A DNA stretch of 64,000 nucleotides from Croceivirga sp. (GTDB lineage: Bacteria > Bacteroidota > Bacteroidia > Flavobacteriales > Flavobacteriaceae): positions 1 through 64,000 of the forward strand of contig JANQKR010000004.1 in NCBI GenBank assembly GCA_028281025.1. The letters are read 5' to 3'. The position numbers and the translations under genes are program-made. How positions within the stretch are numbered: the first letter of the stretch is position 1; each line of letters begins with the position of its first letter. Below, piece by piece: positions 1-64,000 of this stretch. The notes below the pieces were generated by a model. That model searched no databases. It was given only the letters and a program-made list of their open reading frames with translations, and was not told the origin of the DNA.

Positions 1-771
1 TTGGCCGATTTTGATACCCAGGAGGAACTTGACCTCCTTACCGATATCCTCCTCTACCACGTGCTGCCGCAGCAGGTACTGGAGGCCGACCTGCATCCCG
101 GTACCGTCCCAACAGCCCTTATGGGCAATTCCCTGGAGATCATTGCCTCAGGACACACCTTTGTCATCGGTGATGCCTCGGACACCGATGCCAATATCAC
201 GGATACCGATATCCTGGCTTCCAATGGGGTGGCGCACACCATTGATAAGGTGCTTTTGCCACAGGCGGCCATTGATTTTGTGGCCAGTCTACAGGAAGAT
301 ACTATTGTGGAATTGGCACAGTCTGTAGGTGATTTAAGCTTGTTAGTGGATGCCCTCATACAAGCAGAAGCCGGATTGGTTGAAGCCTTACAGGGAAATG
401 GTCCATTCACGGTCTTCGCACCTAATAACCATGCCTTTCAGGAGTTATTTCATCTATTGGGACCTGAATATCACGGTATTTCAGACTTTGACACCCCTGA
501 GGAAAAAGAACTTTTGGCCACCGTGTTGTCCTATCACGTCGTCCCTGGTTCGGCAACTGCCTCCGGAGAATTTGACAATCATCAACAACTCAAAACGGCA
601 CAAGGGGAAAACATAACCGTTGAGCTTAGACTGCATGGCCGGATATTCATATTGGATAAAACACATGACAGGGCCCGGGTGGTTGGTGCCGATAACGAGG
701 CCAGTAACGGAATCGTACATATTATAGATAAGGTATTATTACCACAGGAAGTGCTGGATGCCCTGCACTAA
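1..771 (+). CDS. Fasciclin (FAS1) domain protein, 5' end outside the window
   Basis: The reading frame is open from base 1, so the true start and any signal peptide lie upstream; 256 residues are visible. Two FAS1 modules can be seen: the tail of one (about residues 1-95, ending in the repeated IDKVLLPQ motif) and a complete one (about 96-256), which contains the FAS1 hallmarks GPFTVFAPNNHAF, a YHVVPG segment and a closing NGIVHIIDKVLLPQ. FAS1 domains are extracellular adhesion modules; in Flavobacteriia they are usually carried by cell-surface lipoproteins. The next gene encodes a related multi-FAS1 lipoprotein, so this is one member of a tandem family. A hairpin terminator follows directly. 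The specific ligand is unknown. Confidence 0.9.
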   Translation: MADFDTQEELDLLTDILLYHVLPQQVLEADLHPGTVPTALMGNSLEIIASGHTFVIGDASDTDANITDTDILASNGVAHTIDKVLLPQAAIDFVASLQEDTIVELAQSVGDLSLLVDALIQAEAGLVEALQGNGPFTVFAPNNHAFQELFHLLGPEYHGISDFDTPEEKELLATVLSYHVVPGSATASGEFDNHQQLKTAQGENITVELRLHGRIFILDKTHDRARVVGADNEASNGIVHIIDKVLLPQEVLDALH

Positions 772-781
772 AAATAAGAAC

Positions 782-808
782 AAGCCCATCCTTGTGATGG
801 GCTTTACC
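782..808 (+). terminator. Rho-independent terminator after first fasciclin gene
   Basis: A 9-bp perfect stem (AAGCCCATC / GATGGGCTT) with a CTTGT loop is followed by a T-rich tail. It begins 11 bases after the stop codon of the first fasciclin gene and precedes the start of the second, so the two genes are probably transcribed separately. Confidence 0.8.
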
Positions 809-842
809 TTTTAAACAATTAAACATTTATAATTTCTTTACC

Positions 843-2738
843 ATGAAACATTTTTTTAAAAAATCCTTAATCTTATTCGCTACTGCTCTTTTGGCGTGGT
901 CGTGTTCAGACGACGATGACAATAACAACGGAGGACCAACGACTCCGGAACAGAACATTGTGGAAGCTGCCCAGGCCACGACGGATTTGAGCAGTTTGGT
1001 TGCTGCACTTACCGCCGCGGACCAAAGCCCAAATAACGATTTAATTGGGACGCTGAGCGGAGAAGGCCCTTTCACCGTGCTCGCCCCCAGTAATGCAGCT
1101 TTTTCGGATTTATTTGATCGCTTGGACGGATTTTCCTCTTTAGCCGATTTTGACACAACGGAAGAACAGGACCTTTTGGCTGCTATCCTAGCGTATCATG
1201 TGGTGTCCGGTGCTGCGGTGACCTCTGACCTACTAAGTAACGGTCAAACGATAGAAACCGTGCAAGGGGGAACATTGACCGTATCCACGGAGGGTGGCGT
1301 TTTCTTTACTGATGCAGCCAATGAAGCTGCCCAAGTTACCACTGCCGATGAGGAAACTTCCAATGGAGTTGTCCATATCATCAATAAGGTTTTGCTGCCG
1401 CAAGCAGCAATTGACGCCCTAAATGGGGTGTTACTCTTTTCCATCACTGACTTAGCGATCTCCAATCCCAATTTAAGCAGTTTGGTTGCCGCACTTCAAG
1501 CAGCGAATGGGGATTTGCCAGATGTATTGCGAGGCGATGGACCCTTCACCGTATTGGCCCCTACCGATGCAGCTTTTACTGCATTTTTGGATGGTGCCCA
1601 ATTAGGGGATGTTGATACCGAAGTATTGACCCAGGTCCTTTTGAACCATGTCATTTCCGGAGAGATTGAGTCTTCTACCCTGGTTACTGCGGGCACGGGC
1701 TATGCCAGTACTTTGGCAGCAGGTCCAATAGATGATACCTTCCTAAGCCTCTTTTACGATGCCACCGATGGGGTACAATTTAATGGGGTAAGTTCGGTAA
1801 CTGATGGTGGTGCGGACATAAAAGCCATTAATGGAATTGTACACGTGGTTGACGCGGTCATAGACCTGCCCAACATTGTGGACCATGCCACGGCAAATAG
1901 TGAATTTGAAAATCTGGTAGGTGCACTTACGGATGAAGGAAACACTGTGGATTTTGTATCCGTACTTTCCGGTACAGAGGAAGTATATACCGTTTTCGCT
2001 CCAGTAAATGCAGCCTTTGATGCTTTTACCAATCCTGGGATGAATCCACTTCAAGACATTTTATTAAACCACGTCATTAGTGGCACCGTTGCATTATCCA
2101 CAGGACTTTCAACGGGATATGACAATACCATGGCGTCCTTTGCCGAAGGGGAACTCCTTTCTTTATATATCAATACCGATGATGGCGTATCACTAAATGG
2201 TACAAGTAATGTTGCCGTCCCTGATGTAGTAGCGACCAATGGGGTTATCCATGCCGTGGATGCGGTAATCGATTTGCCAACGGTAGTGACTTTTGCCGTG
2301 GCCGATCCAACATTTGATTCTTTGCAAGCAGCATTGACCACGGAAGGACAGCCTGATTTTGTAGGTACCCTATCAGCTGACGGTCCTTTTACCGTATTTG
2401 CCCCCACAAATGACGCATTCCAAGCATTGTTGGATAGCAACGATATGTGGAACGGACTTACGGATATTGATTCTGGTTTATTGACCAGTGTATTGCAACA
2501 CCATGTGGTTAACGGAAATATTAGGTCTGGGGACTTGACCAACCCAGGGAATACTCCCGCCCCAACTTTGGAAGGGGATAATATCACCATCACCTTGCCT
2601 GGGACTGGAGATAATATCGCCGATGCAACCGACGGTGCAGGAAATGATGACGTAGGGATCATTTTTGTAGATGTACAAGCCAATAATGGGGTCATCCATG
2701 TATTGAACAAGGTACTTCTTCCCGATACAACTAATTAG
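843..2738 (+). CDS. Surface lipoprotein with four fasciclin (FAS1) domains
   Basis: The 631-residue product starts with a lipoprotein signal peptide (MKHFFKKSLILFATALLAWS followed by Cys21) and an Asp/Asn-rich tether (SDDDDNNN), typical of exported Bacteroidota lipoproteins. Four FAS1 modules follow, at about residues 35-190, 195-340, 345-480 and 485-630. Modules 1, 2 and 4 keep GPFTVxAPxxxAF; module 3 has VYTVFAPVNAAF. Each ends near NG(I/V)(I/V)HxV(D/N)xV. Modules 2 and 3 are shorter and more alike, which suggests internal duplication. The role is inferred from the family: surface adhesion or matrix binding. The ATG start is supported by the signal peptide beginning there. It is flanked by terminators on both sides, so it is probably monocistronic. 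Confidence 0.93.
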   Translation: MKHFFKKSLILFATALLAWSCSDDDDNNNGGPTTPEQNIVEAAQATTDLSSLVAALTAADQSPNNDLIGTLSGEGPFTVLAPSNAAFSDLFDRLDGFSSLADFDTTEEQDLLAAILAYHVVSGAAVTSDLLSNGQTIETVQGGTLTVSTEGGVFFTDAANEAAQVTTADEETSNGVVHIINKVLLPQAAIDALNGVLLFSITDLAISNPNLSSLVAALQAANGDLPDVLRGDGPFTVLAPTDAAFTAFLDGAQLGDVDTEVLTQVLLNHVISGEIESSTLVTAGTGYASTLAAGPIDDTFLSLFYDATDGVQFNGVSSVTDGGADIKAINGIVHVVDAVIDLPNIVDHATANSEFENLVGALTDEGNTVDFVSVLSGTEEVYTVFAPVNAAFDAFTNPGMNPLQDILLNHVISGTVALSTGLSTGYDNTMASFAEGELLSLYINTDDGVSLNGTSNVAVPDVVATNGVIHAVDAVIDLPTVVTFAVADPTFDSLQAALTTEGQPDFVGTLSADGPFTVFAPTNDAFQALLDSNDMWNGLTDIDSGLLTSVLQHHVVNGNIRSGDLTNPGNTPAPTLEGDNITITLPGTGDNIADATDGAGNDDVGIIFVDVQANNGVIHVLNKVLLPDTTN

Positions 2739-2756
2739 AAATCAAATGATTCATTT

Positions 2757-2785
2757 AAAGGAGCCCGGAAGTGGCTCCTTTTTTT
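2757..2785 (+). terminator. Rho-independent terminator after four-FAS1 lipoprotein gene
   Basis: The stem AAAGGAGCC / GGCTCCTTT with a 7-base loop runs into a T tract, 18 bases after the stop codon. It is a strong canonical intrinsic terminator. Confidence 0.85.
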
Positions 2786-2940
2786 GTTGAATTCCTATAA
2801 AAATGTAGTATTTATCCTATAAATATGCCGTTCATCGATATTCTTTAAACTTCCTGATTTTACTGGTGTTTGCAGTTCATCGATGCCACATCAAAAAGGG
2901 AATATTTGACATCATAAAATGGGGTACTTGCAACTATTAC

Positions 2941-2971
2941 TTTGTTGGGAGTGGAATAGGACCCATCTTTG
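2941..2971 (+). promoter_or_regulatory. Bacteroidota-type promoter in intergenic region
   Basis: TTTG (2941-2944), a spacer of exactly 19 bases, and CATCTTTG (2964-2971) match the Bacteroidota consensus TTTG-N19-TAnnTTTG with one mismatch. No protein gene on this strand follows before the terminator-like hairpin at 3014, so the promoter would drive a short non-coding transcript. Confidence 0.5.
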
Positions 2972-2975
2972 TAGT

Positions 2976-3044
2976 CCCGAATCTTTCCAAACTATACCTA
3001 TTGATGGTGAAGGCTTCCCCGCTAAAGCGGGGAAGTCTTGTTTT
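2976..3044 (+). ncRNA. Candidate small intergenic RNA (about 70 nt)
   Basis: Predicted only from signals. A good promoter ends at 2971, and about 45 bases later there is a strong hairpin: CTTCCCCGC at 3014-3022, loop TAAA, GCGGGGAAG at 3027-3035, then TCTTGTTTT. The start is estimated a few bases after the -7 element. It lies in the 323-base gap 2739-3061 between a plus-strand gene that has its own terminator and a convergent minus-strand gene, so it is not an obvious leader or 3' UTR of either. The hairpin could instead help end the minus-strand gene, although the T-rich side is on the plus strand. No known RNA family is recognised. The rest of the gap holds only AT-rich sequence. Confidence 0.4.
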
Positions 3045-3061
3045 AAAATGTTCCCCAAATA

Positions 3062-3640
3062 CTACTCAAAGTCATCCAGTGTGCCAATGACTTCGTAGCC
3101 CCCTTCCGTTTTGGCATATAAGGTGTCATAAAGCTCATAAGCCGTCATCCCATCCAATAGCAGTTCTTCCACATCTTTTGGCAATTCCTCCACAATGGCC
3201 CCCTTGGGAGGAGCCACCATTTCAAATTGATCATCAACCCTTGTATAAAACACACCCTCGGAAAATATGTACGCATTTCCCCCAACAGCTAGTCGAAACA
3301 TTGGTCCGGTGAGGCTTGCCATCCTAAATCCAATAGGGGGTAAACGCCTTACATAAACCCCATTTCGTTTTACGTAATAAATGCCCTGGACCAGAAAATA
3401 TTCGACGCCCCTAAAGATAACGGCACGGGTTCCGGAGGGCAGTCTTCTCAAGCTTCGAAAACGGTTCCGCCTATGGATACGCCTCACCTGTCGCCGTGTC
3501 TGTCTTCGAAGCTGTCCCTTACGGGTGCCATTGGCAACAATAACCGTGGTGTTTTGTCTTACCTCCTGGGCTTGGCTGCGATTGGTGGGCAATAGCAACG
3601 CAAAAAACAATACGGGGAAAACTATTCTCAACAATTTCAT
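3062..3640 (-). CDS. Secreted DUF6515-like protein with Arg-rich segment
   Basis: The product has 192 residues with an N-terminal signal peptide ending near SQAQ (residue 25). An extremely basic stretch follows at about residues 38-70, with repeated RR/RxxR including RRQTRRQVRRIHRRNRF. The remainder contains short repeated Tyr/Val strands (GVEYFLVQGIYYVKRNGVYV; YIFSEGVFYTRV) and PPxGA turns, the pattern of the DUF6515 family of secreted Bacteroidota proteins. The C-terminus is acidic. Function is unknown; the family is thought to be periplasmic or envelope-associated. Assignment rests on pattern only. It stands alone, convergent with the candidate sRNA and followed upstream by yidC on the same strand after 55 bases. 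Confidence 0.75.
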   Translation of the reverse strand: MKLLRIVFPVLFFALLLPTNRSQAQEVRQNTTVIVANGTRKGQLRRQTRRQVRRIHRRNRFRSLRRLPSGTRAVIFRGVEYFLVQGIYYVKRNGVYVRRLPPIGFRMASLTGPMFRLAVGGNAYIFSEGVFYTRVDDQFEMVAPPKGAIVEELPKDVEELLLDGMTAYELYDTLYAKTEGGYEVIGTLDDFE

Positions 3641-3695
3641 AGGTAAAGGATTTTAGTGGTAAGACCCCAATACCTTGAAAAGGTTTAAAAATGGT

Positions 3696-5567
3696 TTACT
3701 TTCTTCTTCCAGTCCGTTTTTGTGATTCGGCCTCCTCCATCATTTCGCGCATCTTTTTCTGAAAACGGTTCTCCTTTTTTGGTTTCTTTTTGTTCTCCTG
3801 GATTTGGGCATGGATTTTATCCTCGTCCAAAATGTAGTTTTTGATCACCAACATAATACCAATGGTGATTAAGTTGGAAATGAAGTAGTATAGACTCAAA
3901 CCACTGGCATAGTTATTAAAGAAGAACAACATTAACAACGGGGAAAGGTACATGATAAATTTCATGTTGGGCATCCCTGGTTGCTGCTGCATTTGCATCG
4001 TTTGGCCCGTGGTCAAAGTCATATAGAAAAAGATGGCCACGGAAGCCAGTATGGGGAACAGGCTTACATGGTCACCATAAAATGGAATGTTGAATGGCAA
4101 ATTGAAGATAGTATCGTAGGAACTCAAATCCTCAGCCCATAGGAACGACTTTTGCCGTAGTGCAAACGAGGTAGGGAAAAACATGAAAAGCGCATAGAAA
4201 ATAGGTAGCTGTAACAACGCTGGAATACATCCGCTCATTGGACTTACACCGGCCTTATTGTACAACTTCATGGTTTCCTGTTGTTTTTTCATGGCGTTGT
4301 CCTTGTACTTCTCGTTCAATTCCGTGATTTCAGGTTTAAGTACCTTCATCTTGGCCTGTGACAAATAGGATTTGTACGTTACCGGTGACAAGGCTATTCG
4401 TACCACAATGGTCATTACAACTATGGCAATTCCATAGGGCAGAAAAGAGCTCAGGAATCCAAAGAAGGGGGTAAACACAAAACGATTGATCCAACCAAAA
4501 ATACCCCAACCAAAAGGTATGGATTCCACCAGCCCCAAATCCTCGTATTGTTCAAAAACCTTGGCATCGGTTGGTCCGTAATACCAATACATATTTTGGG
4601 ACAGTTCGCCACCCACCAGTTCCAAGGAGGTATTGGTTTGATATTCCTTTGTGAATTGTTGTTCCTTACTTTCCGCTTCCACCAAATTTTTTGAAGAGAG
4701 TTCCACAGCCCTAAAATGCGTATCCGTAGCCAATATGGAACTAAAAAAATGTTGACGGTAGGAAAGCCATTTTACATCAACTTCGGTTTCCTCATCCAAA
4801 TCACTACCCTCGGATAATTTGCTGATTTTTTCCCCATCATGATTGTAGGTCAAGCGGGTGTAACGATTCTCGTATTGGACACTTTTATTATGCCGTATCC
4901 CCTTTAATTGCCAACTTAAATCAATAGGTTTTGTACTATTGAGCACATTGGCCAGTCCTTGCGAACGCACGGTAAAATCCACCAAATATTCATTCGGTTT
5001 CATTTCATACCTATATTCCAAAAACTGATTGTTGGAGACTTTTGCTTTCAAAGAGAGTACCTGGTTCCCGGAACTTTGGGTTAGCACCGGCTCAAAAAAC
5101 AAATCTTGGGTTTCCAACACACGATTGTCATTCGTAGAAAAACTAAGGCCAAAATCGGCATTTCCATCTTTGACCAAATACACCGGGATGGAATCAAAGG
5201 TGACAAAATTCTTCATCCTTGCTTCCACAATTTGTCCTCCTTTATTGGCCACTTCCAAATAAAGCACTTCATTTTCAAGAATGGTGGTCCCGTCATTGGC
5301 TTTGGTAAATCCGAAGGCACCAACCGCAGTCCTATAATTGGCTACGGAAACGGAATCCTGAAGGTTGATAACGGGTCTATCCTCAACTTTGGGCTCTTCG
5401 GTAACGGTCTCCATAGCCTCTTGCTCCGCTTCAAGTAGTTCTTGTTGTGCTTTTTGAGCTTCCAACTCTTCAGGTGTAGGTTGCTTCAAGTACATCCACC
5501 CCAACAAAATCCCAAAAATCAATACAAACCCTATGATGGAGTTGATGTCCAGCTTTTTTTCTTCCAT
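3696..5567 (-). CDS. yidC: Membrane protein insertase YidC
   Basis: The 623-residue protein inserts inner-membrane proteins with or without SecYEG. It has the Gram-negative YidC layout: an N-terminal transmembrane segment (about residues 8-25, IIGFVLIFGILLGWMYL), a periplasmic P1 domain (about 60-350), and the conserved 60KD_IMP core (about 370-580). The core carries the positively charged groove Arg in TIVVRIALSPVTYKSY, the MSGCIPALLQLPIFYALF segment and later hydrophobic helices. The C-terminal tail is strongly basic (KKKPKKENRFQKK ... KRTGRRK), as in Bacteroidota YidC, consistent with ribosome contact. The gene follows pyrG by 64 bases on the same strand, an arrangement common in Flavobacteriia. 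Confidence 0.97.
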   Translation of the reverse strand: MEEKKLDINSIIGFVLIFGILLGWMYLKQPTPEELEAQKAQQELLEAEQEAMETVTEEPKVEDRPVINLQDSVSVANYRTAVGAFGFTKANDGTTILENEVLYLEVANKGGQIVEARMKNFVTFDSIPVYLVKDGNADFGLSFSTNDNRVLETQDLFFEPVLTQSSGNQVLSLKAKVSNNQFLEYRYEMKPNEYLVDFTVRSQGLANVLNSTKPIDLSWQLKGIRHNKSVQYENRYTRLTYNHDGEKISKLSEGSDLDEETEVDVKWLSYRQHFFSSILATDTHFRAVELSSKNLVEAESKEQQFTKEYQTNTSLELVGGELSQNMYWYYGPTDAKVFEQYEDLGLVESIPFGWGIFGWINRFVFTPFFGFLSSFLPYGIAIVVMTIVVRIALSPVTYKSYLSQAKMKVLKPEITELNEKYKDNAMKKQQETMKLYNKAGVSPMSGCIPALLQLPIFYALFMFFPTSFALRQKSFLWAEDLSSYDTIFNLPFNIPFYGDHVSLFPILASVAIFFYMTLTTGQTMQMQQQPGMPNMKFIMYLSPLLMLFFFNNYASGLSLYYFISNLITIGIMLVIKNYILDEDKIHAQIQENKKKPKKENRFQKKMREMMEEAESQKRTGRRK

Positions 5568-5631
5568 GAAAACAAATTGTAAATCAGTTCAATGTTTACC
5601 CAGCCCGCAAATATATATCCAAAAATGCAGT

Positions 5632-7284
<1,653 letters not shown>

Positions 7285-7325
7285 TTACGGGGGGTAAAGG
7301 TACAAAGTTTGATAGGAAATGGACG

Positions 7326-7562
7326 TTAATCCAGGGGAAATTCTTTCTGCAATTTTCGGATCAGGGGTTCCAATCCATCGGATTTGACATCCAACATGGT
7401 CCGCATATGTTCTCCCAATTTTCCGGATGGGAAGCCTTTCTGTTTGAACCATACCAAATAGGCCAAGGGCAAATCGACCAGATAACTTCCCTTATACTTT
7501 CCAAAGGGCATTTTATAATGTGCAAGTTCCAATAGTTTTTGGGTATCCGGACGAATTTCCAT
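7326..7562 (-). CDS. DUF3820 family protein
   Basis: This 78-residue cytoplasmic protein carries the DUF3820 signature: MPFGKYKG near residues 18-25, then LVDLPLAYLVWFKQKGFPSGKLGEHM. The family is small, widespread and uncharacterised; its MPFGKYKG motif also occurs next to nuclease domains, so a nucleic-acid role is possible but unproven. It is 57 bases upstream of pyrG on the same strand. The divergent hydroxypyruvate-isomerase-like gene starts 41 bases away, so the two promoters share a short region. Confidence 0.85.
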   Translation of the reverse strand: MEIRPDTQKLLELAHYKMPFGKYKGSYLVDLPLAYLVWFKQKGFPSGKLGEHMRTMLDVKSDGLEPLIRKLQKEFPLD

Positions 7563-7603
7563 ATCACTATCTAAAATAGTATCTTTCTGCGTATAATCAA
7601 CTA

Positions 7604-8467
7604 GTGATGAAACGAAGGAATTTTATTTCTGCCGCTTCCATGGCCACTGCAGGACTTGCAACGACCAACGTTTCTGGCAAAACTTCCAAAAACAAGGATT
7701 TTAAACTTAAGAACAATATTAATCACAGCGTATGCCAATGGTGCTTTAATTCCTATCCCTTGGAAGAATTTCTGTCCATATTGAACGATTTAGGGATAAA
7801 GGCCATTGATCTGATAGGACCAAAGGATTTTGACCTACTTAAAAAATATGACATCCATTGTTCCATGTGCAATGGGGCGGAAATAAGTTTGACAGAGGGC
7901 TGGAACGACCCCCAATATCACGGCCAGCTTATTAAAAATTACATGGAGACCATTCCAAAAGTGGCCGGTGCCGGCTATACGAACCTCATCTGTTTTAGTG
8001 GCAATCGGAGGGGTATGAACGACTACGTTGGATTGCAAAACTGTGTGGACGGTCTATCACAGATCCTACCTCTTGCAGAACAACATGGCGTTATCATCCA
8101 CATGGAACTCTTTAACCAACAAAACCACCCGGATTATATGTGTGATAGCAGCTTATGGGGTGTGGAACTCTGTAAACGATTGGGCAGTGATAACTTTAAG
8201 CTTCTTTATGACATCTACCATATGCAGATACAGGAAGGGGATATCATTAAGACCATTCAGACCTATCACCCCTATTTTGGACACTACCATACGGCTGGTG
8301 TTCCCGGTAGAAATGAAATTGACGAAACGCAAGAACTCTATTATCCGGCAATACTAAAGGCCATTTTGGCCACCGGGTTCACAGGATACGTGGCCCAGGA
8401 GTTCATTGCAACCTGGGATGATCAGATTGCGGCCTTAAAGGACGCTTTTTTAAGGTGTGATGTGTAG
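7604..8467 (+). CDS. Hydroxypyruvate isomerase-like TIM-barrel protein, exported
   Basis: The 287-residue protein has an N-terminal segment resembling a Tat/Sec signal (MKRRNFISAASMATAGLATT), followed by an AP-endonuclease-2-type TIM barrel. Landmarks agree with the Hyi/xylose isomerase-like family: SVCQWCFNSYPLEEF at the first strand, the acidic ligand in VIIHMELFNQ, the LYDIYHMQ strand, HYHTAGVPGRNEID and the final GYVAQEF. Hyi interconverts hydroxypyruvate and tartronate semialdehyde, but exported Bacteroidota members may act on other sugar acids, so the substrate is not certain. It appears to be a single-gene unit, convergent with the DUF5606 gene. Confidence 0.85.
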   Translation: MMKRRNFISAASMATAGLATTNVSGKTSKNKDFKLKNNINHSVCQWCFNSYPLEEFLSILNDLGIKAIDLIGPKDFDLLKKYDIHCSMCNGAEISLTEGWNDPQYHGQLIKNYMETIPKVAGAGYTNLICFSGNRRGMNDYVGLQNCVDGLSQILPLAEQHGVIIHMELFNQQNHPDYMCDSSLWGVELCKRLGSDNFKLLYDIYHMQIQEGDIIKTIQTYHPYFGHYHTAGVPGRNEIDETQELYYPAILKAILATGFTGYVAQEFIATWDDQIAALKDAFLRCDV

Positions 8468-8547
8468 TGACCAAACCGTCAATTAACGGATAAAAATGAT
8501 ATCCTATTTCAGAAGTGCTATGGAATTTGAGCTAAATTTCCATTTCC

Positions 8548-8979
8548 CTACTCCTCTTCCTGAGCGGTATCTTCATCATTTGATTCCGAAAAATGGGTCA
8601 TTCCACTATCATGAAGGATATTGTACCATTGTACAATCTTTTTGATGTCACTGGGATATACACGATCCTCATCATAATTTGGAAGTATTTCAAAAAAATA
8701 TTCTTCCAATTCCAATTTACCTTCTTTATGGTGCACTGAAGTTTTTCCCCCATTCTCCTTTTCACTTATTTTCTGGAAAACTTCACGCAAGGGAATTTCT
8801 TCTTCCAAGGTGTACACAGCTATTTCTGAAAGTACACTCACATTGTTACGAAGACCTACGGAAACCCTTTTTCCGTCCAACAGTGATTCCCCAACAAAAC
8901 CGCTTCGGGTTTGGGTAAGCAGCTTATACAGACCGGGCTTTCCAGAAATTGATAGAATTTTATCCAACGTCATTTCCAC
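8548..8979 (-). CDS. DUF5606 family protein
   Basis: The 143-residue cytoplasmic protein contains the conserved Bacteroidota pattern DKILSISGKPGLYKLLTQTRSGFVGESL at the N-terminus, then SVGLRNNVSVLSEIAVYT, which places it in DUF5606. The C-terminus is acidic (SNDEDTAQEEE). Function is unknown. It is followed on the same strand by def and ruvX further upstream in the chromosome, a neighbourhood commonly kept in Flavobacteriia. The start may be this ATG or the one two codons later. Confidence 0.88.
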   Translation of the reverse strand: MEMTLDKILSISGKPGLYKLLTQTRSGFVGESLLDGKRVSVGLRNNVSVLSEIAVYTLEEEIPLREVFQKISEKENGGKTSVHHKEGKLELEEYFFEILPNYDEDRVYPSDIKKIVQWYNILHDSGMTHFSESNDEDTAQEEE

Positions 8980-9026
8980 GAATTTTACGTCCGCAAAAAT
9001 ATGTCTTTAGATATATACCAGGACAA

Positions 9027-9617
9027 TTAACGCCCTTTTTTAACTTGGGGAAATCGCATTTTGTAATCTACACTTACCTTTCCTTTGGATATTTTCTCCA
9101 ATCTATTCCTTAAAAGGCGTTTCTTGAGGGAAGAAAGCTTATCCGTGAAAAGGATGCCCTCAATATGATCGTATTCATGTTGGATGATCCGTGCGGCAAG
9201 TCCATTGTAGGTTTCACTGTACGAATTGAATTCCTCATCTTGGTAGGTTATCGTGATTTGTGGTTTCCGATTGACATCTTCCCTAATATCCGGAATACTC
9301 AAACATCCCTCATTAAATGGCCATTCCTTTCCCTCCTCTTCTTCTATTTTGGCATTGATAAAAACCTTTTTAAATCCCTTTAGCTGTTCTTGATCTTCTT
9401 GACTCAATTCGTCGTCATCGGCAAATGGCGAAGCGTCAATGACAAATATTCTAAGGGGCAGCCCTACCTGAGGGCCCGCCAATCCCACTCCAGAGGCGTT
9501 GTACATGGTTTCGAACATATTCTCCACCAATTCTTTCAGTTTGGAATAATCAGAAGGTATTTCTTTCGCTTTCTTTCGTAAAACGGGGTCGCCGTAGGCT
9601 ACAATGGGTAAAATCAT
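9027..9617 (-). CDS. def: Peptide deformylase
   Basis: The 196-residue metalloenzyme removes the N-formyl group from nascent proteins. All three conserved motifs are present: motif 1 GVGLAGPQ at residues 43-50, motif 2 EGCLSIP with the metal ligand Cys105, and motif 3 QHEYDH with ligands His147 and His151 and catalytic Glu148. It lies 4 bases after ruvX on the same strand, so the two are almost certainly cotranscribed. Confidence 0.97.
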   Translation of the reverse strand: MILPIVAYGDPVLRKKAKEIPSDYSKLKELVENMFETMYNASGVGLAGPQVGLPLRIFVIDASPFADDDELSQEDQEQLKGFKKVFINAKIEEEEGKEWPFNEGCLSIPDIREDVNRKPQITITYQDEEFNSYSETYNGLAARIIQHEYDHIEGILFTDKLSSLKKRLLRNRLEKISKGKVSVDYKMRFPQVKKGR

Positions 9618-9621
9618 ACAA

Positions 9622-10032
9622 TCATATTCTATCTAAATAGGCCTGCAAAATTAAGGTAGCGCTTATCTTGTCCACTACCGCTTTATCCTGCCTTTTTTTC
9701 TTTCTCACTCCTCCAGCAATCATGGTATCCAAAGCCATTTTGGACGTGAATCGCTCATCCTGTCTTTTAATTGGGATAGTTGGGAAAGCCTTTGTCAAAC
9801 CCTTGATAAAGGGCCGGATCGGGGTTTCTGATTCCGATGGGGTACCATCCATTTGTTTAGGCTCTCCAATAACAATACATTCCACGTTTTCCTTTTTTAA
9901 ATAATCGGCCAAAAAAGCGAAAAATTCGGAAGTTTTTACGGTAGTCAAACCAGAGGCGATGAGTTGTAGTTCATCCGTTACCGCGATTCCCGTCCTTACC
10001 TCTCCAAAGTCCAATGCCATTATCCTTCCCAA
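9622..10032 (-). CDS. ruvX: Holliday junction resolvase-like RuvX (YqgF)
   Basis: This is a YqgF-fold nuclease (RNase H-like), implicated in 16S rRNA maturation and Holliday-junction processing. Motifs are the N-terminal ALDFGEVRTGIAVTDELQ, the central VIVGEP equivalent (CIVIGEPKQMDGTPSE) and DERFTSKMA near the C-terminus. Family members normally begin M(A/G)RI(L/M)A(L/I)DFG, so I place the start at TTG 10032 (about 136 aa). The ATG at 10020 is the alternative. The same frame stays open up to 10212, but that extension would overlap dapD on the other strand and does not look like this family. It is coupled to def (4 bases). Confidence 0.93.
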   Translation of the reverse strand: MGRIMALDFGEVRTGIAVTDELQLIASGLTTVKTSEFFAFLADYLKKENVECIVIGEPKQMDGTPSESETPIRPFIKGLTKAFPTIPIKRQDERFTSKMALDTMIAGGVRKKKRQDKAVVDKISATLILQAYLDRI

Positions 10033-10132
10033 TCGAACAATTTTTAGCAAAAATAATCCTAAAAGTGTTACGCATCTAAAAATGTGATGTGGATTGCCGA
10101 GGTAGCTCCTATATTTGCCCAAAAACAAAAAC

Positions 10133-10948
10133 ATGCACGAACTAAAGACCACCATTGAAAATGCTTGGGAGAATAGGGAATTGTTGAAAGAAAGCAATGT
10201 CCAGGATGCCATTAGACAGGTAATAGAATTGATCGATCAAGGAAAACTGAGATGTGCGGAACCCAATGGAAATGAGTGGCAGATCAACGAATGGGTAAAA
10301 AAGGGGGTAGTGCTTTATTTTCCAATCCAGAAAATGGAGGTTTTGGAAGCGGGCATTTTTGAGTACCATGATAAAATTCCCTTAAAAAAGGGATACAAGG
10401 AAAAGGGCATACGGGTAGTTCCCCATGCGGTTGCCCGTCACGGTGCCTATATATCCCCAGGTACCATTTTAATGCCCAGTTACGTCAATATTGGGGCTTA
10501 TGTGGATGAAGGTACCATGGTGGATACCTGGGCCACTGTTGGAAGCTGTGCCCAAATAGGCAAAAATGTACATTTAAGTGGCGGTGTTGGTATTGGAGGG
10601 GTACTGGAGCCATTACAGGCATCCCCGGTCATCATAGAGGACAATGCGTTTATTGGTTCACGTTCCATAGTGGTTGAAGGCGTTCGTGTGGAAAAAGAAG
10701 CCGTTTTGGGAGCCAACGTAGTGCTAACCGCTTCAACCAAGATCATTGATGTCACCGGAGACCAACCTTTGGAAATGAAAGGTAGGGTACCGGCCCGTTC
10801 AGTTGTTATACCAGGTAGTTACACCAAAGAGTTCAATGCAGGAAAATATCAGGTTTCCTGTGCGTTGATCATTGGAAAGCGCAAGGAAAGCACCAATAAA
10901 AAAACCTCGCTCAATGATGCGCTAAGGGAATATGATGTAGCTGTATAA
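10133..10948 (+). CDS. dapD: Tetrahydrodipicolinate N-succinyltransferase
   Basis: The 271-residue product transfers succinyl from succinyl-CoA to tetrahydrodipicolinate in the succinylase branch of lysine/diaminopimelate synthesis. The N-terminal helical domain is followed by a left-handed beta-helix of hexapeptide repeats (about residues 100-240; for example YVNIGAYVDEGTMVDTWATVGSCAQIG), with the typical GGVLEPLQASPVIIEDNAFIGSRS segment. An in-frame ATG exists 18 bases upstream, but the conserved N-terminus MHELKTTIENAW supports this start. It is divergent from ruvX. lysA, a later step, is also in this window but far away. Confidence 0.97.
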   Translation: MHELKTTIENAWENRELLKESNVQDAIRQVIELIDQGKLRCAEPNGNEWQINEWVKKGVVLYFPIQKMEVLEAGIFEYHDKIPLKKGYKEKGIRVVPHAVARHGAYISPGTILMPSYVNIGAYVDEGTMVDTWATVGSCAQIGKNVHLSGGVGIGGVLEPLQASPVIIEDNAFIGSRSIVVEGVRVEKEAVLGANVVLTASTKIIDVTGDQPLEMKGRVPARSVVIPGSYTKEFNAGKYQVSCALIIGKRKESTNKKTSLNDALREYDVAV

Positions 10949-11148
10949 ATGCCGGAAATATGAAAATCCTTTTATAGAATTTGAAAAGCACATCATTTTA
11001 GGCAACCTTTTGTACGGTGTGACATCTATGGAATGTATGAAAATTTAATTACGCTATGTGTCAGATTTTTTACATAGCCAACAATTTTTTCATAGGTTTC
11101 ATGTTATAGTTTTATCATGCCAAACAACCAAAACCAAAAAGGCTGATT

Positions 11149-11961
11149 TTGAGTACCCCAAAGCAAAAATTATCAGCATTGATCATCACCTACAATGAGA
11201 TGGGCTACATTGAAAAATGCATAGACTCCATTTCCTTTGCAGATGAGATTATTGTTGTCGATTCCTTTAGTACCGATGGTACCTATAATTATTTGGTAAA
11301 CCACCCCAAAGTTGAGGTTGTCCAGCGACCATTTGTCAATTTTACGGATCAAAAATCCCATGCCCTGAAATTGGCCACCAATGACTGGATACTCTTTGTG
11401 GATGCCGATGAAGTAGTTACCCCTGACCTACAAAGGGAAATTCTAAATACCATAAACAGCAAGAACAGCTGTGAGGCCTATTGGTTTTATAGAAAGTTCA
11501 TGTATCAAAATAGGCCTTTGCATTTTAGTGGTTGGCAAACCGATAAAAACCATAGGCTGTTCAGAAAAAGTAAGGCTCATTTTACCAGTGAAAGATTGGT
11601 TCATGAAACGCTACAGGTCAATGGGAAATCGGGCAAATTCTCCGCAAAGTTGACGCACTACTGTTACAAGAACTATGCTGACTACAAAGCCAAGATGTTG
11701 CATTATGGTATCCTTAAGGCGCAAGAGGCAAAACGTAACGGCAAACGGTTCAATTATCTTAAAATGATTGGCAAACCCATCTGGAAATTCCTATACAACT
11801 ATGTAATAAGGCTGGGGTTTCTGGATTCCAGAAGGGGAATCAACATATGCTACCTCAATGCCCTAAGTGTTTACAAACGTTACCATGAACTTAAACGTTT
11901 GGAAATCCTGCATAACTCCGCGAGCTATCCCAAAATTGTTGGAAAGCATAAATTGGCATAA
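11149..11961 (+). CDS. Family 2 glycosyltransferase (LPS-core WaaE/KdtX type)
   Basis: The 270-residue GT-A enzyme starts with the nucleotide-sugar site SALIITYNEMGYIEKCIDSI, followed by EIIVVDSFSTDGTY and the metal-binding DADE within WILFVDADEVVTP (about residues 84-87). The HFSGWQTDKNHRLFRKSKAHF segment is typical of the WaaE/KdtX-like group that adds sugars to lipopolysaccharide core. The start is TTG; no in-frame ATG fits before the conserved strand. It is closely similar to the last gene of this cluster (15416-16180). It opens a five-gene polysaccharide run but is separated from the next gene by 133 bases, so it may have its own promoter. Confidence 0.9.
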   Translation: MSTPKQKLSALIITYNEMGYIEKCIDSISFADEIIVVDSFSTDGTYNYLVNHPKVEVVQRPFVNFTDQKSHALKLATNDWILFVDADEVVTPDLQREILNTINSKNSCEAYWFYRKFMYQNRPLHFSGWQTDKNHRLFRKSKAHFTSERLVHETLQVNGKSGKFSAKLTHYCYKNYADYKAKMLHYGILKAQEAKRNGKRFNYLKMIGKPIWKFLYNYVIRLGFLDSRRGINICYLNALSVYKRYHELKRLEILHNSASYPKIVGKHKLA

Positions 11962-12055
11962 CTTGATGCCGCAATAACTTTTTACGGATTGGTCCAAAGG
12001 ATCATCCGTGCCATTTATTGCTATGCGGAAAACAGCTCTTTTGCTCCGCCAATCG

Positions 12056-12063
12056 TAACTTTG
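12056..12063 (+). promoter_or_regulatory. -7 element upstream of GT-B gene
   Basis: TAACTTTG matches the Bacteroidota -7 consensus TAnnTTTG. The downstream ATG at 12095 gives a leader of roughly 27 bases. I see no matching -33 TTTG at the usual distance, so this is a weak call. Confidence 0.35.
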
Positions 12064-12094
12064 CATCTCCTTGTATGCCAAACACACCCATTTG

Positions 12095-13144
12095 ATGAAA
12101 ATTGCCTTGGTTGAATTAAGTAAAAGTCATGAAGAGTGTATCAATAGCCAAGTACAATTTCTAATAAGCCAAGGCTATAAGGTGGACCTCTATCTTAATC
12201 CAAAATTAGAACCCCAAATTTCCGAATATGGACAGGACTGCCATGCGGTTTTTTTTATTGAACCAAGGCACAATATTCCTGGGAAACTCCTCCAGGCATT
12301 CCAGTTTGCCAAAACCCTTGGTAGCTATGACAAAGTAATTTTTAATACCGCAAGTTCCAGTAAATTACTTCGCAATACGGTAATCCTTTTAAAATTTTAC
12401 AAAGTCCAGTGTTTTGGGATACTGCATAACATCAAAAGACTCGAATCGAGCTTTACCCAATCCTTGATTTCAATAAAAATCAAAAAGTATTTTGTCTTAA
12501 ATGACTACCTAAGGAAAAATGCGTCCGGTAACGAAAAAATACACCTACAAAGTTTTTACCCTATTTATTTTCCCAACTTCCCATACGTTCTAAAAAAACC
12601 AAAGAAGGAAGTTTGGTTGGTAATCCCAGGAAGTATCGAGTATTATAGGCGGGATTATGATCGCATTATAAAAGCGCTAAGAAAAAGTGGAAAAGTCAAA
12701 AACCTTAAGATTATTCTATTGGGTAGAATAAACGAATCTTCCGAGGACCATAGAAAACTGCGGGAAAGCATCTCAAACAATAACTTGCAGCATTATTTTG
12801 TAACATTCAAAAGTTTCATCCCAAACGCTGTTTTTCATGCGTATATTAAACAGGCCGATTTCATTGTGCCGCTTTTAAAATTGGACAGTGATTATTTGAC
12901 CTACAAAATTTCCGGAAGCTTCAATTTGGCTTTTGCCTATAAAAAACCCTTACTATCGCATAAGTTTTTCAGTGCTATTCCTGATATCGCTGCAAATTCC
13001 ATCTTTTATGATTCAGAAACACTGGGCCGTCTATTGGAATCCATAAAAAACATTGAAATCGATCCAAATGATTTCTATTCCGATAAAAAATGGGATTTTG
13101 ATTTTCAAAAGGAAAAATATATTGCCTTTTTGAATACAAAATAA
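12095..13144 (+). CDS. Predicted GT-B fold glycosyltransferase
   Basis: The 349-residue protein is not close to a family I can name with certainty. Its features fit a GT-B glycosyltransferase: an N-terminal Rossmann-like strand (MKIALVELSKSHEECINSQ), a mid-protein strand opening the second domain (WLVIPGSIEYYRRDYDRIIKAL, then LKIILLGRI), and a late donor-domain segment (FIVPLLKLDSDYLTYKISGSFNLAFAYKKPLL). The classical EX7E motif is not obvious. An upstream in-frame ATG at 12071 exists, but MKIALVE is the natural start of the first strand. Context between GT2 and GT4 genes supports a role in a surface glycan. Confidence 0.75.
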   Translation: MKIALVELSKSHEECINSQVQFLISQGYKVDLYLNPKLEPQISEYGQDCHAVFFIEPRHNIPGKLLQAFQFAKTLGSYDKVIFNTASSSKLLRNTVILLKFYKVQCFGILHNIKRLESSFTQSLISIKIKKYFVLNDYLRKNASGNEKIHLQSFYPIYFPNFPYVLKKPKKEVWLVIPGSIEYYRRDYDRIIKALRKSGKVKNLKIILLGRINESSEDHRKLRESISNNNLQHYFVTFKSFIPNAVFHAYIKQADFIVPLLKLDSDYLTYKISGSFNLAFAYKKPLLSHKFFSAIPDIAANSIFYDSETLGRLLESIKNIEIDPNDFYSDKKWDFDFQKEKYIAFLNTK

Positions 13145-13225
13145 CATTTTGAAAACTGGCTTTCGATGGTTGAAAGGGAATTACAAAAGAAATAGTAGTT
13201 TTATGGCTTAAGATTTTCCATAATC

Positions 13226-14338
13226 ATGAGGATAGGCTATGATGCCAAACGAATTTTTCACAACCGTACGGGTTTAGGCAATTACGGTAGGGATATTATT
13301 CGCATTTTAAACGAGTATACCCCAATTGAAGAGTTCTTTTTATTCAACACGAGAAGGGCGGCAGTAGATAGTTTTGTCCCTTCTGTAAAGACAACCGTTG
13401 TTTACCCTAAAAAGTGGTTTTGGAAAACCTTCCCCTCCCTCTGGAGGTTATTTGGCCAATGGAAACAGATAAGGTCCCATAAACTCAGTGGTTTCCATGG
13501 TCTCTCCGGTGAAATTCCAATTCAATTTTGGGAGTATGATATCCCAAAGATTGTGACCATACATGACCTGATTTTTTTAAGTCACCCACAGTATTATAAG
13601 GTTTGGGATAGAATAATTTATAAACTTAAGTTCAGATATGCGGTGAAAATGGCAGATCATGTCATTGCCATAAGCGAACAGACCAAATCCGATATCATCA
13701 CATATTTCAAAACAGAACCCAATAAGATAACGGTCATCTATCAAGGATGTAATGATGCCTACAAACAGTCCTACGGTGATGAGGAAAGGGAAGCTGTTCG
13801 GAAAAAACACGGTCTTCCCAAGGAATATATCATCAATGTAGGAACACTGCAGGAACGTAAAAACGTACTCCCACTTATTAAAGCCATACACGGTACAGAT
13901 CACCATTTGGTGCTTATAGGCAAGAATAAAAAATATGCCAAAAAGCTTTACTCCTATGTTGAAAAAAACGCTCTTCAGAACCAGGTTTCCTTTTTGAAAA
14001 ATATTGATGTAAAGGAATTGGCCATCCTGTACCAAAACGCAACTGTTTTCTGTTATCCTTCAATCTGTGAAGGTTTTGGCATTCCCATTATAGAAGCCAT
14101 GTACAGTAAGACTCCCGTTATTGTCACAAAAGGCGGTTGTTTTCCTGAGGCCGCTGGACCGGATGCCATTTACATTGACCCAAAAAATGTAGCGGATATA
14201 AAGGAAAAACTGGAATGGATCTTCAATAATCCGGAAGAAAGGAAAAGGATTGCCGAGAAAGGATATACCTATGTGCAGCGTTTTTCCGATGACAAAGTGG
14301 GTGAAAACCTGATGAACCTCTATAAAGCTATTCTCTAA
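13226..14338 (+). CDS. Family 4 glycosyltransferase
   Basis: The 370-residue GT-B enzyme has an N-terminal acceptor domain with the TGLGNYGRDI loop and a C-terminal donor domain with YIINVGTLQERKNVLPLIKA and the EX7E motif EGFGIPIIE, which binds the nucleotide-sugar. It is likely to transfer a hexose or deoxyhexose onto a lipid-linked or LPS acceptor on the cytoplasmic face; the exact sugar cannot be told. Its stop overlaps the ATG of the next GT4 gene (TAATG), which implies translational coupling. Confidence 0.93.
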   Translation: MRIGYDAKRIFHNRTGLGNYGRDIIRILNEYTPIEEFFLFNTRRAAVDSFVPSVKTTVVYPKKWFWKTFPSLWRLFGQWKQIRSHKLSGFHGLSGEIPIQFWEYDIPKIVTIHDLIFLSHPQYYKVWDRIIYKLKFRYAVKMADHVIAISEQTKSDIITYFKTEPNKITVIYQGCNDAYKQSYGDEEREAVRKKHGLPKEYIINVGTLQERKNVLPLIKAIHGTDHHLVLIGKNKKYAKKLYSYVEKNALQNQVSFLKNIDVKELAILYQNATVFCYPSICEGFGIPIIEAMYSKTPVIVTKGGCFPEAAGPDAIYIDPKNVADIKEKLEWIFNNPEERKRIAEKGYTYVQRFSDDKVGENLMNLYKAIL

Positions 14339-15423
14339 TGGGCCGTATCTGTTTTTTTAATACTGCCATAGCTTGGGGCGGGGGTGAAAAATGGCATTTG
14401 GAGGTCAGTAGTTATCTACATGGAAAAGCGCACAATGTGTTGGTGGTTGCCCACGGAAAAAGTGAGCTTCTGAAAAGGGTCAAAAAAGCCCAAATCCCAT
14501 ATGAGGCAATTGAAATCAATAACCTCAGTTTCCTGAACCCACTAAAACACCTTAAAATAAGAAAACTCCTGAAGCAGTATGACATAGACACCATAGTAAT
14601 GAACCTGTCCCGGGACGTGAAGGTTGCAGCACCAAGTGCAAAGGCCGCAGGTGTTAAAAGCATTATCTATCGTAGGGGCAGTGCCATCCCTATAAAAAAT
14701 ACCTTCTTGAACAGGTATTATTTTAAGTCAACCATTACTGATATCCTTGCCAATTCCGAAGCAACAAAAAAAACGGTACTACAGAACAATGCCAATCTAT
14801 TTCCCAAAAACAAGATAAAGGTTATATATAATGGAGTGAAAATTCCACAGAACATTGAAAAAAAAGAATATAAAGGATCGGCAAAAAGATCGGAATTTAC
14901 CATTCTTACCCTAGGTAGGCTGGAGGCTCAAAAGAACCAGAAATTCCTGATTCATTTGGCCAAGGAGCTCTTGGAACGAAAATTGCGGTTCAAAATTCGT
15001 ATTGGAGGTGAAGGGAGATTGCGGGAAGAACTCGAAAAACTGATCGTTGACCTAGAAGTTGATGGTCATGTAATATTAGAAGGATTTATAAAAAATCCTA
15101 TGGAGTTTATCGATAATGGTGATATTTTTGTGTTACCATCACTATGGGAAGGATTCGGTTATGTCCTAGCAGAAGCAGCCCTTTGCAAAAAGCCCATCAT
15201 AGCTTTTGACACCAGTAGTAATCCAGAATTAGTAGTAAACAATAAGAGTGGTTATTTGATTTCCCCAGGAGATATCAAAGGCTTTGGCGATGCCATTGAA
15301 AATCTATACCGCAAGCCGGAATTAGCAAAAAAAATGGGGGAGAAAGGATTTGAATATGTTAAAAGTCATTTTGACAAAAAGAAAAAACTGCGAGAAATTG
15401 AAGGGTATTTGTTGAATGGGTAA
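14338..15423 (+). CDS. Family 4 glycosyltransferase
   Basis: The 361-residue GT-B protein has an N-terminal WGGGEKWHLEV loop (WxGGxE class), a donor-domain opening FTILTLGRLEAQKNQKFLIHLA and the EX7E motif EGFGYVLAE. It resembles WaaG/RfaG-type retaining transferases of LPS or capsule synthesis. It is translationally coupled at both ends: the start overlaps the preceding stop, and the last 8 bases overlap the next GT2 gene. The middle three genes of the cluster therefore appear to be made from one transcript. Confidence 0.93.
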   Translation: MGRICFFNTAIAWGGGEKWHLEVSSYLHGKAHNVLVVAHGKSELLKRVKKAQIPYEAIEINNLSFLNPLKHLKIRKLLKQYDIDTIVMNLSRDVKVAAPSAKAAGVKSIIYRRGSAIPIKNTFLNRYYFKSTITDILANSEATKKTVLQNNANLFPKNKIKVIYNGVKIPQNIEKKEYKGSAKRSEFTILTLGRLEAQKNQKFLIHLAKELLERKLRFKIRIGGEGRLREELEKLIVDLEVDGHVILEGFIKNPMEFIDNGDIFVLPSLWEGFGYVLAEAALCKKPIIAFDTSSNPELVVNNKSGYLISPGDIKGFGDAIENLYRKPELAKKMGEKGFEYVKSHFDKKKKLREIEGYLLNG

Positions 15424-16180
15424 AAAAAGAGAAAAAGTTTCTGCATTGCTTATCACCTATAACGAGGAGCAAAACATTGGTGAAGTTTTGGAAAATCTAG
15501 GTTTTGCAGATGAAATTATAGTAGTGGATTCCTTTAGTACGGACAAAACCATAGATATCGTTAAAAAAAACACGGGGATACAACTAATCCAAAGGGAATT
15601 CAAGAATTACACCGATCAAAAGCAATTTGCACTGCAACAGGCAAACAATGATTGGATACTTTTTTTGGATGCCGACGAACGAATTCCCGAGCCCCTTAAA
15701 GATGAGATTTTGGAGGTCTTAAATTCAGAAAAGGAAACGGCATCCGCTTACTATTTCCTAAGGGTTTTCATGTTTCGGGACAAAGTACTTCGCTTCAGTG
15801 GATGGCAAACGGATAAAAACTACCGTTTCTTTAGAAAAAGTAAAGTACGGTTTGCCCAAGAAAAAATAGTGCACGAAACCTTGATCGTTGAAGGTGCTTC
15901 CAAAACATTGAAAAACAAGCTTATCCATTATTCATACAATGACTACGAAAGCTATAAATCAAAAATGGTCAAATATGGCCAGATGAAGGCCCATGAGGAA
16001 TTCAAAAAAGGGAAAAGGGCGCGTTGGTACCATTTTCTGGTACGTCCAACCTATAAATTCCTTAACCATTATGTTCTTCGTCTTGGAATTTTGGATGGTA
16101 AAAAAGGGGTTATCATCTGCTACCTAAATGCCCTGGGAGTATGGTCACGATACAAAGAATTAAAAAAGTTGGCAGGGTAA
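15416..16180 (+). CDS. Family 2 glycosyltransferase (LPS-core WaaE/KdtX type)
   Basis: The 254-residue GT-A enzyme is a clear paralogue of the product of 11149-11961. It shares SALLITYNEEQNIGEVLENL, FADEIIVVDSFSTDKT, NDWILFLDADERIPEP (DxD metal site), RFSGWQTDKNYRFFRKSKVRF and the ending NHYVLRLGILDGKKGVIICYLNALGVWSRYKELK. The two paralogues bracket the other three transferases, which suggests an old duplication followed by different acceptor use. It overlaps the preceding GT4 gene by 8 bases. The 229 bases that follow contain no gene. Confidence 0.92.
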   Translation: MGKKREKVSALLITYNEEQNIGEVLENLGFADEIIVVDSFSTDKTIDIVKKNTGIQLIQREFKNYTDQKQFALQQANNDWILFLDADERIPEPLKDEILEVLNSEKETASAYYFLRVFMFRDKVLRFSGWQTDKNYRFFRKSKVRFAQEKIVHETLIVEGASKTLKNKLIHYSYNDYESYKSKMVKYGQMKAHEEFKKGKRARWYHFLVRPTYKFLNHYVLRLGILDGKKGVIICYLNALGVWSRYKELKKLAG

Positions 16181-16394
16181 TCGCTCTATCTTTCAAAAAT
16201 GGGCAAACACCAAAATGTTGAAAAAACAGGGTGATGCTCAGAATCCTCTTGTTGGAAGTCCAGATCACGTTTCTTAAAAAGTAAAGTGCCAAACGGCTAT
16301 CCATCCATTGTAATGCCATGAAATACCGTGAAGTTCCGCATTCTTTTACACATACGAATAATTGCATTTGGATACCATTCTTATTCTGTAACCT

Positions 16395-16402
16395 TATCTT
16401 TG
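16395..16402 (+). promoter_or_regulatory. -7 element just upstream of cca
   Basis: TATCTTTG is a perfect Bacteroidota -7 element. It ends only 7 bases before the cca ATG, so a transcript from it would have almost no 5' leader. No TTTG sits at the ideal 19-20 base spacing; the nearest is 24 bases upstream. Confidence 0.45.
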
Positions 16403-16409
16403 TCCCCCT

Positions 16410-17831
16410 ATGGAAACCCACCATAAAACAGCGATTGAAAATCCCATCTTTAAAGTAGTAGGGGAAACCGCCGATGAGTTGAACGTTAAGGCCTTTGTTA
16501 TTGGTGGTTATGTACGTGACTATTTCCTAAAGAGAGGTATTCCCAAAGACATTGATATTGTTGCCGTTGGAAGTGGAATTGCCCTGGCACGGAAAGTGGC
16601 TTCAAAACTAAAAGGGAGACCAGAGGTAAAAGTCTTCAAGAATTTTGGGACCGCAATGTTGAAACATGAGGGCATGGAGTTGGAATTTGTAGGGGCAAGA
16701 AAGGAAAGTTATCAAAGGGATAGCCGTAAACCCATTATAGAGGACGGTACCCTGCAGGATGACCAAAACAGAAGGGATTTTACCATAAACGCATTGGCCA
16801 TTGGACTGAACAAAAGCAATTATGGTGAACTTCTGGATCCTTTTAATGGTATTGCCGATTTGAACAGGAAAATTATCCGTACGCCCTTGGAACCTTCCAT
16901 CACCTATTCCGATGACCCTTTACGAATGATGAGGGCCATACGATTTGCCACGCAATTGGATTTTGAAATAGAGCTAAAGTCCCTGAAGGCCATAACGGCC
17001 CATAAAGACCGTCTACAAATTATTTCCAAGGAGAGAATAGTGGATGAAGTCAACAAAATCCTAAGCTCAAAAAAGCCCTCAATTGGTTTTTCCTTGATGC
17101 ACAAAACAGGGCTTTTGCCTTATGTCTTTCCGGAGTTAAGGGCATTGCAGGGTATTGAAGAAGTTGAAGGGCAACGACATAAGGACAATTTTTGGCATAC
17201 CTTGGAAGTGGTTGACAACATAGCCAAAACCACGGACAATCTGTGGTTAAGATGGGCCGCCCTGCTGCACGATATTGGGAAGGCGCCCACAAAGCGATTT
17301 CACAGGAAAATCGGTTGGACTTTCCACGGACACGAATTTGTGGGAAGTAAAATGGTGTATAAACTTTTCAAAAGACTGAAAATGCCATTGAACGATAAGA
17401 TGAAGTTTGTCCAAAAAATGGTATTGCTCAGTTCACGCCCTATTATCCTGTCGGAGGACCATGTAACGGACTCCGCGGTAAGAAGACTGGTATTTGATGC
17501 CGGGGACCATGTGGAGCATCTCATGACGCTCTGCGAGGCGGACATCACGACCAAAAACCCAAAAAAACAAAGAAGGTACCTGAACAATTTTAAATTGGTG
17601 CGCAAAAAAATACAGGAAGTCGAGGAGCGAGATCGAATCCGCAATTTTCAACCCCCCATTTCCGGTGGGGAAATCATGGAAACCTTTGACTTAAAACCTT
17701 CCAAGGAAATTGGCATCATCAAAGAGGCCATTAAGGAAGCCATATTGGAAGGGGAAATACCCAATGAGCACAAAGCTGCCCATGAATTCATGCTTCAAAA
17801 AGGGAAGGACCTGGGCCTGACCCCAAAGTAA
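16410..17831 (+). CDS. cca: CCA-adding tRNA nucleotidyltransferase with HD domain
   Basis: The 473-residue protein builds or repairs the 3' CCA of tRNAs. The nucleotidyltransferase head has VIGGYVRDYFL at about residues 30-40, with the catalytic carboxylates in DIDIV (Asp47, Asp49). The RRDFTINALAI and DPLRMMRAIRFATQL motifs are those of the class II enzyme. A C-terminal HD phosphohydrolase domain begins near WAALLHDIGKAPTKRF. This head-HD architecture is the usual one in Bacteroidota. It follows the glycosyltransferase run but has its own -7 element. Confidence 0.96.
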   Translation: METHHKTAIENPIFKVVGETADELNVKAFVIGGYVRDYFLKRGIPKDIDIVAVGSGIALARKVASKLKGRPEVKVFKNFGTAMLKHEGMELEFVGARKESYQRDSRKPIIEDGTLQDDQNRRDFTINALAIGLNKSNYGELLDPFNGIADLNRKIIRTPLEPSITYSDDPLRMMRAIRFATQLDFEIELKSLKAITAHKDRLQIISKERIVDEVNKILSSKKPSIGFSLMHKTGLLPYVFPELRALQGIEEVEGQRHKDNFWHTLEVVDNIAKTTDNLWLRWAALLHDIGKAPTKRFHRKIGWTFHGHEFVGSKMVYKLFKRLKMPLNDKMKFVQKMVLLSSRPIILSEDHVTDSAVRRLVFDAGDHVEHLMTLCEADITTKNPKKQRRYLNNFKLVRKKIQEVEERDRIRNFQPPISGGEIMETFDLKPSKEIGIIKEAIKEAILEGEIPNEHKAAHEFMLQKGKDLGLTPK

Positions 17832-17918
17832 GGAAAGATCGATCCCACCCGGCGGGGCAGTGATTTCTGTAAAAGATCGATAATTCCCTTAGGACTGTAG
17901 TTTTCCCAGCTTCTGTCG

Positions 17919-17926
17919 TATTTTTG
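17919..17926 (+). promoter_or_regulatory. -7 element upstream of ctaA
   Basis: TATTTTTG matches TAnnTTTG. It would give a leader of about 85 bases before the ctaA ATG, long for a flavobacterial transcript. No clear -33 partner is seen at 19-20 bases. Confidence 0.35.
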
Positions 17927-18017
17927 CAAAAAAAAATTGCTCTACGGACCTTTCTTCCGAAACCGCATTATTGCTTAAAGGAAACCAAGGGTTCAACCGA
18001 GCCGCTAAAGCACCCAA

Positions 18018-19031
18018 ATGAAAAACAACAGACCTATCGTTATTTGGTTACTATTGGGTTGTACCCTAATTTTTATTATGGTCATTGTAGGGGGTATTAC
18101 CAGGCTGACCCATTCCGGGCTTTCCATTTCAAATTACAAATTGATAAGCGGTACCATCCCGCCAATGAACGAACAGGAATGGATAGAAGCATTTGAACTG
18201 TATAAACAATATCCCGAGTATCAAAAACTCAACACCCACTTTGACTTGGAGGATTTTAAGGACATCTATTTCTGGGAATGGTTCCACCGCGTCATTGGCA
18301 GGTTCATAGGATTGGTCTTTATTGTCCCCTTCCTTTATTTTTTAATTCGAAGGAAATTGGATGCCCCAACAATCAAAAAATGCCTCATATTGTTGATATT
18401 GGGAGGATTCCAAGGTTTCCTGGGTTGGTATATGGTAAAAAGTGGTCTGGTGGACAGACCGGACGTTTCCCACTACAGATTGGCAGCGCACCTATCCACG
18501 GCATTTCTAACCTTTGCATATTGCCTTTGGGTGGCCTTGGACTTGATTTACCCAAAGAAGAAAGAAGTCCATAAACAAATCCGAAATATAATATGGGCTG
18601 GTATTGTGCTACTTATGATCCAGATTGTTTGGGGTGCCTTTGTGGCCGGTTTGGACGCTGGTTTTATCCATAACCATTGGCCCATGATGAATGAGGGAAA
18701 GCTAATTCATGAAACGGTCTATATAGAACAACAACCCGTGCTAAAAAACTTTATAGAAGGTCGCAGTGGAGTTCAGTTCGTACATCGCTATTTGGCCTAT
18801 GTCGTAGTTGGTATTATTATTTTTATTTGGTTGAAAACCAAGAATATGCAATTGACATTCCTACAGAACCGGGGAATCATGGCCTTAGTTGTTTTGGTAG
18901 GGGTCCAATTCCTTTTAGGTGTGCTTACATTGATTTGGGCAGTCCCCGTATGGTTGGGGGTAGTACATCAAGTGGGCGCTTTCCTTTTATTGGCAGCTAT
19001 GACCTTTACCCTTCATAGGTTCTCTAAATAA
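18018..19031 (+). CDS. ctaA: Heme A synthase (COX15/CtaA)
   Basis: The 337-residue polytopic inner-membrane protein oxidises the C8 methyl of heme O to give heme A for cytochrome oxidase. Eight hydrophobic segments are visible. The conserved GGITRLTHSGLSI follows TM1, and haem-ligand histidines occur in FWEWFHRVIGR, HYRLAAHLSTAF, FVHRYLAYV and VVHQVGAFLLL. The long loop with GAFVAGLDAGFIHNHWPMMN between TM4 and TM5 is typical of the alphaproteobacterial/Bacteroidota type. It appears monocistronic. Confidence 0.95.
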   Translation: MKNNRPIVIWLLLGCTLIFIMVIVGGITRLTHSGLSISNYKLISGTIPPMNEQEWIEAFELYKQYPEYQKLNTHFDLEDFKDIYFWEWFHRVIGRFIGLVFIVPFLYFLIRRKLDAPTIKKCLILLILGGFQGFLGWYMVKSGLVDRPDVSHYRLAAHLSTAFLTFAYCLWVALDLIYPKKKEVHKQIRNIIWAGIVLLMIQIVWGAFVAGLDAGFIHNHWPMMNEGKLIHETVYIEQQPVLKNFIEGRSGVQFVHRYLAYVVVGIIIFIWLKTKNMQLTFLQNRGIMALVVLVGVQFLLGVLTLIWAVPVWLGVVHQVGAFLLLAAMTFTLHRFSK

Positions 19032-19072
19032 CTTCTTTCTTGTACCTTTGTAGGCACCAAAAATTGTAATGG

Positions 19073-19567
19073 ATGATTTACAAAATCAGGATAATTCTTG
19101 ATGCTGAAGAGGATATTTTTAGGGATATTGAAATTGAGGAATCAAATACCCTGGAAGAATTCCATAATGCCATTACCCAGGCCTTTGGTTTCATGGGCAA
19201 TGAAATGGCCTCGTTCTACACTTGTGATGAAGAGTGGAACCAAGATGAGGAGATAGCCTTATTTGACATGAGCGAAAATGGTTCTGATGTGCGACTAATG
19301 AACGAAACTTCATTGGACGATGTACTTACCGAACAAAGTCCTAAAATGATCTATGTTTACGACTTTTTGAGTATGTGGACCTTTTTTGTGGAGCTTGCCG
19401 ACATTTCGGAAAAAGAAGACGGAAGGACCTACCCGAACCTCTTGTTCAGCTTTGGGGAACTCCCGGATTCGCCACCTGATAAAAGATTTGAATCGGAACC
19501 GACCTTGGATTTTGATAACGAAATAGGAAGTTATGACGATTTGGATTTTGATGAAAATTGGAACTAA
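19073..19567 (+). CDS. pRiA4b ORF-3-like acidic protein
   Basis: The 164-residue protein begins MIYKIRIILDAEEDIFRDIEIEESNTLEEFHNAI and contains FMGNEMASFYTCDEEWNQDEEI, the pattern of the plasmid pRiA4b ORF-3 family (cytoplasmic, function unknown, found in mobile and chromosomal contexts). It is very acidic, and its tail (DNEIGSYDDLDFDENWN) is almost all Asp/Glu/Asn. An out-of-frame ATG occurs 4 bases upstream; the given ATG is the one that yields the family N-terminus. It is followed after 29 bases by a heptamer repeat array and a nucleoid-associated protein gene on the same strand. Confidence 0.85.
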   Translation: MIYKIRIILDAEEDIFRDIEIEESNTLEEFHNAITQAFGFMGNEMASFYTCDEEWNQDEEIALFDMSENGSDVRLMNETSLDDVLTEQSPKMIYVYDFLSMWTFFVELADISEKEDGRTYPNLLFSFGELPDSPPDKRFESEPTLDFDNEIGSYDDLDFDENWN

Positions 19568-19596
19568 GGTCCGCCAATTATAAAAACCATCCCTAA

Positions 19597-19680
19597 CCTT
19601 TAACCTTTAACCTTTAACCTTTAACCTTTAACCTTTAACCTTTAACCTTTAACCTTTAACCTTTAACCTTTAACCTTTAA
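19597..19680. repeat. Tandem repeat, 12 perfect copies of a 7-bp unit (CCTTTAA)
   Basis: Twelve consecutive perfect copies of CCTTTAA fill 84 bases, preceded by a decayed copy (CCCTAA) at 19591-19596. The array ends 7 bases before the ATG of the nucleoid-associated protein gene, so it occupies that gene's promoter or leader. No spacers are present, so it is not a CRISPR. A gain or loss of one unit would shift spacing by 7 bp without touching a reading frame. Confidence 0.98.
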
Positions 19681-19687
19681 CAAATAA

Positions 19688-20746
19688 ATGCTGAACCTAT
19701 ACGCCGCCCAAATCGAAAATCTCTCCCTTCATCGCGTAGGGAACAAGAGCAGGAATGAATCCGTTTTTCTTTCGGAAAATCCCTATGCCCCAACCGATGA
19801 AATCTCAGCACTATTAAAGGAATACTTCTTTAAGCCTTTTCGGGAAAAGGAGGAAAACTATTTCAAATTCCAGCACGAGGTAGATATCGAATTCAACGAA
19901 CTTTATAAGGCGGTTTCCCAGATATTTAAAAGTCCTGCCCAGACCCATGAAATCTCAAAGCAAATTACCTCCCATCTCTTTGAGCAATCCAATCACCCCC
20001 ATATCAAAAATGGGGAAGTCTATGTGGCCTATTTTTCCGATATGGTACTGGACAACCAAAAGGTAAATGCCATTGGTATATTTAAAAGCGAGCTAAAGCA
20101 TGATTTTTTGGAATTCGAGGAACGTTCAAAAGATTTGGGGATATTGGTCCGTCAGGGAATCAACATTAACAAACTGGACAAGGGCTGCCTAATTTTTGAT
20201 GCGGAACAAGCGAACGGCTACAAGATACTTTCGGTGGATAGCAATCGTTATGACACCAAATACTGGCTGGAAAACTTTTTGGGGGTCGAACCGCTGACAG
20301 ACGAAAACTTTTACACCAAGAATTATTTGAAATTCTGTCAGGGTTTTGCAAAGGATGTGGTGCTACCGGCGGAGGACAAGCAACAGGAGGTCCTGTTTAT
20401 GAACAGGGCGGTTAACCACTTTGCCAAAAATGATGCTTTTGAAGAAACCAGCTTTCTCAATGAAGTCATGGAGAACCCGGAACTGATTCCGGAATTTAAG
20501 CACTACAAAGTAGAAAAGGGACCTAAATACAGTATTGAGGACGTCTCCAATTTTGATATTGCCAATAAGGCCGTATCGGACGCCAGAAAGAAAATAAAAA
20601 ACGTAATCAATCTGGACACCAACATCCAAATAAAAATGGATTTTATCAATCCGGAGTCTGCTGAAAAATTTGTTGAAAAAGGTTGGGACGAAGAACGCCA
20701 AATGTATTACTATTTGGTCTACTTTAACAAGGAGCAAAAGAGCTAG
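19688..20746 (+). CDS. 37-kDa nucleoid-associated protein (NdpA/YejK family)
   Basis: The 352-residue protein belongs to the NA37/YejK family, which binds double-stranded DNA and is linked to nucleoid organisation in Proteobacteria. Support comes from length, the N-terminal pattern LNLYAAQIENLSLHRVGNKSRNE, the central VYVAYFSDMVLDNQKVNAIGIFKSE and the C-terminal half rich in acidic and aromatic residues (IKMDFINPESAEKF). It lacks a signal peptide and is cytoplasmic. The gene is bracketed by two different heptamer repeat arrays and faces the kinase-like gene. The upstream array directly abuts the start, so its expression may depend on the array. Confidence 0.85.
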   Translation: MLNLYAAQIENLSLHRVGNKSRNESVFLSENPYAPTDEISALLKEYFFKPFREKEENYFKFQHEVDIEFNELYKAVSQIFKSPAQTHEISKQITSHLFEQSNHPHIKNGEVYVAYFSDMVLDNQKVNAIGIFKSELKHDFLEFEERSKDLGILVRQGININKLDKGCLIFDAEQANGYKILSVDSNRYDTKYWLENFLGVEPLTDENFYTKNYLKFCQGFAKDVVLPAEDKQQEVLFMNRAVNHFAKNDAFEETSFLNEVMENPELIPEFKHYKVEKGPKYSIEDVSNFDIANKAVSDARKKIKNVINLDTNIQIKMDFINPESAEKFVEKGWDEERQMYYYLVYFNKEQKS

Positions 20747-20782
20747 GTCTTTTGACGTCTAGACCCCCGCATACAACACCTT

Positions 20783-20850
20783 CTAACACCTAACACCTAA
20801 CACCTAACACCTAACACCTAACACCTAACACCTAACACCTAACACCTAAC
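20783..20850. repeat. Tandem repeat, 9 perfect copies plus a partial copy of a 7-bp unit (CTAACAC)
   Basis: Nine perfect CTAACAC units (20783-20845) are followed by CTAAC. Upstream there are decayed copies (CAACACCTTCTAACACC). The array fills the space between the convergent ends of the nucleoid-associated protein gene and the kinase-like gene. Its unit differs from the array at 19597 but shares the TAAC core and the same period of 7, and both arrays stop at the same sequence AACAAAT. Confidence 0.98.
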
Positions 20851-20853
20851 AAA

Positions 20854-21930
20854 TCAAAACTTCTTCTCAATGATCTGTTTCATACTTACATCCTCATAAT
20901 TGCGCTTCACAAAATCCAGGGCAATTGAAAGTATGTCCCCCATGGAAGTGCTTTTTTTGAACTTCATATCCAACGTTAGTTCATAAATCTCACTCTTCAA
21001 ACGGTCAATATTTTCGGGAAGTGAAATAGAATCGGCCTTGGCAATTTCGGCCAATCGCTTAATTCGGTCTCCCGAACTCAAAATCCTTTTCGCCACAATA
21101 GATCGTTCCTCGATCTTATACTGATCCACGGAGTACTTCTGAAGTAGGGTGCGCACAAGTTCCACCATTTGAAAGTTCTCTTTAAAAAACTGTGGACGAT
21201 AGATTTTTAGTTTTCCTTCAAAACATTGTTGGTCAAAATCAATGGCCCGTATCTTGTAAATCACATGGTCAAAATCATGTACGGGCACAATAACGTAATT
21301 ATAGGAACGCATATCCCCTAAAAGCCGAATCATACAACGTTCATTGAACTTCACAAATTCCTTTGCCAATTGGGACTTTTCGGATTTTGAAAGCGTTGGC
21401 AAAAACTCCTTAATGAAAACATCACCTGGTATACCCGCAATATGCTCTTCAATTAGTGTGTCCTCATGCACCAAAAAGTTAAGATGGTGGGGGGAAAGCA
21501 TATGCTCCAGTTCCAGTCCGTAAACACGACTGGCATCCGTCTTTTTCACGTAAAAGTAGGTATAGTTGTCATTAAGGATGTTCCTTACTTTTATCCGGAA
21601 TGGCTTTGAATTCCCGAAGGTGCAAAAATCCACGGCATCTACGTTAAGATATTCCAGAATCCTATCGCTTCCATCGGAGTGGAGAATGGAATACACTTTT
21701 TTAAGGCTCATATCTATCTCCTCCCGATCAAAGTCGGAATAATACACCCTGACCCACAGGGTGTCTTCACCATCGGCATCTTCAACCGCTATGGAGCCGG
21801 AAAAGCGCAACAGATCATCATAAAAAATAGGGATTTCTATCTTTCGACTGTATTTTTCCAAATATTGATCCAAATCGGGACTTACCGGATAGGCCGGTTT
21901 TTTTTTGGACATTAACCTTTCTTGGGACAT
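20854..21930 (-). CDS. Uncharacterised protein with divergent protein-kinase/APH-like landmarks
   Basis: I do not recognise a named family. Numbered from the ATG at 21930 (358 aa), the product shows a series that fits a kinase-like fold: YTYFYVKK with Lys129/130 as a candidate beta-3 lysine; ELEHML with Glu140/142 as a candidate alpha-C glutamate; LIEEHIAGIPGD (about 160-170), which reads like the hinge of aminoglycoside phosphotransferases; GDMRSYN, with Asp206 and Asn211 five apart as in the HGDxxxxN catalytic loop; and RAIDFD, with Asp231 in the place of the DFG/IDxD metal aspartate. A beta-rich N-terminal region precedes this. The catalytic histidine before GD is replaced by Leu. It could be an active atypical kinase or a pseudokinase. 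An ATG at 21912 or an extension to 21963 are alternative starts. Confidence 0.6.
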   Translation of the reverse strand: MSQERLMSKKKPAYPVSPDLDQYLEKYSRKIEIPIFYDDLLRFSGSIAVEDADGEDTLWVRVYYSDFDREEIDMSLKKVYSILHSDGSDRILEYLNVDAVDFCTFGNSKPFRIKVRNILNDNYTYFYVKKTDASRVYGLELEHMLSPHHLNFLVHEDTLIEEHIAGIPGDVFIKEFLPTLSKSEKSQLAKEFVKFNERCMIRLLGDMRSYNYVIVPVHDFDHVIYKIRAIDFDQQCFEGKLKIYRPQFFKENFQMVELVRTLLQKYSVDQYKIEERSIVAKRILSSGDRIKRLAEIAKADSISLPENIDRLKSEIYELTLDMKFKKSTSMGDILSIALDFVKRNYEDVSMKQIIEKKF

Positions 21931-22114
21931 AGGGCTTTTTTTTTCAGATTTCCAAAGATACAAAATGCCTGTAATCCTTTTATTACATGGTATTTATATG
22001 GAATCGCCAACCACATAACACCTCATCTTTACCACGCCTTTTTTCGGGTTGGCAACAATTATCTGTGTAAGCCAAATAAAGGTGTTTTTTTCGTAGTAAG
22101 GATTACTATTTCCG

Positions 22115-25100
22115 ATGATTATGTATACAGACTTGCTACCAAAAGTTTCCTATATCAAACATGTTTTTTGCATACTTTTAGTTGTCTTGATCGGTCAATT
22201 TGCACAAGCCCAACTTAGTGATCTGCATTATTTGCCACCATTGAAACAAGGGCAGAATAATCAAGGGATTCGGGATCAAGCCATATATCTTTCAACCCCT
22301 GAACCCACAATGTTTACCGTAAATGCCTATCGGGGGACCAATCCAACACCAGTAGCAACGTTCAATATCTCCAATGTCAATCCAGCTGTTTGGACCTTAA
22401 GTGATGGAGATAACAATATTATTCTCGTAAACAATACCAACACAGGGGTTGTTTTAACCAACAGTGGGCTACGTTTTGAATCACCAAGTGGAAATCGTTT
22501 TTATGTAAACTACAGGGGTAATTCAAGTGCACAGGCCGCTTCATTGACTGCTAAGGGAAGACAGGCCTTAGGTACCCATTTTAAATGGGGTGGGGTGCCC
22601 AACTTAGGGGCCCATTCCTCCAAATCCAACACTTTGGGTATCATGGCCACTGAGGACAATACAACCATTACGCTTTTCGGCTATCATCCGGACTGTACCT
22701 TTAGAATAGGTAATAACGCAGACGCTATTACAGATAATACGTACACAATTATTTTAGATGCCAATGAGTCTTTTGTGTTCGAAAACTATGTGGGCACAAG
22801 AAACCTTCCGTCCCACATAGATGGTTGGATTGGTGCTTCCGTAGAATCCGACAAGGATATCGTTATCAGCAACGGTTCCATAAACTTTGGTAGGCAAGCA
22901 GGTGCCAGTAACCGTGACGCCGGTATTGACCAACCCGTACCTGAGAACCGACTTGGAAAGGAATATGTATTTGTACGTGGTAATGGCGGCACCAATGGGG
23001 CTACTGAATTTCCATTGCTCATTGCCACCGAGGATAACACCCAAATTTTTGTCAACGGTAATCCAGCACCTATCGCCACCTTGAACAATGGGGATTATTT
23101 TGAAGTTCCCAGCAGCTATTTTTCTTCGAATACGGTTGGCGCCAATATGTTTGTACAAACCACGAAAAATGTATATGCCTACCAATGTATGGCAGGTGCA
23201 AGTCAGGTGTATACCCAGGGACTCAATTTTGTGGCTCCGGTAAACTGTCTATTACCGGATGTAATGGACAACATTCCAGACATTAGGGATATGGCAGGTC
23301 TCGATGTTACCGGGGGAATGACCATTATTGCTGCCGTCAATACACCCGATGCCAATATCACGATAACCGATGGCAATGGAGCGGTTGCCCTACCAGCTTC
23401 AAACCCGGTTGCAGGTTCTGCGGACTGGAAGACCTTTTATATTCCCAACCTAAATGGCAATGTAAGTGTACAGTCCACAGGTCCCATGGCCGTTGGATTT
23501 TTTGGATTTAACGGAGCAAGGGGTGTTGCAGGTTATTTTTCCGGATTTGATACCGTACCTGAAGTAATTTTGGAAATTCGTGGTGGTACGGGCTGCTTTG
23601 TTGGCTCGGAGATTTTTGAGGCCACGGAAAGTTTTGATGCCTATCAATGGTTCCGGGACGGACAGTTGATTCCCGGTGCCAACGCGGCAAATTATGCACC
23701 AACCATTGCTGGTGATTACTATGTACGGGGCACCAAAGGGCCATGTACCTACGATAGTAACACCATTCAAGCCCTTTACTGTGATCCCGATATTATCCTG
23801 GACAAAACCGTGGACAACAATGAAATTATGGAAGGGGAAACGGCCACATTCACCATTCGAGTGCGAAACTTAGGCGCTGGACCTGTGACCAACTTGCAAA
23901 TCACCGATAATATTCCCACAGGACTTACCTTGATCAATGCCTTTACCATTTCAGGAACCTGGAGTGGCAATACTTGGAACATTGGTACTTTGGACGGTGG
24001 GGATGTCGCGGAATTGGAACTTGAAGTACGTGGGGATGAAATCAATATTCTACCGCTACTAAGCCTTACCAATACGGTGACCAATACCCAAGACCAGACA
24101 GATACCAATACCACTCCAGATAATCCAACCGCTTTAATAACGGTCCATAACGATTCGGATGATGATGGTATTCGCGATATCACGGACCTCGACGATGACA
24201 ACGATGGCATTTATGATGAGGACGAGTGCGATACCTTGGCCTTTACCATTGCCAACGGAGCATCCCATAATAGTGCCCTGGTCAGTGTTGACAACTATTT
24301 GGTCATGGATGTCTTTAGTATCGATAATTCATTCAACCTTGACGTTAACGGCAATGATGTGGCCGGCGAATTACAATTTCAATTAGGGGAACCGGGAAAT
24401 TTTGCCCGTTTTAATGATGGCACGACCTACGGCGAAGCTGGAAATCCGGACATATGGACGATAACTGGTACCAATGGCACCCCCATACTTAGGGTTGTCA
24501 TTGACCAAGCGGGCCAATTTGAATTGTTTGGGACAAGGTCAACAAATGGTCCATTGGAACCTATGGTTCTGGATACCCCTCCCGCTCCAATTAGCTGGAA
24601 CTCCTTGGGGAACAACACCATTACCATTGGCCAGGATGTTGTTGGTCCTACCAATATGAGAGGGGTATTGCTAACAGCTGGTTGTGATACCGATTCCGAT
24701 GGCATCCCGGACCACTTGGATCTGGATAGTGATGGGGATGGCTGTAGTGATGCCAATGAATTTTATAAGGACAATAATGCAGATGGTGGTGATGGCGGAG
24801 AATACGGGACTGGAACACCGGTAGTGGATTCAACAGATGGAACAGTAAATGACGCCTCTTACATTCAGGTTTTTGCCCCGGAAATTATACTGGGAAATAC
24901 CTCGGAAGATTTAGGAGGGACCAATATTAATGGACAGGGTGTAAGTTTGGGTCAAGCTTTTCAATATGTGCTTCGATTTCAAAACACCGGTGATGACAAT
25001 GCCGTCAACTATTCCATAAGAAACATTCTCCCCAATAATGTAAACCTTGACAATGTCAATGTGGTGAATGCTCCTGGCGTTACCCATACCCATGACATCA

Positions 25101-28100
25101 ACACCAATGAAATCTCCTTTCAGGTACCGGACAATTTGGTGGAAGTCGGCGACCCGGAGTACACCATTAGAATATTCGTAACGCTTTCCGGTAACTGTTC
25201 CGACTTTGTGGATGCTTGTTCCGACACATTGGAGAATAGGGCATATTCCACGTATCAAGGCGTGCTGAACCCTTCTACCTTCACCGATGAAAACGGTGCC
25301 GGTTCCGTCTCCGCCTGTAGCGTTACACCAGAGGTTGCCACAAACACCATCCTGGACGATTTGGCCAATTGTAGTATCGCCAGAACGGTGCAATTGTGCG
25401 GCGCTGATGTACTACTTACCGCTGGTTCCGGGTTCGCGAACTATACATGGGCCTTGGATACCAATGGTAACGGACAAATTGATGGCTCGGAAACGCCGAT
25501 TGACGATGGTGACCCAGATGGCGATCCAAGTACACTTTTGGTAACCGATATTGGTAATTACATTGTTCGGAAATCCGGGGCCACAGGCTGTTCGGATGCT
25601 ACGGAGCTCATCACCGTTGAGCGTTTTGGCACAACACAGACAAATCCCATTATAGGGTTCTTCAATCAAGTCAACTCGGACAGTAATCCCGATAATGATC
25701 TGCAGGGCGAAATCGTGACCTGTTCCATTGATGGGGATTTGTTGCCCAAAATCTTCTTATGCGGAGCAACTGATGAAGCAACCATTCAATTGGGCATAAC
25801 GGATGCCGACAGCATTGTCTGGCAACGATTGGATGAAACCAGTTGTGCGGATACTGGAGATGATTGTGCCAACAAAAATGGAACCTGTGCGTGGACAGAC
25901 CTGGCTACCCAAAACAATTTTACGGTTACCGATAGTGGTGAGTACAGGGTCGTAATCAACTATCAAAATGGATGTTTCAGCCGTTTTTTCTTCAATGTGT
26001 TCAAGAACACACTGGATATCGATCATAATGCCTCGGATATTCTTTGTAGTACGCCCGGTAACATAAGGGTAACCAATATTGGTTCCGGTTATGGGTTCCA
26101 ATTGGTGGATGCCGTTAATGACAATATCATCGTTCCCTTCTCCGATGATAACGGGCCTAATTTTGATATCACCACAAGTGGCACTTATAAGGTACAGGTT
26201 ACACCACTAAATCCGGTGACAGGAGACCCAATTGCAGGCAGTTGTATTTTTGAAACTGCAGATATCGGCATCCTGGAAAGGGACTATCAGGTAAACATTA
26301 CAACCACTGCCGCAGAGTGCAATGCCTTGGGCGCTATCGGGATACAGGCACTGAACGTACTTCCCAACTATTCGTATGAACTTCGTCTGGACGATGGCAG
26401 CAATGGTGGTCTGGGGACTTTTGTTGATAGCCAGGTGGCATCAAATGACAATACATACACCTTTAATGATGTCAACCCTGGAGACTACATTGTAATCACT
26501 ACCACGGATGATGGATGTTCAGATACGCAAAATGTAACGGTTGGGGAAGTTCCAGAACTGACATTGGACGCTGTGACCACCTCGGATATTACCTGTAACG
26601 CGGGTGTGATTACCTTAACTCCAAACGGTGGAAGTCCCAATCCTGATTATGGGATGGCCATCTGGGCAAAAGATGGCGTACCATTATATGCCACCCCTGC
26701 TGATGTTCCCAATTCCGCCAAACAAAGTACAACCAACTTTTTGTTTGGTTACCGGGGTACACCGGAAACGTATTTTCCAAATGAAGACGGTGACTATCAA
26801 TTCATAGTTTTTGATGGGAATAACTGCAGCGCATTTTCCAACGTAGTAACCATACAAGATCTGGGAACGGTTTCCATTTCAGCTTCCCATTCCGCCATTG
26901 TTTGCGCCGATTCGGCCACTTCGACCTTAACGGTAACCGCAACAGGGGGGACCGCCCCTTATCAATACAGTTTGGATGGCGGTACCACGTATCAAATGGC
27001 CAATACGTTTGTTAATCTGCCCGCTGGTTTCTACACCATTACAGTAATGGATTCCAGTGGCACACCTACATCCAGATGTATTGAAACCTTGGATTACGAA
27101 ATTGACCAACCCTTTAGACTAACGGCTTCTGCAGCTATCGTGGAAGATGCATCCTGCAACTCAAGCGGGGCATTGGTCAAGATCCTGAATGCCAGTGGTG
27201 GGCAGGCCCCCTATGAATATAGTTTTGATGGCGGAAGCAGTTTTGGAACGCTAAATGAAAGAAACCTGTTATCTGGAAACTACCAATTGGTGGTAAGGGA
27301 TGCCCTAGGCTGTACGTTTCCCATGCACTTGACCGTTCCAACCGTTGCTCCAGATCCAAATTTATCTTATGCCATAGACTATGATTGCAATGGCCTGGGA
27401 ACCATTACCGTTTCATCATCGAACACTACCGATTTTGACTATACGTACACCGTGCCTCCAACCTGGACGGTCAACAACAATATATTTAGTGATGTGCCGG
27501 ACGGTACCCATACCATAACCGTAGGATATTCCAGCACTATAGCTCCAAATCAGACTACTCTGTTCTTCGAAAATTTTGGAGCCGGTCCAACTACCCAGAT
27601 AGCAGAAATTGGTTCCGATTATTGTTTTGAGCCCCAAGACGGTTCACTTACCAATTGTAATAGGGGTCCCGCCGGAATTCTGGTGAACGGGGAGTACACG
27701 GTCACAAATTTTGTCACCAATCCTGTTTCTTTTTGGACAAGTCCACAAGATCATACTGGGTTGACCGACGGTAGATTTTTATCAATAGATGTAAGTACCT
27801 TCTCGGATACCGGCAATCCGCAATTGAATAATATTTTATGGGCAAAACGGGATATTGAAGTATTGCCCAATGAAGAAATCACCCTAAATTTCTGGGCTTA
27901 TAACCTTATGAACCTTTCCGGGGTTGGGAACAACCCAGAAGTACTGGTTGAAATCCTGGACAATACGGGAACGGTTATTTACACCGAAGTAGCCCCGGAA
28001 ATTCCGAAAAACACGGGCAATACCGATTGGCACGAACGTACCATAACCTTCGATCCAGGAGCCAATACCGATATTGACATTGTCTTTAGGACCAATGTGA

Positions 28101-31100
28101 ACAGCAATGATGGTAATGATTTGATTTTGGATGACATTACCGCTTTCCAAATACCTGAGGTTTGTGAAAAAACACAGGATTTGACCGTAGTTGTTGAAGC
28201 GGACCAAGCTTTTGAAGCGCAATTGTTATCCACCATTGACCCAAGTTGTAATGGGATCGCTGATGGGTTTGTTCGGTTCGAAGTTTCCAATTTCACCCCG
28301 GGTATTGGTTTTGAATACTCTTTTGATGGTACTGCGTGGACAACATCCATGACCTCACCGGTAACCACAGCTGCCAACCTGGCCGATGGATCGTATACCC
28401 TTCAAATAAGAAAGTTGGATGATAGTTCATGTGCTGTTTCGTTCCCGGTTACGCTTACGCAACCCTCGGTAATTGTTCCTTCCTTGGCGCAAATAGCAGA
28501 CTATACTTGTTTCAATACCGGCGGCACCTTGGAAGCTTCCGCTACTGGTGGCAACCCATCTTATGAATATCAATTGGAAACCTCAGGGGGAGCGATAGTG
28601 ACCGCATATCAAACCAACGCCCGGTTCACCAATGTTCCAAATGGGGATTATGTGGTACGTGTGATGGATCAAAACGGTTGTGAAGTGGTATCCACAACTC
28701 CAGTGACCATTGTTCCTCCAGCAAATATTGCCTTTGATGTAACCCCAACGGCTTGTTATTCCGGAAGTAATGATGGGACTATTGTGGTCAATGTCACCTC
28801 AGGCAATGGCAACTATGAATTTAGAATTGATGGCGGTCCCTGGATTGCACCTTCTCCTGTGGGAGCTACCAGTTACACCTTTACAGGACTTTCCTCGGGA
28901 AATTATGATATTGAGGTAAGGGACCAATTCGGATGTCCCGATACACCAAACATACAGAATGTTGACATCAACCCTCAGCTTATTGTAGCTATTGAAGTAA
29001 CCCAACTAAGTGCCTGTAATGATGGTTTGATTACTGTAAACGCTACTGGAGGGAACGGAACATTGCTTTTTGCCATTGTACCCGCCAACACAAGTCCGGC
29101 AGGATTGTACAGCACAACAAATTCGCTGACCGTTACCGATGCAATGGCCACCGCCAACCCAGCGGGCTACGATGTCTATGTACAAGATAACAATGGGGGT
29201 CCGGCACTATGTTCTTTTCTGCAGGAAGATATTATACTAACACCTGTCGCTACCTTATCAGCAAACGCTGTTCCTACCGATCCCCTATGTTTTGATGGCC
29301 TTGGCGCCGTTGATGTTACCGTTGGGGGAGGAACTGCACCTTATACCTATGCCCTGGTTGATTTATCTCCCGCGGATGGTATTGATTATGGTAGGAGCAA
29401 CTCAAATATTTCAACCACCACGCTTGCTTTCAACGGTATTGGTGTGGGGGATTATGAAGTGACCGTTACCGATGTGAATGGTTGTACGGTTACATCTTCA
29501 ACAGTAACCATTAACAACGCTACGGAAATTACGGCAGATATAACACCCATATTGCCGGCTACGTGTACAAGTACGATTGAAAGCGAATTTGGTTTCGAAT
29601 TCATAAACATAACCACTCCTTCGGGAACACCGGGAACTGTTGAATACAGTAATGATGGTGGAACAACATGGCAGACATCCACTGAGTTAAGGGGTTCTGT
29701 ATCGAACCCAACCTTCTCCGGAACGGAGGTATTTCCATCCATAAGGGTTGAAGTTTCACCCGGAGTTTATTGTCAAAAGGATTTTGACAGGTATATCATT
29801 CCATTTCCATTGGATGATTTGGACATCACCATATTTCCCCAGGTATTGGACTGTAATGACTTACAGGTAACCGTACAAGGTAGCCGGGGGGATGATTCCA
29901 TTGGTTACAGATATACCTATACGGATGATCCAGCCAATTTTGGTGCATCTACACCGGTTTGGACCGCGAGAATTCCCACGGGCACCCCCTATACTTGGGC
30001 AAACATTGATCCGACAACACCCGCATTGCCCGGTTTGCCCCTACTGGTGCCGGGAAGGACATACGTTTTCTATGTTCAAGATGGTTCAAACTGTATCCGT
30101 CAGAGTAATGTAAATGTAAATGAAGTACCCTCTGTCAATCTGCCAATTGAAATTGCTACGGATGTCACACCGACTTGTTCAGGAGGAACCACGGGGGAGC
30201 TAACCTTTACCTTAACCCCCGATACCGCTTTTCCAAACATGCGTTGGGAAATCTATGAACTCGGCAATACCACTCCAATTGAAGTAAGTGGTGGTGGCGC
30301 AACAGCGGTTAATGTTGGCTATAATAATACGATTACCTCTTCGGTTCCACTTTCCGAAGGGGAATACTATTTGGAAATCATTCAAGTGGATGGTACCAAC
30401 ACCGACGCCTGTAGAGCGGCAAGTGAAAATGCTTATGTCCCGGAATTGGCCCCATTAAACGCTACCGCCGTAAAGACCAGGGACATTTCATGCAATCTGC
30501 CAGGCTTAATAGCAATCAATGGTATTTCGGGTGGTGGTGGCGCCCCTTATACCTATGATGTGTCCGGCCCTGGAGGTTTAACAATAAATGGAACTACCAA
30601 TAACCCCGTTGAGATTCCCGTAAACTCCCCTGCCGGCAATTATACGGTGACTTTGTACGATCAGTATAGTTGTCCCTTGGTATTGAATACGGTATCATTG
30701 AATTTAACAGCAAATCCTACCATAACATCGGTGACACAGGATAATTGTACTTCTCCAATAGCTGTTACCGTTGTAGGGATACCGGTTGCCGGAAACCTTC
30801 GTTATGCCATGGTTTCAAATGGAGCACCCGTTCCTACGACCTTCGAAGATAACGGAGGGGTCTTCAGCAATGTTTCTCCAGGCACTTATGACATTTATAT
30901 CACCGATGACAATGGTTGTATTGACTTACAAATTGGGTTTGTGGTAGAACCCGTTTTATCGGCAAGTGCAACGCTCACGAAATTATTGGATTGTACCGCC
31001 TCAGCAGAGGCGACCATTGCCATAGAAATACTTGATGGTTCTGGAAATTACGAATACAGTATCACCAATACTGCTGGAGCTCCTGCCGTAACACAAACCG

Positions 31101-34100
31101 TGGTTCCTGCTCATAGTTTTGATTACCAAGCACCTCTGGCGGGTGATTATACCATTACCATTTATGATACCAATACCCCAAGCAATCCAATTTGCGATAG
31201 GGTGTTTGTAATCAATGTACCTGATCGCGTGGAACCCGCACTCAATCCGGCCATAGTAACCGATGTCTCTTGTTTGGGGGCCAGCGACGGCAGCATTATC
31301 ATTTCGACCACAAATGGGGCAGCGGCACCCTATACTTTCGAAATCACCGCTATGGATGGGGTGGTAACAAGCATTGCTCCCACAAGTACCACGGGCAATT
31401 CCGCAACTTTTACGGGATTGGCCCCCACCACTACCGCCGCTGGATACGTCATTACCGTTACCGGTGATTCCGCTACAAACAACTGTAGCGTAAACAGCCC
31501 CTCAATTACCATTTCGGAACCGACAGCAATTACGGTACCCGCTCCTACGGTTGTCGAATTTGGATGTACTTCGGGCAATACCACGAATAATGCTTCAATT
31601 ACCGTTAACGATGTGGCGCCATTTGTCCAAGGAGGCAGTGGCACCTACATTAGATATGAATTTATTGAAGAGGACGATCCGAATACCCTTGCGGTGGAAA
31701 CCCCAAGTACGGTTCAGTCCGGAACAAGTGCAACGTATATCGAAACCGACCCCGCTGGAGGTGTTTATACCATAAATGTTTACGATGATAACGGTTGTTT
31801 TGGGACCACTACGGCAACCATTGCCCCATTTGATGTTTTGGGGACACCTACCATTACGGTTGATGAGGACATTAGCTGTAGCAACTCAGGAGAGGATATC
31901 ACTATTGATATTGTAGGAAGTTTGACCAGCTATGCTACACATCCCGGAAATTATCAGTTTAGAATGCTACCCTCGAGTACGTACCAAGCATCCAACCAGT
32001 TTCTGGATTTAAGCGCTGGTTCACACACTTTTGGTATCCTGAATGTAAATACAGGATGTGAACAGATCATTACACATTTGGTGGAAGAACCGAATACTTT
32101 TGATATCATCGTTGAAAAACTGGCCGACGTAGTATGTTTTGGAGATGATGGCAGTATTCGATTGACCATGGTGGATGCCACATATTCAAATGGATTCACT
32201 TGGAATATCTATAATACCAATGGCACCCCAACCGATCGTACGGATGATGGCCCTGTGTTTTTAACAGGTTCTTCGGCCAATCTTGGTCCCACGGTTGCCA
32301 TTGGCGTGCCGGCCGGTGATTATTTGGTGGAAGTTGTTCAGGATGCCTTTCCGGAATGTAGTCAGGTGCGATCCTTCAACATTGCCACCCCTCCAGCTTC
32401 AATCTCCCTGGACCCAATAGCCTTAACTGATGTAGGCTGCACCAATGATCAGGGTACCGCCCTGATTGCCCCAAGAGGGGGTCAAGCACCTTATACCATT
32501 GCGCTTACCCATGTAGGGAGTGGAACAACGACTACGGTAACTTCGGTGAACAGCCATTTGTTCCAGTCATTAACTGCCGGTGATTATGAAATCAGTGTTA
32601 CCGATGCGTTGACCTGTAATGAGGTATTTACTGGGACTGACGCCTTTAGTTTGGTACTCCCCGATCCCATAACCGGTACTGCCACCGCAAATAGTACATT
32701 AGTTTGTGAAGGCGATACGGATGCTTCCATATCGTTCAGTTTAAACCCAAGAAACGTGATAACCAACTATCGGTATGTATTGAATACCTATAATGACAAT
32801 TCGGGAAGCGTATTGCTGAGTTCCTCGGTTTCACAGACCACACCAACCTTTAACAATTTGGGGGCAGGTTTCTATAGTATCTCGGTAACTGATGATATGG
32901 GCTGTACGTTTGAGACTGCCCCAGTTCTTGAAATTCAGGAACCCACCGGTGTGGAAGCATTATTGGTCACCAACCGGGCCATAAGCTGTCAAACCAATGC
33001 AGAGCTCCTTTTGGTAGCCTCTGGAGGTACCGCTCCATATGAATGGAGTTTGGACGGCAGTGCGTTTAATCCAATGAATGAAATGGTAACATCGGACACC
33101 CATTTGTTCCAAAATGTTCCAGCTTCCCCAGACAGTTATCGCTATTATATTAGGGACAGTTTTAACTGTATATCCATAGTGTCCAATGCAGTTGGCGTGG
33201 AGGCCATTGAAACCCTTACGGTCACTTTGGATACTTCTGCAGCCCGCGTAAACTGTACTGGAGATAGCACGGCCCTAATTGACGCAGTTGCGGATGGTGG
33301 AGTGGGCAATTATCTATTTGCATTGTTTAGAGATCAAGCGACCACCGATGAGATAAGGCCCAATCAAACGGATGGCACCTTTGCTGACCTACCCATTGGC
33401 ACCTACTATGTAAGGGTTCAAAGTGGGGATTGCGAGGTAGTTTCCGAACAAGTACTGATTGGTGAACCAACACCTTTGGTAGTCAATCCCACCATTACGG
33501 AGATTAGTTGTGCAGATGCCAATGATGGAAGTATAACACTGGACGTTCAGGGCGGTAGTGGTAATTATCAATTTGCCATTTCCCCCAATCTTAACCAGTT
33601 TGATGATGAAAACAGTTTTGAGGAGCTTTCCCCCGGCGATTACATCGTAATTGTACAGGATGGTAATGGTTGTTTTGAGGTAGTAGAGTTTAGTTTGATA
33701 GCCCCCTCTTCCCTGGCCGTTACTTCAACAGTAACTGATGAAATCTGTTTTGAAAGTGCGGACGGTACGGTAACTCTTGAAATAAATGGCGGTACCGCAC
33801 CATATTTTACCAGCTTGAACAGTAATGCGGACACCGATTTCAACCAGGATGTTTTCCAATATACGGACCTACCAAGTGGAACGCATGTTGTATTCATTAG
33901 GGATGCCAATGGCTGTGAAGTGACAGAGGTGTTCGAGGTAAGCCCCGGTGTAAATCTTGCTGGCGAGGCAATTGTGGAATATCCGTGTGATTCCGGGATA
34001 ACTTCAAACCGGGTTGGTCTTTCATTTGAAGATCCATCCATTATGGGTAATTTGTTGTATGGATTGGATACGGCAGACCCCGCCCAAATGGTCTTGGAGG

Positions 34101-34675
34101 GAACTTTTGAAGGAATTCCCGGTGGGGATCATTACATTACGGTAATGCACAGTAATGGGTGCACCAATACCTTTGATTTCAGTATTACGGAATTTGACCC
34201 ATTGGGATTACAACTGACAGAAAGCGATATCAATACCATTACCGCATTGGCCACGGGTGGATCGGGCAACTATACCTTTACCATTAATGATGAAACCCCA
34301 ACTGATAATGCCGAGTTCTATATTACGGAAACAGCTACCTATACCATTACGGTTACCGATGAAAACGGCTGTAGTGTAACTGAAGAAATATTCATGGAAT
34401 TCATTGATATTGAAATCCCCAATTTCTTTACTCCTGATGGAGATGGACATAACGATACCTGGGCACCAAGAAACATGGGACAGTACCAGAACATCTTTAT
34501 CAAAATCTACGACCGATATGGAAGAACCTTATATCAGTTCAGGGGAAATGAAGACGATTGGGATGGCCAATACCAATTAAGTGATTTACCCACGGGGGAT
34601 TACTGGTATATCATCAAATTGAACGGAATTGAAGATCAAAGGGAGTTTATTGGAAACTTCACCCTTTATCGCTAA
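22115..34675 (+). CDS. Giant SprB-like surface adhesin with T9SS type B sorting domain
   Basis: The product is 4186 residues long. A signal peptide ends near FAQAQ (about residue 33); an ATG 6 bases downstream is an alternative start. Domains in order: an IgGFc-binding-like N-terminal module (about 34-490), an Ig-like segment (about 490-560), a DUF11 module (about 560-680), thrombospondin-type-3 Ca-binding Asp repeats (DSDDDGIRD, then DTDSDGIPDHLDLDSDGDG), and a second DUF11-like module. About 25-30 SprB-type repeats of 80-110 residues then run to about 4090, each with a GG.APY.YS core and an ending near G.Y.I.V.D..GC. The C-terminal gliding-motility type sorting domain starts at FFTPDGDGHNDTW and ends in EFIGNFTLYR. 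The family role is cell-surface adhesion or gliding. No PorP/SprF-like partner gene is adjacent. A strong terminator follows. Confidence 0.92.
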   Translation: MIMYTDLLPKVSYIKHVFCILLVVLIGQFAQAQLSDLHYLPPLKQGQNNQGIRDQAIYLSTPEPTMFTVNAYRGTNPTPVATFNISNVNPAVWTLSDGDNNIILVNNTNTGVVLTNSGLRFESPSGNRFYVNYRGNSSAQAASLTAKGRQALGTHFKWGGVPNLGAHSSKSNTLGIMATEDNTTITLFGYHPDCTFRIGNNADAITDNTYTIILDANESFVFENYVGTRNLPSHIDGWIGASVESDKDIVISNGSINFGRQAGASNRDAGIDQPVPENRLGKEYVFVRGNGGTNGATEFPLLIATEDNTQIFVNGNPAPIATLNNGDYFEVPSSYFSSNTVGANMFVQTTKNVYAYQCMAGASQVYTQGLNFVAPVNCLLPDVMDNIPDIRDMAGLDVTGGMTIIAAVNTPDANITITDGNGAVALPASNPVAGSADWKTFYIPNLNGNVSVQSTGPMAVGFFGFNGARGVAGYFSGFDTVPEVILEIRGGTGCFVGSEIFEATESFDAYQWFRDGQLIPGANAANYAPTIAGDYYVRGTKGPCTYDSNTIQALYCDPDIILDKTVDNNEIMEGETATFTIRVRNLGAGPVTNLQITDNIPTGLTLINAFTISGTWSGNTWNIGTLDGGDVAELELEVRGDEINILPLLSLTNTVTNTQDQTDTNTTPDNPTALITVHNDSDDDGIRDITDLDDDNDGIYDEDECDTLAFTIANGASHNSALVSVDNYLVMDVFSIDNSFNLDVNGNDVAGELQFQLGEPGNFARFNDGTTYGEAGNPDIWTITGTNGTPILRVVIDQAGQFELFGTRSTNGPLEPMVLDTPPAPISWNSLGNNTITIGQDVVGPTNMRGVLLTAGCDTDSDGIPDHLDLDSDGDGCSDANEFYKDNNADGGDGGEYGTGTPVVDSTDGTVNDASYIQVFAPEIILGNTSEDLGGTNINGQGVSLGQAFQYVLRFQNTGDDNAVNYSIRNILPNNVNLDNVNVVNAPGVTHTHDINTNEISFQVPDNLVEVGDPEYTIRIFVTLSGNCSDFVDACSDTLENRAYSTYQGVLNPSTFTDENGAGSVSACSVTPEVATNTILDDLANCSIARTVQLCGADVLLTAGSGFANYTWALDTNGNGQIDGSETPIDDGDPDGDPSTLLVTDIGNYIVRKSGATGCSDATELITVERFGTTQTNPIIGFFNQVNSDSNPDNDLQGEIVTCSIDGDLLPKIFLCGATDEATIQLGITDADSIVWQRLDETSCADTGDDCANKNGTCAWTDLATQNNFTVTDSGEYRVVINYQNGCFSRFFFNVFKNTLDIDHNASDILCSTPGNIRVTNIGSGYGFQLVDAVNDNIIVPFSDDNGPNFDITTSGTYKVQVTPLNPVTGDPIAGSCIFETADIGILERDYQVNITTTAAECNALGAIGIQALNVLPNYSYELRLDDGSNGGLGTFVDSQVASNDNTYTFNDVNPGDYIVITTTDDGCSDTQNVTVGEVPELTLDAVTTSDITCNAGVITLTPNGGSPNPDYGMAIWAKDGVPLYATPADVPNSAKQSTTNFLFGYRGTPETYFPNEDGDYQFIVFDGNNCSAFSNVVTIQDLGTVSISASHSAIVCADSATSTLTVTATGGTAPYQYSLDGGTTYQMANTFVNLPAGFYTITVMDSSGTPTSRCIETLDYEIDQPFRLTASAAIVEDASCNSSGALVKILNASGGQAPYEYSFDGGSSFGTLNERNLLSGNYQLVVRDALGCTFPMHLTVPTVAPDPNLSYAIDYDCNGLGTITVSSSNTTDFDYTYTVPPTWTVNNNIFSDVPDGTHTITVGYSSTIAPNQTTLFFENFGAGPTTQIAEIGSDYCFEPQDGSLTNCNRGPAGILVNGEYTVTNFVTNPVSFWTSPQDHTGLTDGRFLSIDVSTFSDTGNPQLNNILWAKRDIEVLPNEEITLNFWAYNLMNLSGVGNNPEVLVEILDNTGTVIYTEVAPEIPKNTGNTDWHERTITFDPGANTDIDIVFRTNVNSNDGNDLILDDITAFQIPEVCEKTQDLTVVVEADQAFEAQLLSTIDPSCNGIADGFVRFEVSNFTPGIGFEYSFDGTAWTTSMTSPVTTAANLADGSYTLQIRKLDDSSCAVSFPVTLTQPSVIVPSLAQIADYTCFNTGGTLEASATGGNPSYEYQLETSGGAIVTAYQTNARFTNVPNGDYVVRVMDQNGCEVVSTTPVTIVPPANIAFDVTPTACYSGSNDGTIVVNVTSGNGNYEFRIDGGPWIAPSPVGATSYTFTGLSSGNYDIEVRDQFGCPDTPNIQNVDINPQLIVAIEVTQLSACNDGLITVNATGGNGTLLFAIVPANTSPAGLYSTTNSLTVTDAMATANPAGYDVYVQDNNGGPALCSFLQEDIILTPVATLSANAVPTDPLCFDGLGAVDVTVGGGTAPYTYALVDLSPADGIDYGRSNSNISTTTLAFNGIGVGDYEVTVTDVNGCTVTSSTVTINNATEITADITPILPATCTSTIESEFGFEFINITTPSGTPGTVEYSNDGGTTWQTSTELRGSVSNPTFSGTEVFPSIRVEVSPGVYCQKDFDRYIIPFPLDDLDITIFPQVLDCNDLQVTVQGSRGDDSIGYRYTYTDDPANFGASTPVWTARIPTGTPYTWANIDPTTPALPGLPLLVPGRTYVFYVQDGSNCIRQSNVNVNEVPSVNLPIEIATDVTPTCSGGTTGELTFTLTPDTAFPNMRWEIYELGNTTPIEVSGGGATAVNVGYNNTITSSVPLSEGEYYLEIIQVDGTNTDACRAASENAYVPELAPLNATAVKTRDISCNLPGLIAINGISGGGGAPYTYDVSGPGGLTINGTTNNPVEIPVNSPAGNYTVTLYDQYSCPLVLNTVSLNLTANPTITSVTQDNCTSPIAVTVVGIPVAGNLRYAMVSNGAPVPTTFEDNGGVFSNVSPGTYDIYITDDNGCIDLQIGFVVEPVLSASATLTKLLDCTASAEATIAIEILDGSGNYEYSITNTAGAPAVTQTVVPAHSFDYQAPLAGDYTITIYDTNTPSNPICDRVFVINVPDRVEPALNPAIVTDVSCLGASDGSIIISTTNGAAAPYTFEITAMDGVVTSIAPTSTTGNSATFTGLAPTTTAAGYVITVTGDSATNNCSVNSPSITISEPTAITVPAPTVVEFGCTSGNTTNNASITVNDVAPFVQGGSGTYIRYEFIEEDDPNTLAVETPSTVQSGTSATYIETDPAGGVYTINVYDDNGCFGTTTATIAPFDVLGTPTITVDEDISCSNSGEDITIDIVGSLTSYATHPGNYQFRMLPSSTYQASNQFLDLSAGSHTFGILNVNTGCEQIITHLVEEPNTFDIIVEKLADVVCFGDDGSIRLTMVDATYSNGFTWNIYNTNGTPTDRTDDGPVFLTGSSANLGPTVAIGVPAGDYLVEVVQDAFPECSQVRSFNIATPPASISLDPIALTDVGCTNDQGTALIAPRGGQAPYTIALTHVGSGTTTTVTSVNSHLFQSLTAGDYEISVTDALTCNEVFTGTDAFSLVLPDPITGTATANSTLVCEGDTDASISFSLNPRNVITNYRYVLNTYNDNSGSVLLSSSVSQTTPTFNNLGAGFYSISVTDDMGCTFETAPVLEIQEPTGVEALLVTNRAISCQTNAELLLVASGGTAPYEWSLDGSAFNPMNEMVTSDTHLFQNVPASPDSYRYYIRDSFNCISIVSNAVGVEAIETLTVTLDTSAARVNCTGDSTALIDAVADGGVGNYLFALFRDQATTDEIRPNQTDGTFADLPIGTYYVRVQSGDCEVVSEQVLIGEPTPLVVNPTITEISCADANDGSITLDVQGGSGNYQFAISPNLNQFDDENSFEELSPGDYIVIVQDGNGCFEVVEFSLIAPSSLAVTSTVTDEICFESADGTVTLEINGGTAPYFTSLNSNADTDFNQDVFQYTDLPSGTHVVFIRDANGCEVTEVFEVSPGVNLAGEAIVEYPCDSGITSNRVGLSFEDPSIMGNLLYGLDTADPAQMVLEGTFEGIPGGDHYITVMHSNGCTNTFDFSITEFDPLGLQLTESDINTITALATGGSGNYTFTINDETPTDNAEFYITETATYTITVTDENGCSVTEEIFMEFIDIEIPNFFTPDGDGHNDTWAPRNMGQYQNIFIKIYDRYGRTLYQFRGNEDDWDGQYQLSDLPTGDYWYIIKLNGIEDQREFIGNFTLYR

Positions 34676-34697
34676 TCACAAAATACAACCATCTTGT

Positions 34698-34734
34698 ACA
34701 CCTGTAGGCCGTGATGGCCTGCAGGTGTTGTCGT
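34698..34734 (+). terminator. Terminator after giant adhesin gene
   Basis: A 13-bp stem (ACACCTGTAGGCC / GGCCTGCAGGTGT, one G-T wobble) with loop GTGAT is followed by TGTCGTTTT. It starts 22 bases after the adhesin stop codon and separates the adhesin from its paralogue. Confidence 0.8.
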
Positions 34735-34849
34735 TTTACGTGATAACCACAGAATAACAAAGCTTTACAACAAACTGTTGTGGGTAGTTTCCTTCCATAA
34801 CTAAATTAGCTTATGTGGCAAAAAACACCTCAAAAACTCCATTGATCCC

Positions 34850-37800
34850 ATGAGGCAACTCATTCTTCTTCTGTTACTATTTGGTTGTTCCTTGGGGTAT
34901 GGACAGTTGAGCGATTTGCACTATTTGCCCCCTTTAAGACAGGGGCAAAACAACGGAGCAATTCAACAGCAGGCCGTATACCTGTCGACTCCGGAAACTA
35001 CGGCCTTCACTGTTAATGTCTATCAAGGAACCAACAGTACTCCAATTACCTCATTCACAATTTCAAATACAAGCCCGGCGGTCTATAATTTGGGAAATGG
35101 CAACAACAACGTTACACTGGTCGACGATGCAAATACTGGCATCATCCTGACCAATAGTGGATTGCGTTTTGAGGCTCCGGGAGGAAATAACTTTTATGTT
35201 AACTATAGGGGACGATCGAATTCTCAAGCTGCATCATTGACCTCGAAGGGTCGAGTGGCCATGGGTACTGACTTTAAATGGGGAGGAGTACCCAATCTGG
35301 GTAGCCATGTTTCCAAATCCAATACTTTAGGGATTATGGCCACGGAAGATAATACAACAATAACCCTATCTGGTTACGATCCCAATTGTGAATTTAGGGT
35401 CGGAAGTAATAGGGCCGGCATTACCGACGATACCTATCAAATTGTATTGGATGCCAATGAATCCTTTGTCTTTGAGACCTATATAGGCAACGCCCCAACC
35501 ACCGCCCATGAAAGCGGATGGATTGGTGCTTCTGTCGTCGCGGATAGAAACATCGTAGTTAGCAATGGTTCGTTAAACTATGGGCGTCAAGCAGGATCAT
35601 CCAATAGGGATGCAGGCATTGACCAACCTGTTCCCGAAAATAGGCTGGGCAAGGAATATGTTTTCGTTAGAGGTAACGGTAATGCCAATGGATGGACGGA
35701 ATTTCCATTGCTTATTGCCACCGAAAACAATACCCAAATCTTTGTCAATGGTTCCACAACCCCAATAGCGACCTTAAATGATGGGGATTTCTTTGAAATT
35801 CCAAGTAGCAATTACTCCTCAAACTCCGTTGGGGCCAATATGTATGTGGAAACCTCCAAGGATGTCTATGCCTACCAATGTATGGGGGGATCCAACCAGG
35901 CCTATACCCAGGGATTGAATTTTGTGGCACCGGTAAACTGCCTTTTACCGGATACCATGGACAATATTCCCAATATTACCGATGCTGCCGGAATCACCAT
36001 AACCGGTGGGGTTACCATCATTGCGGCCACAACGACTCCGGACAGTAGTATAACGGTGACCGATGGAAACGGCAATGTCACGCTTCCATCCTCCTCTGCC
36101 GTAGCCGGTACATCCGATTGGAAAACATTTTATATTCCCAGTCTTACGGGAAATGTCAGCGTACAATCCACAGGGCCTATTGCGGTGGGATTCTTTGGTT
36201 TTAATGGAGCGAGAGGCGTTGCAGGTTATTATTCGGGCTTTGATACCGTACCAAATATTGACCTGCAGATAACAGGGAACAGTTGTTTACCGGGGGCTAT
36301 CCTTGAAATTGCGAGTGGGGAGACTTTTGATGCGTACCAATGGTACGGGGATGGTGTGTTGATACCAGGAGCTACTTCACCTACCTATACGGCAACCAAC
36401 GCTGGTGATTATTACTTACGGGTCACCAGGGGACCCTGTAGTTATGATTCCAACTCCATATCGGTTTATTATTGCAATCCAGATATCGTTGTCAACAAAA
36501 CTGCCAGTGTTACCCCCTTAAATGAAAATGACACGGTGGTTTTCACGATTACCGTCGAAAATATGGGGATTGACCCAGCCACAAATTTGGTGATTACCGA
36601 TGTAATGCCAACCGGACTCTCCGTTGTGTCGACCACTCCAACATTAGGGACCTGGTCGTCCCCCAATTGGACCATAGGCACACTTAATAGTGGTCAGTTG
36701 GAACGTATTACGATCAATGCTATTGCCGATCCGAACAATTCGACCTTGCCAATTATTCCCATCATAAACACCGCAACCAATAGCCAGGACCAAACGGACA
36801 ACAATATTACCACGGACAATCCCTCCGTTTCCCTAACTATTTACAATGATTTTGATAATGATGGCATTGTTGATATCTCCGATCTGGATGATGACAATGA
36901 CGGTATTTTGGACAGTGTGGAAAACCCAAATCACAACAATATCCTCTGGGTAACGGATGGTACGGCCAGTGCGGAGGAGCAAAATACCATAGATAAGCTT
37001 GTTGCCTTGGGGTATTCGGTAACCGTTGTTGATGATGCTGTTGGTGGGGATGCGAACAATTATGCCGTAACCTTTATTTATGAGGATGTATTTAGTGACA
37101 CAGCTTTTACCAACACCGCCAATTTAACTACCACTACCAATGGGGTAATTACCAGTGAACCCGCATTGCATGACGAAATTTTAGGTGCAAGTGCCGGAGG
37201 AAGTGGCAGTGCCACGGTTGTGAACATAGTTGAAAATACCCACCCCATAACCAATGGATTGCCAATTGCCCCCTATACCATCGGGGATGCTTCGTACTTT
37301 GGAAACGGTTTGACCACGGGAACTGTTCTAGGTCAAGACCCCAACACCAATGAAGGTTCCATAGTACTTTGGAACGGAGGGGATGCGATGGAGGTTGGAA
37401 CCGCCCCGGGAAAGCGGGTAATTGTACCGCATGCCAATTTAAATGGAGGATTTAATGAAGCTGGAGAGAACCTGTTATTAAATGCCATTCTTTGGGCCGC
37501 GGGCCTTGACACGGATAGTGATGGCCTACCGGACACTTTGGATGGGGATAGCGACAATGATGGTTGTAGTGATGCCAATGAAGCTTACAACAATGCAAAT
37601 GCAGATGGTGGTGATGGGGAAGCATACGGTACTGGTACTCCACCTCCAACAAATGGTAATGGTACCGTGACCGCGGCATCATATCCATCACCCGCGGACA
37701 ATGATTCCAATACTATTTTTGACTTTCAGGAAGCGGGAGCGGTACCAACAATTACGGTGCAACCTGCAAACCAAAGGGTATTCATTGATAATGATGGTAC

Positions 37801-38089
37801 TTTTGCCCTTACCGATTCTGGAACGGATAGTTACCAGTGGCAAGTAAGTACGGATGGAGGCTCCAACTTCAGTAATATTTCCGATGGGGCCGCGTATTCC
37901 GGAACCCAAACCAATACCTTGACCGTTCTTTCTCCAGACCTCGATAAAAATGGCCACGTTTATAGGGTGATATTGACCAGTGACACCTATTTATGCAATG
38001 TTACAATTTCCGATGAAGTTGTACTCAATGTGGGACCGGCCACCGTTATCACCAACCGCAGAATTACTTTTAGGGCGAACAAGGGCTAG
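34850..38089 (+). CDS. Secreted paralogue of the giant adhesin N-terminal module
   Basis: The 1079-residue product has a signal peptide ending near GYGQ (residue 18). Residues about 19-700 align almost continuously with the first part of the giant adhesin: identical starts (QLSDLHYLPPL.QGQNN), FKWGGVPNLG, AGIDQPVPENRLGKEYVFVRGNG, STGP.AVGFFGFNGARGVAGY, then an Ig-like segment, DUF11 and a TSP3 stretch (DNDGIVDISDLDDDNDGILD). A glutamine-amidotransferase/ThuA-like alpha-beta segment (about 705-880, beginning NILWVTDGTASAEEQNTIDKLVALGY) sits between two TSP3 stretches. An Ig-like domain ends the protein at VITNRRITFRANKG, with no FTPNGDG sorting domain. It is probably a surface protein; how it is anchored is unclear. 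Confidence 0.85.
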   Translation: MRQLILLLLLFGCSLGYGQLSDLHYLPPLRQGQNNGAIQQQAVYLSTPETTAFTVNVYQGTNSTPITSFTISNTSPAVYNLGNGNNNVTLVDDANTGIILTNSGLRFEAPGGNNFYVNYRGRSNSQAASLTSKGRVAMGTDFKWGGVPNLGSHVSKSNTLGIMATEDNTTITLSGYDPNCEFRVGSNRAGITDDTYQIVLDANESFVFETYIGNAPTTAHESGWIGASVVADRNIVVSNGSLNYGRQAGSSNRDAGIDQPVPENRLGKEYVFVRGNGNANGWTEFPLLIATENNTQIFVNGSTTPIATLNDGDFFEIPSSNYSSNSVGANMYVETSKDVYAYQCMGGSNQAYTQGLNFVAPVNCLLPDTMDNIPNITDAAGITITGGVTIIAATTTPDSSITVTDGNGNVTLPSSSAVAGTSDWKTFYIPSLTGNVSVQSTGPIAVGFFGFNGARGVAGYYSGFDTVPNIDLQITGNSCLPGAILEIASGETFDAYQWYGDGVLIPGATSPTYTATNAGDYYLRVTRGPCSYDSNSISVYYCNPDIVVNKTASVTPLNENDTVVFTITVENMGIDPATNLVITDVMPTGLSVVSTTPTLGTWSSPNWTIGTLNSGQLERITINAIADPNNSTLPIIPIINTATNSQDQTDNNITTDNPSVSLTIYNDFDNDGIVDISDLDDDNDGILDSVENPNHNNILWVTDGTASAEEQNTIDKLVALGYSVTVVDDAVGGDANNYAVTFIYEDVFSDTAFTNTANLTTTTNGVITSEPALHDEILGASAGGSGSATVVNIVENTHPITNGLPIAPYTIGDASYFGNGLTTGTVLGQDPNTNEGSIVLWNGGDAMEVGTAPGKRVIVPHANLNGGFNEAGENLLLNAILWAAGLDTDSDGLPDTLDGDSDNDGCSDANEAYNNANADGGDGEAYGTGTPPPTNGNGTVTAASYPSPADNDSNTIFDFQEAGAVPTITVQPANQRVFIDNDGTFALTDSGTDSYQWQVSTDGGSNFSNISDGAAYSGTQTNTLTVLSPDLDKNGHVYRVILTSDTYLCNVTISDEVVLNVGPATVITNRRITFRANKG

Positions 38090-38186
38090 ACCAGGTATAT
38101 TTGATTTGCAGTTTTATTTTCATGAGCTGTAACATTTAGGGCAAACAATCGTCAAGTAGATATCAACCAAAAAAACGATATTTCCC

Positions 38187-39083
38187 TTGGAAACCATACT
38201 CACGGTTAAGAACCTAACGAAAAAGTTTGGGCATTTAACGGCCGTAAAGGACTTATCCTTCACCATAGAAAAAGGAAACGTTTACGGCATCCTAGGCCCC
38301 AATGGCAGTGGTAAGTCCACTACTCTGGGCATTATATTGAATGTAGTCAATCGAACCGCTGGGGAATTCAGCTGGTTTGATGGGACAACCTCCACCCATG
38401 ACGCCCTAAAAAAAGTAGGAGCCATTATTGAGCGACCTAATTTTTACCCTTATATGTCCGCTGAAAAAAATTTGAAGTTGGTTTGTAAGATCAAGGAGGT
38501 TTCTGAAGATAAGATTCTTGAAAAACTGGAATTGGTTGGACTGCTGGAACGAAAGGACAGTAAGTTCAAAACCTATTCCCTGGGCATGAAACAGCGACTT
38601 GCCATAGCCTCTGCCCTATTGAACGACCCTGAAATCCTGATCTTGGATGAACCCACCAATGGATTGGATCCGGCGGGAATACATCAGATACGGGAAATCA
38701 TCAAAAGAATTGCCGCGCAAGGGACTACCATACTTTTGGCTTCCCATTTATTGGACGAAGTGGAAAAAGTCTGCTCCCACGTGGTCATTCTTAGAAAAGG
38801 TGAAAAATTGTATTCCGGTCCTGTGGATAGTATGCTCGCCAGTCACGGATTCTTTGAATTGAGAACCGCAGATATGAAAGGGTTAAAAGACGTGTTGTCC
38901 AAACATGCCAGTTTTGGGAACATTGTTGGAGGGAATGGTACGTTGACCGCCTATTTGAAAGAAGAGATGGATGCAGAGGAATTGAACAAGATGTTATTTA
39001 AAGAAGGTATTGTACTGTCCCACCTGGTAAAACGAAGGGAAAGTTTGGAAGAGCAATTTTTAACCTTAACCAAAAATTCGTAA
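38187..39083 (+). CDS. ABC transporter ATP-binding protein
   Basis: The 298-residue ATPase has Walker A GPNGSGKST (residues 37-45), signature SLGMKQR (131-137), Walker B LILDEP (151-156) and the H-loop in LLASHLLDEVEK. It belongs to the ABC-2 exporter class (BcrA/NatA-like) and ends in a C-terminal extension of about 80 residues. The start is TTG at 38187; the next in-frame ATG is too far in. It pairs with the membrane gene 3 bases downstream. The substrate cannot be inferred; the surrounding surface-protein genes do not prove a link. Confidence 0.94.
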   Translation: METILTVKNLTKKFGHLTAVKDLSFTIEKGNVYGILGPNGSGKSTTLGIILNVVNRTAGEFSWFDGTTSTHDALKKVGAIIERPNFYPYMSAEKNLKLVCKIKEVSEDKILEKLELVGLLERKDSKFKTYSLGMKQRLAIASALLNDPEILILDEPTNGLDPAGIHQIREIIKRIAAQGTTILLASHLLDEVEKVCSHVVILRKGEKLYSGPVDSMLASHGFFELRTADMKGLKDVLSKHASFGNIVGGNGTLTAYLKEEMDAEELNKMLFKEGIVLSHLVKRRESLEEQFLTLTKNS

Positions 39084-39086
39084 GCC

Positions 39087-39920
39087 ATGGGAAGATTACT
39101 TCAAATAGAATTCATAAAACTTTGGAACAATAGGGCAAGTAAGGTTCTCATCGTTTCCTACTTCATCATTTTAACCTCCATCGCACTTATTGCTGCCATA
39201 AAATTTGATATTGGCCCGGTAAAATTTCATTTGGCCGAGATCGGTATCTTTAATTTTCCGTATATCTGGCATTTCAACACCTTTGTCACCGCATTCTTCA
39301 AGCTCTTTTTGGCCATTGTCATTGTCTCAATGATGGCCAATGAGTACAGCAACAAAACCATAAAACAAAACTTGATTGACGGCCTTTCCAAAAAGGAATT
39401 CATATTATCCAAGTTTCTGACCGTGCTTTCGTTTGCAGCCATTTCAACGGTTTTTGTATTTGTGGTCTCCCTTATATTGGGACTTGTGTATTCCGATTTC
39501 AATGAGCTTTCCATCATATTCTCGGATTTGGAATTTGTTCTGGCCTTTTTTATAAAACTGGTCGGTTTTTTCTCGTTTTGCCTGTTTTTGGGCATTCTGG
39601 TCAAACGCTCGGCATTTGCTTTGGGGTTCTTAATACTGTGGCAGATTTCGGAGGGGATCATCAGGGGATTGATGCGTTGGAAACTTTTCGATGGGGATAC
39701 TACGGAAAGGGTGATGGCCTTTTTTCCATTGCAATCCATGTTCAACCTCATCAAGGAACCTATAACCCGATTGGAAGCGGTACAGACCGTTGCGGACCAA
39801 GTGGGGGAATCCATTGAATTGGATTATTATGTCCATTGGTATGAGTTCCTGATTGTTCTCGTTTGGACGTTCATTTTCATCTATTTGTCCTATGCATTAT
39901 TAAAAAAGCGTGATTTATAG
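39087..39920 (+). CDS. ABC-2 type transporter permease
   Basis: The 277-residue membrane protein begins MGRLLQIEFIKLWNNRASKVLIVSYF, the usual opening of ABC-2 permeases, and has about six hydrophobic segments including FFKLFLAIVIVSMMANEY, SFAAISTVFVFVVSLILGL and FLIVLVWTFIFIYLSYALL. The ANEYSNKTIKQNLIDGLSKKEFILSK loop after TM2 is typical of this class. It is separated from the ATPase gene by 3 bases and is certainly its partner. Confidence 0.93.
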   Translation: MGRLLQIEFIKLWNNRASKVLIVSYFIILTSIALIAAIKFDIGPVKFHLAEIGIFNFPYIWHFNTFVTAFFKLFLAIVIVSMMANEYSNKTIKQNLIDGLSKKEFILSKFLTVLSFAAISTVFVFVVSLILGLVYSDFNELSIIFSDLEFVLAFFIKLVGFFSFCLFLGILVKRSAFALGFLILWQISEGIIRGLMRWKLFDGDTTERVMAFFPLQSMFNLIKEPITRLEAVQTVADQVGESIELDYYVHWYEFLIVLVWTFIFIYLSYALLKKRDL

Positions 39921-39949
39921 TATCTTACCTAGACGAACGAAGATGCTGT

Positions 39950-41677
39950 ATGAAAAAAAAATTGCTGCTATTCCTGGCGTGCTGCATATGTAGTTTTGGC
40001 TTTTCCCAAGAATGCCCGGATTTAATTTCCCCTGCCGATGGCGAGGTAAATGTTCCCGTGGATGCCACTATTACATGGGAGGCTGTGCAGGGCATCCCCG
40101 GTTATCGGATTTTACTGGGAAGAACCCCTGGAGCGAGTGATTTGGCAACGGTAACGGTAGGTAGTGCCACATCGTATACCCCTGCCCAGGGTTTGCCCGA
40201 GAGCACCGAAATCTTTGTCACCATAGTACTTGATTTTTTCCAAGGGCAGGAGGATATCGTGTGTGACTCACAATCATTTACTACTGAAGATGTCACCACA
40301 CCACCGGACTGTACAAGCCTACGAATACCTGAGGACGGCGCTACCGATGTAAGTGTCTTTTCAAATGTGGTTTGGAATTATGCCCCTACGGCAACAAACT
40401 ACGATGTCATCATAGGTACCCAACCTGGATTGGGGGATATTGTCAACACCAATGTTACGGACCTAGGGATAAATCCCCTAGGTGAATTTCCCGAAAACAG
40501 CGAAATATATGTGCGGATAATTCCACGCAACGAAAATGGCAGCGCCCAAAATTGTACGGAGTTCAGCTTTACAACACGGGAACCGGCACCCTTGCCGGGT
40601 TGTACCAGTCTTATAAGTCCTTTGGACGGGGCCATAAATGTGCCGCTCACCCCTTTTCTGGAATGGGTCCCCGTTCCTGAGGCAACGCGCTACAGGGTAA
40701 CCTTGGGAACCACCCCAACAGAAAACGATGTACTTGATAATGCAGTGTTTACCACAAATAGCACCTTTGTATTGAACTTTGAGCCCAATCAGACATTTTT
40801 CATCACCATTGTTCCCTTCAATGAATCCGGAGATGCCATAGGATGTAGTCAGGAATCATTTTCCACCATATTGGGATGCGGTCCCTTTTTGGATAGGGTC
40901 ACGGGGGAGTTGGTTACGTTGAGTCCGGATTTGGAATTACCGGATGTTTTTTCCTTTTGTGAAAACGGCGACCCCCTCAGGATTACCGCACCGGAGGGGG
41001 CTGATGGTTATAGATGGTTTCGTATTGATCAATTTGATAACGAAATTTTGCTTTCGGAAGATACGGAAATCACCATTGATGAACTTGGGGATTATTTTTT
41101 GGAAGGGTATACCATTGCCTCACAACCAGGAGAGCTCATCGAATGTCCCACAATTTTGGAATTTACCGTAATAGCATCGGAAATTGCCACGATCGATGGG
41201 CTTGATATTAGGGATACAAATTTGGGATTGGACGTAACGGTCCAAGTTTCCGGAACCGGGGATTATGAATATGCCATTGATAATATTGACGGTCCCTATC
41301 AAGACGATACCGTTTTTAGGGGAATTGCCCCGGGAACCCATACCATTTATGTTAGGGACAAAAATGGTTGTGGCATTGCACAGGAGACATTTGAGCAAAA
41401 CCTCATCGTAGAGGGATTTCCCAAGTTTTTTACGCCAAATGGCGATCCATTCAATCAATTTTGGCAGTTTAAACAACCCCAGGAGGGTGAGCCCGTTGCC
41501 TTGGTAAGTATTCAAGTTTACGACAGGTTTGGAAGACTTCTTTCGGAGTTTTCATCAGATGCACCAGGTTGGGATGGTACTATAAATGGCAGACCCCTTC
41601 CTTCAGGAGGATATTGGTTTAGGGCCATTGATGATGAAAATAAAGTCTTTAAAGGCTTCTTTACCCTCAAACGCTAG
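39950..41677 (+). CDS. Secreted fibronectin-like repeat protein with T9SS type B sorting domain
   Basis: The 575-residue protein has a signal peptide ending near FGFSQ (residue 20). Three fibronectin-III-like repeats of about 95 residues follow, each opening with a Cys and a motif like LISPADGEVNVPVDATITW and closing near C.SFTT. Next comes an Ig-like segment (GYRWFRIDQFDNEILL), one SprB-type repeat (VQVSGTGDYEYAIDN...GPYQDDTVFRGIAPGTHTIYVRDKNGC) and a C-terminal sorting domain (FPKFFTPNGDPFNQFW ... IQVYDRFGRLL ... FKGFFTLKR). It is exported by T9SS and either anchored or secreted. It starts 29 bases after the ABC permease stop and may be cotranscribed with the transporter. Confidence 0.9.
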   Translation: MKKKLLLFLACCICSFGFSQECPDLISPADGEVNVPVDATITWEAVQGIPGYRILLGRTPGASDLATVTVGSATSYTPAQGLPESTEIFVTIVLDFFQGQEDIVCDSQSFTTEDVTTPPDCTSLRIPEDGATDVSVFSNVVWNYAPTATNYDVIIGTQPGLGDIVNTNVTDLGINPLGEFPENSEIYVRIIPRNENGSAQNCTEFSFTTREPAPLPGCTSLISPLDGAINVPLTPFLEWVPVPEATRYRVTLGTTPTENDVLDNAVFTTNSTFVLNFEPNQTFFITIVPFNESGDAIGCSQESFSTILGCGPFLDRVTGELVTLSPDLELPDVFSFCENGDPLRITAPEGADGYRWFRIDQFDNEILLSEDTEITIDELGDYFLEGYTIASQPGELIECPTILEFTVIASEIATIDGLDIRDTNLGLDVTVQVSGTGDYEYAIDNIDGPYQDDTVFRGIAPGTHTIYVRDKNGCGIAQETFEQNLIVEGFPKFFTPNGDPFNQFWQFKQPQEGEPVALVSIQVYDRFGRLLSEFSSDAPGWDGTINGRPLPSGGYWFRAIDDENKVFKGFFTLKR

Positions 41678-41706
41678 ATTTCCCACCCCTTTCGTACATT
41701 TACTTA

Positions 41707-43695
41707 ATGAAGTTTAAAGTAGTTTCGGATTTCAAACCTACCGGAGACCAGCCTGAAGCCATAAAGCAATTGTCCAATGGGATTTCTTCGGGAGATGCCC
41801 ATCAAACCTTGTTGGGGGTAACCGGTTCTGGAAAAACGTTTACAGTGGCCAACGTAGTGGCCGAAGTACAACGGCCCACTTTGGTCCTGGCCCATAACAA
41901 AACTTTGGCTGCCCAATTGTATTCCGAATTCAAGCAATTTTTTCCTGATAATGCCGTCGAATACTTCGTATCGTATTATGATTACTACCAGCCAGAGGCC
42001 TATATTCCCACAAGTGGTACCTATATTGAAAAGGACCTCTCCATAAACGAGGATATTGAAAAGTTGCGTTTGAGCGCAACTTCCTCCTTACTTTCCGGTA
42101 GACGGGACGTGTTGGTAGTCGCTTCCGTTTCTTGTCTTTATGGTATTGGAAATCCTGTTGAATTTCAAAAAAATGTCATTTCCATCCATAGGGACCAGGT
42201 CATTTCCCGAACAAAATTTCTACATCAACTGGTACAAAGCCTCTATTCAAGGACTACAGCGGATTTTAGGAATGGAAACTTTAGGGTAAAGGGCGATGTG
42301 GTCGATGTTTTTCCCGGATATGCCGATCATGCTTTCCGAATCCATTTTTTTGGAGATGAAATTGAAGAGATCGAGGCCTTGGATCCCCACAACAATTCGG
42401 TCATAGAAATTTATGATACCCTAAATATCTATCCGGCCAATATGTTCGTGACTTCCCCGGATATACTTCAAAATGCCATTAGGGAAATTCAGGACGACCT
42501 GGTCAACCAAGTGGATTATTTTAAACAAATAGGAAGGCCATTGGAAGCCAAACGGTTGGAAGAACGTACCAATTTTGATTTGGAAATGATCCGGGAATTG
42601 GGATACTGTTCCGGAATTGAAAACTACTCCAGATACTTGGATGGCAGGCAGCCTGGAACGCGGCCTTTCTGTTTACTTGATTATTTTCCCGATGATTATC
42701 TTATCGTCATTGATGAGAGTCATGTAACCATTCCACAGGTACATGCCATGTACGGCGGTGATCGCTCCCGAAAGGAAAATTTGGTGGAATACGGTTTTCG
42801 ACTTCCTGCCGCCTTGGATAACAGACCATTGAAATTTGAGGAATTTGAAGCGCTCCAAAATCAGGTGATTTATGTAAGTGCAACTCCGGCCGAATATGAA
42901 TTACAACTGAGTGAAGGGGTATATGTGGAACAGGTGATACGCCCAACTGGACTTTTGGATCCCAAGATCGATGTAAGGCCAAGTCTTAATCAAATAGATG
43001 ATTTGATCGAAGAAATACAAAAACGGGTGGAATTGGATGAACGTACCTTGGTCACTACATTGACAAAACGTATGGCCGAGGAATTGGTCAAATACCTCAC
43101 CAGAATAGACATCCGTTGTCGTTATATCCACAGTGATGTGGACACTTTGGAACGTGTGGAAATCATGCAAGATCTACGTAAGGGCCTCTTTGATGTCCTG
43201 GTAGGCGTAAATCTTCTTAGGGAAGGGTTGGATTTGCCCGAGGTGTCATTGGTTGCGATTTTGGATGCCGACAAAGAAGGTTTTCTGCGCAGTAATCGTT
43301 CCCTGACCCAGACTGTTGGCCGTGCAGCACGAAACTTAAACGGAAAGGCCATTATGTATGCGGATACGATTACGGACAGCATGCAAAAAACCATTGACGA
43401 GACCAACTATCGACGGGAAAAACAAATGGCCTACAATACGGAAAACAATATTGTCCCCAAAGCCTTGAACAAAAGCCTGGACAATGCGTTGGCCAAAAAT
43501 TCGGTTTCGACCTATCATTTTGAAAAAGAAGCCCTACGTGCTGCGGAACCCGATTTGGAATACTTAACACCCCAACAGAAAGAAAAAATAATTAGGGACA
43601 AGCGAAAGGCCATGGAGAAAGCGGCCAAAGAACTTAATTTCATGGAAGCCGCCAAACTCAGGGACGAAATAAAAATGCTCCAAGAGCAAGATTAA
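41707..43695 (+). CDS. uvrB: Excinuclease ABC subunit B
   Basis: The 662-residue damage-verification helicase of nucleotide excision repair. Walker A GVTGSGKT is at residues 37-44. The beta-hairpin region has EYFVSYYDYYQPEAYIP, motif II is DESH, and the later helicase motifs include VGVNLLREGLDLPEVSLVAILDADKEGFLRS and QTVGRAARN. The C-terminal UVR domain (KAMEKAAKELNFMEAAKLRDEI) contacts UvrC. Complete and of normal length. A terminator follows. Confidence 0.98.
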   Translation: MKFKVVSDFKPTGDQPEAIKQLSNGISSGDAHQTLLGVTGSGKTFTVANVVAEVQRPTLVLAHNKTLAAQLYSEFKQFFPDNAVEYFVSYYDYYQPEAYIPTSGTYIEKDLSINEDIEKLRLSATSSLLSGRRDVLVVASVSCLYGIGNPVEFQKNVISIHRDQVISRTKFLHQLVQSLYSRTTADFRNGNFRVKGDVVDVFPGYADHAFRIHFFGDEIEEIEALDPHNNSVIEIYDTLNIYPANMFVTSPDILQNAIREIQDDLVNQVDYFKQIGRPLEAKRLEERTNFDLEMIRELGYCSGIENYSRYLDGRQPGTRPFCLLDYFPDDYLIVIDESHVTIPQVHAMYGGDRSRKENLVEYGFRLPAALDNRPLKFEEFEALQNQVIYVSATPAEYELQLSEGVYVEQVIRPTGLLDPKIDVRPSLNQIDDLIEEIQKRVELDERTLVTTLTKRMAEELVKYLTRIDIRCRYIHSDVDTLERVEIMQDLRKGLFDVLVGVNLLREGLDLPEVSLVAILDADKEGFLRSNRSLTQTVGRAARNLNGKAIMYADTITDSMQKTIDETNYRREKQMAYNTENNIVPKALNKSLDNALAKNSVSTYHFEKEALRAAEPDLEYLTPQQKEKIIRDKRKAMEKAAKELNFMEAAKLRDEIKMLQEQD

Positions 43696-43701
43696 AAAAG
43701 A

Positions 43702-43725
43702 AAAACGCCGCAAATGCGGCGTTTT
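43702..43725. terminator. Bidirectional terminator between uvrB and hsp20
   Basis: An 11-bp perfect stem (AAAACGCCGCA / TGCGGCGTTTT) with a 2-base loop has T tracts on both strands, the longer one on the minus strand. It sits between convergent genes and can end both transcripts. Confidence 0.85.
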
Positions 43726-43783
43726 CCTTAACCAACTAAACAAACCAACCTTATGAAACACCTTTTGTTGGTGCCATAAATTC

Positions 43784-44203
43784 TTATCCTATTTCAATGA
43801 GACGTTTTGGTTTGGGGAACGCCTCCTCTTTTTTAGGAAGGGTCACTTTTAAAACCCCAGCCTCATAAACAGCATCGATTTTATCCGTGTCCACAGTTTC
43901 AGGCAAGGTGAACGCACGCCTGAATGCAGAAGTTGAAAATTCCCTTCTTGTATAATTTTCTTCCTTAGTGGTATGCTCCGCTTTAGTATGGGATGAAATG
44001 GTAAGGACTTCGTTGTCTATTTCTATGTTAAAATCTTCCTTTTTAAAACCAGGAATTGCCAATTCCAACATAAAATCCCTTTCGTTTTCCCTAATATTTA
44101 CAGCAGGGACGTGGGCAAACGTATCCATTCCCCCAAACCAATCTGGCTTGAAGAAATCATTCATCAAACTTGGTAATATCAAATTGTTTCTTTTAGTTAA
44201 CAT
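43784..44203 (-). CDS. Hsp20/alpha-crystallin small heat-shock protein
   Basis: The 139-residue ATP-independent holdase has an alpha-crystallin domain from about residue 33 (VPAVNIRENERDFMLELAIPGFKKEDFNIEIDNEVLTIS) to the strand with AGVLKVTLPKKEEA, whose GVLxVxxPK is the family hallmark. The short C-terminal tail (KPKRLIEIG) holds the IxI-type anchoring motif in the form LIEIG. No CIRCE-like inverted repeat is visible upstream. It is monocistronic, with a terminator of the neighbouring gene upstream and the shared terminator downstream. Confidence 0.95.
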   Translation of the reverse strand: MLTKRNNLILPSLMNDFFKPDWFGGMDTFAHVPAVNIRENERDFMLELAIPGFKKEDFNIEIDNEVLTISSHTKAEHTTKEENYTRREFSTSAFRRAFTLPETVDTDKIDAVYEAGVLKVTLPKKEEAFPKPKRLIEIG

Positions 44204-44263
44204 GGTAATCGCTTTTTAAAATTAAACTCATCAGGTATTGGACAAAAGCTATACCAGTAACAG

Positions 44264-44286
44264 AAAGCTGCCTTTATGGCAGTTTT
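44264..44286 (-). terminator. Terminator of the TerB-like gene
   Basis: On the minus strand, a 9-bp stem (AAAACTGCC / GGCAGCTTT, one wobble) with a 5-base loop is followed by a T-rich stretch, about 30 bases after the stop codon of the gene at 44316-44717. Confidence 0.6.
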
Positions 44287-44315
44287 ACCGCGCACGAAAG
44301 TGTCATAATGGCATA

Positions 44316-44717
44316 TTAGTTGTAGTGGGCCCTAAAAATGTCCAGTAGTACTTTAGGGGGCACCGCCTTATTGGGGTATTGGTGCATAACTTCCAAAACT
44401 TGGGAGATGGCAGAGGGCGGGAGGCCCATCCATAATCCAATATTATGTAGTTTTTCTATTTCCTTTTTATGTTGCTCATTATCAATGTTCATCATGAGCA
44501 ATAATCGGTGGAATTGAACTATACGATCGGTTTGCGTTCTGGGAATGGATATTTCGGTCTTATTCTTAAGAAGATCATCCAAAGATGACTTTTTGACCTC
44601 CATTAAATTGGCCACACTTAACAAAAAGTCGTATTCATCATCCTTCATTTTATAGTCCACCCGGGCAAATGCAATAAGCTCACTGAGGATGCTCAACTTT
44701 TCTTGGTAGGAATTCAT
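44316..44717 (-). CDS. TerB-like helical protein
   Basis: The 133-residue all-helical cytoplasmic protein is small and charged. It opens MNSYQEKLSILSELIAFARVDYKMKDDEYDFLLSVANLM, similar to the acidic helical start of TerB-like (tellurite-resistance/co-chaperone DjlA) domains. Close relatives in flavobacterial genomes are, as I recall, often mislabelled excinuclease ABC subunit B; no UvrB motif is present here. Function unknown. It is flanked by terminators, so it is its own unit. Confidence 0.65.
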   Translation of the reverse strand: MNSYQEKLSILSELIAFARVDYKMKDDEYDFLLSVANLMEVKKSSLDDLLKNKTEISIPRTQTDRIVQFHRLLLMMNIDNEQHKKEIEKLHNIGLWMGLPPSAISQVLEVMHQYPNKAVPPKVLLDIFRAHYN

Positions 44718-44770
44718 GGTTTCGATTTACACTATAATAACTGTTTAAAAAGCCATTTCGTATAATAAAA

Positions 44771-44795
44771 AAATCCTGGGGGATGCCCAGGATTT
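44771..44795 (-). terminator. Terminator of small secreted protein gene
   Basis: A perfect 10-bp stem (AAATCCTGGG / CCCAGGATTT) with a 5-base loop and a T tract on the minus strand lies 30 bases after the stop of the gene at 44825-45154. Confidence 0.85.
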
Positions 44796-44824
44796 CCATA
44801 ACTAACTCAGATAATCACAGTTTC

Positions 44825-45154
44825 TTAGACTGTAATTCGTATGGGAACGGTGTACAATTGCCCTTCCCTAGCGTTTTCCAATTCCACCTTTTGATAGTTC
44901 AATCGTGCTTTTACAAAGTTTTCCAATACCTCAACCTCGGTATCAACCGACAATACCACAATCTCACCCTCTTTATTGATTGTAAAGCGTACATCGGCAA
45001 CCATGTCGTCTTTAATGTCAAAAGAGTTGGTTTCCAACATTTTAAGGATTTGATAGGATAATTTCTTTGTCGGTTCCAGGTCTTCCGTAGGGGTAGCGGA
45101 TAAGGTTCCAACGACAAACAATGCAATGGCAAAAAACAAACTGGATTTTCTCAT
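44825..45154 (-). CDS. Small secreted protein, paralogue of 45557-45892
   Basis: The 109-residue product has a signal peptide (MRKSSLFFAIALFVVGTLSA) and a compact domain containing VADVRFTINKEGEIVVLSVDTEVEVLENFVKARLNYQKVE and ending YTVPIRITV. The pattern V.F.IN.EG.I.V......V..FV...L is shared with the next gene and recalls the short TonB-C-like (energy transducer C-terminal) strand arrangement seen in many small flavobacterial secreted proteins. No enzyme motif is present. Function is unknown; probably periplasmic. Confidence 0.75.
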   Translation of the reverse strand: MRKSSLFFAIALFVVGTLSATPTEDLEPTKKLSYQILKMLETNSFDIKDDMVADVRFTINKEGEIVVLSVDTEVEVLENFVKARLNYQKVELENAREGQLYTVPIRITV

Positions 45155-45556
45155 GATGATTTCGTTTTTGAGATTGATAGATTTGATGAATGTGTCAAAA
45201 AGACGTGTGAAAAATGATAATGTTACAATAAATCATGGTTTTAATACAATTTTATGAAAACGATCACTTTTCTTTTGTCGATTCAAAATTACTTCTATTG
45301 TTCCGCCCAAGGTAACCTTCCCTATCAATTTAATGCATATTTAAATTTGATAACCTTGATTTAAAATTTTGGGATTTTACCTTCCCTTCACCCATGCCTT
45401 AAAAGGCCGTATTAAAAAATCCAAAAATCTTAGGGAATATTAAAAAAAAGGTACGTATCCACTTCCATTGTTCATCCAAAGGGATATATCATAGCGAAAT
45501 CGAAAATGGGGCAATGTTAGAAAAACATTACCCCACTGTTCACATACGTATCCGAA
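45155..45556. other. 402-base intergenic region without a gene
   Basis: AT-rich sequence between the two paralogous small secreted protein genes, holding the promoter of the first. Near its far end an imperfect hairpin (TGGGGCAATGTT at 45507-45518, AACATTACCCCA at 45524-45535, one mismatch) lies about 20 bases after the stop of the second gene and is probably its minus-strand terminator. I see no other feature in it. Confidence 0.6.
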
Positions 45557-45892
45557 TTAGGAAGTTACGCGGACATTTACAACAAATACTTCCCCATAAG
45601 TATCATCGGAAACTTCCAACTTTTTCCCTTTTAGTTTCCTATTGAGAAACCACCTGAGGTCTTTCCTCTTGGAACTGATTTCCATAATTTCGATTTTCCC
45701 CTCTGAATTGATGGTAAACAGGACTCGGGCCATAGCATCTTTTTTGTCGGCATCTATTGCAGTCCCTGAAAGGATTTCTTCCAATTGTTCCGTGATGGAC
45801 TTTTCGGGAGTTACAATTCTTGGTTCATTGGCGGAAACGAGCAATACACAACATAGGATTGCTACAGCAGAAAGCACACTTCTTTTTTTCAT
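45557..45892 (-). CDS. Small secreted protein, paralogue of 44825-45154
   Basis: The 111-residue product starts at MKKRSVLSAVAILCCVLLVSANE, a clear signal peptide. The frame stays open to 45976, but that extension has no signal sequence. The mature part has ARVLFTINSEGKIEIMEISSKRKDLRWFLNRKLKGKKLEVSD and ends VFVVNVRVTS, the same strand and helix order as the paralogue 400 bases away. The two probably arose by tandem duplication. Function unknown; likely periplasmic. Confidence 0.75.
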   Translation of the reverse strand: MKKRSVLSAVAILCCVLLVSANEPRIVTPEKSITEQLEEILSGTAIDADKKDAMARVLFTINSEGKIEIMEISSKRKDLRWFLNRKLKGKKLEVSDDTYGEVFVVNVRVTS

Positions 45893-46030
45893 GACGGATT
45901 GTTTTAAGATTGATAAAATGATTGATGACTTTAAATAAAAGATGGGATATCCCCTATTTATGTTACACGATTCCAATAGTTTAACTCCTTTTTATGATTG
46001 ACCGCTGTTTAAGGAAAGTCTTGGCCAAAC

Positions 46031-46058
46031 AAAAAAAGGAGGCCAATTGGCCTCCTTT
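46031..46058 (-). terminator. Terminator of sucC
   Basis: A 24-base perfect palindrome (AAAGGAGGCCAATTGGCCTCCTTT) runs into a T tract on the minus strand, 25 bases after the sucC stop codon. Confidence 0.9.
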
Positions 46059-46082
46059 GATCTTATTGATTATTGTGGGTTC

Positions 46083-47276
46083 CTAGGACAGTACCTCCTT
46101 TACCTTATCCGCAGCCTCTTGGAACTGGACCGCAGAATGTACGGCCAAACCTGAACTGTCGATAATTTCCTTGGCCAGTTCCGCATTGGTACCTTGAAGC
46201 CTTACGATAATAGGCACTTGTATGGAATCCCCCATGTTTTTGTAGGCATCAACAACACCTTGTGCCACTCGATCACATCGAACGATTCCGCCAAAGATAT
46301 TGATGAGGATAGCCTTTACATTGGCATCCTTCAGAATGATCCGAAAAGCTTCCTCCACCCTTTTGGCATCGGCCGTTCCGCCCACGTCCAAAAAGTTTGC
46401 GGGTTCACCACCTGCCATTTTAATTAAATCCATGGTAGCCATTGCCAAACCTGCGCCATTGACCATACAGCCCACATTACCATCCAAATCCACATAATTC
46501 AACCCAACGGCCCTCGCTTCCACTTCAATGGCATTCTCTTCCCTCAAATCCCTCATTTCCGCATAGGCCTTTCTTCTGTAAAGGGAATTATCATCAATAG
46601 TGACCTTGGCATCAACGGCCATTATTTTATCATCCGAAGTCTTTAATACGGGATTGATCTCAAAAAGGCTTGCATCACTTTCCCGGTACGCCTTGTATAA
46701 CGAGGAAACAAACCTTACCATTTCCTTGAATGCCATTCCGGACAACCCCAGGTTAAATGCAATCTTCCTGGCTTGAAAGGGCAATAGTCCCGTAGCGGGA
46801 TCTACCTCCTCGGTAAAAATCAGATGTGGTGTCTTCTCCGCTACTTCTTCAATATCCATACCCCCCTCCGTGGAATACATGATCATATTCCTACCGGTAC
46901 CGCGGTTCAATAAAACCGACATATAGAACTCGCTGGTTTCACTATCGCCGGGATAATATACGTCTTCCGCCACCAAAACCTGATGTACCTTTTTCCCTTC
47001 GGCAGAGGTTTGTGGAGTCACCAAGTTCATCCCAATGATATTACCGGCCAGCTCTTCAACTTCTTTCAGGTTTTTGGCCAGCTTTACGCCGCCACCTTTC
47101 CCACGACCTCCAGCATGTACCTGAGCTTTGATAACGTGCCATCCCGTTCCCGTTTCCTGGGTCAATTGCTTTGCGGCGTTTACGGCCTCCTTAGCATTAT
47201 GGGCAACTATTCCACGCTGCACGCGTACACCAAAACTTGCCAAAATCTCTTTACCCTGATATTCATGAAGGTTCAT
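46083..47276 (-). CDS. sucC: Succinyl-CoA synthetase (ADP-forming) beta subunit
   Basis: The 397-residue TCA-cycle enzyme subunit couples succinyl-CoA to ATP or GTP formation. It opens MNLHEYQGKEILASFGV, contains the ATP-grasp domain (about residues 1-230; VHAGGRGKGGGVKLAK; FEINPVLKTSD) and the CoA-ligase half (GNVGCMVNGAGLAMATMD, NFLDVGGTAD, INIFGGIVRCD). The alpha subunit (sucD) is not in the window, which is usual in Flavobacteriia. A -7 element (TATTTTTG, minus strand, 47302-47309) lies 26 bases upstream of the start. Confidence 0.97.
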   Translation of the reverse strand: MNLHEYQGKEILASFGVRVQRGIVAHNAKEAVNAAKQLTQETGTGWHVIKAQVHAGGRGKGGGVKLAKNLKEVEELAGNIIGMNLVTPQTSAEGKKVHQVLVAEDVYYPGDSETSEFYMSVLLNRGTGRNMIMYSTEGGMDIEEVAEKTPHLIFTEEVDPATGLLPFQARKIAFNLGLSGMAFKEMVRFVSSLYKAYRESDASLFEINPVLKTSDDKIMAVDAKVTIDDNSLYRRKAYAEMRDLREENAIEVEARAVGLNYVDLDGNVGCMVNGAGLAMATMDLIKMAGGEPANFLDVGGTADAKRVEEAFRIILKDANVKAILINIFGGIVRCDRVAQGVVDAYKNMGDSIQVPIIVRLQGTNAELAKEIIDSSGLAVHSAVQFQEAADKVKEVLS

Positions 47277-47381
47277 AGGTCCATTTGTTAAATTAAGGCC
47301 ACAAAAATAGGAAACAGCAACCTTAATTAATAATTAAAAACAAAGATTTAGAAACTGTTTGGGTTTTGGAAGGAAATCTGG

Positions 47382-48023
47382 CTAGTTTACCTTAAAGTCC
47401 TTGAAGTCCAAAGGGTCGAAATTTTTAAAGTGACCGTTCATCTCTATGACCGCCTTGGTCCGGTTGATTTGTTCCAAAACAGTGGTGGTGGTATCCAAAT
47501 GCGTTGCGATATACTGTAAACGTTGGGTCTCATTGGACAGCTTTAACAGTTCGTACTCCTGCTCAAAGGAAAGACCCATTTTATGACCAAAAGCATAGCT
47601 ATTGAATTTATCCAACGGAATGGACGGAAATTGTACGGACATCAGATCATAAAGCTTTTTCATCTTATCGTACACTTCTTGCCTTAGGGAAAGGGCCGCA
47701 TCATTATTGGAGTCCAGGAATTCCACAATGCCGCCCGCATATAATTTACCTTCCATCTCATTGTCAAACGTTAATATCTTAAATACCTGTCGTGCTACAC
47801 AGACCACATCCATTTCCCCGGAATCATAAGTGTTTACAACTTCAACCAACTGTACTTCGGTTCCATATTCTACGGTGTTATTAATGAAAACGGGAATGCC
47901 AAAAGTTATGGCCTCGTCCCTGCAATCATTGATCAGTTGTTTGTAACGCTCCTCAAAAATGTGGAGTGGAACAGTTTCTCCAGGAAAAAAAACGGACTGT
48001 AAAGGAAAAAGAGGAAGTTTCAT
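47382..48023 (-). CDS. LON peptidase substrate-binding domain protein
   Basis: The 213-residue cytoplasmic protein begins MKLPLFPLQSVFFPGETVPLHIFEERYKQLINDCR, the diagnostic start of the Lon N-terminal (LAN/PUA-like) domain. It contains VVNTYDSGEMDVVCVARQVFKIL and a C-terminal helical part with LLKLSNETQRLQYIATHL. It lacks the AAA+ and protease parts of Lon, so it is a stand-alone substrate-binding protein whose role is not defined. It is divergent from lysA with 152 bases between. Confidence 0.93.
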   Translation of the reverse strand: MKLPLFPLQSVFFPGETVPLHIFEERYKQLINDCRDEAITFGIPVFINNTVEYGTEVQLVEVVNTYDSGEMDVVCVARQVFKILTFDNEMEGKLYAGGIVEFLDSNNDAALSLRQEVYDKMKKLYDLMSVQFPSIPLDKFNSYAFGHKMGLSFEQEYELLKLSNETQRLQYIATHLDTTTTVLEQINRTKAVIEMNGHFKNFDPLDFKDFKVN

Positions 48024-48129
48024 AAAAATTCTTTTTTCTAAAAATAAGCAGTCGATGGATAAGCTACAACTATCATTTGTTGTTATTTTTACAACAAAAC
48101 GTTATAAATTTATATTCAGAATGCTAAAT

Positions 48130-48161
48130 TTTGTACTGCAAAGGCCATTATTTTAGCTTTG
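48130..48161 (+). promoter_or_regulatory. Promoter of lysA
   Basis: TTTG (48130-48133), a 20-base spacer, then TAGCTTTG (48154-48161): a full match to the Bacteroidota promoter. Transcription would begin about 10 bases before the lysA ATG. Confidence 0.75.
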
Positions 48162-48175
48162 AACAAAATTGAGAT

Positions 48176-49417
48176 ATGAAACCCAATCACTTAGTTTCCA
48201 TTGCCAAGGCCTATGGTGCCCCGGTATACGTCTATGATGCTGAAAAGATTTCTGCCCAATACCAACGTTTAACAAGTGCTTTTAAGGATGTACAGAGCCT
48301 TCGGCTAAATTACGCCGCAAAGGCCCTTTCCAATATTTCCATCCTGCGCTTAATGAATAGTCTGGGAAGTGGCTTGGACACCGTATCGATACAGGAAGTG
48401 AATCTGGGCCTAATGGCGGGGTTTCGGCCCGAATCCATAATTTATACCCCAAATGGGGTTTCCTTGGAAGAGATTGAGGAAGCCGCTGCTTTAGGTGTCC
48501 AAATCAATATCGACAATCTCTCCATTTTAGAACAATTTGGTGCCAAACATCCGGATGTTCCCGTTTGCATCCGAATTAATCCGCATGTTATGGCGGGTGG
48601 GAATTCCAACATATCCGTCGGGCATATTGACTCCAAATTTGGTATTAGTATCCATCAAATCCCCCATTTACTGCGAATTGTGGAATTGACCAATATGAAA
48701 ATCAATGGTATCCATATGCATACGGGAAGTGATATTTTGGACATTGACGTTTTCCTTTATGCTTCCGAAATCCTCTTTGAAACGGCAAAGCACTTTAAAG
48801 GCTTGGAATTTATTGATTTTGGAAGTGGATTTAAGGTGCCCTACAAAGAAGGGGACATACAGACCAATGTCGAAGAGTTGGGCAAGAAACTGTCCAAAAG
48901 ATTCAATCAATTTTGCGAAGAATATGGCCAACCATTGACCTTGGCCTTTGAGCCAGGAAAGTTTTTGGTCAGTGAAGCCGGTTATTTTTTGACCAAGGTG
49001 AATGTGGTAAAACAAACCACCTCAACTGTCTTTGCCCAAGTGGATTCCGGTTTCAACCATTTGATACGTCCCATGCTCTACGGTGCCAAGCACGAGATTG
49101 TGAACATCTCAAATCCGAAGGGCCGGGAACGATACTATTCCGTTGTCGGCTACATCTGCGAAACGGATACCTTTGGAAATAACCGCAGAATCAACGAAAT
49201 AGCCGAAGGTGATATTTTGGCCTTTAAAAATGCAGGTGCGTACTGTTTTACCATGGCCAGTAACTACAACTCAAGGTACCGGCCTGCCGAAGTGCTTTGG
49301 TACAAGGGAGAAGCGCACTTGATCCGGGAAAGGGAGACCTTTGACGATATCCTTAAGAATCAAGTCGATGTTAAAGATTTGTTCAATCCGTTGCCCCAGG
49401 CCGTCGTCCAGAAATAA
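48176..49417 (+). CDS. lysA: Diaminopimelate decarboxylase
   Basis: The 413-residue PLP enzyme converts meso-diaminopimelate to lysine. The fold-III alanine-racemase-like barrel carries the PLP lysine Lys49 in LNYAAKALSN, the phosphate-binding glycines in FGSGFKVPY, and HTGSDI. The C-terminal beta domain has GYICETDTFG, which supplies the active-site Cys, and NAGAYCFTMASNYNSR. All key residues are present. Confidence 0.97.
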   Translation: MKPNHLVSIAKAYGAPVYVYDAEKISAQYQRLTSAFKDVQSLRLNYAAKALSNISILRLMNSLGSGLDTVSIQEVNLGLMAGFRPESIIYTPNGVSLEEIEEAAALGVQINIDNLSILEQFGAKHPDVPVCIRINPHVMAGGNSNISVGHIDSKFGISIHQIPHLLRIVELTNMKINGIHMHTGSDILDIDVFLYASEILFETAKHFKGLEFIDFGSGFKVPYKEGDIQTNVEELGKKLSKRFNQFCEEYGQPLTLAFEPGKFLVSEAGYFLTKVNVVKQTTSTVFAQVDSGFNHLIRPMLYGAKHEIVNISNPKGRERYYSVVGYICETDTFGNNRRINEIAEGDILAFKNAGAYCFTMASNYNSRYRPAEVLWYKGEAHLIRERETFDDILKNQVDVKDLFNPLPQAVVQK

Positions 49418-49478
49418 ATTGGCATAATTTTCGTTAGTTTTGATACGGTCTTAGGACTAAAATGCCAAAATCTTGACT

Positions 49479-49988
49479 ATGCGAACAATTGTATTGACAC
49501 TATGCCTACTAGTGGCTACTTCCATTTCGGCCCAGGAAATCCATTGGATGTCCTTTGAGGATGCCGTGGCAATGACCAAAAACGAAGGAAATACCAAAAA
49601 GGTTTTTATAGATGTTTATACCGATTGGTGTGGTTGGTGCAAAAAAATGGACAAGGATACTTTCCAGAATCCGGAAGTTGCCCAATATATGCAGGAAAAC
49701 TTTTATATGGTCAAATTCAATGCCGAAGGCAAGGAACCCATAGAATTTGATGGAAGGACCTTCAATTATGTCCCCTCCGGACGCAGGGGGTACCACGAAT
49801 TGGCTGCTGCCCTATTGCAAAACCGATTGAGTTATCCCACCGTTGTCTTTTTGGATGAAAATATGAAAATGCTTTCCCCGGTACCTGGATATCAGAAAGT
49901 TGACCCTTTCCTGCAGATTGCCCGTTATTTTGGGGAAGATATCTATAAAGAACAGGACTGGAAAAGTTATGCCGGAGTTGGAAAATAG
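49479..49988 (+). CDS. Exported thioredoxin-fold protein
   Basis: The 169-residue product starts at MRTIVLTLCLLVATSISAQ, a signal peptide; a TTG two codons upstream is an unlikely alternative. The thioredoxin_7-type domain has FIDVYTDWCGWCKKMDKDTF with the redox pair Cys51/Cys54, and the cis-Pro loop in SYPTVVFLD. It is probably a periplasmic disulfide reductase or thiol-repair protein. It is 61 bases after lysA on the same strand and may be a separate unit. Confidence 0.92.
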   Translation: MRTIVLTLCLLVATSISAQEIHWMSFEDAVAMTKNEGNTKKVFIDVYTDWCGWCKKMDKDTFQNPEVAQYMQENFYMVKFNAEGKEPIEFDGRTFNYVPSGRRGYHELAAALLQNRLSYPTVVFLDENMKMLSPVPGYQKVDPFLQIARYFGEDIYKEQDWKSYAGVGK

Positions 49989-50004
49989 CTTTTTTTGATT
50001 TTCA

Positions 50005-51576
50005 TCAGAAGTCATAACGCAATCTGTACTCATCTCCCCTGTTATTCTTAAAATCCTGCGTTTCAAAGACTATACTGAAATAATCTGTGGGAGATTGAAA
50101 TTTATACATGGTGCTGCTCATCCTGGTATTCTCTGTGATATTTGCTACATCTGTTGGGATTGACCGCAAGGATAGTGTCGTTTTTATTTCCGGAGGAAAT
50201 TCAAACCCGTCAAATGGTATCGGCAATGGTGCATCAGTTGGGGAATTCGTAAAGACCCAAATGATCTGGTTAAAGGTACTAAGGTCTTGATAGAGAAATC
50301 CAAAAGCGGAATAGTCATGATCTCCTTGAAAGGTTATCGAATCCCCATTATCCTCGATATCAAAATCAGGTATGAAAAAATTGGGGTCAACACCCTTTTG
50401 GACAGTTGTGAAGGTCTTATTCTCGGTCAAATCAATATTTAACTCCTTGCTAAAAACCTCAAATTCCGGTATCACTGGAATATTGACCGTGTTACCAGAC
50501 AAGCTCGATCGATCAATTCTATTTCCATACACGAGATGGTGCCTAAAGTTTTGATAATCCTCTTCGGAATAATAGCCGTCAACCGAAAAAGCAAAGACTC
50601 CTGTCCCTTGCGGTATGGACAAAGAAGTAACAGACTCTAATTTGACAAAATCATCCACTTCATACGTATCCTGATCGTAATCTTCTATGAAGAGGTACTC
50701 ATATTGATCAATATCGTCAACACCAAAAGGACGCGAAAACATGATATCCGGTTGATCATCCAATATTTCCACATAATTAAAACTATAAATATTGTCGACA
50801 AGGCCAGAAGGCAAAAGCTGTGCATTATAGGAACCGATGGTTGGCGTATGATTCGAAGAAATTGAAACCTCTTTAACAATATACGGTAAACCAACGGGTA
50901 TGACTTTCTCTTCCTTGGTCGGGAGAATAGTTCCTGGTGGTATGTTTGCAAAAGAGTCAATGTCGAGAAATAGGGGAGTATTCAAATCTTCACTAAACCT
51001 ACTGATGTATTTTGTATACACCATCTCTTGTTCCTCAAAACCATCATCCGCAAAGAAATCCACTCCGTCAAGAGTTTCAATTTTCGTATGGGCAATGAGT
51101 TTATGTTCGGAATCATTTAAGGCCACAAAAACGTCCTCCGCTAAGGAATTCACTGGATTTGGATCTCTCAACAACAGCTTTTTAAGTTCAAAATCAAGTG
51201 TTTGTGTGTTCTCGTTTTCGTCGAAATCCGAAGAAACAGCTTCTAACTTGGTACTTCCTATGTTGTAATCAAATGGATTTAACGTAAAAACAAAATCTTT
51301 TTCCGTGGATGTAAAAACTTCGACACCATTTAGGCGTATTGAAGTACTCACCTGGTCGGATTCATCCTCAATTCGAAACCTTAAATCCGTTTTGACCTCC
51401 AGTATTTCCGGTATTTGGGGTAAAACTATTACTGGCGGAGTTTCATCAACGGCAATAGGTTCATCATCTGTTATTGGATTGGAATCATCTTCGGGGGTTT
51501 CAGAGTCGTTACTGCAGCTAAAGAGCAAAGAACACAGTAGAAACAGACTTAAAAAAGTCCTTTCAAAATTTAGCAT
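50005..51576 (-). CDS. Large lipoprotein of unknown function
   Basis: The 523-residue product has a lipoprotein signal (FLSLFLLCSLLFSCSND, Cys near residue 21) and an Asp/Glu/Pro-rich linker (ETPEDDSNPITDDEPIAVDETPP). An Ig-like strand region follows (about 55-130, with LRFRIEDESDQVSTSIRLNG), then a long beta-rich domain with no motif I recognise. It is probably attached to the outer membrane facing outside. It is convergent with the thioredoxin gene, whose stop is only 16 bases away. No enzyme signature is visible. Confidence 0.8.
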   Translation of the reverse strand: MLNFERTFLSLFLLCSLLFSCSNDSETPEDDSNPITDDEPIAVDETPPVIVLPQIPEILEVKTDLRFRIEDESDQVSTSIRLNGVEVFTSTEKDFVFTLNPFDYNIGSTKLEAVSSDFDENENTQTLDFELKKLLLRDPNPVNSLAEDVFVALNDSEHKLIAHTKIETLDGVDFFADDGFEEQEMVYTKYISRFSEDLNTPLFLDIDSFANIPPGTILPTKEEKVIPVGLPYIVKEVSISSNHTPTIGSYNAQLLPSGLVDNIYSFNYVEILDDQPDIMFSRPFGVDDIDQYEYLFIEDYDQDTYEVDDFVKLESVTSLSIPQGTGVFAFSVDGYYSEEDYQNFRHHLVYGNRIDRSSLSGNTVNIPVIPEFEVFSKELNIDLTENKTFTTVQKGVDPNFFIPDFDIEDNGDSITFQGDHDYSAFGFLYQDLSTFNQIIWVFTNSPTDAPLPIPFDGFEFPPEIKTTLSLRSIPTDVANITENTRMSSTMYKFQSPTDYFSIVFETQDFKNNRGDEYRLRYDF

Positions 51577-51646
51577 AGGAAAGTTGGTTTAGGTCTATAC
51601 AAAGATAACCCTCAGGTGGTAAACCAAGTAGTCGAAACAGTTAATT

Positions 51647-53119
51647 TTACCTACTATAATTTGGGCTTTCCTTGGTAATCGTTACATCATGGGGATGACT
51701 CTCCTTAATACCACTTGCGGTGATTTTGACGAAGCGTCCATTTTCCTGTAACGCATTAATATCTTTGGCACCGCAGTAGCCCATTCCTGCCCTTAGTCCT
51801 CCAATGAACTGGTGCATACTTTCATATAAATCCCCCTTGTAGGGAACACGGCCTACAATGCCTTCCGGAACCAGTTTTTTGATATCGTCCTCTACATCTT
51901 GGAAATAGCGATCTTTACTGCCTTCCTTCATGGCTTCAACCGAACCCATACCTCGATAGCTTTTGAACTTACGGCCTTCATAGATAATGGTTTCTCCCGG
52001 GGATTCCTTTGTTCCCGCAAGCAAAGATCCCAACATCACGGTATCTGCACCGGCGGCAATGGCTTTTGGAATATCCCCGGTGTAGCGTACCCCTCCATCT
52101 GCAATGACCGGAATCCCAGTTCCCTTTAATGCCGATGCCACTTCCAGCACTGCCGAAAATTGGGGAAATCCAACCCCAGCAACCACACGGGTGGTGCAAA
52201 TGGAGCCAGGCCCTATTCCTACCTTCACCGCGTCCGCACCTGCCTCCGCCAAATAACGGGCGGCTTCTGCGGTAGCAATGTTGCCAACAATCACATCCAG
52301 TTCAGGATATTGGGCCTTCACCTCTTTAAGTGTGTTCACCACCCCTTTGGTATGGCCATGCGCCGTATCAATTACAATGGCGTCCACACCTGCCTTGACC
52401 AAGGCCCCCGCCCTATCAACGGCATCAGGGGTTACACCGATGGCAGCGGCAACCCTTAAACGGCCATATCTGTCCTTATTTGCGATGGGCTTTTGGGTTA
52501 ATTTGGTAATGTCCCTAAAGGTTATTAATCCCACTAGGGTATTATCCTTATCCACTACCGGGAGTTTTTCTATTTTGTTTTCCTGTAGAATATCCTCCGC
52601 TTCGGTCAAGGTAGTGCCCACATCCGCGGTTACCAGGTTTTCTGAAGTCATTACCTCCGTAATCGGTCGGTCATTATTGCGTTCAAAACGCAAATCACGA
52701 TTGGTCACAATACCTACAAGCTTTCCTTTATCATCCACAATGGGAATTCCCCCAATGCTATGTTCTTTCATACTGGCTTTCGCGTCCTTTACCTGGGCGT
52801 TCAAAGGCAGTGTCACCGGATCTAATATCATTCCACTTTCAGCCCGTTTTACCTTCCGTACTTTAGCAGCCTGCTGGGCCATGGTCATGTTTTTGTGCAA
52901 CACACCAATGCCCCCTTCCCTTGCCATGGCAATCGCCATTTTTGATTCCGTAACCGTATCCATGGCAGCAGATACCACGGGAACGTTTATGGAAATGTTC
53001 CTGGTAAATTTTGAGATGATGCTCACTTCCCTGGGCAGAACTTGCGAATAAGCTGGAACTAAAAGGACGTCATCGTAGGTGAGGCCTTCCCCTACTATCT
53101 TATTTTGGTGGAATTCCAT
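51647..53119 (-). CDS. guaB: Inosine-5'-monophosphate dehydrogenase
   Basis: The 490-residue enzyme oxidises IMP to XMP in guanine nucleotide synthesis. The TIM barrel is interrupted by a tandem CBS pair (about residues 95-205). The catalytic loop [12 protein letters not shown] has the nucleophile Cys308, the phosphate site [20 protein letters not shown] follows, and the flap is in [13 protein letters not shown] minus-strand -7 element (TATATTTG, 53143-53150) lies 24 bases upstream of the start. Confidence 0.98.
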
Positions 53120-53206
53120 AGCAATTAAGGATTAATTGCGTGCAAATATACCACAAATTCGCGGTTCAAAGGAAAGACCTGGAATTATGGTAATTTTAAG
53201 TCAATT

Positions 53207-53229
53207 TTATTTATAATAATTCTAAATAA
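53207..53229. promoter_or_regulatory. Near-perfect 23-bp palindrome, candidate iron-repressor operator
   Basis: The arms are TTATTTATAAT (53207-53217) and ATTCTAAATAA (53219-53229), matching in 10 of 11 positions around the central A at 53218. It sits just upstream of a -7 element (TATTTTTG, 53233-53240) where RNA polymerase would contact the -33 region, so a bound repressor would block the gene at 53256. The same motif class recurs at 60395 and 60456 in front of a metal-uptake operon. Its identity as an iron box is inference. Confidence 0.6.
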
Positions 53230-53232
53230 TCT

Positions 53233-53240
53233 TATTTTTG
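53233..53240 (+). promoter_or_regulatory. -7 element of small gene at 53256
   Basis: TATTTTTG matches TAnnTTTG and ends 15 bases before the ATG at 53256. It overlaps the TTG at 53238, which argues against that TTG as the gene's start codon. The -33 region is occupied by the palindrome. Confidence 0.55.
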
Positions 53241-53255
53241 AATAAAATAATAGCC

Positions 53256-53603
53256 ATGTGTCCATCCCAAAGCGTACTCAACCGGACCAAAAACGGGACA
53301 TTGAGTTTTTGTCATCACAGCAAGTTGTTTCATTTTGCATTCAATAACCTTTGTTTTGAGTTGTACGAATGGGAATTGGAAAAGTTCGTCGCCTACTTAA
53401 ATCAACTGGATGTAGGTTTTTGGGAAACGGAGTTAAGCGATTCCCTACATCAGAGGAAAATACCCATTCCCACAAACACCAATCACCTTATGATTATGAT
53501 CAATGCGCAAGAGTTGGAGGAACTGAAACAACTACTGACCCAAAAAAAGACGTTTCAATGGCTCAGTACTGCGGATATTGACTACGCCTTTATGGAAAAT
53601 TGA
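53256..53603 (+). CDS. Small conserved protein, DUF6686-like
   Basis: The 115-residue cytoplasmic protein begins MCPSQSVLNRTKNGTLSFCHHSKLFHFAFNNLCFELYEWELEKF and ends in a helical region (NAQELEELKQLLTQKKTFQWL). The early Cys and the CHH cluster could bind a metal. I tentatively place it in DUF6686; the function is unknown. The frame is open from a TTG at 53238, but that codon overlaps the -7 element, so the ATG is preferred. The candidate iron operator directly upstream suggests induction under iron limitation. Confidence 0.65.
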   Translation: MCPSQSVLNRTKNGTLSFCHHSKLFHFAFNNLCFELYEWELEKFVAYLNQLDVGFWETELSDSLHQRKIPIPTNTNHLMIMINAQELEELKQLLTQKKTFQWLSTADIDYAFMEN

Positions 53604-53629
53604 ATGATTTGATCGGGGTCATCCGGCCA

Positions 53630-54082
53630 CTACTCGGTCAATTCCGTCCGTACCTTCCTTCCCCAAGCCATCAACATTTCCTTCTCTTCCTGTGATAGTT
53701 TGCCATGCATCCAGGTATAGGAATCCTCCGGCATGTGTCCTTCTTCCACTTCTTCGACGAGTTCATCCATTTTGTGGTCCTTCTTTTCCAAATCCCATGA
53801 AGCCCAATCCGAAACATTGAAATGTTCCCTACCTTCTTCGATATGACCATCGATCCACAGGGAGATGGGGGCTACTTCGGCATACCAGGGATAGACCGTA
53901 TTGTTGCTATGGCAATCATAACATTTTTGCTCCAAGATCTGGGCTACTTCACTGGAAGGTTGTGTTTGGGCCTCAAAATCGGCCACCACATTTTCAGTGG
54001 ATACGTTTTTTTCGGGCCTCCAGAACTGAAGGAGTACCAATACTATCAACAATCCGACTAAAATTCGTTTTACAAGTTTCAT
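53630..54082 (-). CDS. Haem-binding domain protein (c-type)
   Basis: The 150-residue protein has an N-terminal membrane anchor or signal (RILVGLLIVLVLLQF) and the haem-binding domain CYDCHSNNTVYPWY (Cys54, Cys57, His58), which gives a covalently bound haem c, followed by VAPISLWIDGHIEEGREHFNVSDWASW. The family is common in Bacteroidota and periplasmic. It is the last gene of the minus-strand metal-uptake series, 11 bases after the TonB receptor gene, and could act in electron transfer or haem handling for it. Confidence 0.9.
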   Translation of the reverse strand: MKLVKRILVGLLIVLVLLQFWRPEKNVSTENVVADFEAQTQPSSEVAQILEQKCYDCHSNNTVYPWYAEVAPISLWIDGHIEEGREHFNVSDWASWDLEKKDHKMDELVEEVEEGHMPEDSYTWMHGKLSQEEKEMLMAWGRKVRTELTE

Positions 54083-54093
54083 TTTTTAGGTTG

Positions 54094-56550
54094 CTACAGT
54101 TTGAGCTGTAAGGTAGTATAAAAAGTCCTTGGTTCGGCAGGGATGATTCCAGGACCGGGATACCCCGTTGCCCGACGGGTAAAATACGAATTGTCCAATA
54201 GGTTATTGATCCCTGTTTCCAGTTTTAGCTTTTTCCAGGTATAGGAAAACGAAAAATCCATGATATCGTATGAAGGAATGATACCTACCACCCCGGCACC
54301 TGGGTCATTGCCAAAAAGTGGATCCGCATTGGTGGCATCCGTGAACTGCTCTGAAATATAGGTGTATTGTAAGCTTCCCAAAAGATTTCCGTAGCCAAAG
54401 TTAAGTCCCATTTTCATGTTGATTTCTGGGATGAACTCCACTTTCTTACCGAGTGCATTATTGCTATTTTCGGCAACATCCGTATACTCCGAATCCGTCA
54501 GTGCAAGATTAACGAAATAATTAAGTTTTACTTTCTCCAGTGACGGAAAGAGCAACTCTTTTACGTTCCAATCTGCAAAAGTCTCCAGACCAACTATAAA
54601 AGCGTCTCCTACATTACCACGCCTTCGTTTCACAGACCCATCGACATCTGTGAACTGCGCCTCTCCAATTCTATCTCTATAAGCAAGTCCAAATGCACTA
54701 ATATCATATACCAAATGGTCCTTCCATCTTCCGCGTATGCCCAAGTCCGCTGTAAAACCATCCTCGTCGGAAATACTTTCATCTACGACAAAAGATGGGT
54801 TTATTACCCGAATATCATTGAAAGTGACTGACCTGTAATTTTCAGAGAAATTAGCATATAATTCAATTGACGGTGAAGCTTTAAAAGAAGCGCCTATACC
54901 CAGCAATAAAAAATTCCGTTCAAAGGTCCTATTGTCAGGAATCTCCTCATTAAGCAAGGGGTTTCCCGCCAGATCCAGGACTATACGGCGAAAACCGCCT
55001 TCGCTCTCTGTTTTAATATATTCCCAGCGAAAACCGGGGGTGACCGAAAACTTATCAGTGATATTGAAAATATTTTCGCCAAATACCGCCACATTTCTGT
55101 TGGGAAAATCAAATTGGGATTGTCGTTCATAATTTGGAAACTGACCATCTGCAAAGGTAAAATCTGCATTTGCAGCGGCTGTTCCCGGCCCCTGCCGCTG
55201 CTCATTAAAAGCCTGATAATATTTTGCCCCAATCAGCAAAACGGAATTTTCACCACTAAGCGAATACCTGGTCAGCAATCTGGATTCTGCGGAGATACTC
55301 TGAAAATCATCTACCAATAATTCACGTGGTTCAGCGGGATCATCTTCCTGAAATACTCGATTTATCCTAAACCCCAGTGCCTTGCGAGAGGCATCCAAGG
55401 TGGAGATATAGGTGCTAAAATCTGTAGCTGGCGAAAACTTATGTTCCAGGCGCAATGTAAATACATTCCAATCCACATTGAACCAATTACGGTCCCGATT
55501 ACTGAAATCCGGGTTTTCCTGGAATTGTAAATCGGTAAGTCCTCCCGGTTGTTTTGCCAAATAGTTCAACAACGTGGCCTCAAAGGTCAGGGTTGTTTTA
55601 TCGGACAGCGCATATCCAAAATGGCCAAAATAGTTTCTACTGTTAAAATCGGAATTTGGCCGAAACCCGCTTCCTTCCTTGTAATTGAAATAGGTGTAGT
55701 AACTGAACTTACCAACCGTTCCCGACAGGCTGTTAAAACTTGTAAACAAATCAAAAGAGCCCAGTGTTTGGCGCGAGACCAGCTCAATTTTCTTGGTCCT
55801 ATGGGGTTTTTTGAACTTAAAATTGATCAATCCCCCAAATTGTGGCCCATATTGCAGGGATGCTGCCCCACGCACCACTTGTATCTCCGATAGGGCCTCG
55901 GCAGGTGGTGTATAGTAACTTTCGGGGTAGCCCAGGGCGTCCGCGCTAATGTCATACCCATTTTGCCTGACGTTAAAATTGGCCGTCCTATTGGGATCCA
56001 GTCCCCTACCCCCTATGTTCAATTGTAATCCGGCATCACCATAATCAAAGATATTGAGCCCAACCACTTGATTATAGATTTGTCGCGGGTTATTGGCAGC
56101 AAGGTTTCCCGTAAGGTTTTCCACCAGGACCACTTCACTTTTCTTGCCGGCATAAATCGCAGTGCCCTCAACGGTTTTTAGTTTTTGGAGTGCAAAAACC
56201 TTCTCCCGTTCCTGGGTGAGGGTAACCTCATCGAGCTGTTGTTCCCCAATGGGCTGCAGCCCAATTTCAACTTCCAATGCATCACTGAAAAGCAACTCCC
56301 GCTCATATACCTGAAATTCCAGGGCAAAAACGATCAGGGTATATTTTCCTCCGGAAATTTCGTTGAACAAAAAGCGTCCATCTTCGTCCGTCATCCGTAA
56401 AATCTGGGGTTCCTTTAAATAGACCTCGGCTTCCGGTATGGGCCTTCCACTTTGGTCCAAAACCCTTCCTGAAATTTGTGTTTGCCCTACTAAGGATAGC
56501 GTACAAAGTAAAATGACAAAAAAACTATATGCCCTTAATCTCATCTTCAA
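54094..56550 (-). CDS. TonB-dependent outer-membrane receptor
   Basis: The 818-residue receptor has a signal peptide ending near LVGQT (about residue 23), a CarboxypepD_reg-like domain (about 25-110, ISGRVLDQSGRPIPEAEVYL), a plug with TEGTAIYAGKKSEVVLVENLTGNLAANN at about 130-160 and a 22-stranded barrel ending TLQLKL, the terminal aromatic or hydrophobic strand expected for BAM insertion. Motifs are closest to FecA/ferric-citrate or siderophore-type receptors. No SusD partner is present, so it is not a polysaccharide-utilisation receptor. The start overlaps the HTTM gene by 26 bases. Confidence 0.93.
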   Translation of the reverse strand: MKMRLRAYSFFVILLCTLSLVGQTQISGRVLDQSGRPIPEAEVYLKEPQILRMTDEDGRFLFNEISGGKYTLIVFALEFQVYERELLFSDALEVEIGLQPIGEQQLDEVTLTQEREKVFALQKLKTVEGTAIYAGKKSEVVLVENLTGNLAANNPRQIYNQVVGLNIFDYGDAGLQLNIGGRGLDPNRTANFNVRQNGYDISADALGYPESYYTPPAEALSEIQVVRGAASLQYGPQFGGLINFKFKKPHRTKKIELVSRQTLGSFDLFTSFNSLSGTVGKFSYYTYFNYKEGSGFRPNSDFNSRNYFGHFGYALSDKTTLTFEATLLNYLAKQPGGLTDLQFQENPDFSNRDRNWFNVDWNVFTLRLEHKFSPATDFSTYISTLDASRKALGFRINRVFQEDDPAEPRELLVDDFQSISAESRLLTRYSLSGENSVLLIGAKYYQAFNEQRQGPGTAAANADFTFADGQFPNYERQSQFDFPNRNVAVFGENIFNITDKFSVTPGFRWEYIKTESEGGFRRIVLDLAGNPLLNEEIPDNRTFERNFLLLGIGASFKASPSIELYANFSENYRSVTFNDIRVINPSFVVDESISDEDGFTADLGIRGRWKDHLVYDISAFGLAYRDRIGEAQFTDVDGSVKRRRGNVGDAFIVGLETFADWNVKELLFPSLEKVKLNYFVNLALTDSEYTDVAENSNNALGKKVEFIPEINMKMGLNFGYGNLLGSLQYTYISEQFTDATNADPLFGNDPGAGVVGIIPSYDIMDFSFSYTWKKLKLETGINNLLDNSYFTRRATGYPGPGIIPAEPRTFYTTLQLKL

Positions 56551-57892
56551 ATGGTAAAATCCAATCTTTATGTTTGAACGATTCTTTTTCCTTGGTCAAA
56601 TCCACCTCGGGATCAATCAAAGGTTTGCCCAATCTGCCGTTTAGGGTTACATAGCTCTCTACGTATATGGCAATATCCCTATGTCCCTGCCCTTCAAAGT
56701 GTTGTTTTAGGTAATGCGCATATTCCAAAATGAAATCAGGTTGAAAACTCATCTGTTTTTCCTGAAAGGGCGTCAAAAAATCCGAATTGTCCACATAGAA
56801 CCATTTTCCCGTGGCCTGATTCACAATTTTGAACTGGGCATAACCTGATTTCTCCATCAACATGACCCGCCATGAAAACCGATAGCCCTCCTCTGTCCAA
56901 AACAGTTCCCCGGGATATCCCAGATAGCGCCAGGGAAAGAGGAATTGAATCACAAAAAAGGCTATTATAATACCGTACTTTATGCCCTTTAGGGAATTTT
57001 TGGGATGTACCCACCGTTTTCCATTGTCAAAAACAGCCGTTTGGATCTTTAAAACCTTGGCGATTATGTTCAAGATCCTTTTGTGCAGTCCTACATCAAA
57101 AAAGATCAATGCCGACACGATCATAATGTAAGGGAACATGCCAATGGGGAAAAGTATCCTTGTCAGGACATGGAAGATAACGACCAGTACAAAGGCAAAA
57201 CTCCTGGTGGGCTTCCATAACAATAGAAACGGGATGAGCAAATCGTAGAGGGCACCCCCCCAACTAAAGGCATATTGCACCCATTCCCTTCCCATTAGGG
57301 CTCCAATAACCGGAATATCAAACTTTGCGGGCAACCAGATTTTTAAGGGCATGGCATCAAAAAGCCAGTCGGAATTTAGTTTTGCCAAACCGGCATAGCA
57401 ATAAACAATGCCCAACAAGAGCTTTATACAATCAATATTCCATTTGGGGATGTATTGATAACGGATCTTTTCATTCCATTTGGCATCCAGCGAAAAGTAG
57501 CTTCCTGCGGGAAGGAAAATCATTAAAAAGGACAGTAGACTTATAAAATAGTAGTGGTTGAGATAGGTGGTCTTATCCATCAATTCAATATACGTGAAGG
57601 ACAAAAAGAAGGTAATCATGGCCACTCTATAGCGTAGTCCCAATGCGATAAAAAATGCGGCAAGTCCACAAATAAAAAAAAGGACGTACGTCCAGTTTCC
57701 TAAGGGTTTTATCCATTCAAAACCATAGTACGAAAAGTGAAAATCAGGTTCCAGGTACAGTTTTTCAATCCAACCGTAGGCCCAAAACCTAATGATGCTG
57801 GCCAACATCATGACACCAAAAAAAATACGAAAGACCGCCAAGGGGGCGGCCTCCGTATAGTGTTCAATATATTTTGAAAAGTGTACTGCCAT
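56525..57892 (-). CDS. HTTM (vitamin-K-dependent carboxylase-like) membrane protein
   Basis: The 455-residue protein has about eight to ten transmembrane helices and then a soluble C-terminal domain (about 330-455). Features of the HTTM/VKGC family are visible: LNHYYFISLLSFLMIFLPAGSYFSLDAKW at about 111-139, and AGLAKLNSDWLFDAMPLKIWLP, in which Lys171 lines up with the catalytic base of gamma-glutamyl carboxylases. Bacterial relatives occur in several phyla with unknown substrates. It overlaps the imelysin gene by 1 base (TAATG) and the TonB receptor gene by 26 bases, so it is an integral part of this operon. Whether it carboxylates a partner or has another role is open. Confidence 0.85.
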   Translation of the reverse strand: MAVHFSKYIEHYTEAAPLAVFRIFFGVMMLASIIRFWAYGWIEKLYLEPDFHFSYYGFEWIKPLGNWTYVLFFICGLAAFFIALGLRYRVAMITFFLSFTYIELMDKTTYLNHYYFISLLSFLMIFLPAGSYFSLDAKWNEKIRYQYIPKWNIDCIKLLLGIVYCYAGLAKLNSDWLFDAMPLKIWLPAKFDIPVIGALMGREWVQYAFSWGGALYDLLIPFLLLWKPTRSFAFVLVVIFHVLTRILFPIGMFPYIMIVSALIFFDVGLHKRILNIIAKVLKIQTAVFDNGKRWVHPKNSLKGIKYGIIIAFFVIQFLFPWRYLGYPGELFWTEEGYRFSWRVMLMEKSGYAQFKIVNQATGKWFYVDNSDFLTPFQEKQMSFQPDFILEYAHYLKQHFEGQGHRDIAIYVESYVTLNGRLGKPLIDPEVDLTKEKESFKHKDWILPFEDEIKGI

Positions 57893-59052
57893 TAATCACC
57901 GTCGGCATCCACAAAATCAATGCTAATGCTCATTGCGGAAACCATATCGACCTTTAAGAGGGGAACTGCTTTTTGTACTTCGTCATAAGCCAGGAACATA
58001 GCAGCGGGGCTATCTTCAATTTCGGTTTTAAAGGCACCCAAGGCCGAGACCATATCCCGTGCCGTATTGAACTGCAGATTGATGAGCTCATCCAGTGCTT
58101 CTTCGTCTTTAAGTGTGTTTAGATTTTGGAGGTAGGACGCCAGGCTTTCCCCGGTCTGGGCGGATCCAAAGTGTTTTCCATTAAAAAAACCTTGTACCGC
58201 ATCCAATCCTTCCAAAAACAGCTCGTTGCTCAACCCTTCATTATAGTAGGCCTCAATGGTCTGGGGTGCCGCAGTTCCCGTAAAAACACCCAATGGAATA
58301 CCCATTTTGCCAGCCCTCAAAAACTTTTCATAGTAAAATATAAAATCATTTACATAGCGATCTACGGAAGCCGTTGCCGAGGCTCCATCATTTTCCACAA
58401 AAGTATCGCGATACCCATTTTGCCAGGCATCACGCACACTGGTCACCCTGGTCTCAATGTCGTCCATCACATCTTGAACATAGGTGATATGCGCATCACC
58501 CGTGGTTGGATCCGTATACATCGCTACAATTTCCGCATCGGAATCCGCAATACCATTGAGCAGATAATCCAGGGCAGGAAACCCTTTGGTATCCCGATTG
58601 GAAGGCAGTTCAAAGTTGTAGGATCCACTCGCAATATGGCTTTCTATCAATTCAAAATCCGTTGGATAGGTGTTGATGTTCAATCGTAGCCCATCTTCTT
58701 CCGCAGGGCCTATTTCAAACATGGAAACATATTGCCAGCTTTTGTAGGCAGCTATCCACGTTTGTCTCAGGTTGGTTAAGTTCGCTTCGTTCCTGTCATT
58801 TTGAAAGGTGTCAAATTCCGTTTTAAAAGAAGCAAAAGTTGTTAAAAACCCATTGTAGGAGGGAATTATGATATTATCGGCCCAATTGGTCAACATCACC
58901 CCCCTTTCAAAGGTTACCGATGCCCCATCATCATCGGTCAAACCTAAATCATCATCAGCACCTCCATTCGTATCATCCGTACCATCTGAGGAACAGGCCC
59001 AAATAAAAAGGCCCAGAAGTACGGGTATGATCCAAAAAAATCTCCTATTCAT
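57892..59052 (-). CDS. Imelysin-like lipoprotein
   Basis: The 386-residue protein starts MNRRFFWIIPVLLGLFIWAC, a lipoprotein signal with Cys20; the frame stays open to 59103 but that part lacks a signal. An Asp/Gly-rich linker precedes an all-helical imelysin (peptidase M75/EfeO-like) domain with TWIAAYKSWQYVSMFEIGPAEED. The normal GxHxxE metal motif is replaced by GFPALD (157-162), so the family's usual iron-binding or catalytic pair is missing. Exported and membrane-anchored, it is probably a metal-binding or delivery partner of the receptor downstream. Confidence 0.88.
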   Translation of the reverse strand: MNRRFFWIIPVLLGLFIWACSSDGTDDTNGGADDDLGLTDDDGASVTFERGVMLTNWADNIIIPSYNGFLTTFASFKTEFDTFQNDRNEANLTNLRQTWIAAYKSWQYVSMFEIGPAEEDGLRLNINTYPTDFELIESHIASGSYNFELPSNRDTKGFPALDYLLNGIADSDAEIVAMYTDPTTGDAHITYVQDVMDDIETRVTSVRDAWQNGYRDTFVENDGASATASVDRYVNDFIFYYEKFLRAGKMGIPLGVFTGTAAPQTIEAYYNEGLSNELFLEGLDAVQGFFNGKHFGSAQTGESLASYLQNLNTLKDEEALDELINLQFNTARDMVSALGAFKTEIEDSPAAMFLAYDEVQKAVPLLKVDMVSAMSISIDFVDADGD

Positions 59053-59166
59053 AACATTCTTTTTAAAATTAAAACACGTCAAAACAAAGGACGCAAGCCG
59101 CAAATATATTGCATCCTTTGTTTATTCATTTCATAGCGCTCGCAATGGTCCCATGACACTCAATAA

Positions 59167-60384
59167 TTAGTCTACTTCCGCAACGGTAAAAGTAAACTTG
59201 GCAGCGATGGCTTCGGCAACAGTGTCCAGATTATCCGCAGTCACATTCCAAAAACCATTGGTTGGCGTATTGTAAATGGTATCCAAATATTCCAAAACCT
59301 CATCCCTTGAGAAATAGAACTCGGCAGCAGTACCGGGCATTCTTAAAAACTGTAAACTGTAAATAAACCCATATGCTTCAGATAAATCGTGGAAGGTAGT
59401 ACCTGGCTGAGTGCCCCCTAAACCAGCTTTACCTGCTTTGAGATAGTGAACAGCCCTTACCGCAACCAGCATGGCAATTTTTTCCCTTAGGATGTCGGCT
59501 TGAGCATCCCGCTCATCGTAATCCTTATTTAGAATAGCCGTTCTACCTGCTTTGTAGGCATCAAAAATATCTTGGGCAATACCTGGGAAATTCGCCTCAA
59601 CATTGTCCAGGTATTTTGCTAAAAATTCATCCGGATTATCATCAACGGCATCTATGTCGGCTATTGGATTTTCACTATTATCCACTACACCAAAGAAATA
59701 ACCATACGCCTCGTCCCAGTCATGCTCCATATCCGTGTAGTTCTGACCATCTACAATGACCTCATTATCATTGTCGTCCTCAAATTGGGCCAATTGGTTG
59801 GGATTGGTGTAATTATTAACGATTTGATCTGCCACAAATGCGCCGGTCAAACCTTTGATAAAGGCTTGATCCAGTTCCAGTCCCCTTCCGTTTACGTAGC
59901 GTGTTGAAGAGCCATCGGGCAATTGGCCCGCATTACCTTCGGTAGCAACTTGGTTCCAAAAAGGAAATACATCCTCAACCTGCTCGGTAATGTATCCATC
60001 AAAATCGGCTTTAATGGTAACTGAAGTCATGGATGGTGCCACTTGGCTGAAATAATAAGAACCGGCAGTTTTATTTCGAATCTGCTTATCTGAAGCATTC
60101 AAATCAGCTTCACTGAAATTCTCCGTACCCTGCTGGTGAGCAAAGGCCGCATCTATTTCTGCCTCCGTGGACGTATTGTCCCTTAATTTTGAAAGGATTT
60201 CGCTGGCCATCAACAAACGAGTGGTTTGCCCGCTAAAGCTAACTGTGGATTCCCCGTTACGCTCAAAAACGTAGGTGGCAGGCACCGTAAAGTCCGGATC
60301 GATCGCGATGTCACCATTATCTTCATCATCCGAACAGGACCAAATTAGGGTCACTAGCAACAGGGGCAAAAAAAACTTCTTCAT
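59167..60384 (-). CDS. DUF4856 lipoprotein
   Basis: The 405-residue protein begins MKKFFLPLLLVTLIWSCSDDED, a lipoprotein signal with Cys17. The mature part has the DUF4856 opening YVFERNGESTVSFSGQTTRLLMASEIL and a helical body with FWNQVATEGNAGQLPDGSSTRYVNGRGLELDQAFIKGLTGAFVADQIVNNY. DUF4856 regularly accompanies imelysin genes in Bacteroidota and is probably a related helical metal-handling protein. It is the first gene of the minus-strand operon, directly after the promoter and palindromes. Confidence 0.9.
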   Translation of the reverse strand: MKKFFLPLLLVTLIWSCSDDEDNGDIAIDPDFTVPATYVFERNGESTVSFSGQTTRLLMASEILSKLRDNTSTEAEIDAAFAHQQGTENFSEADLNASDKQIRNKTAGSYYFSQVAPSMTSVTIKADFDGYITEQVEDVFPFWNQVATEGNAGQLPDGSSTRYVNGRGLELDQAFIKGLTGAFVADQIVNNYTNPNQLAQFEDDNDNEVIVDGQNYTDMEHDWDEAYGYFFGVVDNSENPIADIDAVDDNPDEFLAKYLDNVEANFPGIAQDIFDAYKAGRTAILNKDYDERDAQADILREKIAMLVAVRAVHYLKAGKAGLGGTQPGTTFHDLSEAYGFIYSLQFLRMPGTAAEFYFSRDEVLEYLDTIYNTPTNGFWNVTADNLDTVAEAIAAKFTFTVAEVD

Positions 60385-60394
60385 TTATTTAAGT

Positions 60395-60417
60395 TTATTT
60401 AGATTGATTAGATTTAA
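60395..60417. promoter_or_regulatory. Candidate operator in the DUF4856 leader
   Basis: A 23-bp imperfect palindrome with arms TTATTTAGATT and ATTAGATTTAA; six of eleven positions match between arms, and one arm matches the motif class well. It lies between the predicted transcription start (about 60418) and the ATG, where a bound protein would block elongation. Confidence 0.45.
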
Positions 60418-60422
60418 CCGGG

Positions 60423-60453
60423 CAAAGATATCCAAGCCGCCTCCAAATACAAA
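60423..60453 (-). promoter_or_regulatory. Promoter of the DUF4856-imelysin-HTTM-TonB operon
   Basis: On the minus strand, TTTG (60453-60450), exactly 19 bases, then TATCTTTG (60430-60423): a complete match to the Bacteroidota consensus. It is flanked by one palindrome on each side. Confidence 0.8.
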
Positions 60454-60455
60454 CT

Positions 60456-60478
60456 TTATCTAGACTTATTTTAAATAA
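60456..60478. promoter_or_regulatory. Candidate operator upstream of the metal-operon promoter
   Basis: A 23-bp palindrome with arms TTATCTAGACT (60456-60466) and ATTTTAAATAA (60468-60478), eight of eleven positions matching. It abuts the -33 element of the operon promoter. Together with the copy at 60395 it would bracket the promoter. Confidence 0.5.
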
Positions 60479-60494
60479 TATTTATAATACGGGA

Positions 60495-60552
60495 GGATTT
60501 AAGTAGTATGCGATTACTGGTTCGCAAAACGAACTACTATCTCTTTAAATCC
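60495..60552. repeat. Nested inverted repeat between two metal-related units
   Basis: The outer arms GGATTTAA (60495-60502) and TTAAATCC (60545-60552) are perfect. Inside are AGTAGT / ACTACT and a small GTTCG-CAAAA-CGAAC stem. It lies 18 bases after the stop codon of the PepSY-reductase gene and upstream of the operator region, so it may end that transcript, although a T tract is not prominent. Confidence 0.55.
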
Positions 60553-60569
60553 AAGACTTCGGAACTGAC

Positions 60570-62771
60570 TTAATAACAATCCATCTTTAATTGGCCGTTA
60601 TGTTCAAATTCGCTAAGGGGTTTCCGAAGTATGGTGGCCGCCAATTCTTCCAAAACCTCCAGAACGGCATTCTGCATGGCCATGGAACCACAAATCATAA
60701 AAACACAACCAGATTCGAGTTTTTGGGCGAGTTTCTTTGCATCCTTTTCCAACAATCGCTGCACATATATTTTGTCCCTTTCTTCTTGGGATAACGCCAG
60801 ATGGAAATCAGTCAGTTTTTTGGTGCGCAACGCCTCGTCCAAATATTCTTTATAGAGGGCTATGGAATCCTTTGTCCTCCCTCCCCAGTACAGCTCAATT
60901 GGAATCTTTTTATGGTTTTCATCCATAATCCCCAAAAAAGGCGCAATACCGGTACCGTTTCCAATGCATATGATGGCCGGGGCATGCTTCGGAAAATGAA
61001 AATTATTGTTGTTTTTGATTCCTGCTTCCAAGCTTTGATGTTCCACAACCCCGTTCAAAAAGGCGGAACAAATCCCAAACCCGTGCTTTTTTATGCTTAG
61101 AACCACTTCGTCCTTGTACCTGGCAATGGAATACCATCTGGGGATCCTATCTTCATCTGGGACATACTCCCATAAATCCCCGGATTGAAATTTAACTTTC
61201 TTCAATGGTTTAAGGTGCAGAAGAAAGGTATCGTCCCCATTCAATTCGGTTTTTTTGACCACTTTGAACGATTTGGGTGGTATCCTCCCCGCCTTCTTTT
61301 TTGGAGGTGCAATCTGAATCCTTGTCCCCGTGGCCCTACCCCATTGCGCCGCCCAGTCCTTAAAAGCATCAAAAGATTGGTTGTTGATTTTATACAAGGG
61401 CACAACAGCGGCAAAGTTGGGCTGTGCCGCCAAAAGATTGTCCAAATCAATGGCAAACTGGCAATAATTGGGATAGGCCAACGACCCGAAACCTACAACA
61501 CTGTATTTCAAGGGTCTTTCTGGTCGAATCAACTCCAATAGGCCTTTAATGTTTCTGGCATTGGTAGGGGCTTCGCCTTCACCGTAGGTCGCGGTTAAAA
61601 AGAGTATGTGTTCCGCTTTCTTATAGGTGGAATAGTCATTTATCTGCGAAACGAAAACACTTTTTCCCGTTTTTTCAAGGCCTTCTTCCAGGGCTTTTGC
61701 AAAGGCATAGGTTGTTCCTGTTTCGGAACCGATCAAAATGATATGGCTGCATTGGTCCTTATCCTTTTTGGCCAAGGTAACCTTGGAATTCTTTAATCGC
61801 TTCCGCCACATCACAAATCCGGAATAGCAAAAAAATAGGATGGACGTACTTGCCAATAGCAGCACCAGTGACCAAAGGATGGAACCCTGACCCGTATGGA
61901 GGGCCAGACTCCATTGACTGGCCGAAAAAGTAAAGGGGTAAGCTTGTTCACTTATAATTTCCCCTGTGTATTGATGCACAAAAAGCTCCCTGTCCTTCAA
62001 TGAGAGTTCAAAATAGTCCTCCGGGAAGGCAGAAAATGGAAAGGTGACCGAGCGCACCTCATCCAGTTTGATGTTCTGAAACAAGGTAAGGTCTTTCGTT
62101 GCCACCGATATGTCCACATCGGTTTCGGGCTCCACTGGTCCGTGGGTGACTTTGGTAGCGGGAAGTAAGGAGAACTTTTCCGCGGATAAATACACTCCCG
62201 TAGCTGCCACAATGAGAATGGGGAGTAAAAACCATCGTCCCAGCAATACATGGTACCGTAATTCCAAATAGTCTTTTTGAACCTTGGAAAAGAGTTTTGC
62301 GGGACCACCCTGCCTTTTGATGATCAGGAGCAATCCCGTAATGGCAATTAGGCACAACAAAAAGGAGACCAGTCCTACAAAAAAGCGCCCCACCCCCTTC
62401 AAAAATAAAGAACGGTGCAGATTGGTGGTAAATTGAAAAATAGGGGACTGCGGTTCCGGTTTTCCTAATTTCTTCCCCGTTAGCGGGTGTACATAAATGG
62501 TCTCGCTATCTCCTGTTTTGTTGACCACATTGGCAATCAAAAAATCATTGGCGTCAACTTCCAGGGTAAGGACCTCATCATATTCCTCTTGCAAGGCTGC
62601 CAAGCTCTGCGCCAGGGAAATTTTGGACAGTGCTTCCGGCCGATAGGGTTTTATGGCACTTTGCATGGGTTCAAAAGCCAGGATAATACCCGTAACGGAG
62701 GCCAAAACCAAAAAAAGGCCCGAAACCAGGGCCAATATTAAATGACTGTACCTCCAGATAGAGATGGTCAT
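60570..62771 (-). CDS. PepSY membrane protein fused to flavodoxin/NADPH reductase
   Basis: The 733-residue inner-membrane reductase has an N-terminal PepSY_TM half (about residues 1-325) with four transmembrane segments near 8-32, 130-152, 176-196 and 297-322, and histidines suited to haem (His119, His174, His292). A cytoplasmic half follows: a flavodoxin domain with the FMN loop LIGSETGTTYAFAKAL near 347-361, then a FAD/NAD(P)H module with RWYSIAR and ICIGNGTGIAPF, and a CGSMAMQNAVLEVL end. This is the design of siderophore-reducing FoxB-like systems fused to their electron source. It probably carries electrons from NADPH to periplasmic ferric chelates. It is 12 bases from the DUF2271 gene. 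Confidence 0.9.
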   Translation of the reverse strand: MTISIWRYSHLILALVSGLFLVLASVTGIILAFEPMQSAIKPYRPEALSKISLAQSLAALQEEYDEVLTLEVDANDFLIANVVNKTGDSETIYVHPLTGKKLGKPEPQSPIFQFTTNLHRSLFLKGVGRFFVGLVSFLLCLIAITGLLLIIKRQGGPAKLFSKVQKDYLELRYHVLLGRWFLLPILIVAATGVYLSAEKFSLLPATKVTHGPVEPETDVDISVATKDLTLFQNIKLDEVRSVTFPFSAFPEDYFELSLKDRELFVHQYTGEIISEQAYPFTFSASQWSLALHTGQGSILWSLVLLLASTSILFFCYSGFVMWRKRLKNSKVTLAKKDKDQCSHIILIGSETGTTYAFAKALEEGLEKTGKSVFVSQINDYSTYKKAEHILFLTATYGEGEAPTNARNIKGLLELIRPERPLKYSVVGFGSLAYPNYCQFAIDLDNLLAAQPNFAAVVPLYKINNQSFDAFKDWAAQWGRATGTRIQIAPPKKKAGRIPPKSFKVVKKTELNGDDTFLLHLKPLKKVKFQSGDLWEYVPDEDRIPRWYSIARYKDEVVLSIKKHGFGICSAFLNGVVEHQSLEAGIKNNNNFHFPKHAPAIICIGNGTGIAPFLGIMDENHKKIPIELYWGGRTKDSIALYKEYLDEALRTKKLTDFHLALSQEERDKIYVQRLLEKDAKKLAQKLESGCVFMICGSMAMQNAVLEVLEELAATILRKPLSEFEHNGQLKMDCY

Positions 62772-62783
62772 AGATTTAGGGGA

Positions 62784-63269
62784 TTATTGCGGAATCAGCC
62801 GAACGTAGCGGATGAAACCTTTACCTTCCATTTTGGAGGTTAAATTCTTGGAAGTCAAATCGAACTCCACATCATCAGCATAATATTCCTGATCTTCCAC
62901 GGCCGATTCAAAACGAATTTTGTAGCCCGTATCAATTTTGTCCTGCGGAATCTTTAAAACGGTCATTTTGCGTTGCCCTCCCGTCACCGTCTCACCAACA
63001 ATCGCATCGATGTTCGGTCTTCGTATCCCATAAAGGTTTTTCCACCATACCTCAATATCACGATACCACTCACTATCATCGCCTTGCACATAAAGGGTTT
63101 CCACATAGTTTCCCTCTCCGTCCAAAATGGACACCACCACATAGGCCCCTTCACCTTCATAATTGATCAGTTGGATCATACATTTGTAGTTCACCGTCTC
63201 TGGGGCCTGGGCGAATGCGAGCAATCCCAAAAAAAGTACGCTCAGCGCATATCTAAAAAAAGTCTTCAT
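62784..63269 (-). CDS. DUF2271 periplasmic protein
   Basis: The 161-residue protein has a signal peptide (RYALSVLFLGLLAFAQA) and a DUF2271 domain with CMIQLINYEGEGAYVVVSILDGEGNYVETLYVQGDDSEWY, ending KGFIRYVRLIPQ. DUF2271 proteins repeatedly sit next to PepSY reductases and TonB receptors in Gram-negative bacteria and probably assist in the periplasmic part of iron reduction or transport. It is 12 bases upstream of the PepSY gene and 18 bases downstream of the ankyrin gene, so all three form one transcript. Confidence 0.85.
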   Translation of the reverse strand: MKTFFRYALSVLFLGLLAFAQAPETVNYKCMIQLINYEGEGAYVVVSILDGEGNYVETLYVQGDDSEWYRDIEVWWKNLYGIRRPNIDAIVGETVTGGQRKMTVLKIPQDKIDTGYKIRFESAVEDQEYYADDVEFDLTSKNLTSKMEGKGFIRYVRLIPQ

Positions 63270-63287
63270 CCAAAGTATCCTTATCCG

Positions 63288-64000
63288 TTACAATTTTAAG
63301 AAATTCAGTTGTTCCTCCTGTTGTTGGAGCAACTCGTTTTCCCTGGCCAAATCGTAAACGGTTTCCTCAAAATCGGTTTTTAGGCTCACATCTGCCCCTT
63401 GGCCAATGAGATATTTCAGAATTTCGGTATTTCCCGTGGACATGGCGGCCAAATGCAATGCGGTATTCCCCTCATCATTTTTTTGGTTAATGTCCATATC
63501 AAGTTCCTCCAAACGCTTTAGCAGGGAAAGGTTGTTGGCTTTGGCCGCAAGATGTAGCAAGGTGTTTCCGTCATGTTGTAGGTCGTTCAACCCTAAACCG
63601 GCTCCCTTCAATAGTTCCCATTTGGTTTCAAAGTCCCTCGGGTCTCCTGCATTATAGCTTTGTATAAGATAATACGCCAAGGTATTGCCGCTCTTATCGG
63701 TTGCCGTAACATCAGCATCCTGTTCCAAAAGGAATTTCACAACCTCCGGACGGTTTCTTGAAACTGCCAGGGCCAGGGCCGAACGCCCCTTTTTGTCCTG
63801 TACATTGATATCTTCAACGTATTCCCCCAAGAGCTTTACCACCTCCAAACTGTTGCCCTGGGAAGCATTCATCAAAGGCGTGGTCCCTTCCCCGTCCTGC
63901 AAATTGACATCCAATCCCTTTGCGATCAAATAGTGGAAAAGGTCTTCATTTGTATTGCGCCCCGATATCAAGTGCAAAAGATTTTTACCCTCCTCATTCA
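63288..64000 (-). CDS. Ankyrin-repeat protein, 5' end outside the window
   Basis: At least 237 residues of ankyrin repeats are visible, and the frame is still open at the window edge (NEEGKNLLHLIS reads through the last bases), so the start lies beyond 64000. Repeats of 33 residues with the TPLMNAS, SALALAVSRNRPEVVKFLLE, NTLLHLAAKANNLSLLKRLEE and NTALHLAAMS cores are present, ending in a charged tail (NELLQQQEEQLNFLKL). It is probably a protein-binding partner, likely exported as in relatives next to DUF2271 genes, but the signal cannot be seen. It is cotranscribed with DUF2271 and the PepSY reductase. Confidence 0.88.
   Translation of the reverse strand, partial: NEEGKNLLHLISGRNTNEDLFHYLIAKGLDVNLQDGEGTTPLMNASQGNSLEVVKLLGEYVEDINVQDKKGRSALALAVSRNRPEVVKFLLEQDADVTATDKSGNTLAYYLIQSYNAGDPRDFETKWELLKGAGLGLNDLQHDGNTLLHLAAKANNLSLLKRLEELDMDINQKNDEGNTALHLAAMSTGNTEILKYLIGQGADVSLKTDFEETVYDLARENELLQQQEEQLNFLKL

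Follow-up and report, generated by a model that had tools for sequence, protein, structure and literature searches.

Two heptamer arrays beside an NA37-family gene in Croceivirga sp. probably belong to a dispersed family of TAAC repeats anchored at gene edges

The two tandem heptamer arrays that flank an NA37-family gene in Croceivirga sp. are probably members of a dispersed family of intergenic TAACHHH microsatellites, which would be maintained by slippage and is anchored at the edges of genes. Both arrays lie in the window, which is the whole stretch of 64,000 nucleotides that was analysed, in the following arrangement.

19073..19567, + strand: upstream gene with a PRiA4_ORF3 domain (PF07929), 164 aa
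19594..19681, + strand: array 1, TAACCTT x12.6 (12 perfect units and TAAC)
19688..20746, + strand: NA37-family (37-kD nucleoid-associated) gene (PF04245), 352 aa
20783..20851, + strand: array 2, CTAACAC (TAACACC) x9.9
20854..21963, - strand: convergent 369-aa ORF from the ORF list, its stop adjoining array 2

Array 1 begins 26 bp past the stop codon of the upstream gene and ends 6 bp short of the NA37 ATG; it can also be read as 12 perfect CCTTTAA units, then CAAATAA, then the ATG at 19688. Array 2 begins 37 bp past the NA37 stop and lies 3 bp beyond the stop of the opposing 369-aa ORF, and it does fill a convergent junction as the earlier note had proposed. The positions given there for both arrays were confirmed, together with their identical exit sequence, TAACAAAT. 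The statement that such arrays are absent from the rest of the 64 kb was borne out as well: arrays 1 and 2 are the only exact period-7 runs of at least three copies, the next-longest period-7 run being AAACTGT x2.4 at 59347. The two arrays are far beyond chance. TRF (score of at least 30) returned 21 rows for the window, and the sole non-array row above a score of 40 is a two-copy 26-bp tandem repeat at 53191-53245. Decayed copies had been noted upstream of each array. Partly decayed units are indeed found on the 5′ side of both, but this does not extend to a rule, since among 58 arrays the 5′ flank was closer to the unit in 30 and the 3′ flank in 23, with five ties (p = 0.28).

Genes were called by a simple ATG-to-stop script. 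The NA37 gene matches PF04245 at 191.9 bits (cut-off 24.6), while the convergent 369-aa ORF has no match in Pfam or NCBIfam. An Rfam search of window positions 19000-22300 gave no match, and 195 of 200 shuffles folded better than the NA37 leader RNA. Directly in front of the NA37 ATG, the bases TAACAAATAA are unchanged in the window's genome (G000) and in two sister species carrying the same loci (G002, assembled as one contig, and G004). Beyond the convergent ORF, positions 22115-34675 (+ strand) hold an ORF of 4186 aa with a C-terminal match to TIGR04131, the T9SS type B sorting domain, predicting a giant secreted or surface protein.

The flanking DNA of the three sister species is mostly 92-97% identical. 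The number of copies before NA37 is 12, 7 and 5 in G000, G002 and G004, respectively, and the number after NA37 is 9, 23 and 10. The window arrays are therefore variable-number repeats between species, and the variability of copy number raised in the earlier note is supported at this level. The units of the NA37 arrays are identical across the three species, except for one variant in G004. In G000 and G002 these arrays are perfect over 51 units (357 bp), in which about 13 differences would be expected without turnover at a flank divergence of about 3.7%, an estimate taken from coding DNA. At most of the compared loci the unit is kept between sister species but the copy number is not. At the SDR and FtsX loci, which were searched by TAAC, the final three unit bases vary from one species to another and TAAC is kept. 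Some array lengths are under-assembled, because contigs end inside arrays in G000 and G004. The end of contig C1 and the start of C40 in G000, and the end of C17 and the start of C59 in G004, each match as a pair one locus of G002, and the members of each pair are probably neighbours split by an array.

The NA37 gene is present in all 11 genomes of the genus, whereas arrays accompany it only in G000, G002 and G004; the remaining eight members lack them with the gene order kept. In every one of 81 leaders, taken from the window and 80 relatives, NA37 is preceded by the identical upstream gene; a minority of these leaders have arrays. Since this neighbour is constant with or without arrays, the earlier suggestion that they mark an inserted cassette is rejected. 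The idea that the arrays are binding sites for the NA37 protein itself is not supported, given that the gene occurs in 11 of 11 genomes regardless of arrays and that arrays also lie beside polA, uvrD, M3 peptidase and MazG genes. For the same reasons, namely eight of 11 genus members without arrays and other arrays adjoining unrelated genes, any NA37-specific function was discarded.

The position itself is nevertheless used repeatedly. In other genera, arrays built from CCTAACT, CCCTTAA, TAACTCT and similar units stop about 6 bp short of the NA37 ATG. A quickly built NA37 gene tree (90 rows, 86 different), with an array in 14 rows, requires at least eight array gains or losses given its supported branches. 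The period-7 z exceeded 4 in 20 of 78 NA37 leaders, five of 30 spacers after NA37, three of 70 spacers lying some 1.2 kb farther along and none of 195 other spacers, although the relatives are not independent and these counts are thus not probabilities. Limiting the spacers to 40-230 bp gave 17/69, 5/26, 3/16 and 0/115 in the same order. For periods 5, 6, 8 or 9, a z above 4 occurred in three of 373 spacers in all. Array-free NA37 leaders gave a lag-7 z of 12.5, a value not relied on, since one of the leaders (L110) contains Ns and the relatives were counted as if independent. Leaders of two other array-bearing genes, sampled as one genome per genus across the family and thus not matched to the NA37 sample, gave no period-7 z above 4 outside this genome: 0 of 28 scored for polA (one of 29 had no spacer) and 0 of 15 scored for ECH (14 of 29 spacers were too short, and one of the 15 is a 1,500-bp stretch without a called ORF). 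The remaining spacers gave 0 of 47 in the polA loci and one of 29 in the ECH loci. In relatives, the spacer about 1.2-1.4 kb beyond NA37 holds heptamer arrays of the units GACTTCC, GACATCT, TCCGACA and CTCCTAA, located at four loci.

L066:6196-6270, heptamer array in the spacer beyond NA37
L073:6288-6329, heptamer array in the spacer beyond NA37
L060:6396-6418, heptamer array in the spacer beyond NA37
L056:6396-6437, heptamer array in the spacer beyond NA37

The pairing of arrays at NA37 is not simply chance, as relatives repeatedly have heptamer sites in both of the NA37 spacers, and the gene itself appears to be a bystander at a place where arrays come and go.

Could the copy number of the leader array tune the expression of NA37, by analogy with the heptamers of hmw1A and hmw2A in Haemophilus? 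Array 1 stops 6 bp before the ATG, its copies differ between species, arrays recur in the NA37 leader among relatives, and heptamer copy number modulates hmw expression according to PMC2651432. On the other side, the bases next to the ATG are constant whatever the copy number, no RNA structure is predicted, the array is missing from most genus members, NA37 is not a surface gene, and arrays are found at stop codons as often as at starts. We regard such regulation as unlikely.

The distribution of arrays outside the window points instead to a dispersed family. The pattern TAACNNN x4 has 140 overlapping matches in this genome, against one for the reversed pattern. Arrays of at least three TAAC units occupy at least 15 places beyond the window, a minimum count as about 100 of the 140 matches were listed; two of the 15 lie at the ends of contigs C1 and C40 and probably represent a single array place. 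The genes beside these arrays are unrelated to each other and include those for a carboxyltransferase, an ABC ATPase, an M3 peptidase, PurE, an SDR, a HerA-like protein, FtsX and MazG, as well as MATE, a SerA-like dehydrogenase, penicillin amidase, polA, uvrD, enoyl-CoA hydratase, SusD and an M19 peptidase. A reading of the two window arrays as specific to NA37 is weakened by such a number of unrelated arrays genome-wide, an observation that the earlier note had named among those that would refute its interpretation. A census of periods 4 to 21, with a threshold of at least 14 consecutive self-matches, covered 1.279 Mb (the window, contig C37, most of C6, which was chosen partly for its arrays, and parts of C26 and C32). 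It found 16 period-7 runs and at most three runs of any other period, and three Markov shuffles gave no run at this threshold. The period-7 units contain TAAC on one strand in 10 of the 16 runs and lack it in six. Units with three or four Gs in a row, TAACCCC and TAACCCT, exist elsewhere in the genome. Spacers of this genome gave a lag-7 z of 2.1 (n = 553), with 3.0 for the co-directional ones; those of relatives gave -1.9 (n = 298), with 7.7 in the convergent subset (n = 28), where the NA37 3′ spacer accounts for many of the entries.

Counting this genome in both cases, five-unit TAACHHH arrays occur in 23 of 60 relatives and in 22 of the 148 genomes of a Bacteroidota sample. In the latter, this genome has the most matches (116), followed by one with seven. 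Matches to the reversed pattern occur in 14 of these 148 genomes, which shows that arrays built on different heptamers are common across the phylum as well. None of 34 arrays from 17 Bacteroidota genera lies within a called ORF.

The arrays have a fixed orientation relative to genes. For each array we took the nearest called gene on each side and asked which array end lies closer. Arrays 1 and 2 are both nearer a gene at the 3′ end of the TAAC strand (6 against 26 bp, and 3 against 37 bp). This end is the nearer one, whether to a start codon or to the stop of an opposing gene, in 18 of 21 arrays of the clade at 19 loci (p = 0.0015), and within 15 bp of a gene nine arrays follow the polarity and one goes against it. 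A second set comprised 34 listed arrays from 17 Bacteroidota genera, namely the places outside this genome from the 148-genome sample and seven from four relatives; two of the 34 arrays, at contig ends, were dropped, and two more loci that had been retrieved (L370 and L371) were left unscored. Among these listed arrays the polarity holds in 28 of the 32 scored (p = 1.9e-5), and in 26 of 29 without the three arrays of the window's genus (p = 1.5e-5). Within 15 bp the counts are 23 against 4, and of the 23, 18 are at the stop of an opposing gene and five at a start. In spacers between two stop codons, where there is no leader, the polarity holds in 11 of 13 arrays of both sets (p = 0.022). Both sets were picked by the TAAC core. 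For arrays with a CAAT core scored alike, it is 8 of 14, and 4 against 4 within 15 bp; from 25 such arrays, two inside ORFs, five without a called gene on one side and four that were TAAC-like had been dropped. Fisher tests of TAAC against CAAT gave 0.047 and 0.009 on these small numbers. TAAC itself seems to matter for the polarity, because the CAAT arrays, equally G-free on one strand, are unpolarised.

What, then, favours TAAC at gene edges? In the 30 bases before starts TAAC occurs 173 times and GTTA 105 times, compared with 88 and 80 after stops; given the near-equality after stops, seeding explains at most the start side of the polarity. Stop codons in six frames were considered as the reason for TAAC but not adopted, as some arrays contain no stops and TAAC would supply them in either orientation. 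The stop codon of the abutting gene is often in or beside the array. TAG is the stop in 18 of 34 array-abutting rows, with orthologues of one locus counted, against 23% in the genome. A MazG-family gene runs into the array at L156:3542-3601 and L197:3369-3435 and takes its stop codon from it, and the last codons of this gene differ between sister species.

One candidate cause is a protein that marks gene boundaries, not necessarily NA37, and that would recognise TAAC arrays as DNA or as RNA. TAAC is common to the loci and is kept at the two loci where the rest of the unit varies between species, the polarity is seen for TAAC but not CAAT arrays, and arrays with different TAAC units reappear at this position before NA37. 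However, the conservation of TAAC is partly built in because most arrays were found by this core, six of the 16 period-7 runs of the census lack it, no such protein is known, and NA37 occurs without arrays. Binding sites are an improbable explanation. Less plausible still are terminators of the Rho type, in which the G-free RNA of the TAAC strand would let Rho stop transcripts that enter a gene in antisense. The polarity means that transcription producing TAAC-strand RNA runs on into a gene, and many arrays adjoin the stop of an opposing gene; yet CAAT arrays are equally G-free and unpolarised. Rho prefers YC dinucleotides, and several units (TAACTTT, TAACAAC) contain none. Quadruplexes are an unlikely cause of the polarity in the window because the window units lack a G-triplet; on the G-rich strand (AAGGTTA, GGTGTTA) they have at most two consecutive Gs.

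A further regularity is seen where two arrays face each other in inverted orientation. All 12 such pairs, at about nine independent loci, have the order (GTTANNN)n-centre-(TAACNNN)n; arrays 1 and 2 do not form an inverted pair. At three loci of the three-species clade the divergent arrays share a 19-bp centre, AAAGTTTYCTACTTTCCAT, which is an imperfect palindrome with two copies in G000, three in G002 and three in G004.

L151:3468-3599, divergent pair around AAAGTTTYCTACTTTCCAT
L198:3415-3483, divergent pair around AAAGTTTYCTACTTTCCAT
L195:3413-3495, divergent pair around AAAGTTTYCTACTTTCCAT
L197:3369-3493, divergent pair around AAAGTTTYCTACTTTCCAT
L209:3492-3609, divergent pair around AAAGTTTYCTACTTTCCAT

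The shared centre suggests that some arrays, at least, were copied from one place to another. The arrays might even be the wings of a small mobile palindromic element that spreads between spacers, for which the recurrence of the centre at three loci (2/3/3 copies) speaks. But the centre is missing from the window arrays and most others, and its two-mismatch matches elsewhere in the genus (three) are no more than those of the reversed pattern (five), which leaves a mobile element very improbable.

We therefore return to the dispersed microsatellite family as the preferred account. Copies would be gained, lost and homogenised in 7-bp steps through replication slippage or unequal exchange, and arrays would persist where neither neighbouring gene is harmed. 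Array 1 would then be an unstructured, G-free piece of the 5′ leader and, with TAACAAATAA constant before the ATG in three species, probably has little effect on NA37. Neutral slippage alone, however, predicts neither the polarity nor the recurrence at the NA37 leader (20/78 against 0/195; at least eight changes). The arrays could conceivably be built in a polar manner, with the GTTA strand extended 5′ to 3′ away from the coding edge in 7-nt steps by templated end extension or repair synthesis, telomerase-like in geometry. We consider this quite unlikely. If true, the TAAC 3′ end would face the gene, inverted pairs would have only the GTTA-centre-TAAC order, and the same process, acting on other units, would operate in Xanthomonas and Nostoc.

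Intergenic heptamer arrays are of a known but poorly understood kind. PMC2651432, citing Dawid et al. 1999, describes heptamer repeats in the hmw1A and hmw2A promoters of Haemophilus influenzae that affect expression. Like array 1, these are 7-bp variable-number repeats upstream of a gene, but they lie about 100 bp upstream, inside adhesin promoters, whereas array 1 abuts the start codon of a nucleoid-type gene. The TAACTGA direct repeats of Beggiatoaceae, Cyanobacteria and some Bacteroidetes, reported in 2015 (PMC4679880), share the TAAC core with the heptamers here. In BOGUAY most of them immediately precede a start codon, in forward orientation, F. litoralis has one reverse set past a stop codon, and a Microcystis sample has six forward, eight reverse to a start and eight between stops; this mixed orientation does not fit the polarity found here. 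The window units TAACCTT and TAACACC differ from TAACTGA; the units here are G-free and vary by locus, and many arrays here are at stop codons.

The closest likeness is to the G-rich, quadruplex-forming heptamers of Xanthomonas and Nostoc (GGGAATC and GGGGA(T/C)T, 2-26 copies), also described in 2015. According to PMC4692102, the nearer ORF is on the 5′ side of the G-rich strand whatever the ORF direction, and convergent pairs number 70 and 75 in two Xanthomonas genomes and are few in Nostoc. Both kinds are intergenic, have conserved and variable unit positions and keep the same gene context with other lengths in sister species. Their geometry is the same, with the gene nearer the 5′ side of the G-rich strand (18/21 and 28/32 here), and as in Xanthomonas the G-rich strands of paired arrays converge, in 12 of 12 inverted pairs of the TAAC family. 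They differ in phylum, in unit and in the far smaller number of loci per genome here, and the window units, with no G-tract of three or more, would form no canonical quadruplex. Among the top results from the open-licence literature, neither TAACHHH arrays nor such a polarity is described for Bacteroidota. Heptamer arrays break short-read assemblies and could serve as typing markers. What is added here is a TAAC family with species-variable copy number, a polarity without G-triplets and a control core, CAAT, that lacks it. A fixed polarity in Bacteroidota, Xanthomonas and Nostoc is not predicted by plain slippage and suggests that some polar process or constraint acting at gene boundaries has gone unrecognised, and the unpolarised CAAT core narrows the question enough for testing.
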